From the NCBI GenBank assembly GCA_025174535.1, contig JALBUN010000007.1:248001-312000 (forward strand): 64,000 nucleotides of DNA, read 5' to 3'. Made by a program: the position numbers and the translations under genes. Every line of letters starts with the position of its first letter. Position 1 is the stretch's first letter. Origin of the DNA: Cantharellus purpuraceus (Eukaryota > Basidiomycota > Agaricomycetes > Cantharellales > Hydnaceae). This document shows, one piece after another, positions 1 through 64,000 of this stretch. The notes below the pieces were generated by a model that made no database searches, was not told the DNA's origin, and worked only from the letters and a program-made list of their open reading frames with translations.

Positions 1-415
1 TAATGAAGGTTTATCGGGACAGCATCGTCCACGATTGACAGTGCAACTCTCATCTCGTCGGCTGACCAATGGTGTTTCTCCTGCAACTCGACAAGTCGCT
101 TCATGATAGCAAGTCCTCGAACATAGCGTTCTTTACGCGACATGTAGGGTCTATCCTACTTGTCAACATACCCCCACAATGCCTAGCAGGATGATGGATT
201 GCTTTACTTGCGGGATTTATCAAACACAGGATCTTCAGATATAACCTGGACCATCTGAGAATGCTTCTTCCAACCGTCTTTCCCATCTGAGGCACAGGTT
301 CAGTTTTGAATACAAATAGAATAAATGCAATATTACAGTGAAGGAGATGCCTCACGTCATCAATGTCGATAGTCGTCCGCGCACGAGCGGCCTTCATATC
401 TTCAGCTTGCGACAT
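1..415 (-). CDS. Acyl-CoA oxidase, N-terminal part (runs off the left edge)
   Basis: Three exons are visible on the minus strand: 415-337, 286-208 and 150 to the window edge. All introns are GT-AG and the phases agree. The spliced protein starts MSQAEDMKAARARTTIDIDD and contains DPVFDKSRKPYMSRKERY, followed by a helix ending DDAVPINLHY. This matches the N-terminal alpha domain of peroxisomal acyl-CoA oxidases, where a DPxFxKSxxxxxxRxERY segment precedes the FAD domain. The enzyme would carry out the first, H2O2-producing step of peroxisomal beta-oxidation. The catalytic domain and any C-terminal peroxisomal signal lie outside the window. The family call is from motif recall, not alignment. 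An acyl-CoA dehydrogenase-like paralogue is the main alternative. Confidence 0.72.
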
Positions 416-1409
416 GTCGTTGACAGCAATAGTTGCTTGCAGAAGAAATCCAGCTTATATATCAGCACCAGGAGTTGAGAGACACTGGCAGCCCGGGTAC
501 AGACCAGGCCGGAGGAAATTACGTGATCGAAGGCATGCAATCCTTCTTGCAGCTCGTTTCATTCTGAACCTGCATGTGCTCTGTGGTTATGCTCCTCATA
601 GGAGTACACAGGTTGGGGAGTTTATCTCGAGCCTCGGGCCTCTGGTTTACAGGCAGTGCCGCGACTTGATCGGCACTACTTGAAGTCTCGGCAGTCGAAT
701 GCATAAACACTGGTCGTGTTTTGCCAGTTTCTTACCTCTCAAATATTTAAGGAGAAACCACAGGACGCCTATATATCCGTACTATGTTGGGGCTTGTGTT
801 GGATCCCCGACGGCAAGTGGGCTTTTCTCGACCGGTAGCTCTGATCCCGTCCGTATCATGTTTCTGTCCGCCAGTCCAAGCTGCTCCAAGGCCAGACTCA
901 TCATCCGCAAACTCAAGGTCTAATCCCAGTCTGGTGCCATGTCCGTGCAGAGACGATTCAACCGAGACTGACGGAGTGCAAAGTTCTTGCCTGGCGGACA
1001 TGTAATATGCGAACTCACAGAGTTCACGCCGGAGTGCCTTACCAATTTCTAAACGGACTCCACGTCTAGTTCGCGTCGCGTTCGTCTTCATGAAAGCACC
1101 TTTCTGAATGACATTCTTGTCATTTGCTCGAGATTGACAAGATTGCTCGGATACAATTTAGTCTAAGTATTATACATGATATCCCTTTCTGCTACAACGT
1201 TACCATCTTAACCGCCAACTCGCTATATATGATCTTGCATTTCGACCTCACTCACAATATTTGCATCGCCAAGGAGCAAGACAACTACTGACCTACATTC
1301 GTTCACAAAATGCCTGTCACAATAGTACAGATGATCGCGTCTCTACATACCATACACGTGCTCACAATGGTGAAACATGAAGACAGATCGACTCGCACAG
1401 TTCAAGAGG
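416..1409. other. Intergenic region without a supported gene
   Basis: This separates the acyl-CoA oxidase start from the 3' end of the La gene. A 114-codon minus-strand frame (1091-747) starts MKTNATRTRRGVRLEIG and has a possible donor GTAAGG after its first 17 codons. I recognise no domain in it, so I do not call it a gene. The 1180-1290 stretch is more AT-rich with TATA-like sequence, but no gene could be attached to it. Confidence 0.4.
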
Positions 1410-3160
1410 CTATGAGTCTCCATCCCCGGTCTCTTTCATATCCGTCTTCGCCTTTTTGGTGGTGTGTACAACGGGAACGCCCTGGCCCTTTGTGTCTGGC
1501 CCACCGTCTGGCTCCACGGCGCGTTTTCTCTTCTCCCCAAGCTGATCTGCAATTTCCTCTTTCGCCTCTCTACTACTGCCGAAATCGCCCCTTCGTCCGC
1601 CACGGCCGCCGCCTCCACCTCGTCCACCTCGTTCACGGCCTCCACGACCGCCCCATTTTCCTCGGCCTCCACGTCCACGTTCACTAGAGCCTTCACCCTC
1701 TCCAGAAATGACACGCCGGGCGGCTGCCTGTGCGCGTTCAATCTGGAACTCTTTTTCAGAATCCTCTGGGGCACTTGTCAGTGAACAGAAGCTGACGCAA
1801 TGTCAGACACATACCATCCGGAATTTCCCATGTTACAGAGTTTCCGTTGAGGGTGTTTAGGTGCTCGCGCACAAAAATAATGTCTTCATCCGAGAGCGTC
1901 TTGTCAAACCCAATAATTCCGGAATCTGCACCTCGTTTGTGTTGAATATATGGCGGCTTCTTAAAACGCTCTTTCAGAGATGCCTTGGCCATAGTTAGAG
2001 TTGAAAATCCAAATTATATAACAGTATGGAACGCACCTTGATATCTGTGAAAATAAAGCCACCTCCACAGCCACTGAACCTAAGGGAAGCGCCTTTTGTG
2101 AATGGAACGTCGGCCTCGACAACGCTTCCTCCATCCTTTTGATTTACTCTAAGCCGGGTACCCATGAACTCCAGATATATCTCAGGTCCCTCTTGTATCT
2201 CGGGTTGCTTTTTCAACATTTCCTTGGTCTTGTCGTCCATTTTGAATGCGTTGAAGCCCCTTGTGGCGATTGTAGCCCTCTTGGTCCGTGCTGCTCTGCC
2301 AGTCAAGCCTTTCTCCTTAATCTTCATCTCGCAATAGGCGTCTTTAGACATTATAAGTAAGTCATTGCCGTTCCACTGTGGTTTAGGATCAGCCTCCAAG
2401 AACTTTTCTACGTCCTCGAAATTGGCGAACTCGCAGAATACGGAGCCCTAAAAACACATCAAATAACCGAACAGCACAAGCCTATTGTGAAACACATGCC
2501 TTGAACCCCTTCTGACCTTCCATGCGACGCATCCGGACGGCGTTCACTTTTCCATATTTTGAAAAGAAAGCCTCCAATTCGACCTGTAGAGTTGGCGTCT
2601 CCTCACCAAAACCTTTCTACATGGTCCCGATCAACGAACTCCCCGCATTGAGATACCAGCTCAAAACATACAGCATACACGCTTCTTTCAAACTGGTCCT
2701 TGGGCTCTCGGACTTCTTCGCGCCGGCGTACTTTTGTACCCATCTCGTCTACCTCGAGTAGTGATTCGCTCTGGCGCAGTGCATCGGCCAGCCATGGCAC
2801 ACCTTTGGGCTGATACTGTCGCATGCGCTTGAACGAGGCAACTGTGGCAATAGGCACCCAGTGTTCCGCATTCGCAGAATGCAGCGTCCACATAAATTTA
2901 TCATAAGGCAGATTGGAGTCAGCAAAGTAAAATTCGACTGTTTTCCGGTACGAGGTTAGTGTGTTCAGAGAGTCCATCGCAAATGGGAAAGGCATACTTT
3001 GGTTTAGGGCTTTGGCTTTTTCTGGATCATCTGTACCAGCGCGGGTGTCACCACTGTTTGCTGCAGCGCCATTGGTCTCGCTTGTCCCCGCTTCTGCCAC
3101 CGCCATCTCTACGTCCTCAGGTGCAGTAGGCGCTGGGTCGACGGCTTCAACAGCGGCCAT
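1410..3160 (-). CDS. LHP1: La RNA-binding protein (La motif + RRM + RGG tail)
   Basis: Six exons (3160-2998, 2937-2672, 2616-2500, 2447-2037, 1983-1815, 1765-1410) give 493 residues with consistent phases. Residues about 55-135 form a La motif with the signature EFYFADSNLPYDKFMW. An RRM follows at about 145-230, a second structured segment at about 300-375 resembles the C-terminal RRM of La proteins, and the tail is Arg/Gly-rich (about 390-425) with basic KRKR and KKAK stretches. La binds the UUU-OH 3' ends of RNA polymerase III transcripts and protects tRNA and other small-RNA precursors in the nucleus. I chose the ATG at 3160. An in-frame ATG at 3202 would add a 14-residue extension that looks like leader sequence. 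Intron 3 (2499-2448) begins with GC instead of GT. The gene is head-to-head with Hpc2. Confidence 0.93.
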
Positions 3161-4070
3161 GAAAGTAGTGGTAAATAAACAAGGAGGATGATGTGCAAAC
3201 AAAGATAAGATTTTAAGCAGTCTTAATATCGATACTACCTGATTGAGCCGATTTCGGAACGCGCCGGATTTTTCGATTTCGATTTCCGAAAGTCCGTCTC
3301 ATCGACTGAACGTGTTACGCATTTCATTGTACAGTCATGGAACAAAGGCGGTCGATCGATACGATCCGAATATCATTAGTGGTATTTTTGTCGGTTTGAC
3401 CAATGTTCCTGAAGTTGAGCTACCTCTTTGATGTTCAAGTGCCTCATCAACTCCGAGCCCATCTTCCTCTTCAAATTTCCCTTAGTGACTCGTGTAATAA
3501 TGCTTTGCCCAACTGGAAAACCCAGTCTGTCGGAGGACAACAATAGTGGCATGGCATAACTCTTGACTGTGGCAGAATTCTTCAGTCTGTCCCAGGAATG
3601 TGAATGGCATAATGGACACCGGTAGTTTACAACTGAAATTATTGAGTTTGGTAGGCTCTGGGTCAAGCCCAGGAAGCGTCATGCTTGGGATTTCTGCGTA
3701 GTGTAGACATGGCAAGAGTGAATATGGCCTGAGACATGAGGAAATGCCCCACGCCTGGGGAGTGTTGGCTGAGGTTGTAGTCTGGATTGGCAGAGAAGAC
3801 TCGGGTTAGGGTCAAGCGCTTGGGGGAAGAGATGGCTGCGGCCGGAAGGAAGACGGGGCTGACGGGTGTACTCATATAATAGAGCATCGGTTGCGGAGAG
3901 CCAATTCGTTTTGGGGGGTCAAGCGGCTCGGAAACTTTGAACAGCCCCCATCATCTCCCCAGAACTTCCAGCGTGGCGGCCACCAGATCTTCCGGCCAAC
4001 TTTTGCTCGCCCCGTCAATATCACTTGCTCTTCAACACTCTCTTTTCTGGCCCTAGGTCATTCCTGCCTC
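3161..4070. promoter_or_regulatory. Divergent intergenic region between La and Hpc2 genes
   Basis: About 0.9 kb separates the start codons of two outward-facing nuclear genes, so both promoters should lie here. The stretch before the Hpc2 start is pyrimidine-rich (CT-rich around 4005-4065), common in basidiomycete core promoters. A 74-codon minus-strand frame (3887-3663, containing MSTPVSPVFLPAAAISSPKR) could be a tiny gene, but I recognise nothing in it. Confidence 0.4.
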
Positions 4071-6417
4071 ATGTCTGACAAAGACGTCCGTGTCCGCGAG
4101 GCCAGCGTCGCGTCTGGCGACGAGGGGCGTTCTCCCCATCACCCACTTACCGAATCCCCTACAGCGTCTCCTTCCAGCGCCAGACATTCATTGTCCCCCC
4201 CTCCTCCTTCTGTCAAAGAGGACAGCCGTGACGATGTTGTCCACATGGCTGCAGAACCCGTCGCCAGCCGGACTCGTAAGGAAACTAAATCCCGTTCCGC
4301 ATCTTTACCAGCGCCTCCCAGCGACAATGTCATATCTATTCCTGCAGCGCAACCCCCCGAGGCCTCCACCTCTGCAATTCCTCCCCCGTCGCAGCCCAAG
4401 CCCAAGTCGGCCAAGCAGCGCAAGTCTCGGTCGCCGTCGCCACCGCCTGTCTTGCCACCGCCACCGCTTCTCACTGTCCGCCTGGACATCGCGCTAGGTG
4501 GCCCTGAACATTACGAGGTTGATGTGTCTGCTCTTGCGCTGCAGACTGGCCAACGCAACCCGACGCCACCTCCTGTCAAGCGCGACACCAGCGACAGCGA
4601 GGGCGAGGACAGCGACGAGGGCCCGAAGAAAAGCAAAAGCAAATCCAATAAACGTGTAAGCGCCTTGAGCTCTTTCTCATGTAGTACTGAGCGACTACCG
4701 CACAGTCCCGGGCAGCCGAATATGACCTCAACGACCCTTTCATCGACGATTCGGAGCTTGCCATCGACGACCGCACCCATTTCGCGCAGACGAAGCAGCA
4801 GGGTTTCTATGTCTCCAGCGGTGAAGTCGCGCTCTTGAAAGACAAGTATGTTACCTGCCATGCATTTGTCAAGGTTACGTTGTTGACCCTCCTTCATCTG
4901 GTAGGGCGAGCCCGAAGAAGCCACGGTCAAAGCGTCCACTTATCCTCTCCAGCGCAGCTGCAGCCAATATCCAGCCTCTCTCGCATGCCGCTCCGCCATC
5001 TCAAGCGTCGATACATCCTCCAAAGATGTCTGCACATCCTGCCACTTCGGTGCCCCAGGATGGCACCCGCGAGTCGCCTATCGCCCTCCTCGATGATGAC
5101 GAGCACAAGCCTCCGCCAAAACGAAAGCTCAGCCCTGGGCACAGCGCTGCCAATGAGAGTGGCGACATACCAAAGAAGAGGCGCAAGTTGCAACAACTGC
5201 AACCGTTTCACCCAGACCTTGAGGCGAGCATCGAGGCGCTCAAGGTGGCCATTGCGGGGGAGTCATTTGAGGTCAAGGGCAAGTTTCCCCCGGCCCTCAA
5301 GCCCAAGTTGCAGCAGTTGGCGTTGCAGGCGATTGTGCTTGATGAGTACAATGAGAACTTTTTTGCTCGAATGCCGCAGTTATTCCCATATAACAAATTT
5401 ACCATGACAGTGAGTGATTTTGAGTAGCTAACTGCTTTCCATGCGCATGACCTGTTTTTGTGTGTAGAAACTTATCAAGCGTCTCGTATATGCCGAGCAT
5501 CACGCGCTTCTCGTTGCCAGACAGGAGGAACTACTTGAGGAGCTCAAAGAACTTGCAGACAATGGATTTGACCAAGCGTATTCAGAGTGGGAGCGTAACG
5601 TGACGAATTGGAGTGCGTTTATTCGCGACGTTTACTGTCATCCTGCCTAACGGCGCGCCACAGGAGAACGTTGTGAACGGTATGAGGCTGATATCATGTC
5701 AGTTGGATATCTGAAGTTGAAGCGATCGTCTGCATCGGCGGAACCCAGTGCACATGGGGACGAGACTGGGGTGCGCAATATTGTGTTTATTCTTTGCATC
5801 TGAGACACTCACTCTATCGAGTGTATTTTCGGTTTGGGTGTGCAGGATAGTCCAGGACCACCCCGCGAAGCCTCGGTCGGGTCGACGCAGAAGGACAAGG
5901 ACGCAAAGGTGCTCAAGGAGCTGCAGGAGAAGGAGCCTCCGAAGAAGTATCGACTTACGGAGCCTATGAAAAGTATCTTTTGGCAGTTGTATTGCCTGAG
6001 CAACGAGTGCTCGCGGTTGACGAACGAAAAGAAGTAGGTGGATTGTATTATGTAGTGGTGTGGGGTTTTTGGATTGGATGTTAATGGGCCGTGGGGTGTT
6101 TGTTTTGTAGTCAGTTGGAGGGTATTCCTGATTCGGTAAGCGAGCAGGGAATGCGGAAGGGGCTTTATCAGAAGGTGAGTCTGTAGATTTGGTGTTCCAT
6201 GTGTTAATTGTGTACTGATGCTGGTGTTTGAGATCATTGCGGTTTTCCCTGAGGGTTGGATGACGTCTGGCAACATATCTCGAGACAGTACGTCACCGTA
6301 TCTTGTCTTATGCACATTACCCACTCAACGCTCGTCATGGATGGTTGTGCAGTCTCTGTCATCAAGAAGAAACACGAGAGCGAGCAGACGCGATATGATG
6401 ATGGAAATGGGTCATGA
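4071..6417 (+). CDS. HPC2: Hpc2/ubinuclein subunit of the HIR/HIRA histone chaperone
   Basis: Nine exons (4071-4655, 4706-4845, 4905-5409, 5468-5612, 5664-5770, 5846-6033, 6111-6174, 6233-6287, 6353-6417) give 617 residues with all phases consistent. Residues about 1-195 are low-complexity, Pro/Ser-rich and charged. Exon 2 holds the Hpc2-related domain with the hallmark YDLNDPFIDDSELAIDD, followed by FAQTKQQGFYVSSG. That short motif contacts HIRA/Hir and is the family's best identifier. Residues about 340-600 are helical and resemble the ubinuclein conserved middle domain, including a W-x-x-L-Y-C-L-S segment and GNISRDISVIKKKHE near the end. The complex deposits H3-H4 independently of replication. 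The start is the first ATG whose downstream protein looks like the family; a longer upstream frame reads through leader sequence. Confidence 0.92.
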
Positions 6418-6911
6418 GGATTAGATGCATCAGAAAAGTTGCTGTGGTCTGTATTTTATTTTATTTGTTGGTTCGTTGTTCTTTGCACCCCTGCTCGGTT
6501 TTTTTTTGTTTTCACTATTTTGTTGGTTTCGGTTTCTTGTTGTTCTGTTATTTGGCTATGCGGTGCTTGATCCTATGCCCATGCAAAAGAGGAGGCGAGA
6601 TATAGATTAAGGGTTGTATGTGAAGTGTGACTGTTCTTGTCTCGTTTGTAGAAGGCAGAGATTATTGCTATAATATGGTACGTTTGTAGGATGAGCGACG
6701 CTTTGTCTGGAATTTGGAGTGGTCAGAGTGATTATCGCACTGTGGAGGGAGGTATGAACAGGCGTGTAGTTACTTGGAAAGGTAACTAGGTTCAGTTTAG
6801 ATATTCTAACTTGATATTGCTTTACAGTGGGATTGCGGAGTACTTAATCTGCCGGCGAGTGTTATGATTGCCGGTATAGACAGTAAGCTTATGTATGTGC
6901 ATTGCACCAAG
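6418..6911. other. Hpc2 3' flank without a gene
   Basis: T-rich sequence follows the Hpc2 stop (6470-6545), as expected of a 3' UTR and polyadenylation region. I see no further coding evidence before the tandem repeat. Confidence 0.4.
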
Positions 6912-7453
6912 AGTCTTACCAAGTACTACATTCTCAATAAATTGCGACTAATACTCTGTCTGAATTCCTATGCGATCTATCCCATGTGATAAAGATTTGT
7001 AATTCCACGATGCTTCGTGTACCTTCTTCGTCGGCGGATTTATCCGACAAATTGCTAGTTCTCCAATTTCCTCCATCACTTGATCAAGGGCGGAACGCAC
7101 ATGTCTATGTTGTACCAGGAGTCTTACCAAGTACTACATTCTCAATAAATTGTGACTAATACTCTGTCTGGATTCTTATGCGATCTATCCCATGTATAAT
7201 TCCACGATACTTCATGTACTTTCCCGGCGGATTAATCCGACAAATTGTTAGTTCTCCAATTTCTTCCATCACTTGATCAAGGGCGGAACGCACATATCTT
7301 TGTACCAGGGGTCTTACCAAGTGCTACATTCTCAATAAATTGCGACTAATACTCTGTCTGAATCACAATGCGACCTATCACACATATGTGATGAAGACTT
7401 GTAATTCCACGATGCTTCATGTACCTTCTTCTTCGGCGGATTTATCCGCCAAG
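6912..7453. repeat. Three-copy direct tandem repeat, period about 190-210 bp
   Basis: The unit starts GTCTTACCAAGTACTACATT and recurs at 6912, 7121 and 7311. Copies 1 and 2 are full (about 209 and 190 bp); copy 3 stops at about 7453. Each unit holds an AATTCCACGATGCTTC block, a GGCGGATTTATCCG block, which is a short inverted repeat, and CACTTGATCAAGGGCGGAACG. On the minus strand copy 1 reads open for 60 codons (7130-6948, containing LDQVMEEIGELAICRINPPT). This may be a duplicated gene fragment, but the other copies have indels that would break the frame. Confidence 0.8.
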
Positions 7454-10065
7454 GGACAAGTAGTCAACCAGTTAGTTTGAAACAAAGGGATTATATTTTT
7501 TATCTAAGGATTTGTATATGAGACAGCGACTTCAGTCGTTGTCGTACAAGGAATTACACGGAGTTCCCCTCTACTCTTTACCTTCAATCTACAGCCTATT
7601 CCTTTCTTGATACGAACAAGAGGATTTCTAAGTTAGTGCGAGGGGTCTTGATTCTTCACCATTTGCTTGTTAGTTTTGGTCAGCAAAAGTTCCACTTTAG
7701 GCTTGGAGGTGTTGAAGATCGCCCAACCTGATGTTCTGTCGTGGCTGCTTCTCAGTGCCTTGCATTAAAATCTCAACAGACGAATTGACACTCTGCATGT
7801 GGGGAAAACAGGTGGTGCCTGGGCATGTTGCCGGTTTAAGTCTCTAGGCGGGATGAGCAGCGTCGTTAGTAGTTGTGCATATACCCTCGTCTGGCCGTTG
7901 ATGATGGTCCCCACAAGTCACTTGCCGCGTTTTTGCTTGTTTTATTTCGATCTTCAGCGTCATTTTCGATGAGACCTATAAAGTTAGCTCCGGAGACCGT
8001 GTGGAGCCAGGCGACGAGTCGCAATGAAGATGGTCTTCCCAGGCACAGCCTTTGTGTCAAATGTGTCGCTTACAATATGGGTAGTCCACTTGGTTTGCCA
8101 CATTTAATAGAGAACCAGGTTCTCTGCCATACTGTAAATCTAACTGGCAAACTTGCATTTTCCAATCTGTTCACCTTGTTGCCCGTCTAAAATTTATCAT
8201 GGTACAATGAACCTGATAAGGTCAAGAAGCGGTGGCACATGTATGCATGGATACGTCCCACTCGAATCGGTGTTCATACGAGAGGGCGTGGTCTGTGGCT
8301 GTCGGGCACCGACTGGCGCAAAGTAGCACCACCAGTCGAATGTGCGCTGGGCGCTGTATTCCGCCGCTTTTGAATTCGGTTTAAATATAGATAATGTGGC
8401 GGTGTGTCAGACGTCATGAAGGAGTTGTCGACGTGTATCAGCGAGTGTAAGTTGTACTGCATCCCGATATTTTTAGTTTTTGGATGATGTGTAGGAAGAC
8501 AGCATACAGACATCACATTTTGATTAAAAGGCTCCCTGATCTTGTGAGGTGATCTCTTGGATATCCTTTCCGAGAGTCAGACTAGGCAGTGAAATGTCCA
8601 GTTCATTCATCGCTGTAGAACAACGCGAGAAGTAAAGCTCAAGTCTGCGGAGGACTGTTCAACCAAAGCGCTGATCACATCTTGTCACGATGCATCAAAA
8701 ATGACAGCGCGGATGCATTGGGAGCAGTGGACCCGCATAGCTACGTGAATGATCTTTCCCAAGATGTAGATGGCGGGAAGACTCGTCACCGAAATCTGGG
8801 TGTCGAGTATGCGCGAACCGGTGACACTATAACAAAGTACGCTGTGCCGATTATTTCGCTCTTGTGTCTGTACCTGCACTGCTTCTTAATAGTGGGAGAT
8901 CCCACATTGGGCCATGTAATTAGTTGAGACTGATCAGCACCAGATAGCCTGATTGATGTGAGTGCCTTGATAGATGAGTGTACTTCCTGATGTCATAATG
9001 TCCGGAAGATCGTGATCTGGAGTGCATCAGATTTACTGGTTTCCGGTATCTTCCCTACGAATAATAATGAGCTAGTTGCTATGTAGATTATTTTGGGATA
9101 CACGAGGCTGGCATACAAGCTGGAGGTTAGGAGTTCGCACAATAGTCATAGGATGATGCATGATGATCAAAGTCAGACTCGAGGACGTGCATAGGTGACA
9201 ATACTCACTATGTGCCACCTGCATCTGGTTTCGCAGTAGTAAATTTTGGAACTCTTGGGTGGTATGTAGGCTCGTCTTTCTTTTACCATGAATAACTGAA
9301 GTAAAACTGGCCGCACACTACCTGGAGTAGGAAAATCTACCGCGAATGGGTCGAAAGTCCTGGTTTTAGCGATGTCAACCTCGGGGTGGCGCAGGTGTGG
9401 TAATGATCCCATCAACTCAATATCAATAGTTCTAATAGGATATCAGTGGTGTCAACTCCCATGTGTGCGCCCGGTGTTCGTAATTCGAACCGGCGCTAAT
9501 CCAGGTTCTCGCCGACTCGCTCTTTGAGCTCAACGTATGTTGTTTGTAGCCTACTCACTAAAGCACGACAAACACGGCCAAGTGTATACATGGCCTGATG
9601 AGGAAGCCACAGCCTAGAACAATAATAGGATGTGAATTATCCTCTAATTCAATATGACGATGGAGCATCTGTCAGTACGAATTAGGCCATATTTTGATGC
9701 TCATCCCATCCACCATTGCGACATCGCTTCTCCTGGGAATGCTTCCAACTCCTTAGCGTCTTCGCTGCCATGTCATGTTGCAGATGGCTGTATCGTCTTT
9801 GTTGTCAGCCTGTTGTTATCTGGGAATGGGTTATAAGCTTCTCCGGTGAACGCATACAGTTTCTATTCCTTAGACTCCCCACTGTTCGATCAGGTATCGA
9901 CTAGCTAATCTCTGCTACGAGTACCGTTTTATCATCCAAGCCCTTTCTTTCGACTTCCAGTAAGTCTACATTCCTTCGCGTTACAGTAATTTTAGCCTCC
10001 TGACGCATGCTGTTATTCTAAAGTTCATTCAACGGCTCAATTTCAGCCAATTTCAAAAAGCCACG
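7454..10065. other. 2.6-kb region with no recognised gene
   Basis: No frame here has a domain I recognise and I could not build a convincing spliced model. The best leftover is an 80-codon minus-strand frame (9415-9173) with RTFDPFAVDFPTPG and IYYCETRCRWHI segments, which could be one exon of an unrecognised or decayed gene. A short palindrome, GGTTCGAATTACGAACACC on the minus strand near 9470-9495, recalls a tRNA T-arm, but no acceptor, D or anticodon arms surround it. Confidence 0.3.
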
Positions 10066-11231
10066 ATGCTTCCTCGTATTGCTTTACTCGCATGGGTCAC
10101 CTTGGCCGTCAACGTCAATGCGCTCCCTTTTGAAGTCAGACAGGCAGCCCAGGCTAATGTCGTCACTCAAACCGTAACCGTAAACGCTGTAAGCCCCAGT
10201 CATAAAGCCATGATTACCCAGAAATCTTACCCCACACACTGCAGACCGCCGCCGCTGCCCCACAGACCGTCTTCGTCACCGTCACCGCCAACGCCGCGCA
10301 AATCAGTGCATCACAAGCAGCCGCCTCCAAGGCCGCTGCCGCACAGGCCGCATCCGCCGCGTCAGCTGCAGCTGCGTCTGCGGCCGCGCAGAACAAGAAC
10401 GCCGCTCAGGTCGCGTCGATTGCTGCTGCTGCAGCCAAGGCGATCTTCGGGGGCGGGAAGGCTGCTGCTGCAAAGGCGACCCCGCCACCTGCCGCAGCCA
10501 AACCCGCTGCTGCTGGAGGCGGAGCGAAGGCTGGTGGATCGTCATCAGCTGCTGTTGCATCGAACTCGGCGGCGGCTGTAACTACCGACTCTGCTGGCGC
10601 TGCCGTATCCACTGACTCTGCTGGCGCCGCTGTGTCGACGGATAGTGCAGCGGCAGCTTTATCTACCGACTCTGCGGCGGCGGCTACTGCGACGGACAGT
10701 GCAGCAGCAGCCGTATCTACTGACTCTGCCGCGGCAGCGACGGACAGTGCGGCGGCAGCGGCTACTGATTCTGCTGCTGCTGCAGCAACGGACAGTGCAG
10801 CGGCGGCCCTAGATACCGACTCTGCTGCTGCGGCCACGGACACCGCACTGGCAGCCCCACCTGCGGCAACGGACCCGGCTGCTACGGATTCCTTAGCTGA
10901 CCCAGCTCCTACGGACGCAACTGCCACAGATGACAACGCGGCCGCCGACCCGGCTGCTACAGACACCACCACGGACCCCAGCCTTACAGATCCCAGCCTC
11001 AATGGCGGTAGCGACCCCAGCCTCACAGACCCCAGCCTCAATGGTGGCAGTGACCCTAGCACTGACCCTAGCACTGACCCTAGCCTCAGCGACCCCAGCA
11101 GCGACCCCAGCCTTGGCGACGACTCCGGCCTTGGCGACGACTCCGGCCTTGGCGACGACTCCGGTGGCGACGACTCCGGCGATGGCTTCCGGCGTCGCAT
11201 GCGCCGGAGCTTCCTCTCGCGTCTTGACTGA
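10066..11231 (+). CDS. Secreted Ala/Ser/Thr/Asp-rich low-complexity repeat protein
   Basis: Two exons (10066-10188 and 10245-11231) give 369 residues. The N-terminus MLPRIALLAWVTLAVNVNA is a clear signal peptide, with likely cleavage after the last Ala. Exon 2 starts with an Ala-rich, Lys-containing segment (about 42-145). An array of TDSAAAA-type repeats follows (about 150-250), then acidic repeats of TDPSLNGGSDPS and GDDSGL type. The last residues are basic (RRRMRR). No catalytic domain or transmembrane segment follows the signal peptide. It is best described as an intrinsically disordered secreted or wall-associated protein; any function would be a guess. The repeat region is GC-rich, in phase and free of stops, which supports real translation. 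Confidence 0.82.
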
Positions 11232-12593
11232 GCTATTTCAATATTCCCTCGTTCTCACACATACCTCCGTCGTCTTCTACACTCCTGGCACTAGCGCAGT
11301 ACCGAGTGGCTTTGTGAACTTTTATTTTCTCACTTGACCTTCATTTGAACTTGGATGGTAACTCGTGACTACACTTTGAAGCGGAGTCGTGGTTTATCTC
11401 TGATACGTGTAGTATGTATGTATGCCTTGCCTATGACCTGTAGGCAGGGGTGACATGTATTAAAGCCATGTGTCATTCACGATAATCACTGCTACGCTAT
11501 TGTGTACTTGATGAGGTGGGGTGAGTTGCACTGTTCGTGCAAGTGAAGCATGCTGGACTGGGGCTCTCGTGCCTCTCTTTACGTAAATTTCTGTACCATA
11601 CCCTGAGGACTTTACCGTACAGCTGCAGGCTCTCTCACCTACAGTCCAGTGGTGACCGCACCATGGGCGCTTACCCGACTGATGGCTTACTTAACAAGGA
11701 AAGCGTTGCCCCGAGTGACAACTCAGCTATTCTCTGGCCTGTGCACGCTCTTGTGAGCGTCTATCCACAGTATATATCAGGCATGCGCCACATCCCCTTT
11801 TCTTTACCACTCTGGCCTTTTGGTACGTACCTTTTGTGAGGTGATTTTCTATTGGAAGCTAACATTATATTTGGGTTATAGGCTTAGATCAAGTGTAGTA
11901 TCTGTTCTTTTTAGTTTAACCACTAAAATGACCGCACCGCGGTCATCATTGGTTAGCCAATTTTTGCCGCCCCGTCCCTTGACCTCTGCTTGCATGTCAA
12001 GGGTACATGATGACCTTGCTACCGCAGTGCCGGCTTGTGTTGTCGGGGGATTCTTGTTGCTTTTGACTTTTTATTTGGGTTCTGTGGACCTCTGTTATTT
12101 AAACATGGGCTGCGGTCAAGTAAAAAGATCAAATGTGATTGTGGATTGATGTGCGAGTGAGTATAGCAATTTGTCTTGTTTTGTTACTGTTTTGGTTTTT
12201 GGTTTTCTGTGTAGAGTAGGTGGCTTTGTCATGGATTAGGCTTGTTTGTGTACAGGAGGTGTTGTGTCTTTTTGCTCCAGACAGTGTCCAGGGTTTGTGG
12301 AGAGGTAGTACTTCTGTCTGGGTCCTAGTGAAAATTGTATTGTACCAAAGTATACATAGGGTATTGTATCCTAAACAAGTGACATTTTCAACTGGTTCAT
12401 GGTGTTGTTGGTTGGACTTTGAGCAAACCTATGTTTCTCTGGGACCTATATTTCTGTGATCCTGGAAGATGTAAGGGAAAGTAAAGATATATTTCCCAAG
12501 CATCTATATGGACAAAATCTATCAGGGCTTTGGAGTTGAGAACAACCTGGCCTTTGAGATTGTTATGTATGACCTTATTCAGTATGCCCAGAC
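11232..12593. other. Intergenic region, no gene recognised
   Basis: Two unrelated plus-strand frames of about 100 codons (11537-11839, 11820-12149) have no recognisable motif and no intron-supported extension. From about 12100 the sequence becomes T-rich and then meets an LTR fragment at 12594. Confidence 0.4.
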
Positions 12594-12694
12594 TGTTACA
12601 TCCTGCAACACCAAGTCCGATCTCCAGACTCCATCTCCACCTCCTTCTGCTCCATCCTGGAACTCCATTTATTGTCTGCCTTGATATGGGTTAC
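12594..12694 (-). repeat. Family-E LTR fragment (reverse)
   Basis: It starts TGTTACATCCTG, the reverse complement of the family-E LTR end seen complete at 38538-39202, and continues with degenerate copies of that LTR's CT-rich 15-bp minisatellite. It is cut at 12695 by family-A LTR sequence. Confidence 0.7.
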
Positions 12695-13259
12695 TGTTAT
12701 GACTACATTCATTAACGTCCAGATCCCTGTCTGATCCACCCAGATCCCCATGCATATGAAATCTATACTCCATTTGGAAACTGTCACATCTCCATCAGTC
12801 CATCTGATTGTCACTGTTGATCTCACTCATCCACCTCCAGTTCCGATTGATGCATTACCATCACCATAGGAACCTGGACATCTGTCCCTGTCAGACTTGG
12901 TATTATGACTATATTCATTAATGCCCAGATCCCTGTCCAATCCACTCAGATCCCCATGGACATGAAATCTATACTCCATTTGGAAACCATCATGTCTCCA
13001 TTAATCTGTCTGATTATCACAGTCAATCTTGCTCATCTGCCTCCAGTTCTGATTGATGCATCAGCATCACCATAGGAACCTGGACATCTGTCCCTGTCAG
13101 ACTTGGACATATTCACATAAGGCTGTCAGCCTCAGAGACCCATCACTGGAGTAATTATTATTAGATTTCGAATATGTATTTAAGTTGCCTGACTGGGGAC
13201 TTCATTCCCCAGTTTGAATATTGAACCACGCCTAGCTCCTAAGTCCGATCCTAACTATC
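12695..13259 (+). repeat. Two overlapping family-A LTR fragments (forward)
   Basis: TGTTATGACTACATTCATTA at 12695 begins a family-A LTR that runs about 205 bp. At about 12901 a second copy restarts with ATTATGACTATATTC and continues to 13259, where a reverse family-A LTR interrupts it. Compared with the solo copies, many CpG sites are now TG or CA. Confidence 0.75.
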
Positions 13260-13914
13260 TGTTACGCACTAGGTCTGATTGGGGGTCGGAGATTGGGTTG
13301 GAGGTTGGGTTGGAGGTTGGGTTGGAGTCAGAGTACGTCGTGGGGGTTGGAATGGACTTGGCTTCAGCTTATGTGCTGCGCCATCATGTTACGCACTAGG
13401 TCCGATTTGGGGTCGGAGATTGGATCAGAGGTTGGGTCGGAGGTTTGGTCGGAATCAGAGTATGTCGTGGGGGTTGGAACGGACTTGGCTTCAGCTTATG
13501 TGCTGCGCCCTCACTAATACTGGTGTCCGAGATTTTGGAGACGGAGTACGACTTAGAGAGTTAGGATCGGACTTAGGAGCTAGGCGTGATTTGATATTTG
13601 AACTGGGGAATGAAGTCCCCAATTGGGCAACTTAAATACATATTCGAAATCTAATAATAATTACTCTGGTGATGGGTCTCTGAGGCCGACAGCCTTACAT
13701 GAGTATGTCTGAGTCCGACGGGGACGGATGTCCGGGTTCCTTTGGTGATGCTGATGCATCAATCGGAACCGGAGACGGATGGGCGGAATCAGCAGTGACA
13801 ATTGGACAGGTAAATGGAGACGTAGCGGTTTCCAAATGGAGTATAGATTTCATATGCGCGGGGATCTGAGGGGATCGGACGGGGATCTGGGCGTTAATGA
13901 ATATAGTCATAACA
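13260..13914 (-). repeat. Family-A LTR, reverse, with duplicated first 127 bp
   Basis: TGTTACGCACTAGG occurs at 13260 and again at 13387. The first 127 bp are a duplicated LTR end; the full LTR is 13387-13914 (528 bp), ending TCATAACA. It is immediately followed by the same internal sequence (GTATCTCTCCATTTAAGG) that follows the LTR at 28249-28758, so it is the 3' LTR of a family-A chromovirus read on the minus strand. Confidence 0.8.
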
Positions 13915-14016
13915 GTATCTCTCCATTTAAGGCCGAGCCCCTGAGGCCTCATGTCCATGGATTGAATAGGTGAGACGATTGGGTGCGGTCAGAGTTATAC
14001 TGGGGGTCTGGAGACA

Positions 14017-14023
14017 TATAAAA
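14017..14023 (+). promoter_or_regulatory. TATA box of the antisense gene, copy 1
   Basis: TATAAAA lies 33 bases upstream of the ATG at 14056 and is conserved at 28860-28866 in copy 2. It sits inside the element, not in the LTR, and points towards the antisense gene. An ATG only 9 bases downstream (14032) is probably too close to be transcribed, which favours the 14056 start. Confidence 0.55.
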
Positions 14024-14055
14024 GGAGGGGCATGATTGAGGTCTTATCCTCAACG

Positions 14056-15206
14056 ATGTCAAACCCTTTGGCAAGCATGAGCGTGGCCGAGCTGGAGCAG
14101 TTGCTCTTGGCCCGACGGAAGGAAGAGGAAGAGGAGTGGAAACAGAAAGAGGAGGAGGAGGAGGAGGAACGGAGATGGAAGGAGGAGGAGGAGCAGCAAC
14201 AGAAAGAGGCAGCGAAAACAGAACGGAGAAGGAAAGAGGAGGAAGCGAAGGCTGAGAGGGCCCGCATGGTGAAGGAACTTGCGGCAGCGATGGAGGCTGC
14301 GAGACTGAAAGAAGTGGAGGAGCAGGTGCACAAGTTAGAGGCGGCCATGGAGGTAGAGGAGGAGGTGACCGGGGCAGGGGAAACCAGCCACCCAGGAAGT
14401 CCGAGTGTGCCAATATGGCCAGGGACCCCAGAAGTCGCCATCATCTCCGTTACATGGACGGAGGCGACTTGTTCGAGGATTGTCACTGCGGAGGACTCGC
14501 CGTTATGTCTGCGGGCACGGCCCTTATTTGAGTTAGAGGCAGCTGAGGAAGATGATGCGGCGGAGACGGAGAGGGCGGAGGTGGAAGCAGATCCCGATGC
14601 CAATGTGGAGCTCGATGCAACTGCGGAGCCTGAGGCAGGCATGGATGTTGGGATGGATGCGGAGCCGGATCCTACTTTGAATTCTTATGAGGAGATGGCT
14701 TGGGTAGCTGCGGTCAAGGCTTGCAAAAGAGCGGAGCTCTATGCCGCTACCACTAAGAAGAACCTCGACGTCGCAGTCTTTTCCCTGAAGGCGTACCCGA
14801 GTGCTGATACAGAGAAGCAGGAGGTGGACTGGAGGGTCATATGGTGCAAGGCGGAGAGTCGCATTTGGTGACCTGTAAGAAGGAGCTGCATGTCGCTAGG
14901 TCGGCGATCCAGCTTCGCAAGCGCGAGATGGAGAAGGCGGCAGCAGAACAGCAGGACAAGGAGGAGGACAGGGAACGCTTGGAGGCCGCAGTGAGAAGGG
15001 GTGGACCACCCAAGGCTCTGGCTCCAACGGAGCCATTTGGTGGACCCAGTGTAACTTGCGACTTATGTCGTGATGCAGGTGTGGAGTGTGTGTGGCCTAC
15101 TGGCCCAACTCGCCGACTTCGGTCCTGCGATCGTTGTCGGGGTCAGAAAGGAGGGTGTAGGATCAATGGGAAGTTCGATCCCCGGAGTCAGAGCGTCAAG
15201 CCCTGA
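14056..15206 (+). pseudogene. Antisense element gene: coiled coil + C-terminal Cys6 cluster (frameshifted)
   Basis: The frame starts MSNPLASMSVAELEQLLLAR and continues as a highly charged Glu/Arg/Lys coiled coil (residues about 20-105), an acidic middle and a helical segment. Near 14865 one base is missing relative to copy 2, ending the frame at 14871; the rest is open in another frame to 15206. The C-terminal part has Cys spacing CX2CX6CX12CX2CX6C (CDLCRDAGVEC, then CDRCRGQKGGC). This is the spacing of fungal Zn2Cys6 binuclear clusters, although those usually lie near the N-terminus of transcription factors. The gene is opposite in strand to the element's pol gene and converges on it. Function is unknown; nucleic-acid binding is an inference from the cluster. 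Confidence 0.7.
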
Positions 15207-15209
15207 CTA

Positions 15210-15593
15210 GTGGTACAAGGAGGGGCAGAGAAAGAATCAGAGGGTCATCCGACCAAAAAGAGGCGGACGGAGACAGGTGCTGTGGCAGCCAGGGGTAGCA
15301 GTGTCGGATTGGAAGGGGCGATGACTGGTGCAGGTACGGGGCACGTTTCGGCGCCCAATAGCACTGTGGGCCAGCTTATCCGGCTGGTTAACCTGCAGTC
15401 GGAGCACCTTTGGCGGATGGAGGGGTTGTTAGTAGACTTGGTGAGGACAATGAAATGGAAGGAGGTTCTGGAGGGTCGTTGGACAGCCAAGTTACATCGG
15501 TTGCGGAAATTCATGGCCCCATTGGACGAGGATTCAGACATGGGAGATGAGAAGGATTGGGTGATGAGGAGTTGGAGACGGAGCCTGAGGTAG
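15210..15593 (+). pseudogene. Downstream frame of the antisense gene (VQGGAEK segment)
   Basis: This 127-codon frame begins just after the Cys6-cluster frame. It contains HPTKKRRTE, a basic stretch like a nuclear localisation signal, and a helical NLQSEHLWRMEGLLVDLV segment. The same sequence follows the antisense gene of copy 2 (39762-40170). It could be a second exon or a separate ORF; a TGA (15204-15206) separates it from the cluster frame here. Confidence 0.55.
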
Positions 15594-15778
15594 ATAAGGG
15601 AAAGGGGAAAAGGAAATGCGATGTATAAAATAAAAATGAAAATGATTATAAATTTCGGAACGGAGAAAGAATGAGGTGGAGTGATATTCCTTCGGAGTTT
15701 TTGAGCAGGCTGGTAATTTCCCTTGACTTGTAATAAAATGGTGATGCAAAATAATAGAATTAGCATTAGTAATGGAAC

Positions 15779-15972
15779 TTAAAGATTCATAAGAGGGCCA
15801 GGTTTGTCTGGATAAGCAGAGTGAAAGTTGGAGATGGATTCGGATGCGTGATCGAGTTCGGATGCAGAGATCCATGAAGACTCTTCATCAGTGCCTTCAT
15901 ATCCAGTCCATTTGACTAAGTACTGGAGCTTGCACTTGTATCGACAGTCGATCTTCAAGTCCAGGATCTCGG
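15779..15972 (-). pseudogene. Chromodomain end of family-A pol, copy 1
   Basis: On the minus strand the frame reads EILDLKIDCRYKCKLQYLVK, then WTGY and ESSWISASEL, and stops at 15779. The YLVKWxGY...SW pattern is the chromodomain found at the C-terminus of chromoviral (Ty3/Gypsy) integrases, where it recognises modified histones. The upstream part is cut by the LTR at 15973. Confidence 0.8.
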
Positions 15973-18798
15973 TGTTTTGGAACCCGCAAAATTATGGTGT
16001 TAGGGCAAACTCTAAATCACCACAATTCCGTGAATGAACAGCTGAGAAGAATATCAAATCCTACTGCAGCACAACTCCAGAAACAATTTAACGTTTGTAC
16101 TTTGGTTACAATCCCTTGTAATGATCAATGCAGACAATACGCAGGAAGGTAATACGTTTCTTAGCAGTAGGGAATGAATAAGACTTCCAGAGTCTAGAGT
16201 TCACGGACGCTTAGGGGTCCAGATATTCCAAAAAGAGGGGAATGCACTTAGAGGCTAGAGGAAGTAGGTGGATGAATCCAACTGTCCAACCAGTGACACT
16301 CTGAAGCGGGTAACAGCGATGTGTGAAGTAGTCTAGCAACTGCTTCACATGAGTTCAAGCTTCTAATGCTCTGCAAAGGCAGTACACACTAGTAACTTAA
16401 ACAAAGAGCACTAATGGCAGGACTATCAACAGACAATCTCACCCTGTAGATTCGTAGTCACTGTATGGGAACCACCTTTTCCCTATCAAATTCCATTTAT
16501 GCAGCACCAATGTGCTATTCTTTGCTTTTCCATTCCTAAATATCAGCATATATTTGATGCTTGTACCTGGAAAGGACTTATTCAAATATTCTCTATTTTT
16601 CCATATTTTTCGGGAATATTCCATGCAGAACTCAGCTCAGAATCATTTATTTCTGCTGTGCTACAGTTGTGGACCCATAGGCGCCCACAAACCTTCGCAC
16701 AGCTGGCTCTCCCCTTTTGGACCAGGCATTTGGCCTGAATTCAAGCTCAGATGTCTCTGATCAATAAATATTCTGTAACTTAACAACCACAGCCTCTCAG
16801 GGCACTATTTTCCGTGCAGATCATCACATGACATGTGGCTATCCATGGCTGTCCAAACCAGTGCAGAAAACAGGGTGGACACCCTTCTTTTTGCCTGATC
16901 AGTGCCTAGTTCAGGGATCAGATCAGCTGATGGGTGATCAAATCAGGTGATTGCCTTGGAATATTCTACCCCTTTCCATAACATTCTAGCTGTTTCCCTC
17001 TATTATTAGATAGAACTTTCCAGAACCATTATTCAGCTCCTGATCAGTGTTAGTGCTGTGATCAGATCCTGTGATTGGCTTGGAATATTCTACCCCTTTC
17101 TTCCACCTTCCACAACCTTCCAGTATTTTCCATCTATTAATAGGTAGAATATTCCAGAAGCATTAGTCAGCCCCTGTAAATACAATATATAAGGAGGCCA
17201 TTCTGCCTCTGAAAGAAGAACATATCATCATATTCTACCCATCTTCTGCACACCAGTGTGACTAGAGTGACATACAGTGTCATCCTCTATCTCAGTAACT
17301 GTTGATTACCAGTTCAAGGATCTTTTACAGTTGTGTAACTGTACTTGATTGCACTCGAAGTAGTGATATTCCTGCTTTGGGCGTGAGTGTATCTGCCTCA
17401 CGTGACTACGAATCTACAGGGTGAGATTGTCTGTCGATAGTCCTGCCATTAGTGCTCTTGTTTAAGTAACTAGTGTGTACTGCCTTTGCAGAGCATTAGA
17501 AGCTTGAACTCATGTGAAGCAGTTGCTAGACTACTTCACACATCGCTGTTACCCACTTCTGAGTGCCACTGGTTGGACGGTTGGATTCATCCACCTACTT
17601 CCTTTAGCCTCTAAGTGCATTCCCCTCTTTTTGGAATATCTGGACCCCTAAGCGTCCGTGAACTCTAGACTCTGGAAGTCTTATTCATTTCTTGTTGCTA
17701 AGAAACGTATTACCTTTCTGCGTATAGTCTGCATTGACCAATACAAAGGATTGTAACCAAAGTACAAACATTAAATCGTTTCTGGAGTTGTGCTGCAGCA
17801 GGGTTTGATATTCTTCTCAGCTGTTCATTCACGGAATTGTAGTGATTTAGAGTTTGCCCTAACACCATAATTTTGCGGGTTCCAAAACAGTCACGCGAGG
17901 TAGATACTACACTCACGCCCAAAGCAGGACAATCACTACTTCGAGTGCAATCGAATACAGTTACACAACTGTAAGCGACCCTTGAACTGGACAATCAACA
18001 GTTACTGAGATATAGAGGATGACACTGTATGTCACTCTAGTCACACTGATGTGCAAATGATGGGGTAGAAAATGGTTATTTATTCAGAGGCAGAATGGGC
18101 TCCTTTTATATTGTATTTACAGGAGCTGACTAATACTACTGGAAACTTCTACCTATTAATAGATGGAAACTACTGGAAGCTAGTGGAATATGTGAGAAGG
18201 GGGTGGAAGTTTCCTAGCCAATGAGCTGCTTGGATTTGCTCTGACTCATGGATGGAGTCATAGTATGAGTAATCACAGGAGTCATGGTATGAGTCATGGC
18301 AGGAGTCATTGCATGAGTCACCATTACTCAAATAACTCAGTCAATACTTCGTTTCCTGGGCTGATCAGCACAGCTATGGGTAGGCACAGCTTCTATTGAA
18401 CTCTCCACTGAAAATGGAGTCAGGAGGTGCGGTGGTTGTGAAGATATTGAGCATATACTGGCAGTGGTGACCAGATTGAGTCGGAGATTGAAATGAGTCA
18501 TGTGATCGAAAATGAGTCAGTTGTCCAGGTGACTCCGGCTGACCTTGGGGCTGCTGACATCTGCAAAGGTTTGTGGGTCCATGTGGGTCCAAAACTTTGC
18601 CCAGCAGAACAATAAGTTTGTAGACTCATTTCTGCATGGAAAATTCCCAAAAAAATATGAAAAAATAGAGAATATTTGAATGGCCCTGAATCAAGAGAAA
18701 GCAGCACATATATGCTGATATTTTAAGGCCATGAAGCGAAATTGTACAGTTTTGGGACTTTAAACAAGATCTTTTAAGGGAAAACCAGTTCCCATACA
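15973..18798 (-). repeat. Family-C LTR (reverse), interrupted by another family-C LTR
   Basis: It starts TGTTTTGGAACCCGC at 15973 and ends GTTCCCATACA at 18798. After removal of the nested copy (16462-17889) and one TSD it is about 1.39 kb, and its two halves join cleanly at GTCAC. No TSD flanks the outer copy (CTCGG on the left, ATTTG on the right), so one side has been rearranged or it was part of a longer element. Confidence 0.75.
16462..17889 (+). repeat. Solo family-C LTR with GTCAC duplication
   Basis: This 1,428-bp unit starts TGTATGGGAACC and ends GGTTCCAAAACA. Its ends form an imperfect TG...CA inverted repeat. It is flanked by GTCAC at 16457-16461 and 17890-17894. A TATA-like ATATATAAGGAGG lies near 17190 in LTR-sense orientation. 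It inserted into a reverse copy of its own family, producing the long inverted repeat visible across 15973-17889. Confidence 0.85.
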
Positions 18799-19594
18799 AT
18801 TTGTTGTGGATGCTGACTGAAGTCCTCATGTGACTCAGGGTCAATTTACCTTCAGAGCCATAGAGAGATGGTATTGGTGGATGTTTCTATTGTTCTTTTA
18901 TATGACTCACCTGTTTCATCTTTTAATTCATTCATACACAACTTACTCATCCTTGTTCTATTTTTGGTTCTTTTATTACTCATCACCCCCTATTCTTACA
19001 AAGATTACCCCTATCTGTCACTTCATTTCTCCATGATTTCCCCATTAGTAGTTCAACTTCACATGCTTGATCAGCTGGCTTGATCAGCATTTCTTGCATC
19101 ATATTGCATCATTTGCTCCTCATATTGTGTCATTGTGCCCTGGGGATTTGTATATAAAAGGGTGCTAGTTTTCACCTTTGGGATCAATCAACAAGTTTTC
19201 AGCCAACGCTCTAAAGTCAAAGTCCATGCTACAAGTCTACACTCTACACTCTACATCACAATCCATCAGCTCTACACTGAGGTAAAACACCTTGGTTCAA
19301 TGATCAGATTTCCCTCTGCCACCCAGAGGTCACATCTCCTGAAACCAGCTTTCACGTACCTCCCAACCAGGCTCCCCATTGTCATCCAGTCACAGAGCAC
19401 GATCAGCCATCTGGACCGACCTTTTGCTCCCATCCTCATCCAATCACAGAGCACTATTACACTTTCCTGTTACTCAGTGCTACCTATCCCTTGACCTGAT
19501 TCTTTGGCATGCTGAACAACTGCGTTACACACCATCTGTTTGCTAGGACCATTGCATGCAGGCTTATAGGATCTATTCCATAAGCGAACCAACA
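18799..19594 (+). repeat. Family-B LTR, 3' portion (forward)
   Basis: TTGTGGATGCTGACTGAAGT begins the match to the family-B LTRs at 34583-36477 and 43303-44728 (reverse there). The match runs to GAACCAACA at 19594. A TATA box (TATATAAAAGGG) is present near 19150. The first part of the LTR is missing. Confidence 0.75.
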
Positions 19595-20318
19595 CTGTCC
19601 AACCAGTGGCACTCTGAAGTGGGTAACAGCAATGTGTGAAGTAGTCTAGCAACTGCTTCACACAAGTTCAAGTTTCTAATGCTCTGCAAAGGCAATACAC
19701 ACAAGTAACTTAAACAAGAGCACTAATGGCAGGACTATTGACAGACAATCTCACCCTGTAGATTTGTAGTCATGTGAGGCAGATACTACACTCATGCCCA
19801 AAGCAGGAATATCACTACTTTGAGTGCAATCAAGTACAGTTACACAACTGTGAAAGATCCTTGAACTGGTAGTTACTGAGATAGAGGATGACACTGTATG
19901 TCACTCTAGTCACACTGGTGTGCAGAAGATGGTAGAAGTAGTGGAATATATTGTTACTTCAGAGGCAAAATGGCCTCCTTATATATTGTATTTACAGGGG
20001 CTGACTAATGCTTCTGGAATATTCTACCTATTAATAGATGTAAACTACTGGAAGGTAGTGGAAGGTGGAAGAAAGGGGTGGAATATTCCAAGCCAATCAC
20101 AGGTTCTGATCACTGGACTAACACTGATCAGGAGCTGAATAATGGTTCTGGAAAGTTCTATCTAATAATAGAAGGAAACAGCTAGAATGTTATGGAAAGG
20201 GGTAGAATATTCCAAGCCAGTCACCTGATCTGATCATCAATCACCTGCTCTGATCCCTGAACTAGGCACTGATCAGACAAAAAGGAGGGCATCCACCCTG
20301 TTTTCTGCACTGGTTTGC
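19595..20318 (-). repeat. Family-C LTR fragment (reverse)
   Basis: TGTCCAACCAGTGGCACTCT matches the family-C LTR from its interior onwards and ends at CTGCACTGGTTTGC, where a family-E LTR begins. The first part of the family-C LTR is absent. Confidence 0.7.
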
Positions 20319-20702
20319 TGTTAAGGGCTGGAAATGCTCAGGGGGTCAAAGGGAATAACCTGAGTTTGGCTGCTAGTGGTGAAAGGGAGGCAACTTTACT
20401 GTTCCAGTTCAACCGGAGACAGAGTGGGGACAATAACTATTGAGTCAGATTGAGTGGACTTGGCTTCAACTTGTGTGTTGTGCACCCTCAGATTGTCAGT
20501 CCAATATTTTGGAGTTCGGGGTATGGAGTTGGATCAAGGATCCAGAGTTTGACTTGTCAAGGAGGTACTTATCAAGAAGCTAGCAACCAAGAAGTTGATG
20601 GGGCAAATCTTAGTTGATATATGAACTACTGTAATAGACAGAGAGTAGCCCATATAAGTATGTGGAGAATTGAATGCTGAAACTAAAGTGATAAGACAAT
20701 AA
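20319..20702 (+). repeat. Family-E LTR, 5' portion (forward)
   Basis: It begins TGTTAAGGGCTG and follows the complete family-E LTR at 38538 through ACTTTACTGTTCCAGTTCAA to GATAAGACAATAAG. It then breaks into family-A sequence before the minisatellite part. Confidence 0.75.
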
Positions 20703-21230
20703 GATGGTTGGACTCGGACATACTCATGTAAGGCTGTCAGCCTCAGAGACCCATCACCAGAGTAATTATTATTAGATTTCAAATATGTATCTAAGTTGCC
20801 TGACTGGGGACTTCATTCCCCAGTTCAAATATCAAATCATGCCTAGTTCCTAAGTCTGATCCTAACTCTCTAAGTCATACTCCATCTCCAAAATCTTGGA
20901 CACCGGTATTAGTGAGGGTGCAGCACATAAGCTGAAGCCAAGTCTGTTCTGACCCCCATGATATAACTGACTCCTTCTCCGACTCTGACCAAACCTCCGA
21001 CCCAACCTCCGACCCCCAATTGGACCTAGTGCATAACAATGGGTGTCCAGGTTCCTATGGTGATACTGATGCATCAATGGAACTGGAGATGGGTGGGCAG
21101 AAATGGTGGTGATGATCAGACAGACCAATGGTGATGTGACAATTCCCAAATGGAGTACAGATCTCATACACATGGGGATCTGGGTGGATTGGATGGAGAT
21201 CTGGGCATTAATAAATATAATCATGATATC
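20703..21230. repeat. Two family-A LTR pieces in opposite orientations
   Basis: A forward 3' part (20703-21038, ending CATAACA) abuts a reverse 5' part (21039 to about 21230). Both are strongly CpG-depleted compared with the solo copy at 34767. Confidence 0.7.
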
Positions 21231-21818
21231 CTGAATGTAAACAGTGATTGGATATATGGATGGATGTTCATGTGGATGACAGTAACATGACTGCATCTTG
21301 TAAGATGTTTGGATGCAGTCTGGAACTATTGAGTTTGAGATGTATATTGATATGATCTGATGGTATGGAGCCTAAGTTGAGTGATCAGTGGGTGTGTTGT
21401 TTAAACATTTCACAACTCTGGCAACACCTGTGGTACCTAGTTGGGGCTCTGGCTGTGCCTGTGGAACCTGGGGGCCATCAGTGGCATTTTTTGGGCTTGC
21501 ATCATTAGGCTTGGACATGGGGATTGGCACAGGATCTGGTAAAGAGGGGGCTCCAACAGTGGTAAGAGTGCAAGTTCACTTCCAGGTGATGATCTGGTGC
21601 TATGGAGTCTTTGATCAGTTGTTGGCTGCTTTGAAGGGCCACTGGATGGCTTTGATGGTGAAGAGGCCTCAGGTGCAGTGACTGAAGAAGCTTTGGGAAT
21701 GGCTGTTTGATTATGCCCAAATGTAGCCATACAACAATAAGATCCTGCAAAAATGAAGCAGCTCGATGTTGTTCAAGACTATCAAGTGCAGATGTAAGAA
21801 ACACTTATTCCATCCCAG
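21231..21818. other. Unassigned sequence between LTR debris and a hydrolase gene
   Basis: GC-moderate sequence with overlapping frames of about 97-99 codons on both strands (21388-21804). I recognise no domain. The lack of CpG suggests old repeat sequence. The transition to host-like sequence lies around 21800. Confidence 0.3.
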
Positions 21819-22786
21819 ATGCATCCCTTCCCATCATCAAAGTGGCTGTTTTCTTCTTTGGGTTCGAACCTCGAGGCGGTTCTTTCTGTTATGGTCGTCA
21901 TTCCTGACTTGACACCATATCCCGAAGGTCCGTACATATGTAGAGTTTGGAGATTTATCTCACCCATCTCATTCAGGACGCATACATTCACAAATTCATG
22001 ATGCACGTCTTGTGTTGCGATACGTCAAGGATCACGCTGCGCGATATGGTGGTGACCCTACGCAGATTTACTTTGCGGGCCATGGTCTTGGTGGGTTGAT
22101 TTCTTTGCCCATACAGTAGGCAGTGCAGAGAGTCGGGGTGACTACTTAGAGATTACAGCGGTGTTGACGTTGCAGATGTTCACCACATCCCTAACGGTGT
22201 CGCGAACCTCAAGGTATACGCTGGAGAGATTGCTGTGCCTAAGATCAAAGGCCTGATATTGCGAGTTATCGTCTCTTTAGCATCGTTGTCCCAAAGCCGA
22301 ACCTGACTTGATAACCAACGATCAGGTTTGCTCCTATAAGTGACGTAGATGCTCATATTCTGCACGAGGGCAACCGTGGCATTCATCACCTCAGCATTGT
22401 AAGATGGGTGTGTGGACTTGGTGAAGTGGCTAGCTATTTTCAGTCCATGCGTGTCATCCGCAGTCTCACGCTGCGTATCGTATTAACTAGTTCAATTCAC
22501 GACACAGCCGGCGCATCTGTTTTACGCCTCTAGAAGTATTCTGGACGCAGACAAGCTACCTTCCAAAGTCCTCTTTTTGCACGGGTGAGTTTAGCACAAT
22601 CGCGAGATTGAATATTGCTCCAAAGTTGTTAGTTTCTAATTTATTTACTCGTTTAGCGGTTTGGACGAAACCGTGTCTCATGAGCAGTCGGAATCGATGA
22701 AAGAGTTCTTTCACGGGATTGGTGTCCGAAATGCAAAAGCGCGAATATTCTCCGTTGGCCATTGGGGGATTGTTACTTGTGAGTGA
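21819..22786 (+). pseudogene. Alpha/beta-hydrolase (carboxylesterase-like), decayed
   Basis: Recognisable pieces lie in order on the plus strand. VMVVIPDLTPYPEG (about 21882-21931) is followed by a GT-AG gap. Then come HDARLVLRYVKDHAARYGGD and IYFAGHGLGG, then VANLKVYAGEIAVPKIKGL (near 22200-22255). The next piece is PAHLFYASRSILDADKLPSK with VLFLHGG across a GTGAGT intron, and last SVGHWGI before a TGA at 22784. This order fits alpha/beta hydrolases of the esterase/isoprenylcysteine-methylesterase type, including the late Asp (GLDETVS) and His (GHWG). The nucleophile elbow, expected GHSLGG, reads GHGLGG, so the catalytic Ser is absent. The middle exons do not join in frame and the N-terminus is missing next to repeats. 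I therefore call it a pseudogene. Confidence 0.65.
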
Positions 22787-23927
22787 ACTCTGCCTGATGT
22801 CTTCCGTGACTGCCTCGAGACATGGCATCACCTTTAGCATTAATGTTTGGAATGGACGGACCGATTAGTAGGACATTGACCGCGCAATGTCAGGATGTCT
22901 CATTTTTTTTAAATTATGGAGATGGATCTGACAGTGATCGACAGTGCAACAATTCATATATGGCTCGACTGTCAACGCAAACACGGAAGGAGTGGATGCT
23001 AGATAGGTCGAGTAGTGCGTTCTTTTCCCGCAGCTTGGTAGATTAGAGTGGGCTGAACTTTCTGAGAGCTTTTATTAGATATCACTGTAGCCTCCTTGTA
23101 CATCATACCTACATTAACGACTCGCACTGCATGACTCTCTTTGTAATTTGTGCAGCTGATAATAGATCATCATGTTCTCATTTCCAGAATAACACGAGAC
23201 GTACACAAAGGTATATTTCTCAACATTTTAGGGGTGGTATGGTCGACATGGGATCAGTGGCACCGACGGCCTGCGGTTCTTGAGCGATGCCATTTTCGCT
23301 GACAGGGCTAACTAGGCTGGGTGGGTCTGGCCATCGTTACTGAAATGACACTTAATGTATATGAGAACCCCAGGTAGAGCACAGAGCCGTTCTACACAAG
23401 AGCGGAGTACTCAGGTAGGTGTGGCACGGGAGTGTTTGAGATCCCGCTGAGCAGTGGGAATGTGTGAAGCATGGGTTGTGTATATACGCTGTGTTCAATG
23501 GGGCCAAGCATTAAGATCCGGTTGACTGACGAGAGCAAGGACACACTTGTATTGTCCAAGGTCATTGAGCGTGCCGCCCGCATTGAGACGGCCTGCGACA
23601 GACCTTTTCCATTGGTCCTCTCCAGGGTCGTTATTCGTAGAGTCTGGACTCAAGAAAGCAATAGACAAGGAGGAAGAAATAAAGTTTAGCTATTGTTCGT
23701 TAGCCGGGCCACAGGCGGAACGTGCCGGCGCCGATGGACCAATGAAGCGCTGCTTACATAATCAATTCCGGGGTCTGGGACGCAAAACATGGACCTACAG
23801 CGTACACCAGTGGGAGGAAATAAAGACGAGCGAGTTTCTTTTCAACTTTCTCACACTGATTCGTGTAAAAGCCCCCAGCCTCTCTCTCTCTTCTACCACC
23901 ACCATCTCATCCCTCTCTTCTCCACTC
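22787..23927. other. Intergenic region upstream of the HMG-box gene
   Basis: No supported gene. The last 50 bases (about 23876-23927) are a CT-rich pyrimidine tract, typical of basidiomycete promoters and transcription starts. An open frame runs from 23547 into the HMG gene, but its first 127 codons look like 5' leader. Confidence 0.4.
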
Positions 23928-25696
23928 ATGTCTCCCGACTCCAACACACCCTCTTCGTCTAAACAACCCTCGTCTGGCAACGTGGAACATATTAAACGTC
24001 CTGCCAATGCCTGGATCCTATTCCGCTCAGCCGTGATCAAAACCTTTACTGATCAACCAGGTGTTCGCCAAGCCACCCTCTCGGGACTAGTTTCCGAGAT
24101 GTGGAAGAACGCAGCTCCAAGCGTGAAAGCATACTATAAGCATCTCGGTAGCATCTCGTTCGCCGAGCATCGCGCCAAATACCCCGACTATCGCTTCCAC
24201 CCCGTGAAGAGGGAGGAGAAGTTGCGACTTAGGGCTGAGCGCGAGGCTGAGAGAAAGGCAAAATCCAAGCTGGCGCGTGGAAAGGCATCCAGGATACGTC
24301 GCACCGTACGCAATGACCCCCCGCCCCCGTTGCTCACGACCACTCCGCGTCCCGCTGGCCCTCCTCGTCCCGTGTCCGACGCGTCGACCTCGTCCTCCCA
24401 GACCAATGCCGCCACCCAGCCTGCCGTTCCGCCCCCCATGGTCCCATTCGTGTGGGTTCCCACCCTGCCTGTCGTGCAAGCGCCCATCTCTCCCGTCGTG
24501 CAGTCACCCGCTCAGCTTCAGGCACCTACTTCCCCCACGAACTCTTCGACTCCAACTGCATCGCCGTCTGCACAGGGGACGTCGAAGCTGTCGCCATACC
24601 AAAACCCTGTCCCGCCGTTGGTTGCCCCTCAACCCAGCAGCATGCTACCGCCAGCGTCGTTGTCGATTTGGGAGCAACAGCCACAACAGCAGCACGTCCA
24701 ACCGCAACAAGCAGAGTGCGGCGTCTCTCCTTCCGCATTGCAGGCAAATCAGACCTCATCACTCGACTTTCCAGAGTACGGACTCGCATCTGTGGGTTTG
24801 TTTCTTTAACTTTCGAAGACTAGTTTAACTGACGTTGCATGCAGCATCAGCTCACAGTTCCGCTCCCTGCACAGCCCTTGCAGGAGCCCGTGGAGTGGGA
24901 TCATAATGGATTCCCCCTGTCGTACGCATCAATGGAGAATCCAAGCAATGATCCCATGATGTATATCTTCGGCACTGGGGATATATTCAATAATGAGCAA
25001 GTTTTCGATGATGCCAATGGTATCAAAGTCGATTACAGCGGCATGGACCCCAATTCGTTCGGTTTCTTCAACTCTTACGGCTCGACTAGTTCGTTCGATG
25101 GTTCAATGGCGGGTCCGAGCGGTACCAACCACGGAATGATGCAGGGCAACTCCCAGGGCTTCTCCAAGTTGTTCAACTCTTTGATCGAGGAGGACCCTTC
25201 GAGCGTCGCGGGCCCCAGCCAGTTGGACGTGCCATCGGCCAACGTGGCTGAGACGTCGAACATGCACCCCGCTGAGCTTGACCAGATGATGGCGTCGCTC
25301 CTTCAGTCCATTGAGAGTGGGGAGATGTGGGAGAGCAATGGTGCGAGCGGGAGTGGGTCTGAAGAGGCTGCATCTGCTTCTGCCAGTGCCAGTGTGGCTC
25401 CCGAGGCTGGGTCTATGGAGCAGGCTCAGTATGTCCCTCAGCTTGCTGAGCAGCAGGTCCAGTACTACTCCCAGCCTATGGCGCAGCAGGTTCAGCATGT
25501 TGCTCAGCCTACGGAGCAGCAGGTCCAGAACGTTGCCCAGCCTGCTGAGCAACAGACTCAATCCTACCCCCAGCCTGTGTATACCCCGCCCGCCTACGTT
25601 CCTCCTGCGGGTGCGACCTACGCTTCGACCAGACGTGTGGGTGCCGACTGGAAACATCGGAAGGTCTCTTTCGGGTCCGACACCATGTCTACATGA
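23928..25696 (+). CDS. HMG-box transcription factor
   Basis: Two exons (23928-24791 and 24845-25696) encode 571 residues. The 53-base intron has a TTAACTGAC branch region. Residues 21-90 form one HMG box of the MATA/SOX type: it begins HIKRPANAWILFRS, has the conserved SEMWK segment and ends KYPDYRFHPVKREEK. Lys/Arg-rich sequence follows. The remainder is Pro/Gln/Ser-rich, with QQVQ and AEQQ repeats at about 450-535, as in activation regions. Sequence-specific HMG factors of this type control mating and fruiting genes in basidiomycetes (for example Prf1- and Pcc1-like proteins), but the box alone does not identify an orthologue. Start choice: the first ATG after the pyrimidine tract, just before the box. 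Confidence 0.88.
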
Positions 25697-25849
25697 TTCA
25701 AACCCGGATCGGACGCAAGCATATCAATCAGAACGGTATGCGCCTGTGTATATAAAGGAGAGAGCAGTGTGGTATGCTGCATATATGCCCTATCCCAAGC
25801 CTGGCTTGTCCATGGTGAATAGTTTGCTGTACATTCTTCACTGGGTTTT

Positions 25850-25981
25850 AACATGGTGTGAGTAACCAGAAATCGCCACGAAGGTGTCGCGATGTGAGTA
25901 CGAGAATTGAAACAACTCTTTCAATCCTCGTACTCACATCGCGACACCTTTGTGGCGATTTCTGGTTACTCACACCATGTT
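25850..25981. repeat. Long near-perfect palindrome (62-bp arms, 6-base loop)
   Basis: The left arm is 25851-25912 and the right arm 25919-25980, with loop CAACTC; one more A-T pair extends it on the outside. I count two mismatches in 62 pairs. The arm begins ACATGGTGTGAGTAACCAGA. It lies about 155 bases downst­ream of the HMG-box stop, so it would be in or just after that transcript's 3' end. It could be a small foldback transposon, a hairpin RNA source or a transcription-end structure; the sequence does not decide. Confidence 0.9.
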
Positions 25982-28098
25982 CATACAATGTACACTATTC
26001 TTTGACTGACCCTTCTTGAATAAAATTTTGTTTATCTTATGTATATTGCATCGTGAGGGATTCCTTTGACATTCTCTCATGACATCTCGGCCCATGTAAA
26101 CTAGAACAAAGCTAGTTCATCCTCTGACCTCCGTAGTGTGAGATGAAAATAGAATGAATATTTCTTGACCTGTGAGTATTATGATCTTTACCGCAACTGA
26201 CATGCACCTCATAACATCTCTCTCTTGCTTCACGATGTATTGTTGTATGCCTAACAAACTCAAAATATTTAATCCTATTTACCTTTTGTTCGTCCCAGCA
26301 GATTGGTGCGCTCGGCAGGTGGGCGGAGTTTAGTAACTACATCAAGACCCCAGACACTTAATGAACCCGTGGGAGAAAGTTTAGGACACAAAGTTCATTG
26401 TGTCGGGAAGTGCGTTTTGATTGCCTTATGGGTATCACAATGCATCCCGTCAGGAAAATTAAACTTTTCTGGTTTGCTTTTGCGAATTCCGTTCCATGAG
26501 GGAAGTGCGTGCTAGTCATTTCATTATTGAATATTGAACTCTCCACTGCATGCGTGCTCCATTGTCTGCCCTACCCGTTCGCGTAATATCTCGGGAATGG
26601 AACAAAGGGATCATTGGGATATCATGCTTTTTATATGCAACGATGCTGTTATGGTCACTGCGGTGCGTGCCGGTCATGTGGAGATTCGACATGTGCTTGG
26701 TAGTGTGTGCCATCACTAGTGTCTGCTCGGCATGACGAGGCGAGCAGGGAGAGCTGTCGCGGTAGACTTTAGAGGGTCGTTCACCCGACCCACACTGATC
26801 AACAGCAGTCATCGTAGTTCGTGTGAGATAAGGTAGAAACAATACAGCTTCTGTAAAGTAATCTCTGCATGCATAGCCATCGTCGACGACGACTTTGGTT
26901 GAACATCGACGCTGCTGGGCACCCTTCGGGCATCGGAGAATTGGATCCCGCTGATGTTTTGATTTACATATCTGCTCTCCGAGGTTGTTCAAGTTCGTAT
27001 AACGACTTGGCTGGCACACAGCGGGCAACAACGAAATCAAACAGCCGTCTAAACACCTACGCTAGCTCTACAACCGACTAATCAACAGACGAGCAAGCTG
27101 AGCTGCCAGCGTAGGAGTGTCACAACTCGACAACGTTTGCCAGGGTACAACTCGAGCTTGGAAAGCGGGAGTGATATTGGCACTGGGCAGCGTGGCTTTG
27201 AAGCTCTGACTTTGGGATATTCCTCCCCTTTGCATCTGGCGTCGCATCCGAATCCCCCAGCCTGCTGAGCAACAAGAAAGCAAGTACTTGGCTCTGAGAC
27301 ATACGTCGTGTCTACTAGCAGAGAGTATCGAGCTCACTAGCCCCTTGGCTGGGAATCGGATGTGGCCTGGGACGCTGACTGGGAGCTACACATGAGGCAC
27401 GTGGCGCGCGCTTGTAGCAGCACATGACAAGCGCACATCATGGAAGTCATGCTAGGTGCGTGCCACCTAGCATAAAATCTAGTGACTTGGCTAGGCTCGT
27501 GTTCTGCTGTGAGGGAGGGATGGCGCTGAAGTTCTTTATATTTTGAATCCTGCTGTACTTATAGGTTTTTTATAACAATAGTCATGCGAAGAAACAATAA
27601 GTATACAAAGTATGAAGCTGTGGAAAACGCGTGGATGACTGTCCACATTGGGAACAATATGTATCACTTACATGTATATTTTGTGGATGAAGGTTCACAT
27701 GTACAACCAGTTTGCAATGTGTCTGATGACCTGCTATTGTTGACTCCTCTTTACATAGACAAGCCTGTAGAAAAATGACTGCACAAGAACAGAGGAAATG
27801 TGCCAGGATCATGCCAAGAGTGTTCCAAAGAGAGGAGGACCCTGGAGAAGTGCCAGTGAGTCTGGGTAAAGGGGCTATTGAGAATTGTCAAAGGAGTGGG
27901 CTCTTGAAGCCTTTCCTGTTGGATTTCAAACCACACATCGATTATGGATGCGCAATGCATTATGTTTTGGCATGTATTACTATGTGTATCAATGGCTCAT
28001 GGTTTTGTGTTGCTAAGCCTTAAGCTGTAGGATATATATTTTCACAGGCATACTTGTTTCACCTCAGTGCTTTTGTCACTTGTGCTGAGGTGAGTAGG
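25982..28098. other. 2.1-kb region with no recognised gene
   Basis: Frames on both strands (for example 27040-26516 minus, 174 codons) have no domain and no supporting splice structure. A small hairpin, ATGCTAGGTG ... CACCTAGCAT, lies at 27449-27473 with a 5-base loop. From about 27540 the sequence is AT-richer, and two short frames (27584-27778, 27775-28023) overlap without recognisable content. Confidence 0.35.
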
Positions 28099-28248
28099 TG
28101 TTACATCCTGTGGCACCAAGTCCAGTCTCCAGATCTCCTTCATCTCCATCTCCATCATCTCCATCTCCTTCATCTCCATTCTCCATCATCTCCACCTCCA
28201 TCAACTCCATCTCTGTCAACCCTGAACTCCATTATTGTTCTCCTTATA
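28099..28248 (-). repeat. Family-E LTR fragment (reverse)
   Basis: It starts TGTTACATCCTG and runs through degenerate CTCCATCTCC repeats, the reverse of the family-E minisatellite, to GTTCTCCTTATA, where the family-A 3' LTR begins. The family-A element therefore inserted into an older family-E LTR. Confidence 0.7.
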
Positions 28249-28758
28249 TGTTATGCACTAGGTCTGATTGGGGGTCAGAGTTTGGGTCAGAGTTTTGGGT
28301 TGGAGTCAGAGCAGGGGTCAGAATGGACTTGGCTTCAGCTTATATGCTGTGCCCTCACTAATACCTTTGTCCAAGATTTTGGAGATGGAGTACAATTTAG
28401 ACAGTTCAGATTGGACTTAGGAGCTAGGTGTGATTCAATATTCGAAATGGGGAATGAGGTCCCCAGTCAGGCAACTTAAATACATATTTGAAATCTAATA
28501 ATAATTACTCCAGTGATGGGTCTCTGAGGCTGACAGCCTTATGTGAGTATGTCCAAGTCCAATGGGGACAGATGTCTGAGTTCCTATGCTGATGCTGATG
28601 CATCAATTGGAACTGGAGGTGGATGAGTGAGATCAACGGTGACAATTGGACAGACTAATAAAGACATGATGGTTTCCAAATGGAGTATAGATTTCATGTG
28701 TGCAGGGATTTGAGTGGATCAGATGGGGATCTGGGCATTAATGAATATAGTCGTAACA
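28249..28758 (-). repeat. Family-A 3' LTR of copy 2
   Basis: This 510-bp LTR starts TGTTATGCACTAGG and ends CGTAACA, followed by GTATCTCTCCATTAAGG exactly as in copy 1. CpG sites present in copy 1 are largely TG or CA here. Confidence 0.85.
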
Positions 28759-28859
28759 GTATCTCTCCATTAAGGCTGAGCCCTTGAGGCCTCATGTCTG
28801 TGGATTGAATAGGTGAGACGGTTGGGCACAGTTGGGGTTATACTGGGGGTCTGGAGACA

Positions 28860-28866
28860 TATAAAA
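28860..28866 (+). promoter_or_regulatory. TATA box of the antisense gene, copy 2
   Basis: TATAAAA sits 33 bases upstream of the ATG at 28899, the same spacing as in copy 1. Confidence 0.5.
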
Positions 28867-28898
28867 GGAGGGGCATGATTGAGGTCTTATCCTCAATG

Positions 28899-30406
28899 AT
28901 GTCGAACCCTTTAGCAAACATGAGTGTGGCCAAGCTCGAGCAGTTGCTCCTGGCCTGACAGAAGGAAGAAGAAGAGGAGCAGAGATGGAAGGAGGAGGAG
29001 GAGGTGGAACAGAGATGGAAGGAGGAGGAGGAGGTGGAACAGAGATGGAAGGAGGAGGAGGAGGTGGAACAGAGATGGAAGGAGGAGGAGGAGGAGGTGG
29101 AACAGAGATGGAAGGAGGAGGAGGAGGTGGAACAGAGATGGAAGGAGGAGGAGGAGGTGGAACAGAGATGGAAGGAGGAGGAGGAGGTGGAACAGAGATG
29201 GAAGGAGGAGGAGGAGGTGGAACAGAGATGGAAGGAGGAGGAGGAGGTGGAACAGAGATGGAAGGAGGAGGAGGAGGTGGAACAGAGATGGAAGGAGGAG
29301 GAGGAGGTGATGGAATGGAGATGGAAGGAGGAGGAGGTGGTTAAACAGAGACGGAAGGAGGAGGAGGAGGAGGGGAGGAGGCAGAATGAAGATGGAAAGA
29401 GGAGGAGGTGGTGGAACAGAGATGGAGGGAGGCAAAGGAGGTGGAAAGGAATTGGAAGGAAGAAGAAGTGAAGGCAGAGCGAGCATGCAAGGTCAAGGAG
29501 CTTATGGCCACAATGGAGGCCACAAGGCTGAAGGAAGTGGAGGAACAGGCACATGAGCTAGAGGCTGCCATGGAGGTAGAGGAGGAGGTGACCAGGGCAG
29601 GGACCACTAGTCACCCAGGGAGTCCAAGTGTGCCAATACGGGCACAGACCCCCAAGGTTGCCATTATCTCAGTCACATGTATGGAGTTGACCTGTCCAAC
29701 AACTGCCCCACTGGTAGACTCACTGGTGCATTTGCGACCACGGCCATTGTTTGCAGTGGGTGCAGCTGAAGAGGATGATGCAGTGGAGGCAGAGAGGGTG
29801 GAAGTGGAGGCGGATCCCAATGTGGACATGGAGCTCAATGCAAATGCGGAGCCTGAGGTGGGTGTGGATGTCAGGATGGATAAGGAACCTGATCTGACCT
29901 TGAATTGTTATGAGGAAATGGCCTGGGTAGCCACGGTTGAAGCTCACAAATGGGTGGAGCTATATGCTGCTATCACAAAGAAGAATCTCAAGGTCACGGT
30001 TTTCTCATTGAAGGCATACCCAAGCATTGATATGGAGAAGTGGGAAGCAGATCAGAGGGTCATATGGCATAAAGCAGAGGATTGCATAGTGGCAACTCGC
30101 AAGAAGGAGCTGCATGTTGCTAGGTCAGCAATTCAACTTCATGAGTGCAAGATGGAGAAGGCTGCAGCAGAGCAGCAGGGCAAGGAGGAGAGGGAGCAAT
30201 TGGAGGCCATGTCAAAAAGGAGCGGACCTCTCATGGCTCTGGCTCCGATGGAGCCATTTGGCAGTCCAGGTATAATATGCAACTTGTGTCATGACATGGG
30301 CATGGAGTGTGTATGGCCCACTGGTCCAACCCACTGCCTTTGGTCCTGCAATCATTGTTGGGGTTGGAAAGGAGGGTGTAGGATTGATGGCAAGTTCAAT
30401 CCCTGA
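28899..30406 (+). pseudogene. Antisense element gene, copy 2 (nonsense mutations, expanded coiled coil)
   Basis: This is the homologue of 14056-15206. The LLLARRKEE segment of copy 1 reads CTG GCC TGA CAG here: CGA became TGA and CGG became CAG, two CpG transitions, and the TGA ends the frame early. The coiled coil is expanded by a 30-bp repeat (28981-29340). From 29408 the frame is open to 30406, and all six cluster cysteines remain (CNLCHDMGMEC ... CNHCWGWKGGC), although flanking Arg are lost. The region is intact where copy 1 has its one-base deletion (near 14865), so the two copies together show one ancestral frame. A Gypsy element (30415-39756) separates it from its downstream part. Confidence 0.72.
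28981..29340 (+). repeat. 30-bp minisatellite coding RWKEEEEVEQ
   Basis: About 11 near-identical units of AGATGGAAGGAGGAGGAGGA + GGTGGAACAG, one with an extra GAG codon, and a degenerate last unit. Copy 1 has only one or two units here. The period is a multiple of three, so the coiled coil stays in frame. Confidence 0.92.
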
Positions 30407-30414
30407 AGTCAGAG

Positions 30415-31194
30415 TGTCAGGGTTCAAATGAGTCATATTCTATTTTTAGTATTTTCTCTTGACACCCCTATCAGCACAGCCTGTCAGGGTGCATCTCCCC
30501 TATTTCATTGCCCCTATCATTGCCCCTATCCTTCCTCCCTATTATTCCCCTATCCTTCCTCCCTATTATTCCCCTATCCTTCCTCCCTATTATTCCCCTA
30601 TCCTTCCTCCCTATTATTCCCCTATCCTTCCTCCCTATTATTCCCCTATCCTTCCTCCCTATTATTCCCCTATCCTTCCTCCCTATTATTCCCCTATCCT
30701 TCCTCCCTATTATTCCCCTATCCTTCCTCCCTATTATTCCCCTATCCTTCCTCCCTATTATTCCCCTATCCTTCCTCCCTATTATTCCCCTATCCTTCCT
30801 CCCTATTATTCCCCTATCCTTCCTCCCTATTATTCCCCTATCCTTCCTCCCTATTATTCCCCTATCCTTCCTCCCTATTATTCCCCTATCCTTCCTCCCT
30901 ATTATTCCCCTATCCTTCCTCCCTATTATTCCCCTATCCTTCCTCCCTATTATTCCCCTATCTTGGTTCTCCTATCCGTCTCTATCATTTAGTATAAGGA
31001 CTTGCCTTGGTGCAGTGTGATCCTCTCAGCTTGATCTCTGAGGTTATCTGCTGTACCAGGTAAGTCCTATGTATTTATCAGAAACAGCTGTATAGACTGA
31101 GGTTATCCACTGTACCAGCTGGCATTATCTCTTATCAGCTCTCATCTATTGAGCATCTTGTTGTTGTGGCCTCGTCATCAGTGTCACCCTCACA
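30415..31194 (+). repeat. 5' LTR of Gypsy F, enlarged by a minisatellite
   Basis: 780 bp against 313 bp for the 3' LTR. The difference is an 18-copy 24-bp array (30523-30954) and a roughly 60-bp segment between two GAGGTTATCxxCTGTACCAG repeats (about 31040-31120) that the 3' LTR lacks. Outside these the two LTRs match closely. Confidence 0.93.
30523..30954 (+). repeat. 24-bp minisatellite, 18 copies
   Basis: The unit is CCCCTATCCTTCCTCCCTAT + TATT, repeated exactly 18 times over 432 bp with almost no variation. The 3' LTR holds one unit (39552-39575). Confidence 0.97.
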
Positions 31195-31262
31195 GAAGAT
31201 CAAGCTCATAAGACGACCCCACACCTCATAACACTTTCCCTATTAACTTCTTCACCGATACT

Positions 31263-32270
31263 ATGACCGATCAGCTCCCTGAAGCCTATTGGGACACTCT
31301 AGGTGAAAGTGGTGGCTTTCTGTGAGCATTGCTCAACACCCAGGCACAGCAGCTCCAGCAGCTGCAACTCCAGAACCAGCACCTCCAGAGCCAGTTTGCC
31401 AATGTCCAGAACAACCTAGCAGATGCTGCCACTGCTGCCACCATCACTGCAGCACAGACCATCTCTCAGACCATCTCATTTCCCACACCCCCTCCTGCAT
31501 CATCATCCGTTCACCCAATAAGGGCAGCTGAACCAGCCAAATTCAATGGAGATCATGCAGAGATGGAAGGTTTCATTCGCTCTATCAGGCTTGCCATTGC
31601 AGTCCAGCCTACATCTTTCCTAGATGAGTGGACCAAGATCCTCTATGCCCTCTCTTTTATGACAGGAGGTTCTGCTGAAGTATGGGTGCACAATGAGACA
31701 CAGGCAGTCATTGACAGGACCTCACCACTCTCCACCTTGGAGGAATTCATTAAGCAGGTGGAGAATGCTTTTGGGGACCCTGACTGCTCTTGAACAGCAC
31801 AAACAAAGTTACATGATCTTAGGATGACACCTGGCATGTCAGCGGATGAATACATGGCACAGTTTGAGATACTAGCAGGAAGGACTGGGTTTAACAATGC
31901 AGCACTGGAAGATGCCTATGCCCAAGGGCTCCTTGCAATGATTCTTGACAAGATCCATGCACAGCCATCCCTCCCATCGGATCTCAAGGCGTGGAAGGAA
32001 GCGGCCTGTCAAATTGACCGCAACCACCGTCGTCTTCTAGAAGTGAGACATGCTCAGACTTCCCTCACTCCTGCTCACTCTACCCCATCCTGCCCTCACA
32101 GCACTCCAGTCATCTCTGTACCAACTACCTTGGCAATCTCTAATGGTGCTGCACCTATGGATATTGACTCCAACCACCATTGCATTGAGACTCAGATGTG
32201 CTATAACTGTGGAAAGTGTGGCCATATATCCCCAGCATGCCCTGAACCATGCAAGGAATGTATCTGAGCT
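31263..32270 (+). pseudogene. Gag of Gypsy F
   Basis: The frame starts MTDQLPEAYWDTLGESGGFL. A Gln-rich coiled segment follows (LQQLQLQNQHLQ), then a retrotransposon Gag domain (AKFNGDHAEMEGFIRSIRLA) and a CCHC knuckle, CYNCGKCGHISPAC, near 32200-32240. TGA stops at 31322, 31791 and 32266 lie where the flanking residues suggest Arg. Gag would form the virus-like particle and bind element RNA. The normal length would be about 330-340 residues. Confidence 0.85.
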
Positions 32271-34582
32271 GATCTCACACAAACAGCAATTGCTGGCATG
32301 ATATCAGAGTCAGTAGCAGCTGCACTGAAGGTCAAGGAAGAAGTGCAGAAGGCAGTAATCCCAAAGCAAGAGGAGAAGCAGGATTTTCAGGCCAGTCAGC
32401 AGTGAAGAGCATGCCCTGCCTGACAAACTGGTTTTCAGTTCTTGAATCATGTACTGTAGGGCTCACAAGTGATATGTTACACACACACCCCCTTGTCCAT
32501 CAGACTGAAACCAAAACAGCCATGCCTGAAACCCCTTCTCAACTTCCAGCTAAACATGTGACCCTCCTCATCTCTACCTTTGATCTGCAGACATCCGTCG
32601 ATGTACAAGAATTCCCATGAAAATCCACTCGGTAGACACTGGATACCCTCTAGCAGTAGATGCACTCCTTGATAGTGGTGCTACAGGAATGTTCATTGAT
32701 GCAGAATATGTCAAAGCAGAGAAACTTCAAATGCGCCCTCTACCACATGCCATACCTGTTTATAACATTGATGGGACCCCAAATGAAGCAGGTTCAATCA
32801 AGGAAGAAGTCGATCTCATCTGCACATATGGGACCTATACTGAACGTGCCACATTTTCAGTCACAAGCCTGGGAACCTCTGGCATAATTGTTGGGCACAC
32901 CTGGCTTGTGAAGCACAACCCAGAGATAGACTGGCATACAGGAAAGGTACAGATGACTCGCTGCCCTGATTCATGTGGAGAAGTACCAGAACACAAAGAG
33001 CATTCACTTGGCACAACTCCTTCAAATGACAAGAACTCACACAGGCAACCACAATATGAGGGAGACTGAACATTTGTTATCTTTGTAGAAGAAGACTTGG
33101 AGAATATCTATGCTGGTTCAACAGTTTCTCAACAGCTTGCACAGAAGGCTGCAGAATCTACTCCAGTCAAACCTTCGAGGAGATTGTCCCAAAGTTGTAC
33201 TGGGGATTTAAGGATGTTTTTGCAAAGGAGTCCTTTGACCAACTTCCACCTCAAAAACTGTGGGACCACACTATTAAACTCACTCCAGGAGCGCAACCCT
33301 TCAGCACAAAGGTCTATCCAATGTCCCCAAATGAGCAGAGGGAGTTGGACACATTCCTTGAGGAGAACCTACGGAATCATCGTATACATCCTTCAAGTCA
33401 CCCATGGCATCTCCTGTCTTTTTTGTGAAGAAGAAGGATGGTAATCTTTGTTTTGTGCAAGACTACCGCAAGCTGAATGATATCATGGTCAAGAATGCCT
33501 ACCCACTACCCCTGGTACCAGACATCATGAATGAAATTGCCGCAGCCAATGCCAAGTACTTTACCAAGCTTGACATCCGATGGGGATATAACAATGTGCG
33601 TATTAAAGAGGGTGATGAGTGGAAGGCAGCCTTTCAAACCAATCGTGGTCTATTTGAACCCCTGGTCATGTTCTTTGGTCTCACAAATAGCCCAGCAACC
33701 TTCCAGACGATGATGAATGACATTTTCAAGGACCTCATTGATGATGGCACTATGGTAGTGTTCATGGACAGCATCCTCATTTTCACTGAATCCCTAGAAC
33801 AACACCACACGATTGTGCAATCTGTCCTTGAAATTCTTTGGGCCAACCACCTGTACCTCAAACCAGAGAAATGCCTTTTCATGCAACAGAAGGTAGATTA
33901 TCTTGGATTGATTCTCTCACAGGGACAGGTAGCTATGGACCCAGTTAAGGTGGCCAGAGTCAGAGACTGGCCCACACCATGCAATGTGACAGAAGTCAAA
34001 TCCTTCCTGGGCTTCATCAATTTCTACTGTCGCTTCATTGAGGACTTCTCACATATCACAAAGCCTCTGAATCGGTTAACAAAGGCAGATACACAGTGGT
34101 CCTGGATACCTGATGGCCCAGAACAAGAAGCCTTTGATAAACTCAAGCAGCTTGTCATGTTGACTCCAAACCTTGTCCTCCCAGATCAAACCAAGTGTTT
34201 TTGACTAGAGACAGATGCTTCAGCATATGCAACAGGTGCTGTTCTATCTCAACTCTGTGACAATGAGAGATGGAGGCCAGTAGGTTTTGTATCCAAGAGC
34301 CTTTCAGATGCAGAGCGCAACTATGCCATCCATGATAAGAAATTGCTCTCAGTCGTCCATGGACTAGAAGAATGGCACCACATCTTGGAAGGGACCAAAT
34401 ACAAGATTGAAATCCTTAATGACCATCAAAACCTCACATATTTCTGTACAGCTCAGAATCTCAATTGTCAACAAGCTCACTGGTCACTATACCTTTCTCG
34501 TTTTGACTTTGAACTGATCCACCGTCCTGGACGACATTCAGCCAAACCTGATGCCCTCTCACAACGTGTAGATCATAAGCGG

Positions 34583-36477
34583 TGTCGGTTCACTTATGGA
34601 ATAGATCCTACAAGCCTGCGCACAACAGTCCTAGCAAACAGATGGTGTGTAATGCAGTTGTTCAGCACGCTGAAGAACAATCAGGTCAAGGGGTAGGAGC
34701 AGCACTGGGTAACAGGAAAGTGCTCTGTGGTTGGATGAGGATGGGAGCAAAAGGTTGGTCCAGATGTGTTATGACTATATTCATTAACACCCAGATCCCC
34801 GTCCAATCCCCTCAGATCCCTGCGCACATGAAATCTATACTCCATTTGGAAACTGCCACATCTTCATTTACCTGTCCAATTGTCACCGCTGATTCCGCCC
34901 ATCTGTCTCCGGTTCCGATTGATGCATCAGCATCACCATAGGAACCCGGACATCCGTCCCCATTGGACTCGGACATACTCATGTAAGGCCGTCAGCCTCA
35001 GAGACCCATCACCGGAGTAATTATTATTAGATTTCAAATATGTATTTAAGTTGCCCGACTGGGGACTTCATTCCCCAGTTCGAATATCGAATCACGCCTA
35101 GCTCCTAAGTCCGATCCGAACTCTCTAAGTCATACTCCGTCTCCGAAGTCTCAGACACCAGTATTAGTGAGGGTGCAGCACATAAGCTGAAGCCAAGTCC
35201 ATTCCAACCCCCACGACATACTCAGACTCTGACCCGACCTCCGATCCAATCTCCGACCCCAATCGGACCTAGTGCATAACAAGATGGCTGATCGTGCTCT
35301 GTGACTGGATGACAATGGGGAGCCTGGTTGGGAGGTACGTGAAAGCTGGTTTCAGGAGAAGTGACCTCTCGGTGGCAGAGGGAAATCTGATGGATTGTGA
35401 TGTAGAGTGTAGAGTGTAGACTTAGAGCGTGGACTTTGACTTTAGAGTGTTGGCTGAAAACTTGTTGATTGATCCCAAAGGTGAAAACTAGCACCCTTTT
35501 ATATACAAATCCCCAGGACACAATGACACAATATGAGGAGCAAATGATGCAATAATGCAAGAAATGCTGATCAAGCCAGCTGATGAAGCATGTGAAGTTG
35601 AACTACTAATGGGGAAATCATGGAGAAATGAAGTGACAGATAGGGGTAATCTTTGTAAGAATAGGGGGTGATGAGTAATAAAAGAACCAAAAATAGAACA
35701 AGGATGAGTAAGTTGTGTATGAATGAATTAAAAGATGAAACAGGGGTGAGTCATATAAAAGAACAATAGAAACATCCACCAATACCATCTTCCCTATGGC
35801 TCTGAAGGTAAGTTGACCCTGAGTCACATGAGGACTTCAGTCAGCATCCACAATAAATACTCCTTATTGTCTTAGTGATCCATCTCCATATGGTATCCTG
35901 TTCCAAGGGTATTCAGTCCCTTTGCCTGACAGGATGTAACCTGAGTCAGATTGAAGTGGGAGGATAGGTCGGCAATGGTGACTGAAACTCTACCTCACAT
36001 TCAACTCTTCTATCCATGTTACAATATAGAGGCAAAATGCTGAGGAATGTATATGGTTCAATGGAATTGTGAAAGAATATGGGATCACCAATGGCATAAG
36101 AGAGACATGGTGGGGATCTTGGATGTTGAAAGAGTTTTGGAAGTATTTTGACGCGTGGAGGTGGCTTAACATGCCCGTGGAGCTTGGCATATTTTTGATA
36201 ATCCTCTGTGTCCAGAGACCAGTGTGATGTATTATTAGAAGAGATGTTGGAGAGGGGAATAGGATTGGAAGCCATATGAATGATGATGAAAGGATCAGTG
36301 TGAATAGAAGGCTGATAATGATTGATGGCAATGAAACATGAGTGATGATCGATGAATTAGAGACTGAGGTGGAGAGGGAGTTGCGGCACTATTTAAAAGT
36401 TTGATATGAAAAGATGCTGGCAGAGTTGGACTGTCAGAGTGGTTCGATATACGTCCTTGATGCGTCCTGGCTCGTCA
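34583..36477 (-). repeat. Solo family-B LTR in Gypsy F (GCGG duplication), itself interrupted
   Basis: On the plus strand it reads TGTCGGTTCAC...GGCTCGTCA, flanked by GCGG at 34579-34582 and 36478-36481. Without the nested family-A LTR it is about 1.38 kb. Removing it with one GCGG rejoins the Gypsy F frame (VDHK followed by RGEEDNQN), which confirms the boundaries. In LTR-sense orientation it has a TATATAAAAGGG TATA box (near 35500). Confidence 0.9.
34767..35281 (+). repeat. Solo family-A LTR with AGATG duplication
   Basis: This 515-bp unit starts TGTTATGAC and ends GCATAACA, flanked by AGATG at 34762-34766 and 35282-35286. Other family-B LTRs show the uninterrupted site, which supports a clean insertion. 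It keeps more CpG sites than the other A copies and sits three levels deep (in B, in F, in A), so it is among the youngest family-A insertions here. Confidence 0.95.
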
Positions 36478-38537
36478 GCGGGGGGAGGAAGATAATCAGA
36501 ATCAGGCTCTTCTTGGCCCTGAGCTGTTCCACATCAATGCGACATCCACCTATCCAGGGCCAGGAGCTCAAATGATCACAGGAGAAGGAGACATATTCCT
36601 GGAATGTGTGTGGAACTGCACCAACAGAGATGAAAAGGTTGTGAAGGCTCTTAAGGAACTTGGTCCCTCTCAGAATTTACGAGGACAGGAATGGACCAAG
36701 GAGAATGGACTCGTCCTCTATTGTGGCAAGGTATATGTCCCTCTTGACCCAAAATTATGCCATGACATTGTAAGGGCACACCACGATACTCACATTACAG
36801 GTCACCCTGGTTGCTGGAGAACAACAGATCTTGTATCCCGCAGCTACTGGTGGCCTGGATTTGGACAATACATTGCCAAATACGTTAAGGGATGTGACCT
36901 CTGCAATCAGACAAAAACCTTCCCTGCTCCTCCTATGGGTAAACTCCTGCCTAATTGTGTCCCAGATCGGAGGTGGCAAGTGATATCTGTTGACCTTATT
37001 GTAGAGCTACCCATCAGTCATGGCTATGATGCACTCCTTGTCGTTGTGGACTGTCTTTCCAAACAAGCACATGTTATCTCTACCACCTCTGACATCAACT
37101 CCATAGGAGTCACGCAACTTTTCCAAGACCATGTGTGGAAACACCATGGCCTTCCTGAGGAGATCATCAGTGACTGTGGCACCCAGTTTGTCTCTCAATT
37201 TATGCGTGAGCTCAATAAGCTTTTGGGGATCAAGGTTGCAGCATCCACAGCATATCATCCACAAACCGATGGTCAGACAGAAAGGGTCAATCAAGAAATT
37301 GAACAATACTTGAGGCTTTTTGTCAATCAGCGCCAGGATGACTGGATTGAGTGGGTTCCTCTTGCTGAATTCACATACAACAACCGCATCCACTCCTCCA
37401 CACAATCAACCCCCTTCATGCTTGATACAGGCCAACACCCAAGGCTTAGGCTAGAGCCAATCCGAGAGACATGACTTGAAGCACTGGAATAATTCACTGA
37501 GCATATGGAGACAGCCACCACTGAGGCTCGCTCCACCCTGGAAAAGGCAGCAGATGATATGGCACAATTCTATGATGCCCATCAGCAAGCAGCCCCAGTA
37601 TACAAGCTTGGTGACAAGGTCTGGCTCAATGCACAAAATATCACCACCACCCGTCCAACCAAGAAACTTGATCACAAATGGTTAGGACCATATGTGATTA
37701 ATAAGGTGGTCTCACAAAATGCCTATGGCCTACGACTTCCCCCAATCTTTGGTCGCACTCATCCAGTGTTCTCTGTTGTCTTACTCTGACCTTATGAAAA
37801 GGATCCCATCCCTGAATGCCAGCCATCTCCTCCACCACCTCCAGTCATTCGAGATGGAGTACAGGGATATGAAGTTGAGAAGATCCTTGACAGCAGAGTT
37901 TTCTGAGGAAGACTGGAATACCTGGTGCGTTGGAAGGGCTATGGAGCTGCTAATGACCTCTGGATCCCAGCTAAGGATGCCAGTGGGGCTAGAAAGCGTA
38001 TTGCAGACTTCCATTGGGAGAATCCTGAAGCCCTAAGGTGTATTTTGGCAGCCACCTATGCGGCTCTTCCCTTCAGACGCTTTGAGAACTTCACAGAACC
38101 TCCCAAACAGGTCCTCTTTGATTGGACAGCTGGCAGGAACCCAACATGTGGTATTGGACACATTTCAGAGCCACAGAATAGGCACAGTGAAGCTTAGCAC
38201 TCACCAAATTCATCCATGATAACCCAGTGAATCCACTTCCCCTTCCTCAGTAAAACCATTGTCGTTCACTACCCAACCCACCATGCCTTACCAGTCTGAG
38301 TCCACCCCTCTACGCTCACTCTGTTCCTACCCATCAATCACTTGGTCAGTTGACTCAAGCAATGCTGCACATGCTGTAGAGGATTATAACCTCCCATCTC
38401 CACCTCCACAAGTTCATTTCCCCTTCTGGCATCGTAATCCATCAAGATGCCAGACATACTACATCAGGGACCCTCTATTCATCGGCGACTCTGACATACC
38501 ATACACCTTCCAAGGGCTTGCCGGTAAAGTCACCTAT

Positions 38538-39202
38538 TGTTAAGTGCTGAAAACTTGGAGTTTAAAGGAGTAGCTGGTGTTTGGATACTAGTGAGGAAGG
38601 GGATGGGACTTTACTGTTCCAGTTCAACCAGAGACAGTTGGGGACAAATAAGTATTGAGTCGGATCGAGTGGACTTAGCTTCAACTTATGTGTTGCGCCC
38701 CCTCAAATTGTCAGTCCAATATTTCAGAGTTCGGAGTATGGACTCAGATCAAAGATCCAGAGTTCAACTTGTCAAGAAGCTAGTAACCAAGAAGCTGATG
38801 GGGAATCTTAGTCGATATACGAACTACTGTAACATACAAGAAGTAGTCCGTATAAGTATGTAGAGAATTGAATGGTAAAACTAAAAGCGATAAGACAATA
38901 AGACTAATATGGAATACAACATGGAAAGGAGTTCAGAGTTTGGACTCATGTCCGAACTAATACTAAACAATTAGAAAGTATAATGGTTGTTGTAACCCAT
39001 AAGAAGAAGACTACTAATGAGGAGAACAATGGCGGGGTCCGGAGTTGACAGAGGTGGAGTTGACGGAGGTGGAGTTGACGGAGGTGGAGTTGACGGAGGT
39101 GGAGTTGACGGAGGTGGAGTTGACGGAGGTGGAGTTGACGGAGGTGGAGTTGATGGAAGTGGAGTTGACGGAGGTCGGAACTCGGTGTTACAGGATGTAA
39201 CA
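38538..39202 (+). repeat. Solo family-E LTR with CCTAT duplication
   Basis: 665 bp, TGTTAAGTGCTG...GATGTAACA, flanked by CCTAT at 38533-38537 and 39203-39207. Near its 3' end is a 15-bp minisatellite (about 39044-39178). Confidence 0.93.
39044..39178 (+). repeat. 15-bp minisatellite in the family-E LTR
   Basis: GGAGGTGGAGTTGAC is repeated about nine times with two variant units (AGAGG, TGGAAG). Degenerate versions occur in the reverse family-E fragments at 12594 and 28099. Confidence 0.92.
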
Positions 39203-39430
39203 CCTATGAGGGAGGGGAGATGATACTTGGAGCAGTTTTCAGCACAGACGATCCCATATCCCCCAGAGAGTTCACCATCCCACTTTACTCCAAGGCAGAG
39301 AAGAATCACCATCAACACTTGTCATGGGCTCTACTTTGGCAGAGAGTGAGAAGGGACCTTGCAGAGTGCTTCAGGGTGTGTCTCTCTTGAGATGGACGGG
39401 ACGATAGTGCATATTGAGACAACATGCATT

Positions 39431-39443
39431 AAGAGGGGGGTGA
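39431..39443 (+). promoter_or_regulatory. Polypurine tract of Gypsy F
   Basis: AAGAGGGGGGTGA lies directly before the 3' LTR (TGTCAGGG at 39444), the expected place for the plus-strand DNA primer. Confidence 0.7.
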
Positions 39444-39756
39444 TGTCAGGGTTCAAATGAGTCATATTCTATTTTTAGTATTTTCTCTTGACACCCCTAT
39501 CAGCACAGCCTGTCAGGGTGTGTCTCCCCTATTTCATTGCCCCTATCATTGCCCCTATCCTTCCTCCCTATTATTCCCCTATCTTGGTTCTCCTATCCGT
39601 CTCCATCATTTAGTATAAGGACTTGCCTTGGTGCAGTGTGATCCTCTCAGCTTGATCTCTGAGGTTATCCGCTGTACCAGCTGGCATTATCTCTTATCAG
39701 CTCTCATCTATTGAGCATCTTGTTGTTGTGGCCTCATCATCAGCATCACCCTCACA
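39444..39756 (+). repeat. 3' LTR of Gypsy F
   Basis: 313 bp, TGTCAGGG...CCCTCACA, with a single 24-bp unit (39552-39575), followed by the CAGAG duplication. Confidence 0.95.
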
Positions 39757-39761
39757 CAGAG

Positions 39762-40170
39762 TGTCAAGCCCTGACTAGTCAAGCTCTGACTAGTGGTACA
39801 AGGAGGGGCAGAGAAAGAACTGGAAGGTCATCCGACCAAAAGGTGGCAGATGGAGACAGGTGCTGTGGCAGCTGGAGGTAGCAGTGTCAGATTGGAGGGG
39901 GCAACAACTGGCACAGGTATGGGGCACATCTCCACACCCAACAGTACTGTGGGCCAGCTTATCTGGCTGGTTAACCTGCAGTCAGAGCACCTCTGGCAAA
40001 TGGAGGGGTTGTTAGTGGAGTTAGTGAAGACAATGAAATAGAAGGAGGTTCTGGAGGGCCAGTGGACTGCTGAGTTGCATTGGCTGCAGAAGTTCATAGC
40101 CCCCTTGGACAAGGATTCAGACATGGGGGATGAGAAAGATTGGGTGTCAGATGTAGAGTGACGATGAGTC
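39762..40170 (+). pseudogene. Downstream part of the antisense gene, copy 2
   Basis: After the second CAGAG the sequence resumes as TGTCAAGCCCTGACTAGT and VQGGAEKELEGHPTK, the homologue of 15210-15593. A TAG (TGG to TAG) interrupts it at about 40039 within KTMKWKEV. It was separated from its upstream part by the 9.3-kb Gypsy F insertion. Confidence 0.65.
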
Positions 40171-40393
40171 AGAGATGGCATCGGAGATGGAGCCTGAGGT
40201 AGACAAGGGGAAGGGAAAAAGGAAGTGCAATGTATAACTAAAGATAAAAGTAATTTTGATTGTAATACTTTGGAGCAGAGAGAAAATGGGATGGAGTGGG
40301 TTTTTTCAGAGGTTGGGTAGACTTGTAATTTTCTTTGTGACTTTGTAATAAAACGATGATGCAAAATAATGGAATTAGCATCAGTAATGGAAC

Positions 40394-41637
40394 TTAAAGA
40401 TTCATAAGAGGACCAGGTTTGTCTGGATAAGCAGAGTGAAAATCGGAGACAGATTTGGATGCATGATCAAGTTTGGATGTGGAGATCCATGAGGACTCTT
40501 CATTGGTGCCTTTGTATCCAGTCCATTTGACTAGGTACTGGAGCTTGCACTTGTATCGATGATCGATCTTCAAGTCCAGGATCTCAGATATCTCATATTC
40601 ATTATCTCCTTCGATGATGATTGGGGGAGGTGGAGGTTGCGTGCAACCGGAGATCTCGTTTGTAGTAGCAGGTTCAAGCATTGATATATAGAAGACCAGA
40701 TGAACTGCTCAGAAGTGGTCAGAGAGGTGGAGGGTGAAGGACCTGCTGCCTGTGCGAGCAATGACCTCATAAGGACCTAAGTATTTCTCAGAGAGTTTCT
40801 TCAATGGACGGGTGGTCCAGAAGTGTTTAGCCTTGATGAATACTTTGTCTCCAATTTGCAGGTCTGGAGCTGGGATGCGGCGTCAGTCTGCAGAGACTTG
40901 GTATTGTTTCTGGGCATTGGAGATTGTTTTTTGGAGATGTTGGTGTAGTTGGTTGAGGTCAGTTATGAATTGGTGGGCTTTGGTGGAGGTGAGTTCCTTC
41001 TTGGGGTGGACAGAGATGTTTGGATGGTAGCCTTTATTAGAGATGCCAGTAGTCACATTTGGGGCATTGTTGTAGGCAAACTCTGTGATCGGAAGTAGGT
41101 CAGCCCAGTTGTCTTGTTGATAGTTACAATAGACTTGGAGATATTGTTCCAGGGACTGATTCATTCATTCTGTTTGTCCATCTCCATCAGGATGGCATCT
41201 GGAGGTGAAATGAATTCATGTCAAGAGCCTTTCCTAATGTGCAGAAGAAGGAGGACATGAACTCTGAGCTCCAATTGGATGTCACATGTGATGGCACTCT
41301 GTGTTTAGAGAATACATGGAGAACAAACAACTTAGCTAGTATGGCAGAGGTGATAGTGTTGTACATCAGAATGAATAGTGACTGTTTAGTGAACCTGTCA
41401 ACAATCATAAGTACGGTGTCATATCCAAGCAATGGGGGGAGCTTCTCTATGAAATCCATGGAGATGGAGTTCCATGGTTGCTCTGGAACCAGAAGTTGCT
41501 TAAGTGTTCCATAGGGTTTGTGCCTTTGCGATTTTGAGCACATACACATGGTACAAGAGTTACAGTAGTGTTGAATATATTCTTGCATTTTTGGCCATAT
41601 GTAGTCCCATTGGATTAACCCTTGTGTGTGGTTTTGC
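40394..41637 (-). pseudogene. Family-A copy 2 integrase C-terminal half and chromodomain
   Basis: Minus strand: the integrase core begins SMDFIEKLPPLLGYDTVLMI. The second catalytic region reads VTSNWSSEF, where VTSDRGSEF is expected (D to N, R to W, G to S, all CpG-type). The region with TEFAYNNAPN follows, then a chromodomain YEISEILDLKIDHRYKCKLQ...LVKWTGY...ESSWIS, ending at 40394. The frame is broken at about 41165-41187. Confidence 0.85.
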
Positions 41638-42154
41638 TGTTATGACTATATTCATTAACGACCAGATCCCCGTCCGATCCACTCAGATCTCCACACATAT
41701 GAAATCTATACTCCATTTGGAAACCACCACATCTCCATCTACCTGTCTGATTGTCACCGCCGATTCCGCCCATCCATCTCCGGTTCCAATTGATGCATCA
41801 GCATCACCATAGGAACCCGGACATCTGGCCCCATTGGACTCAGACATACTCATGTAAGGCCATCGGCCTTGGAGACCCATCACCAGAGTAATTATTATTA
41901 GATTTCAAAATATGTATTTAAGTTGCCTGACTGGGGACTTCATTCCCCAGTTCGAATATCGAATCACACCTAGTTCCTAAGTCCAATCCTAACTCTCTGA
42001 GTTGTACTCCATCTCCAAAATCTCAGACACCAGTATTAGTGAGGGCGCAGCACATAAGCTGAAGCCAAGTCCATTCTGACCCCCATGACGTACTCTGACT
42101 CCGACCCAACCTCCAACCCAATCTCTGACTCCCAATCAGACCTAGTGCATAACA
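41638..42154 (+). repeat. Solo family-A LTR with TTTGC duplication
   Basis: 517 bp, TGTTATGAC...GCATAACA, flanked by TTTGC at 41633-41637 and 42155-42159. It inserted into the integrase zinc-finger region of family-A copy 2, that is, into an older member of its own family. Confidence 0.95.
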
Positions 42155-43302
42155 TTTGCCCAAAATGGCTGGAAATTGGGTGATCATGATAATACTGCAA
42201 AACTTGGAGTTGGAGTCTGTTGACATCAGGGATGTATATCTGGTCATTGTGTTGGAGTCTGTTGACGTCAGGGATGTATCCAGTCATTGTGTTGGAGTCC
42301 ATTGACATCAGGGATGTATATCTGGTCATTGTGTCAGAGGTGTCCTTTGGGGTCAAGTGACCACTTTGGATTGGAAATGTCATCCAAGTGTTTAACTGCA
42401 ACAGGATTGGATCAGAGTGATGAGCAGATGTCAGAGCAGAGTTGGTCGATGTCCATAATGATGACAGCTTGGAGGGTGGGAGTCATGAGGGTGGATGCTC
42501 ATAGGGATGATGCCAGCTGCTTGTTGGTGAACACAGGATGAAAGTTGTGTGGGTTTACAGTGGCATAGTTGCTACTCCCCTCTTTAGGGTAGACATCCCA
42601 GCATCTAGTTAACACATTGGGTTTTGCTCCAAGTTGACCAGGGTGGAAACAGATAATGAGATTGAACTGAGACAGGTATTCAGACCATTGGACTTGTCTC
42701 TGGGTGAGTGGTTTCATTATGGAGAAGTATTCCAGGTTCTTGTGGTCCATTATGACATCAACCAGATCAGAGGGGCCTTTGAGGTAGTGTCTCCATATCT
42801 GGAAGGCTTCATATATGGCAAGGAGCTCTTTGTCATAGACATCATAGTTCAGTTCAGAGGGCATAAATGTATGTGAGTGAAAAGCGATTGGATGGACTTG
42901 TCCGTCATCCGGAGAGATGATGGACAGGATCACAGCAAGTGCATAGTTGGAGGCATCGGTCTCTAATAGGATAGGGATGTCTGGAACCCAATGAGTCAGT
43001 ATTGAAGTGGAGGTAAAAGCCTTCTTCAAGGGCTCAAAGCTCTGTCTACATTCATCAGTGAAATTCCATTGGATACTCTTCCTAGTAAGCCAGGTGAGCA
43101 GAACAGTTATATCAGAGTAGTTGTAGATGAAGTGGCAGTAGAAGTTGGTGAACCCCAGGAAGGACTATGTCTTTGACTTTCCATGGTTCCAGCCATTCCT
43201 GTATGGCTTTGATTTTGTCATCAGACATTGTCAGTCCTGTGGGGGAGAGGATATAGCCTAGATACTCAACTGAGTCGGGGTGGAATTTGCATTTGTTGGC
43301 GC
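42155..43302 (-). pseudogene. Family-A copy 2 RT end, RNase H and start of integrase
   Basis: Minus strand: after ANKCKFHPDSVEYLGYILSP (RT thumb) come the RNase H segments LLETDASNYALAVILS and YDVYDKELLAIYEAF, then FHPGQLGAKPNVLTRCWDVY, the usual FRPGRLGxKPDALTRRWDVY with CpG-type changes. The 42180-42370 part holds a short local duplication (GGGATGTATATCTGGTCATTGTG repeated about three times, 58-60-bp spacing). Confidence 0.85.
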
Positions 43303-44728
43303 TGTCAGTTCACTTATGGAATAGATCCTATAAGCCTGCATGCAACAGTCCTAGCAAACAGATGGTGTGTAATGCAGTTGTTCAGCACACCAAAGAACAG
43401 TCAGGCCAAAGGGGTAGTATTGAGTAATGGGTAAGTGTAATAGTGCTCTGTGGTTGGAAGATGAGGTGAACAAGAGGGATGTTTAAGATGGTAGGTTGTG
43501 CTCTGTGACTGGAGGACAATGGGGAGCCTGGTTAGGAGGTATGTGAAAGCTGCTTTCAGGAGAAGTGACCTCTCGGTGGCGGAGGGAAATCTGATCATTG
43601 AACCAAGGTGCTTTACCTTAGTGTAGAGCTAATGGATTGTGATGTAGAGCATAGAGTGTAGACTTAGAGTGTGGACTTTGACTTTAAAGCATTGGCTGAA
43701 AACTTGTTGATTGATCCAAAAGGCAAAAACTAGCACCCTTTTATATACAAATCCCCAGGACACAATGACACAATATGAGGAGCAAATGATGCAATATGAT
43801 GCAAGAAATGCTGATCAAGCCAGCTGATGAAGCATGTGAAGTTGAACTACTAATGGGGAAATCATGGAGAAATGAAGTGACAGATAGGGGTAATCTTTGT
43901 AAGAATAGGGGGTGATGAGTAATAAAAGAACCAAAAATAGAACAAGGATGAGTAAGTTGTGTATGAATGAATTAAAAGATGAAACAGGGGTGAGTCATAT
44001 AAAAGAACAATAGAAACATCCACCAATACCATCTTCCCTATGGCTCTGAAGGTAAGTTGACCCTGAGTCACATGAGGACTTCAGTCAGCATCCACAATAA
44101 ATACTCCTTATTGTCTTAGTGATCCATCTCCATATGGTATCCTGTTCCAAGGGTATTCAGTCCCTTTGCCTGACAGGATGTAACCTGAGTCAGATTGAAG
44201 TGGGAGGATAGGTCGGCAATGGTGACTGAAACTCTACCTCACATTCAACTCTTCTATCCATGTTACAATATAGAGGCAAAATGCCAAGGAATGTATATGG
44301 TTCAATGGAATTGTGAAAGAATATGGGATCACCAATGGCATAAGAGAGACGTGGTGGGGATCTTGGACATTGAAAGAGTTTTGGAAGTATTTTGACACAT
44401 GGAGGTGGCTTAACATGCCTGTGGAGCTTGGTGTATTTTTGATAGTCCTCCATGTCCAGAGACCAGTGTGATGTATTATTAGAAGGGATGTTGGAGAGAG
44501 GAATAGAATTGGAAGCCATATGAATGATGATGAAAGAATCAGTGTGAATAGAAGGCTGATAATGATTGATGGCAATGAAACATGAGTGATGATCAATGGC
44601 TAGAAATAGAGACTGAGGTGGAGAGGGAGTTGTGGCGCTATTTAAAAGCTTGATATGAAAAAAGACGCTGGTGGAGTTGGACTGTCAAAGTGGTTCGATA
44701 TATGTCCTCAATGCATCCTGGCTTGTCA
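43303..44728 (-). repeat. Solo family-B LTR with GCGC duplication
   Basis: 1,426 bp; plus strand reads TGTCAGTTCAC...GGCTTGTCA, flanked by GCGC at 43299-43302 and 44729-44732. Removing it with one GCGC rejoins the RT frame (LFTRA and NKCKFH) of the host element. Confidence 0.93.
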
Positions 44729-44732
44729 GCGC

Positions 44733-45347
44733 GGGTGAAGAGGCCATGTTTGTGGAGACATTGGAGTACTTCTTGGACGTGTGTCCAATGTTCATCTTCA
44801 TTATCCAAATATACCACAATGTCATCTAAGTAAATGAGGACGGTAACATCAAGGAGGTCAGCAAAGGTATCATTCATGAACTGCTGGAAGCATGACACAC
44901 ATTCAAAAGATCCATATCAAGTGTGGAAAATCATTTTCCATATGGACTAGATGATAGGCATGTTGGTGATCTATTTTGGAGTAGATCTTAGCCTTTCATG
45001 GGCTCTTGAGCAGGTTTGCGGTGTGGGGTATTGGGTATCAGTCTTTCTTGGTGATCTTGTTGAGTTCACAGAAGTCAACACATAAACAGAGTGATCCGTC
45101 CTTTTTGCAGACAAATAGGACCAGAGCTGCATGGGGGGATAGGGATGGGTGGATGAAGCCCATGGCCAAGTTCTCATCTATGAATGTTTGGAGAGCCAGT
45201 AGCTCTTTTTGGGATAGCAAGTAGATAGGGCCAAGTGGAGGGGTGGAGTTGTCATTCAACTCAATCTTGAGATTGTATGGTTGGTGTTCCACTAGTGAGT
45301 TGGCTTTAGACTTGGCTTTGAACATGTCAGTGAACTCATGATACTCC
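44733..45347 (-). pseudogene. Family-A copy 2 reverse transcriptase, N-terminal half
   Basis: Minus strand: YNLKIELNDNSTPPLGPIY, QKELLALQTFIDENLAMGFI, then VLFVCKKDGSLCLCVDF, where two Arg are replaced by Cys (CGC to TGC). The palm keeps LIYLDDIVVY with both Asp. The frame breaks at about 44900-45030 between these parts. Confidence 0.88.
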
Positions 45348-45350
45348 TTA

Positions 45351-45915
45351 GACGCTTGTTCGGAATCATGTCAGTATACAATATTCTGATGTATAGGAGA
45401 TATACATCAGGATTTCAATGATACATAAAGCCAGGGAGTTACAATTTGGATATCTTAAAAGATTTCGGATGTGTGAAATTTTCATAAATATAAACATATA
45501 TTCTATATTTTAATAAACTTTAAAAGATGAGATATTTGGTTGAGATGAACATAATTATTTACATGGATATAATAGGAATGTATATATGAATATAATTGGT
45601 ATTATATAGGGTATTTAGATATACAAATACCAGGTGGGGATTAAAGATAGTTCAAATTATGTTACAAGTATTGTATAAGAAAGAATCAATGATATTTGGA
45701 TGTTCCCTCAAGGGAGTTGCCACCACTAAATGGGGAAAAAACAATTATTTTTGAGAATTATGCCAAAATATCAAAATATGTTTTAATCTAGTATATTGTG
45801 TAAAATTTGAGAATCATGTTGAAATATGAAAATAAGTTTGAATTGAAGTGTATTGTATAAAATTTGAGGAAAATAGGTTGTACATACGTATTTGTTGTAT
45901 TTCTGAATAAGCGTC
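45351..45915 (+). repeat. Left 565-bp terminal repeat
   Basis: It starts GACGCTTGTTCGGAATCATG and ends TTCTGAATAAGCGTC, followed by TTA (45916-45918). I read it against 52490-53054 without finding a difference. Confidence 0.95.
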
Positions 45916-46455
45916 TTAGGAAAGTCTTGGAAACAAACACCTTTAATGCAGTGAAGCTATTTTTAAAACAAAGTAACTTAGTTAGGGCATAGTGGTAGAT
46001 AATCTTGTTCTAACATAAGACTGTATGACTATCCCTCGTACTTTAGGGTGCAATACCATCAGATTTTCCATCCAAAGTGGTGGAAAATAATGATCCTGCT
46101 CCATACTAGTATATAACTCTGTTAATTTCTGTTCCAGAAGTGTGCCATCAGTACATCTGTATAAAGTCAGTGATTGGAACCTTGGTATTTATAAAGGAAC
46201 TTACCTCAGAAACAAATCATGGAGGGATCCTATCCGAGATATATACCAATCATTAACTCTTCTATCAAACTCTATCTTGCATTGAAGCATAAAAGAGAGC
46301 ATCTTCATAATGCTTATAACATAAAAACATAATAATCATTTTATTAAGAAAGCAAGATGTATATATCTACTGCCTATACAAAATATCAAATGTTCAGAAA
46401 AAAATGATTTTTATATTTTTTCATTTCTGTTTTATAAGCAGAGAGGGATTTGAAA

Positions 46456-47523
46456 ATGTCACAAATCTTTGAAGATATAAAAGCAATCAAAGGCTGGATA
46501 AGTGACAATGATGCACTGATAAAAGCTATGGCAAGTCAAATGGAAGTAAAAGATGAATTAATATCTGATCTTATAAATGTCAAGTCTTGGATGAGTGAAA
46601 AGGATAGGCAGATCGCTATACTTGAACAACAGGTTAATTCCCAGAGTCAGGAAATTCAGGTGCTTAAGAAACAGGTTGAGGAAAAAAATACAATTATAAC
46701 TACTTTGACAGACAGGAAAGAGAATTTAGATGAATGGATGAGTGAAATGAATGATATTGTATCAGGATTTGGAACAGATATTCATAAACTTCAGAGACAG
46801 GTTAATAGGTGTGTTGCCACAATATCAGACCATGGAACAGATATTCATCAACAGGTCAATACACATAATGCAGAGAATCTTATATTGGACCATAGAACAG
46901 ATATTCATAAACTTCAGAAACAGGTTAATAGATGTATTGCAACAATATCAGACATTGTGGAATGGAAATCTGAAGTGCATGAGTGGATTGTAGAAACAGA
47001 TGATACTGTAGTGGAACTTGGAACAGACATTAATAAACTTCAGAAACAGGGTGATAAATATAAAGCAATAATATCTGAGATTGTTGACTGGAAATTTGAT
47101 ATGAATCACTGGGCTGGAAAACAAGAACAGGAGGTAACAAGGTTACAGGAAAATGGTACCAGAAAGGTGACATTTAAGATAGTGAAAAGAGGTGTAGATT
47201 ATATACTTATAGACTCAGATCAGTCTTGTAGACTAAATAGAATGGAATTATTCATAAATGGTGAGCCTAGAAAACTATCTACAATATATACTAGGAAGAA
47301 TGAAATGTCATCATATGACGTAGATGGTAATAGGATTAATTTTCAAACATGGAAGCAAGGAATGACTCAAGGTTCAAGGCATCAAGAAAAAAGGTCTAAG
47401 GAACGATCTCAAACTCCTAGTTCAAGGCATCAAGAAAAAAGGTCTAAGGAACGATCTGATTCAGACTCTGATCAATCTCAAATTCCTAGTTCAAGAAAAA
47501 GATGTAGAGGGAGAACCCAGTAA
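46456..47523 (+). CDS. Element ORF 1: coiled-coil protein with SR-like tail
   Basis: An intron-free frame of 355 residues starts MSQIFEDIKAIKGWI. Residues about 1-235 are heptad-rich coiled coil with internal repeats of the type GTDIHKLQRQVNRCVATISD (three or four copies). A compact segment with TFKIVKRGVDYILIDSDQS follows. The tail has two copies of SRHQEKRSKERSQTPS-type sequence and ends basic (KRCRGRTQ), so nuclear targeting or RNA/DNA binding is plausible. No family recognised. It is the first ORF after the left repeat, in the place a Gag or structural protein would occupy in an LTR element; that parallel is only positional. Confidence 0.7.
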   Translation: MSQIFEDIKAIKGWISDNDALIKAMASQMEVKDELISDLINVKSWMSEKDRQIAILEQQVNSQSQEIQVLKKQVEEKNTIITTLTDRKENLDEWMSEMNDIVSGFGTDIHKLQRQVNRCVATISDHGTDIHQQVNTHNAENLILDHRTDIHKLQKQVNRCIATISDIVEWKSEVHEWIVETDDTVVELGTDINKLQKQGDKYKAIISEIVDWKFDMNHWAGKQEQEVTRLQENGTRKVTFKIVKRGVDYILIDSDQSCRLNRMELFINGEPRKLSTIYTRKNEMSSYDVDGNRINFQTWKQGMTQGSRHQEKRSKERSQTPSSRHQEKRSKERSDSDSDQSQIPSSRKRCRGRTQ

Positions 47524-48630
47524 TGTAAGCCTCCAAAGACGTAGGATACAAGGTCACCTTGGAGTGAATGGCTGTCCATGAGCAGTCTAATGATGTCCCT
47601 ATCTGTCGTTTCATTTCTCCATGATTTCCCCTTTAGTAGCTCAACTTCACACGCTTCGTCAGCTGGCTTGATCAGCATTTCTTGCATCATTTGCTCCTCA
47701 TATTGTGTCGTTGTGCCCTAGGAATTTGTATATAAAAGGGCGCTAGTTTTCGCCTTTGGAATCAAAAAACAAGTTTTCAGCCAACGCTCTAAGTCTACAC
47801 TCTACATCACAATCCATCATCTCTACACTGAGGTAAAACACCTTGGTTCAACAATCAGATTTCCCTCCGCCACCGAGAGGTTGCTTCTCCTGAAACCAGC
47901 TTTCGCGTACCTCCCAACCGGGCTCCGCATTGTCATCCAGTCACAGAGCACGATCAGCCATCGGGACCGACCTTTTGCTCCCATCCTCATCCAACCACAG
48001 AGCACTATCCCACTTCCCTGTTACGTACCCCTCGCCCTGATTGATCTTTGGAGTGCTGAACAACTGCGTTACACACCGTCTGCTTGCTAGGACCATTGCG
48101 CGCAGGCTTATAGGATCTATTCCATAAACGAACCGACACCAAGTGACATCATCGGGCTGCTCAAGGACAACGATTCAATTATCTGGTACACCATGCCGCT
48201 GCAAAGTCTCACCTACTGTCTGCTCAGTAAGTGCATCATTATCAACCCTCACAGCCAAAAGGCTGTCCTTTGATAATGTGATCAAACTGCTCCTGACAAG
48301 GTGACCTTCCATCCGACGTCATTACCATGATATGATAATATCCAATCGGCTGGTACACCTATTTAGCTATGCAGCAAAGAATTTGGAATGAAAGACTGGC
48401 AAGATAGGAAACAAGGAACTGGTAGAAGAATGATAGATGAAAGGACAGGGAATTCTGTATGGGACTTTGTTGTAGTATTCAGAACGAGTGCATGCATCTG
48501 GCTATTGACAACTTTAGAAAATATATATAATTCAATTTATAAATATTAGATAAAAATATGGACATTCTGCTCTTCAGAACTATGCACATATCTAGTAAAT
48601 AAATTTTATATATCCTTCTTTATTGACATC
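47524..48630. other. Element interior carrying foreign, GC-richer sequence
   Basis: Between ORF 1 and the next frame the composition shifts to host-like from about 47525 to about 48360, including a truncated family-B LTR (47592-48138). A short GC-balanced stretch (48139-48360) contains an inverted repeat around CACAGCCAAAAGGCTGTCC. AT-rich element sequence resumes at about 48440. Confidence 0.5.
47592..48138 (+). repeat. Family-B LTR, 3' portion
   Basis: CCCTATCTGTCGTTTCATTT to GAACCGACA matches the last third of family B, including the TATATAAAAGGGC TATA box near 47730. CpG sites are well preserved (for example CGAACCGACA), so it is a young fragment. The 5' two thirds are missing. Confidence 0.75.
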
Positions 48631-49122
48631 ATGGGTAAAGATAAGAAGTGCAATGATTGGAGTTCTCATGATCTTTGGGATTATGGTATAATGGTTGACA
48701 CACAATGGACTAAACAGTTTTTTGAGACAGATTTTAGAGATATTACTTTAGATACTGATGATGAGATCCTCAGTTTTGATTACAAAAAAGATGATGTGAA
48801 ATGTTTAAAGGAGTCTTCAAGAAAATTTTTACATACTTAGATAAGGAAGAATAAGGGAAAAAGTGCTTTAGAGGAAATGACAATACCTTGCATTCAAACA
48901 TCGAGAAAAGTCCCCCAGTTTTACCTAGTAACTGTTACAAGAGAGCTTGATCATGCTATCACAGAAGGGTTGTTTTCAGAAGTGATAACAAATGTAAGGT
49001 GTTGTTTCCCTGTAACAGTAACAGGTATGAAACATATTAATAGTAGAAAGAATGTTCTACAGTGTTTTGAAGCATTTAAGAAGTTTGTAGATATACTTGA
49101 TAGGAAATTAGATGAGAAATAA
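48631..49122 (+). CDS. Element ORF 2: unknown protein with one in-frame TAG
   Basis: The frame starts MGKDKKCNDWSSHDLWDYGI and runs 69 codons to a TAG at 48838. The same frame then continues open for another 93 codons (IRKNKGKSALEEMTIPCIQT ... DILDRKLDEK) to TAA at 49120. Together it would be 163 residues including the stop position. No domain recognised. Possibilities are a nonsense mutation, read-through, or two adjacent ORFs; an intron across the TAG is not obvious. Confidence 0.5.
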
Positions 49123-49160
49123 TGAGTTTTGAAAATTAATATATAATAACCAGAGACACC

Positions 49161-49340
49161 ATGTTGAATATACCTGAGATTGGTGATAAGGTATCATTTA
49201 TCAATGCAAGAACACAAATGACAGTGACAGGTATTGTTACATTAGTAACTGGCACTTTGTCAGATGACACTTTGCTAATAACTGTTACTTATGATGACAA
49301 TGAGATTCAGCTACCACTACGTGCACTACAACAAGTATAA
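49161..49340 (+). CDS. Element ORF 3: 59-residue beta-rich protein
   Basis: It starts MLNIPEIGDKVSFINARTQM and ends EIQLPLRALQQV. The pattern GDKVSF...VTGIV...LLITVTYDDNEIQLPL resembles a small SH3/Tudor-like barrel, but that is only a pattern impression. It lies 38 bases downstream of ORF 2 on the same strand. Confidence 0.45.
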   Translation: MLNIPEIGDKVSFINARTQMTVTGIVTLVTGTLSDDTLLITVTYDDNEIQLPLRALQQV

Positions 49341-49436
49341 GATAAATCAGATAAGTGAATATGCAATATTTTTATTCACTCAAATGAAGGCATGTGTGGT
49401 GATAGTGAAAAATTCAAATTACTTGGAAGTGCAATC

Positions 49437-49614
49437 ATATAACTACTACATCTGTAGTTACAGATTGTAAGGATATTAAATGTCCTAAGAGCTCTGAACA
49501 TTCAAAAAATACTCATCATGATACTAATGGTACTTATTGTTGTGTGAACAAAAGTTCAAATCTTGAAATTATCCAAGTGAAAATAGATGAAAAATGTTGT
49601 GAGTGTAGAAACTA
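49437..49614 (+). other. Short Cys-rich open frame
   Basis: A frame without its own early ATG reads TTTSVVTDCKDIKCPKSSEH and ends DEKCCECRN before TAG (49612-49614). It has six or seven Cys in about 58 residues. An upstream ATG frame (near 49391) is offset by one reading frame. It may be an exon or a decayed ORF. Confidence 0.3.
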
Positions 49615-49633
49615 GGACTTTTAAATCAACTCC

Positions 49634-50284
49634 TTATGAGGATTCTTTGAACATCTGATTTCTTATACTTTGGAATATAATGTCAATAGCATTAGAACAC
49701 TCTTCAAACTGAGCTTCTATGCTGTATCCAGAGGAAGGATATACAACAATTGAAACACCCTGATTGTTATTGGTGGTTTCATATAATTTTAACCTACCAT
49801 CCTTAGTTATGATCATACCATAGATTGTGATTTTACTTTTCTTGAAAACTCTCTGCTGTTGTTTCAATGCAACAACCATTGATGTAACCAAATTGTTATA
49901 CACATCACAGTTCTTACAAGTTTCCCCAGCAATAGAAATATCACACTTCTTGCCAGTTTCTCTAGCAATAGAAATATTACAACTAGGCAGATTATCCTGT
50001 TGCATGGTTTGCAGACTTGACATACAATGATTTTGTTGAATCCAGGTTGAATTACTTATTTCATTGCCCTTTTCAATCATCTTATTGTACAGTGCTTCTG
50101 GTGTTTTATCTCTTTCCTGAGAAACCAATCCAGCTGGAAAGAAGTCCTTTGGGGGATTTCTTAATCTGAATTTTATGTAGATGGTGTCAGAGTCTATATA
50201 CAAAGGATTTTCATCATCCTCTGGTTCTTTTTTAACAAAGACAGTAGATATTTTACGAACAACTTGCTTAGAGACAGACAACAT
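49634..50284 (-). CDS. Element ORF 4: unknown protein on the opposite strand
   Basis: A 216-residue frame starts MLSVSKQVVRKISTVFVKKE. It contains an acidic DDENPLYIDSDTIYIKFRLR segment and two short near-repeats, CNISIARETGKKCDISIAGE. It ends with a beta-rich part (SKITIYGMIITKDGRLKLYE). No family recognised. It is divergent from the transposase gene, with about 96 bases between start codons, so the two probably share a bidirectional promoter; this is the only large ORF of the element on the minus strand. Confidence 0.6.
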   Translation of the reverse strand: MLSVSKQVVRKISTVFVKKEPEDDENPLYIDSDTIYIKFRLRNPPKDFFPAGLVSQERDKTPEALYNKMIEKGNEISNSTWIQQNHCMSSLQTMQQDNLPSCNISIARETGKKCDISIAGETCKNCDVYNNLVTSMVVALKQQQRVFKKSKITIYGMIITKDGRLKLYETTNNNQGVSIVVYPSSGYSIEAQFEECSNAIDIIFQSIRNQMFKESS

Positions 50285-50380
50285 AGCTTCATAGAATAAA
50301 TATTATTTAATTTAAAATTCAATTATCAAAAAAATGAACATATTTTTGTTTTACTGTAATATAAGAGTATCTTAGTCAAA

Positions 50381-51730
50381 ATGCCCTCAGACCAGCAAAA
50401 ACGCACAAAGGAGCAAAAAGAGAAAGAGCAAAAAGAGAAAGAAGAAAAAGAGCTTCAGCAACTTAAAATGTGGAATGATCAAAGGGACAGAGCATATAAT
50501 AAGTTGATGGACAATCATTGGAATTTTCTATACACAAAGTGGCCTGTCTTAGAACACAAAAAATATCATAGAACAAAACTAAAAGATATGAATGATATGG
50601 ATGATGTAAAAAAAGTAGTATATAACAAGCTTGGACCAATACCAGTATTTTTCTTTCTTGTGGTATTGTTTTCAGTTGAAGAACATTCTACACCTTATAG
50701 AGAGATAGAAAAAGGCTTGTTAGTACTATATCATCTACTCAAAGGTCCTACTTATGAAGAAATAGGAAATTTCATGCCATCAAGTAGCTTTTATGATGTT
50801 CATAAGGAATTTTATGGTCGTCTGCATCATCTTAACTTTGATCTAGATAAACAAGTTACTGATTCACTGCGTACAATGTTCTCAAATATAATAATAAGGA
50901 TATTATCAGCTCTTATAAAGAATCCTCCAAAAATGGAATCAGTGACATTACTTCTTGATGGTCATGATACAAGAGGAATTTTGATTGGATCGGCATCTGA
51001 AGAGGGGTACTCATATAAATTTAAAAAGGCAGGATTTCGTACTCAAGTATGCATTGACATTAATCAAATGGTTCTATTCACCTCACCTTCATTGGCATGT
51101 AAACTAAATCCTGATGCAAAAATGTTTGTAGAGATGGCTGTATGGAATAAAATAGATAAGAATGATCAGATAGGCTTTGATGGAGCTTATCCATCTGCTA
51201 TTCCAGAAGTAGTAAAGGCAAGTATATTAAAGCCTAAGAACTTCTTTTATCCTTTTCGGAAGCCAAAAAATGTTGAACTTAAACCTGAAGAAAAGATTTT
51301 TAATAAGAAGTTTGGTGCCTTTCGTTCAACAGTAGAAGCATTCTTTGGAGGGTTTGCAAGATTGTTTGAAAAATTTGATAATAAGAGATCTATTAGAACT
51401 ACAAATCCTGCTGTCTTTAATCTGGAATTAAAGGTAGCATGTCTATTATGGAATATTAAGAAATTTGTAGAACTACGTAAGATCAAACCATCCCCTTATC
51501 ATGAAAAATGGTGTGAACAATATTTTGATTACCCTGAGGAAGAGGACCCAGATATTGAGCCACCCAGATCATTACTGGAAAGAGCAGAAGATGTTGACAA
51601 GATGACTCAATCTCAACAACGACTATTAGAAAGATGTGAGTATGATGTGGAGATGCATTATGAGACTGAAAATGAAGTAGAACAAATAATAAGGCAAAGA
51701 AAAAGGAAAGTACGTAGAATATTTAGTTAA
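50381..51730 (+). CDS. DDE transposase, PIF/Harbinger (DDE_Tnp_4) type
   Basis: An intron-free frame of 449 residues starts MPSDQQKRTKEQKEKEQKEK, a Lys/Glu-rich N-terminus. A helix-turn-helix-like segment lies at about 121-150 (GPTYEEIGNFMPSSSFYDVH). The catalytic core follows the PIF/Harbinger pattern. D193 is in SVTLLLDGHDTRG, then YKFKKAGFRTQVCIDI. D267 is in IGFDGAYPS. E319 is in FGAFRSTVEAFFGGFARLFE. All three acidic residues are present. A 3-bp TTA duplication around the element agrees with this superfamily. The C-terminus (DVEMHYETENEVEQIIRQRK) is the start of a chromodomain that shifts frame at about 51716; see the next entry. The gene looks intact otherwise, unlike every retroelement ORF nearby. 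Confidence 0.82.
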   Translation: MPSDQQKRTKEQKEKEQKEKEEKELQQLKMWNDQRDRAYNKLMDNHWNFLYTKWPVLEHKKYHRTKLKDMNDMDDVKKVVYNKLGPIPVFFFLVVLFSVEEHSTPYREIEKGLLVLYHLLKGPTYEEIGNFMPSSSFYDVHKEFYGRLHHLNFDLDKQVTDSLRTMFSNIIIRILSALIKNPPKMESVTLLLDGHDTRGILIGSASEEGYSYKFKKAGFRTQVCIDINQMVLFTSPSLACKLNPDAKMFVEMAVWNKIDKNDQIGFDGAYPSAIPEVVKASILKPKNFFYPFRKPKNVELKPEEKIFNKKFGAFRSTVEAFFGGFARLFEKFDNKRSIRTTNPAVFNLELKVACLLWNIKKFVELRKIKPSPYHEKWCEQYFDYPEEEDPDIEPPRSLLERAEDVDKMTQSQQRLLERCEYDVEMHYETENEVEQIIRQRKRKVRRIFS

Positions 51731-51857
51731 ATGGAAATGTTATGCAGAGAAAACTTGGGAAGCAACATCAAGCTTTAAATCTACAGAATGTATTAAAGAG
51801 TATTGGAAAGACAATAGTAATAATATTATTGTATACCTATGCTACATTCAACTGTAA
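51717..51857 (+). pseudogene. Chromodomain continuation of the transposase (+1 frame)
   Basis: One base off the transposase frame, the sequence reads EYLVKWKCYAEKTWEATSSF and then KSTECIKEYWKDN before TAA at 51855-51857. With the transposase's EVEQIIRQRKRK this completes a chromodomain (EVExIL...EYLVKWKxY...TWE). The transposase frame hits TAA only a few codons after the switch, so one extra base near 51714-51716 or a frameshift explains it. A GTATAC ... TTATAG stretch (near 51832-51906) could be an intron leading into the next ORF. Confidence 0.7.
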
Positions 51858-51912
51858 ATTTTTTTCCCAGAATAAAATTGAATATTTGTATGTTTTATAC
51901 TTATAGGTATCT

Positions 51913-52410
51913 ATGGAGACTGATCCATTACTGAAACAGCGTCTCAATCAACAGTTTTACCAAAAGCCTTTTCACAGCAATCCACACCGGCTAGCTAATT
52001 GTACAACGTGTGACTGGTACCCCTTTGGGCAGTATCTGGACCGTTCATATGCTGAAGGTGAAGTGTTCCAGCTTTCAAAGTATCCTCATATCAAATATGT
52101 ATTTCTTGGTCTACAACCTGATAAAATAGGCTATAATGAAAGTGATCCTATTTTTGTAGCAGAATTTGCAGGTTTTCTGAATAAAACCAACAGATTTGTA
52201 AGTGGTTCTGATCCAACCTCTGGATATGCACACATTATAACCACACATGTGAATCAGGCGTTTGTTAGACAGCCAGGCCCAGATATAAATAGGCAGAAAC
52301 TATATCTTGGCCGTACAGTGCACATGATCTACATAACTAGTATTGGTATACTATTGGCTTTGCTGTGTTGGACAGTGTCCAGACATACCAATGAAGATAA
52401 GAATTCATAA
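51913..52410 (+). CDS. Element ORF 5: protein with C-terminal membrane span
   Basis: The frame starts METDPLLKQRLNQQFYQKPF and gives 165 residues. Near the C-terminus IYITSIGILLALLCWTVS is a single hydrophobic segment preceded and followed by basic residues, as in a tail-anchored protein. The rest has no recognised domain (CTTCDWYPFGQYLDRSY; HIKYVFLGLQPDKIGYN). A TATAG directly before GTATCTATGGAG would let it splice in phase with the chromodomain frame, so it may be the C-terminus of the transposase gene. Confidence 0.55.
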   Translation: METDPLLKQRLNQQFYQKPFHSNPHRLANCTTCDWYPFGQYLDRSYAEGEVFQLSKYPHIKYVFLGLQPDKIGYNESDPIFVAEFAGFLNKTNRFVSGSDPTSGYAHIITTHVNQAFVRQPGPDINRQKLYLGRTVHMIYITSIGILLALLCWTVSRHTNEDKNS

Positions 52411-52489
52411 TGGCATGTCTAAATCTATGGAGAAAGAAGCTTGTTGATGATATAAGGTGATGATTTTTGTTTTTAAAATGACCTCCCTA

Positions 52490-53054
52490 GACGCTTGTTC
52501 GGAATCATGTCAGTATACAATATTCTGATGTATAGGAGATATACATCAGGATTTCAATGATACATAAAGCCAGGGAGTTACAATTTGGATATCTTAAAAG
52601 ATTTCGGATGTGTGAAATTTTCATAAATATAAACATATATTCTATATTTTAATAAACTTTAAAAGATGAGATATTTGGTTGAGATGAACATAATTATTTA
52701 CATGGATATAATAGGAATGTATATATGAATATAATTGGTATTATATAGGGTATTTAGATATACAAATACCAGGTGGGGATTAAAGATAGTTCAAATTATG
52801 TTACAAGTATTGTATAAGAAAGAATCAATGATATTTGGATGTTCCCTCAAGGGAGTTGCCACCACTAAATGGGGAAAAAACAATTATTTTTGAGAATTAT
52901 GCCAAAATATCAAAATATGTTTTAATCTAGTATATTGTGTAAAATTTGAGAATCATGTTGAAATATGAAAATAAGTTTGAATTGAAGTGTATTGTATAAA
53001 ATTTGAGGAAAATAGGTTGTACATACGTATTTGTTGTATTTCTGAATAAGCGTC
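52490..53054 (+). repeat. Right 565-bp terminal repeat
   Basis: Same orientation, length and, as far as I can read, sequence as 45351-45915. It is preceded by CTA inside the element and followed by the TTA target duplication. Confidence 0.95.
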
Positions 53055-53057
53055 TTA

Positions 53058-53170
53058 GGAACCATAGATAGGTCTGGTGGAGTTGATCATCGGAGAGGTG
53101 AACCTGGAACGTTTGTGAGCCCTCCAGTTTGCTTAGTCTGGCAAAGACCATAGCATCCACCATCAATATA
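53058..53170 (-). pseudogene. Family-A copy 2 protease-RT linker
   Basis: Minus strand reads VDAMVFARLSKLEGSQTFQV and DDQLHQTYLWF, the usual linker before the RT of this chromovirus. It is isolated between the AT-rich element and a solo terminal repeat. Confidence 0.75.
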
Positions 53171-53731
53171 GATGCTTGTTCAGAATCATGTCAGTATACA
53201 ATATTCTGATGTATATGAGATATACATCAAAATTTCAATGATACATAAAGCCAGGGAGTTACAATTTGGATATCTTAAAAGATTTTGGATGTGTGAAATT
53301 TTCATAGATATAAACATATATTCTATATTTTAATAAACTTTAAGAGATAAGACATTCAGTTGAGATGAACATAATTATTTACATAGATATAATAGGAATG
53401 TATGTATTAATATAATTGGTATTATATAGGATATTTAGATATACAAATTCCAGGTGGGGATTAAAGATAGTTCAAATTATGTTACAAGTATTGTATAAGA
53501 AAGAATCAATGATATTTGGATGTTCCCTCAACAGAGTTGCCACCAGTAAATGGGAAAAAAAGAATTATTTTTGAGAATTATGCCAAAATATCAATGTTTT
53601 AATCTAGTATATTGTGTAAAATTTGAGAATCATGTTGAAATATGAAAATAAGTTTTAATCCAAGTGTGTTGTGTAAAATTTGAGGAAAATAGGTTGTATA
53701 TACATATTTGTTGTATTTCTGAACAAGTGTC
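53171..53731 (+). repeat. Solo terminal repeat of the AT-rich element, ATA duplication
   Basis: 561 bp, GATGCTTGTTCAGAATCATG...GAACAAGTGTC, flanked by ATA at 53168-53170 and 53732-53734. It differs from the paired repeats by scattered substitutions and small indels, many of them CG to TG, so it is older. Confidence 0.9.
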
Positions 53732-53734
53732 ATA

Positions 53735-54711
53735 GATGGAGGGGTAGGCAGAGTATCTATCAGAGGTGGAAGATAATTTTGCACCTATAGTTGCTGGTGA
53801 TGTCAGGGATGACACAGCCTGCACTGGAGAACAGAATGTGATATGGCCCAATGCCCAGTCAATCAACAGATTGTAGTGGGTGAGCCAATTATGTCTGAGA
53901 ACCACAGAACAGCTGGAGTCAAGTGGAGTAACATAGAATGTAAGGTTCTGGATTTCTCTGACAGAAAAACAGATAGACAGATCTATAGCTCGTTAAGTAA
54001 CAGCATTAGTAGTGTCATCAAATAATCAGAGCAATATCAGAGTTATGGTGTATGTATTGAGTTTATGTAAGTTGGAAAAAATGGAATCAAGGAAACAGTG
54101 AGTAGAACCAGAGTCAATTAATGCTTGGATAGTGGTATCAGGAATGGAGTCGGAGTAGATGAGGAGGGTGAGAGAGTTGGAGTGGGAAAGAGTGGATGCA
54201 TTCAGGTGGATCTCATTTGTTGTATGGGGAGTACCAATGCAGCCCTCAGCCCATACAGAGGCTAGAGGACTGCTTACTATTTTTTTTGGTCTGTCATGGC
54301 ATTGGTGGCATGGCCCTTTGCCTTTGCTGCAGATGAGGTTGCCTTGTTGCAATCCTTGCTTGATGGCTAGGCTTTCCACAGAACAGACAGGGGTTGTTGT
54401 CCATGTGGCGCTGGCATTCCTGCTGGGTAAGTTTGCCATCCTTTCCCAGCTTGGTGGAGAGGTCTGGAGTGCTCTTGTGAGCTCTGGAGTTATTGCTGGT
54501 GCTGGAGTTGTTCTGACCAGACCCAGAAGCAGTGGTGTTACCAGTGTTTGACTTCTGGCTGGAGTTGGTAGTGGTCTTCTTATCGGACCCCTTGTTGGAC
54601 TTTGGGGTCTTGTCCACTGATTTGTCTGATTTGTTGTTAGCTGAATTTTCATGGGAGACCTTGGATTGACGTTCCCAATAATGAGCATCAATGGATTGGG
54701 TGAGCTTGGGT
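53735..54711 (-). pseudogene. Family-A copy 2 Gag C-terminus and protease
   Basis: Minus strand: Gag tail WERQSKVSHENSANNKSDKS followed by a Ser/Asn/Lys-rich region and the knuckle CLFCGKPSHQA. In another frame come the protease ALIDSGSTHCFLDSIFSNLH and the downstream [12 protein letters not shown]...LIDWALG, the retropepsin C-terminal motif. Stops and frame changes separate the pieces. Confidence 0.85.
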
Positions 54712-54757
54712 GATTTAGAGTTTGCCCTAACACTATAATGTTGCAGGTTCCAAGACA
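54712..54757 (+). repeat. Family-C LTR end fragment
   Basis: GTGATTTAGAGTTTGCCCTAACAC...CCAAGACA matches the last 46 bases of family C. It marks the right limit of the recognisable family-A element. Confidence 0.7.
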
Positions 54758-55495
54758 CTGGGTGTATGCATAGTCAAATTGATAGTATCTTCATATGAAA
54801 TATGATGAGATTTGGTAGGGTCCTCATCTAGATATTGACAGTTTGAGCAAGGATCAGGAATATGAGTAAATGCTTAATAGAAAATCAACCAGTAAAGCTC
54901 AGGCTTTTCAAACTGGGATTCAAATAGATGCTGCAATACTCTAGAAGATTATGCAAAGGTTAAAAGAAATTCAAGTTCATTCTGGAGCTATTCCAGAAAC
55001 AAAGCATTCAGACACAGACAACAAAAACAAGTGCGAGTAAATCCTCTGGTCCATTTCATATCTAACTAGGCATGTTTTATACAAGATATGGGTCCTAGGA
55101 GCTCATGATAAAAGTCCTGTATCATGCGGATTTAGGGAAAGAAACTTGTGATGTAAACAAAATGGAGGGTGGAGCCAATAGGGAAAAATGATGAAATAAA
55201 ATATAAAAGAAATTTAGGAGAGTGGTCCAATGGATGTGGAGCTTACAGGGGCTTCTCCTCTTCCCTCTTAACCATTTCCCCTCACTTTCCTATCTCCCCC
55301 TTGACCTCCTGAGCCTCCTATGTGCTCCTGTTCCCCCTTTCCCCTACCCCCTTATGTGCACATAATCAACAAGAGGTACATATATAGTTGGGACACTTCC
55401 AAATGAAGGTCACAAGACAGTGTCATGACTGTATTAAAACACATTAAAGTAAGGCAGAAGAACATGATATGTTAGAAGCGACTTGAATGATCATC
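54758..55495. other. Intergenic region between repeats and host genes
   Basis: AT-rich sequence to about 55200 without recognisable coding, then a C-rich pyrimidine stretch (55255-55350). No gene supported. The border of the repeat block lies somewhere here. Confidence 0.4.
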
Positions 55496-58061
55496 TTAGA
55501 GATTGCCCTTGATCATGTCCGCTGCCTGAATCTCCATTAGTAGCGTACAAGCACAAAACGTTGCAGGCAGTCTGACCTTCTCTCCAATTGCATATATGGT
55601 GGATGACTATTAACCAAGATGAATATATGCAACAGGACGAGGAGACATTACAACTTACAAGATGCGCGCTGACTGGGAAAGGAATAATTGATGCATCTTA
55701 TAAACTATGGTAAATAGTTTGAATGCCCTCTGAGAATGATCTGACTAACCTGCAACTCGTACATTGCTTGTGCCATATACTTTCAAAGACGTATCCACCA
55801 CACCGCCAAGCTCTTCTGGTAACATCGAAGCAGTCCCAACTTCATGATTATCGGATGCAATGACTCCCCTCAGCCATCCTTCAATTTCTTCATCTGTTTG
55901 AAACTGTTCACCAGGCTCAAATTCGCCGCCAAAGATGTTGTCCATTGGTGATACCCTGAGCATTTGACGCGCAAGCTTGATGCCGCCGACCTGTGCGGCG
56001 ATGTCGACTGGATGGCCCCAATAGTTTGGATCAACGTTTGGGGGAGTGAATGGATCAGAAGAAGCTATATGCGACCTTCCTCGAGAAAGAGGGGCATACA
56101 GTACAGAGTTAATTGCAGTAAATGTTCGCTTAGGACGGGATCCAAACGGCGTAGGACCTGTGGGACAGGTAGTCAGCCTTCCAACTACTTACTGACCACA
56201 AAACCATACCAGAATATCCGGGTTCTGCATGTCTCATGAGAAAAGGACAGCATTATGACCACATGGAGAGTTCCATACCTAAATTCATTTCAAGGGGTAA
56301 TTCTTTCTGTTGCTCATACAAGTCCAAGGCTATTGTAAGCTGGGCCTCAATACCCTTCGCGAGTTTCGAATTCCCATTAGAAAACTGAATGGCAGTCTCC
56401 CTCACGTTTCTTCTGGCCTGATTGACCAGTGACTGCAATTGCGAGGTGTTGAAGATATCACGGGGCGCAGCGATTCCAAGTGAACGAGGTGCGGCGGATA
56501 GAAGGCCTAGCGTGTGACCAGCTTCAGCATAACGTCCTAATCGTTATGTAAACATTACCTGTACGATTCTTGAACCAAAGAGCACGCTGCTCGGCCGCAA
56601 ATGTAGTGTTCAAATTGAGTTGATCCTTGGTATTTCTGAAGGATAAGATGTCAAATTCAAGTGCATTTTCTGCATTTTCGACAAAAAGGAACCGACGTTA
56701 GGTTGGTGAAGCAGTTAGCCCAGCTATGGACATGATCTGGACATAGGTCAGGCTCTGGGCAAACATGAAGGAAACCAATCTACCTGCGAAATTCTCTCCA
56801 ACAGATGGGAGACTTAAGGTGGTGTTCACACCTGCCGCAGACAAGATCCTGAGCCAACATACGAAAATAAATTAGCTTCGCTACACAATCTTGAAGGATA
56901 GCAACTCACGTAGAGTTACCAACTCCCGACAATTCAAGCACTTTGGGGCTCCCTATCGTTCCCGCAGCTATGATGGCCTCACGTTCTACAGGCACAGTGA
57001 GAGTCTTTCCGCCTTGAACAAATTCTACGGCAGAAGCCACCAGCCTGTCACCGTCGGTGTTATTTCCCCAAATGATGCGTGAAACTGTCGCGTTTAAAAG
57101 CACAGTCAGATTCGGCCTGGACACAAACGGCGTGTAGTATGCGCAGGCTGCTGAGCATCTATTGTAGCAACTTCAGACAAGCAATACTCAATCACTTATG
57201 TTGGCCGACACACCGTGTGTTGTTCGCAGCATCAAGCGAATTTGGAGCTACACCGACAGCGTGTGGGTGTCCATTTGCTAAGTCAGGAGATATTGGGAAC
57301 CCTAAATTCACTGATGCATTGCGCCATAAAGCAGATTGGATAAAGAAGAAGTTGGGAAATCCAACTTTCACGTTGCCGTTGAATCCATGTACAGAGGGGT
57401 CGAAGCGAACACCACCGGTCTGCACCTGAAAGTCATTTGGAGGAGTGAAAACTTCGCTCTTCTTGAAGAATGGAAGAAGTCTATCCCAACTCCACTGAGA
57501 ATCGTTGTTCAACTTCGACCACACATCGTACTGTTCTTTTTCAGCACGGGGCTATTCCCACCAAACACAAACGCATATGTCAATTTGGAGCGCGGAAACC
57601 CACATCTGAAAGTTTAACTTACAAATATCATGCTGTTGATTACAGTTGAACCACCGAGGGCTTTGCCTGCATTGACAGTCAGATTGCGTCCATTGAGGTT
57701 CGCTTGAGGTATAGTTTTATAGGACCAATCGAGGGTAGTGAAAGATTGTCCAGTTCCTATCAATCCTGGTATGAAGACCTTCACATTGACGTTAGAGATC
57801 ATCCTTTCAAGGACTGCAGACAGTAGTACCTCAGGCAGATTTTCAGCATTGGGACCAGCTTCAATTACAGCCACAGACACTGCCGGATCCTCCGAGAGCC
57901 GATTGGCAACAGTCAAGCCTCTTTCTAGAGTCATTAGCAAGTTGCATAGAACGGACATGGCAGTTGGCCCACCCGGTTCCACCACCGATGACAACATAAT
58001 CATACGCTCGAAGTGAGGGCACGAACGGAGCGATATAAATGACACTATAGAGAACTCTCAT
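55496..58061 (-). CDS. Secreted GMC oxidoreductase (FAD; aryl-alcohol/glucose oxidase type)
   Basis: Thirteen exons (58061-57973, 57920-57623, 57551-57214, 57158-56910, 56848-56784, 56736-56697, 56635-56559, 56506-56279, 56224-56210, 56157-55750, 55696-55659, 55606-55577, 55525-55496) give 634 residues with all phases consistent. A signal peptide (MRVLYSVIYIAPFVPSLRA) is followed by the FAD-binding YDYVVIGGGTGG and ANRLSEDPAVSVAVIEAGPN. The GMC signature is NAGKALGGSTVINSMIF, with VEREAIIAAGTIGSPKVLEL and GENFADH later. The active-site pair is His in HEVGTASM and H614 in PVSAHL, before the terminal IYAIGEKAADMIKG. In wood- and litter-decay fungi such enzymes oxidise alcohols or sugars and supply H2O2; the substrate cannot be read from the sequence. 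Exon 9 is only 15 bases. Confidence 0.93.
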
Positions 58062-59337
58062 GACTTTCAAGGTCAGTAACAAGGTACTGGCCTCATTACA
58101 GATGTGGCCATTTTATCCTCTGAGGAGTCACTGGTTGATGATAGTGTCTCATAAGGCGCCAAACTTGAGCGAGCCTCCTGCTTGTGGATCAGGCCTCTGA
58201 GCCATGCCGGAGCACAGCATATAGGTTTCAGGAACAATATTTGACCAGGAGCGCAGTTCTGAGCGAAGCTGCTGAGTAAAAAATAACATGCGCCAAATAC
58301 ATGGGCGTCCGGCCTGCCTTGATGGATTTTCCAAAGAGTGATCCTGGGAGTGGATTGGAGAATTGTTTCCATTCAAAGCTACAGAGAAAGACATATAAAC
58401 ACTGACAGAGAAATTTAAAACAATGTGTAAGCATCGGTGTAAGGCATACATAAGAACAAGCGATGGCCCAACTTGAAGTCCTCGCAAGAGCAAAAGGCAC
58501 TACGCCAGATGAACAGGGTGTTGAGTATCAGGTTAAGGGTTACTGCGACTATATCCCCATGCTATGCACAGATAGGAGTAGCTGCCGAAATATTCACAAG
58601 AGACTCGAGAGTCGAGTTTATGTTTCCCAAAATCCCATCCTGTTTCAAAGTTTAGTGCACTACAGGTGAGAGGTGCCTGATTTAGCGTTGCTAGTGCTGC
58701 TGATAGAAAAGTTGTATATATATTGTTTGAGCCGGCACAGGTCCCTCATTCGAGCGTAAAGTGCCTGATGCCAATCCCGCGTCTATCAAGGGTATCGAAT
58801 GGATCGCGCTGGTGATATGGGACTTGTCCGTTTACGAGCTGGCCCATCAAGCTTCAAGCTTGACGCCAAATGATGTTTGAACTCTGGAAAATCTGACTGG
58901 CAGAGTGTGCCCAGGTTGGAAAATTACCGTAAGTGTGTGCCTCGTTAGTCAGTCCGAGTGGATCCGCTAGACATAATGATTGGTAAGCAACGTCAAGCCT
59001 GCGATCCTGAGAGCTCAACCGAATTCTTAAGAGACCCACAGTAGAGACTGCTGAATCCAAATACCCGAAGCGAAGACGAGGTCGGAGTTGTTACGTATAT
59101 AGAAGTCGAGACGGTGCTGGCTGTTAGCTTCAGTTGTTATGCGCCCAGCCTGGCGCCGATTTTCAAACGCCCGTGGAAACTCCAATACTGGTAGCGAGTT
59201 TGCTTGCAAAACTACTGAGATCCCCACCGCCAACACAGGCTGCTCGAGGACGCTCGTGCAACTGGCATCAACATTATCATCATTCAAACATGGTTGGTAC
59301 ACAAATATCACATCCACAAATACCGCTCATTCATACA
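58062..59337. other. Intergenic region, no gene recognised
   Basis: It lies between the GMC gene start and the permease 3' end. It should hold the GMC promoter. Frames on both strands (60-114 codons) have no domain or intron support. Confidence 0.4.
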
Positions 59338-61684
59338 TCATGACTGCCCGCTTCTCTCTGGACCCTCCAATCTACGCTCTATCGAACGAAGAATGGGATA
59401 TGACACCGCCGTAAAGCCTAGTGACAACTCGAACCCAATGTCACCACCAAACATTGGATCGCCAACTATGTAAGGTTAGAACTGTGCACAATATTCAATT
59501 ACAATAATGGGACTCACTTTTCTTTCCAATGACACCAATGTACCACAACGTGGCCATGCCTGTAGAGAATTAGTCAATACTGGAAGATGCGGACATCAGT
59601 ATCTTGATTATCGCACCTAGAACGGCTCCCATGATACCGATGCACATTGAGATGGCTGCAGCGATACCGAGAGGCAACCGGCTGGGATTCATGTAATCAT
59701 CAACATTGTAACTCGACCAACGGGCCTTTCGGAAGATAAAGTGCTCTTCGATGAGGATAGTGCAATATATGGCAAGCCAGTACTGAGCAATTTATAGTGA
59801 ACATGAACCTTCGGAATAATGAATCGCTTTACCGAGAGGACGACGAGTAGGGTATCGAGCCATGACTCAAAGTGACTTGCACCAACGATTGCAAGTACAA
59901 TATAGACGACAGTACCAACAATCACGAGGAAGACACGCTTGACAATAAATGCTATTAGAGCACGAACATGAAAGCTGCTGCTTAACTCACTGGAATTGCT
60001 TGAGCATACTTCCCGAGTACTTGGAACGTCAAGGCAAAACTGAACCCAAATGAATCGATACCTCAACAGTATCCTTCCCGACCCTCTCACCTACCTATAC
60101 ATGTTTGGGATATCTATGGGCAACGTGCGACACTATAAATCGGCGACCCATCGAAGTACACGAATTACTTACTGTTTGCAACAATGCTCAACGCCAGCTG
60201 TAGACCATGTTATTTGATTGAGATACCGGGAGCTCAAGTGACTCACGATCACAAGGCAAAATTTTCCAAAGCCACCAGTTGAGGAGAGCGACGCTCCAAG
60301 GAGACCTCCAACTCCACCGCTTGAGAAAGCATCTTGCCAGTCTTGCTGCGTGACAGTGACCATTCCGGCTCCAAGGCTTTCAATGAGAATAAGCGGAACA
60401 TTTAGACCTGAGTGATGTGGGTGAAGCCAGAGTGATGACGACGTAACTGATACAATTTACCGATGTAGTTGAGCCAGAAGACCTTTGCCGAAGATGCCTT
60501 TTCCTCCATGCGTACGGTGTAATCTAGATGTCGTTTACGACTTTCAATTGATAGATCTCAGTCAGCTCACCAGCAGCGTAGCTACTCCAGCCTATTCCAA
60601 AGCCGAAAACGGCAGCTCCGAAGCTGAGTACACCGCCAGTAACATCTACGGGGCTAGTAACGCTCCCTAAATCCATGTGTTTTGCACTCAGGCCTAAAAC
60701 AATGAGAAAAATGATTGCTACAGGGATCCATGAGTATCGCTCATACGTATGTACGACCTTATATCCGAAGAATGGAGCGAAGAAGGTGAGCACGGCAATA
60801 ATGACGATGGCTGCCGCAACTGGAATTTGATGTGTGGTGGAAACAGCTTGGAGAGCTTGTCCTCCAACGATGCCTAGAGAATGGTGTTAGATATCTGCAT
60901 GTGACTCCTGACAATGAAGGCATACTATTGATCGTTGACCAGCCTACACACGCTATGACATTCAGGGCTACAGGGAACCAAGCGACTGAATAGTGATTCA
61001 TTCCGGTTTAACAACTGTGTATTTGCCATGAAAGGAAATAACGTACCATAATATCCAAAACTAAATCGTGTGATAGTCATTTGCCTAAGACCTAGCTTAG
61101 GTCCAAAAGTCGAAAAGAACGCTACAGGCAACTACAGCAGAGCATACTGAACAAAATAGACGGAGATCATTAATCGCTAGAGTGGAGTACCGTAGAAAGT
61201 AGGTTGAAGAAGATAATTGTGAGAATTGAAATCTTGCCGCTCAAAACGAAAGCGGACGGCCCAAGCGTTCCAAGAGCCAGTGTGGAGATCTGACGCGTCC
61301 TGTCACACCGTTTCTCCATGTACGAATCTAAAGTACGCACGGTACAGTTTGCTGCAAGCCACATCCACAGGTTATCTAACCAATCTCGTGAGGTCACAGG
61401 GATCCTTTCGTGAGGAAGAACACGCTCTATCCCGCGCACTTCGACGCCATACTTGTCAATGATCTTCACGATGTTCCACATCTAGCGAATAGAGCCCTTG
61501 GCAACAAGTTACTGAAGAAAAGGCGCAATCCATTCACCTTTCCTAGTGGCCCAGAACGCTTTGAAGCAGCTCCGGCTCCCAACTCCTCGATACTGAGGCC
61601 GTCATGGTTTGCTTCCTTGATGGCACTGTCACTGCGCTCGAGGTCAGTAGCGTTTTTGTCGCCATACTGGGCATCGTGCGACAT
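59338..61684 (-). CDS. NCS1 purine-cytosine permease (Fcy2-like)
   Basis: Fifteen exons (61684-61538, 61481-61341, 61289-61191, 61131-61047, 60985-60926, 60873-60571, 60523-60461, 60407-60247, 60197-60173, 60113-60095, 60039-59991, 59951-59833, 59782-59617, 59559-59518, 59465-59338) give about 535 residues. After a hydrophilic N-terminus come many membrane spans, including GTLGPSAFVLSG, FFSTFGPKLGLRQMTITRFS, FGYYGVAWFPVALNVIACVG, GFGIGWSSYAA, ALSIVANNIPNMYSFALTFQ and ILIEEHFIFRKARWSSYNVD. This is the fungal NCS1 pattern for uptake of cytosine, adenine or guanine by proton symport at the plasma membrane. The sum of exons is one base short of a full frame: at exon 11/12 the donor reads CCA-GTGAGT where CCAG-GTGAGT is needed. 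The neighbour is cytosine deaminase. Confidence 0.92.
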
Positions 61685-62955
61685 TTCAACTTGGTGTCCG
61701 TGAAGTAGGAAACAAACACTCGAGAGGGTACAAAAATGATCGCATATAGCTACACTTTATCATTATGCACACGAACGCGGAAAGATAAGTGACGAACTCC
61801 GACTGGCCGCTGATGACCAGGCGCTAATTGCAAGGCACGAGGCACATCGCGCGCACTCTGGTTCTGGCCGGGATGCTGATAGCGGAAAGAAGAGTGGACT
61901 GACAAGAGGGTGAGCAGCGTACAATTCTCTGTGATGTGATGTGACTGACATGAGCCGTGTTTTTGTCTTCAACAGGATGATTCGCCTGCCGGATCAACGG
62001 CCATCGTTTTCAGATTCGGGGCCACTCGCTACGCTGGCGTCGGTGCCCTACTTGTCCTGCGGTATGTGCTCTTCACAGGAAGACAAGCACTTATTGGAGG
62101 GTCCCAGTCCTATCTATGTGCTCCCAGCCGTGTAAACATTCCGCCGGACTGGCAGGGCCTTGCCACATGAGTGGTGCCTCACCTGCGGCACCCGGTGGCA
62201 GACTTGGCCGGCCAACACTTCCCTTCCTGGCCATTTTATATATCTGTCGCGGTACGTTTGCAAATACCGAGTGGCTGCAAGATTACAAACCCGCCACACG
62301 AGTATCCCTCTTCCCCGCGCACGCCACTCATCGTCTTCGCAGCACCCTGTGCATATGTCGCCCCTTCCCCCATGCAGAATCCAAGTTCCCTCCGTGGCTG
62401 GCAGCAAGCTCACACTCTCCGTCACACCCTTCTGTATCCCCAACCTAGCGACGTTTCCGATTATTCTGTACTTACTACCTGTACACGAAGCAGGTGGACC
62501 GCGTCTTTGCAGCCATGGATTATGGAGCAACATGGCAGCGTTGACTGTGTTTGATGGCAAGCTTTCGCAAGTAATTGAGGTGGCTTGGGAGGTGTTATTG
62601 AGTGTGTGATTAAGTCTAGGGCCAAGTGGGAACCGGTAAGCTGTAGTGCACTACGGTATTATTTGGAACCCTTTTCAGTTTTGTTTGTTCTTGGTACTCT
62701 TTGTGATAGTTTGTGCTGGACTAGCTTTTATGAGTGGTTGAGGATTAGCTGATCAAGAATCTTTTGCTTTCAAAGTTACATGTGTGCACCAAGTAGATCG
62801 ATGTTGTGACCTGAACCAGCTATGCGGTGTCCACCGTCCTTCCGAAGGAAGGGGCACTCTGGTAGTTGCAAGGCACGTTAGCATGTTGATACTGGTCGAT
62901 TACCTAAGAAACGGAAAGGTGTTTCTTTCTTCGTTTGGGTTTATTGCAAGTCACC
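61685..62955. promoter_or_regulatory. Divergent intergenic region between permease and cytosine deaminase
   Basis: 1.27 kb between the start codons of two divergently transcribed genes of one pathway, so their promoters share this space. It also holds overlapping frames of 110-149 codons on both strands at 62114-62609 and a plus-strand stretch near 61980-62070 (AIVFRFGATRYAGVGALLVL) that I cannot assign. These may be an unrecognised gene or chance frames in GC-rich DNA. Confidence 0.45.
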
Positions 62956-63724
62956 ATGCTACCACCTCCTAAAGCATCCCAGCCGACAGCCGCTACACCA
63001 TCTCCTGAAATTTTCGACAAGACTCACATCCAGCATGCAATCTTCCAAGCACAATTAGGGTTCGATGAAGGAGGTATTCCTATCGGAGCAGCGTTAGTAA
63101 GACATTTGTCAAACAGGGTCGTCCCCTGGCTTCCTATCCTCACGTCCCTCAGGTCGACGCTAATGGGGTAGTGCTTGGGCTTGGGAGAAACCGAAGAGTG
63201 CAGAACGGCAGTGCGATCCGGCACGGTGAGGTCAGTAGTGCATTTTTAACCCAGGAGCAGTGTTATCAGCTATCTATGCAGACAGATTGTCTGGAAAATA
63301 TTGGACGTTTGCCAGCGGCTTCATACAAGGGGTGTACTATGTTTACCACACTCTCCCCTTGCACCATGTGCGCTGGAGCTATCATATTATATGGAATAAA
63401 GAGGGTGAGCTATTTTCTGTCATACATATGATCATACATATGATCAATGCTGTAGGTGGTGATGGGAGAAAACTCGACGTTTGTCGGTGAGTATCATGAT
63501 GTTCATAATGACAGCATATCACCCTACCATATCACTGGCAGGGGGAGAAGATATCCTGCGAGAAAGAGGGGTAGAAGTTGTGAATTTAGGTAGGGATTCG
63601 GACGTTCCCGTCAGTTCTGCCTCAATACTGCTGTATCACAGATCTCCCGGAATGCAAAGTGTTGATGGCGAAATTCATTGAATTAAAGCCTTATGTTTGG
63701 AACGAGGATGTCGGGGAAGTATAA
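62956..63724 (+). CDS. FCY1: Cytosine deaminase
   Basis: Six exons (62956-63096, 63153-63230, 63282-63404, 63456-63486, 63542-63589, 63642-63724) give 167 residues, close to the 158 of yeast Fcy1. The zinc site is complete: H71 and catalytic E73 in IRHGE, C100 and C103 in SPCTMCAGAI. Other family segments are GGIPIGAALV, GRNRRVQNGSAIRHGE, TDCLENIGRL and GGEDILRERGVEVVNL. The C-terminus LPECKVLMAKFIELKPYVWN then EDVGEV is also typical. It hydrolyses cytosine to uracil and ammonia, feeding pyrimidine salvage, and would activate 5-fluorocytosine. It stands divergently next to a cytosine-type permease, which supports the assignment. Confidence 0.95.
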
Positions 63725-64000
63725 TCAAGGCCTTTTTAGCCTGCTACAGACGGAAATTTGCGATATACTTCAATACATTCATTGAAAGTCAGTGTACTCT
63801 CAACTCTTAAGCCAAAATGTCTGTAACCTGGACTGAGAGTCTGATGTGAAGCTGGGGTGCAAAGTACGGGGTCTTCTATCAGAGCGCTAACCTAGGAGAT
63901 AATCTACAATCTCACACATAGCCGCCGCACATAATGTATTTTGGACTTTATTCAAATGACATCAACTAGCAAGCTCATATACATAGGTTCCCACCATTGA
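63725..64000. other. FCY1 3' flank
   Basis: No gene is visible in the last 276 bases. AT-rich sequence after the stop fits a 3' UTR. Confidence 0.4.

Follow-up and report, generated by a model that had tools for sequence, protein, structure and literature searches.

A probable PIF/Harbinger-like DNA transposon family with long terminal direct repeats in Cantharellus purpuraceus

LTR-like direct repeats are generally read as a mark of reverse transcription. In the window, the 64,000-nucleotide stretch of Cantharellus purpuraceus DNA analysed here, a unit at 45351-53054 carries such repeats around a DDE transposase gene, which raises the question of what kind of element it is and how its repeats are kept alike. 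The left repeat (R; 45351..45915, plus strand) and the right repeat (52490..53054, plus strand) are 565 bp each and identical, as the first-pass annotation had described, and the exact match even extends to 574 bases (45349-45922 versus 52488-53061). The short inverted ends of R reported there (GACGCTT..AAGCGTC) were also confirmed, the first 7 bp being perfect and 13 of the first 15 bases matching. The target-site duplication (TSD), TTA, lies at 45348..45350 and again at 53055..53057, and the interior (INT; 45916..52489, plus strand) has TTAGGAAAGTCTTG as its first and ATGACCTCCCTA as its last bases. An older solo R at 53171..53731 (plus strand), 93.8% identical and flanked by ATA on both sides, is a separate insertion.

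The transposase gene of INT (50360..51730, plus strand; 456 aa stop to stop) has acidic triad codons with first bases at 50957 (D), 51179 (D) and 51335 (E) on the plus strand, and the triad D192/D266/E318 is conserved. All 28 aligned transposases match PF13359 (DDE_Tnp_4) at E <= 0.001, the window protein itself (E 6.3e-05, 23.1 bits) lying slightly below the Pfam cutoff of 24.8. We take DDE_Tnp_4 to stand for the PHIS superfamily; judged by this match, the triad and the 3-bp TSD, the transposase is PHIS/Harbinger-like. Reading of the window sequence gave no histidine between D266 and E318. A Pfam Chromo match was found in 18 of the 28 proteins, and in the window a chromodomain-like segment can be read in the translation of another frame just 3' of the transposase stop (51717..51809, plus strand). 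The transposase is open over 448-456 aa in 5 of 20 copies, and 15 of 20 carry indels relative to the window copy. No Myb/SANT match was detected in the frames scanned, where introns or divergence could hide one; in this regard, NuwaII of PHIS encodes such a protein, according to the part of Han et al. 2015 (PMC4482050) available to us, and PHISTA elements of Puccinia are described without a Myb/SANT second ORF in the available part of PMC12730594. Among IMG/VR viral contigs, 24 pattern matches to relatives of the transposase were obtained and none was confirmed.

Four further ORFs lie in INT. ORF1 (46438..47523, plus strand; 361 aa stop to stop) is coiled-coil-like and contains tandem repeats whose number varies between copies; its Pfam matches all fall below the cut-offs. 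Remnants of an accessory nuclease-like ORF lie at 48631..49119 (plus strand), this ORF having an internal deletion in 13 of 20 copies, the window copy included. The fold was predicted for one of its relatives (P0105, out of P0105-P0110), not for the accessory protein of the family itself: Foldseek placed mitoribosomal chains on top, with one row under E 0.001, and a second structure aligner listed PD-(D/E)XK nucleases among its lower rows. Together with the order of secondary structures and motifs identified by reading, these lower rows suggest with moderate confidence that the accessory ORF may be PD-(D/E)XK-like. No relationship with Crinkler-type nucleases is claimed, and no His-Me finger was matched in the frames scanned, which are a part of all frames. 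The search with the 222-aa ORF (49634..50302, minus strand), whose frame is uninterrupted over its whole length in 17 of 20 copies, found no homologue, and the 167-aa ORF (51907..52410, plus strand), open in all 20, has by reading a hydrophobic stretch close to its C-terminus. When copies were compared, neither the five ORFs nor a control stretch departed from neutral N/S counts, and no signal of selection is seen. In agreement with the first-pass annotation, none of the open frames scanned gave a hit to reverse transcriptase; of the frames of at least 70 aa, these were 15 of the 19 that overlap the unit and 14 of the 21 in copy L010. One antisense frame in a low-complexity repeat, L010:2479-2832, matched 132 Pfam families and was taken as a composition artefact.

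The window unit belongs to a family whose layout is constant, R (565 bp) - INT (6.0-7.3 kb) - R. Searched for in the genome, as the first-pass annotation had proposed, this layout recurs. INT, cut between two junction strings with one substitution tolerated at the right junction, was usable in 20 of the 21 copies tried (20 fetched stretches plus the window); in the stretch of the 21st, L024, the right junction is absent. In a whole-genome pattern scan allowing up to 3 mismatches, which more diverged copies escape, all 62 INT starts were preceded by an R end, and of 67 matches to the INT end, 59 run into an R start, the other 8 being unrelated and of low score. No INT boundary without R was thus present among the 62 starts and 59 ends found genome-wide, and interiors devoid of direct repeats, which the first-pass annotation had set against its own reading, did not appear. 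Furthermore, 634 R 3' ends were counted, at most 121 of which adjoin INT; with 62 INT starts and 634 R ends within 40 Mb, the family is young and large. Neighbouring units in tandem arrays have one R in common, as in the dimer L010/L011, whose outer TSDs are equal. More tandem units lie on contigs C38 and C44; the latter (19,130 bases) terminates within its array, and in the stretch fetched the R before its first INT is missing the canonical left end.

For the TSD analysis, R copies that were incomplete or near a stretch end were excluded, and removal of duplicates reduced 110 records to 103. Equal 3-bp flanks were found at 17 of 19 full insertions, against 14% across mismatched pairs, and at 41 of 46 solo Rs, against 11.5%, leaving 2 full and 5 solo insertions with unequal flanks. 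The target consensus is symmetric, C|TWA|G, but loose. The TTA/TWA duplication claimed earlier holds for the window unit but not strictly for the family, as duplications such as TAG, CAA, AAA, TTT, TAT, ATA and CTA are also present, among others, and a strictly TTA target is rejected. Additionally, the joined flanks of the window unit were compared with the genome and 40 of 493 candidate rows were scored. The empty sites that the first-pass annotation had sought are present: 39 of the 40 rows cross the junction, none of them with the 7.7-kb unit, and the remaining row is the left flank in the window itself. Of the 39, 34 span most of the query (positions 1-210 or beyond) at 80-88% identity, and the other 5 break off 30-32 bases after the junction, with 91-93% identity. 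The cleanest empty site, C6:529595-529822, has 228 bases against 229 of the query (88%), and the other 33 long rows exceed the covered part of the query by 7-25 bases. These empty sites are located in Gypsy-like copies.

The two Rs of one element are far more alike than Rs of different elements (mean 2.3 versus 10.8 substitutions; 0 of 20000 permutations as low, 19 insertions). Seven of the 19 pairs have zero substitutions. In 16 insertions no other R is closer than the partner within the element, and in 11 the partner is the single closest R; some pairs are unlike, such as L012 and L021, each 9 substitutions apart, and, in the earlier comparison given below, L023, with 11. This permutation counted substitutions only, with L010, L011, L023 and L028 removed or merged and two other insertions added. 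An earlier one, which counted indels and included L023, L028 and both L010 and L011, with their common R, gave 3.15 within and 12.0 between elements, again with 0 of 20000 as low. Distances between elements are 10.6 left-left, 10.9 right-right and 10.8 left-right, and left and right Rs do not form separate lineages. Because the within-element distance is low and the two sides are not separate lineages, the pair of Rs appears to be re-homogenised. The fixed layout, the 3-bp TSDs and this identity of paired Rs support the second alternative of the first-pass annotation, a transposon family in which the long terminal direct repeats are homogenised.

Solo Rs showed a pattern of their own. Among the perfect R 3' ends compared (the first 100 listed, contigs C1-C9), the eighth base is C in 50 ends away from INT and 10 beside it, and T in 11 away and 29 beside (Fisher 2e-8). 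The 14 C-type solos that lie no more than 6 substitutions from the window R differ by 2.4 on average. In the R tree, solo and full labels require 17 changes against 31.5 when shuffled (0 of 500 as low), and 4 sets of identical rows contain both kinds. This suggests that R moves alone; the pattern could also come from lineage history or recombination. The solos were chosen as unpaired Rs, so the solo:full ratio of the fetched set is meaningless.

The first-pass annotation knew of no described family built in this way, but one exists: KolobokP transposons of animals have this architecture, with another transposase (Kojima and Bao 2022, PMC9587614). As far as the accessible text of that paper goes, both groups have long terminal direct repeats bearing their own short inverted ends (about 450 or 660 bp in KolobokP, 565 bp here), a DDD/E transposase and a nuclease encoded in INT (the nuclease being putative here), solo repeats, and multimers with joint repeats. 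The same text gives TSDs of 3-5 bp for KolobokP, a range that includes the 3 bp seen here. KolobokP belongs to the Kolobok superfamily and occurs in seven animal phyla, whereas the R-INT-R family has a DDE_Tnp_4 transposase and lives in a fungus; the accessory protein of KolobokP is a His-Me finger homing endonuclease, that of the R-INT-R family possibly a PD-(D/E)XK one, and some KolobokP copies are missing one repeat, while no INT was found here without R. The layout is probably convergent. With PIF/Harbinger and NuwaII of PHIS the family has in common the transposase superfamily, a 3-bp TSD (TWA or, in NuwaII, C|TNA|G) and, with PHIS groups, a terminal inverted repeat beginning with G (PMC4482050, in its available part). 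We found no account in the literature of the same layout for a PIF/Harbinger-type transposase: the phrase 'direct repeat' is absent from the text of Han et al. 2015, 'direct repeats' occurs once in PMC12730594 in an unrelated context, and a Marasmius oreades paper, in the portions available, has no mention of such an element. An extended PIF target motif was absent from the papers listed for it and was set aside. Bacterial composite transposons and IS26-type translocatable units similarly have two like units around a cargo and a possible one-unit circle; the transposase lies in their flanking unit and in the cargo here (PMC9587614, same portion).

Taken together, R-INT-R elements are likely to be a family of PHIS (PIF/Harbinger-like) DNA transposons that carry long terminal direct repeats and work like KolobokP. 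This reading comes from sequence comparison. Judging by the TSDs, the target and the DDE motif, the INT-encoded transposase would act at the short inverted termini of R and place the unit in targets resembling C|TWA|G, where 3 bp would be duplicated. Recombination between Rs would then give solo Rs and R-INT-R-INT-R multimers, products that are seen. The pair of Rs could be kept alike if the unit goes through an intermediate with one R, for instance an INT-R circle, or if the two Rs repeatedly convert each other. With less certainty, R probably also moves alone, like a MITE.

A rather unlikely alternative is that INT spread mainly by homing-like recombination into existing R sites rather than by transposition of whole units. 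In its favour, the INT core (first 520 plus last 2600 bases) of 20 elements differs by 4.1 per kb against 18.9 per kb for R, and the correlation of distances is 0.80 for left R with right R but only 0.34 and 0.29 for INT with R. At 35 of 41 variable R sites the 46 solos also contain both alleles, and among informative site pairs all four combinations are present at 125 of 190 in R and 119 of 300 in INT. However, simple homing into a solo R would give an element with the host R on one side and the donor R on the other, whereas the two ends are in fact alike. R is moreover about five times more different than INT even in close relatives (L009, L010, L011, L013 and L018), so that a faster rate in R, or conversion from solos, may be explanation enough. 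TSDs do not discriminate and are compatible with either model.

A non-autonomous LTR retrotransposon carrying a DDE transposase gene, its repeats equalised by reverse transcriptase in trans, is very improbable. It would account for repeats identical within an element and many lone repeats, which the family has in common with LTR retrotransposons. Against it stand the absence of any hit to reverse transcriptase among the frames scanned, the DNA transposase, the 3-bp TSD at a symmetric C|TWA|G target and the R ends forming an inverted repeat over 13 of 15 bases; moreover, INT begins TTAGGAAAG and ends ATGACCTCCCTA, with no tRNA-like primer site or purine tract to be read beside R on either strand. 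Least probable of all is an opportunistic composite, in which two insertions of an R-type MITE bracketed a block of genes and the whole was then amplified: R does have its own inverted ends, TSDs and several hundred occurrences, and the INT ends resemble target halves (..CCCTA and TTAGG..), yet a frozen composite leaves unexplained the likeness of Rs per element and the lack of left and right lineages, and R at every INT boundary found does not support the chance trapping of genes by two mobile units that the first-pass annotation had listed first. A composite may nevertheless be the origin of the family.

Returning to a KolobokP-like DNA transposon, it is conceivable, if doubtful, that direct repeats plus an accessory nuclease represent a convergent cycle of DDE transposons, reached independently by Kolobok in animals and PHIS in fungi, with a single-R circular or replicative intermediate, a recombining pool of Rs and a homing-like INT. 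The R-INT-R family being young and large, the upkeep of identical paired repeats by a DNA transposon becomes testable. Repeat-finding programs could miscall R-INT-R as LTR retrotransposons and lone Rs as solo LTRs. A second type of transposase, in another kingdom, with the same layout would mean that direct repeats are not diagnostic of reverse transcription.

The element at window positions 45351-53054 carries an interior (INT), coding for a DDE_Tnp_4 transposase and retaining remnants of an accessory, possibly nuclease-like ORF, between two direct repeats (R) at 45351-45915 and 52490-53054; these were identical, as the first-pass annotation had described for its 565-bp repeats, and their exact match reaches 574 bases. 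Directly after the left R comes TTAGGAAAGTCTTG, and ATGACCTCCCTA stands directly before the right one. The same repeat-interior-repeat order was found across the genome (40.15 Mb, 50 contigs), where a pattern scan returned 62 INT starts, each with an R end before it, and 59 INT ends, each with an R start after it. Neither an INT without R nor an INT-INT junction occurred among these INT-start and INT-end matches, in a scan blind to more diverged copies; eight further INT-end pattern matches were unrelated sequence. Tandem units with a common R lie on contig C45 (stretches L010/L011, outer flanks TAA/TAA) and also on contigs C38 and C44. Furthermore, lone Rs (solos) are abundant. At least 40 full-length R matches at 99-100% identity were recovered, and among these best 40 an INT boundary adjoins 10 and is missing from 30. 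The 25-base pattern of the R 3' end (up to three mismatches, whole genome) matched 634 places, its reversed control none. Given the counts of INT starts and ends, no more than 121 of these 634 ends can lie in INT-bearing elements; the remainder are not necessarily all complete Rs.

Insertion leaves a 3-bp duplication. Flanks of 3 bp were equal in 17 of the 19 full insertions with both flanks readable and in 41 of 46 solos, compared to 14% and 11.5%, respectively, across mismatched pairs, and no 4-bp duplication was seen among those 41 solos. The symmetrised target is C-TWA-G, with the outer C and G at 59-66%, the T and A beside the centre at 66-76% and a central A or T in 98-100%. PMC4482050 reports TWA for PIF/Harbinger and C-TNA-G as the target of NuwaII elements of the same superfamily (PHIS). 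Other Gypsy-like copies show the site of this insertion unoccupied; the first-pass annotation had suggested looking for such empty sites. Around the insertion, minus-strand translations read by eye show Gypsy-like retrotransposon frames (39828-45370 and 53630-54790), and an older solo R (53171-53731, 93.8% identical, ATA on both sides) lies 116 bases past the element in the same host copy. Minus-strand frames at 57192-58057, also read by eye, resemble a GMC oxidoreductase. The INT ends (45916-45922 and 52480-52489) resemble target halves, CCCTA at the right end and TTAGG at the left, and look as though a circular INT once received an R insertion. In addition, certain left flanks appear beside more than one copy (one at the window copy and L036, another at L013, L023 and L042), and two solos with differing R sequences on contig C6 (L085 and L086, about 40 kb apart, opposite orientation) have both flanks alike except for one base, reflecting either repeated insertion or duplicated loci.

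The paired Rs are homogenised, in line with the second of the two alternatives in the first-pass annotation. Across 19 insertions, partner Rs within an element differ by a mean of 2.3 substitutions (7 pairs with none) versus 10.8 between elements, a within-element sum reached by none of 20000 random pairings, and for 16 of the 19 no other R is closer than the partner. Left Rs are not closer among themselves (left-left 10.6, left-right 10.8), and the less alike pairs are L012 and L021 (9 substitutions each) and L023 (11). R and INT do not have a single clean common history. Across 20 elements, the INT core (its first 520 and last 2600 bases) diverges by 4.1 per kb versus 18.9 for R, and distances correlate at 0.80 between left and right R (0 of 5000 permutations as high), versus 0.34 between INT and left R (14 of 5000) and 0.29 between INT and right R (85 of 5000). 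Both alleles at 35 of the 41 R sites variable in 19 full copies also occur among solos. All four combinations are present at 125 of 190 informative R site pairs and at 119 of 300 such pairs in INT, so that both R and INT exchange sequence between copies by recombination. R may also accumulate substitutions faster than INT, because the same R excess appears among close relatives.

R itself may in part behave as a mobile unit. Base 558 of R (window 45908 and 53047), eighth from its right end, is T or C and splits mostly-full from mostly-solo ends: among the matches listed, C-type ends lie 50 times away from INT and 10 beside it, T-type ends 11 and 29, and C gives a perfect 11-bp terminal inverted repeat. 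This contrast, the near identity of young C-type solos and an R nested in another R with an ATA duplication (L059, 1-1031) fit a MITE-like unit. Four sets of identical Rs, however, include both solo and full members, and products of recombination are not individually distinguishable. We propose that the transposase would cut at the R ends, that solos and multimers would arise via recombination between Rs, and that R pairs would be kept alike via a single-R intermediate or conversion.

Named transposase relatives come from Rhizomucor, Mortierella, Circinella and others, and the single named relative of the accessory protein from Ephemerocybe angulata, which suggests a fungal host. The first-pass annotation knew of no described family with such an architecture, but KolobokP, present in seven animal phyla, has it together with the solos and multimers, and differs in its Kolobok transposase and His-Me endonuclease (PMC9587614). 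Beyond KolobokP, we recognised no other DNA transposon with this layout among the papers listed by literature searches of open-licence full texts. We therefore regard the family as a variant of the KolobokP-like architecture, one that functions in the manner of KolobokP without belonging to it; until a transposase tree is available, PHIS is its most suitable provisional placement.
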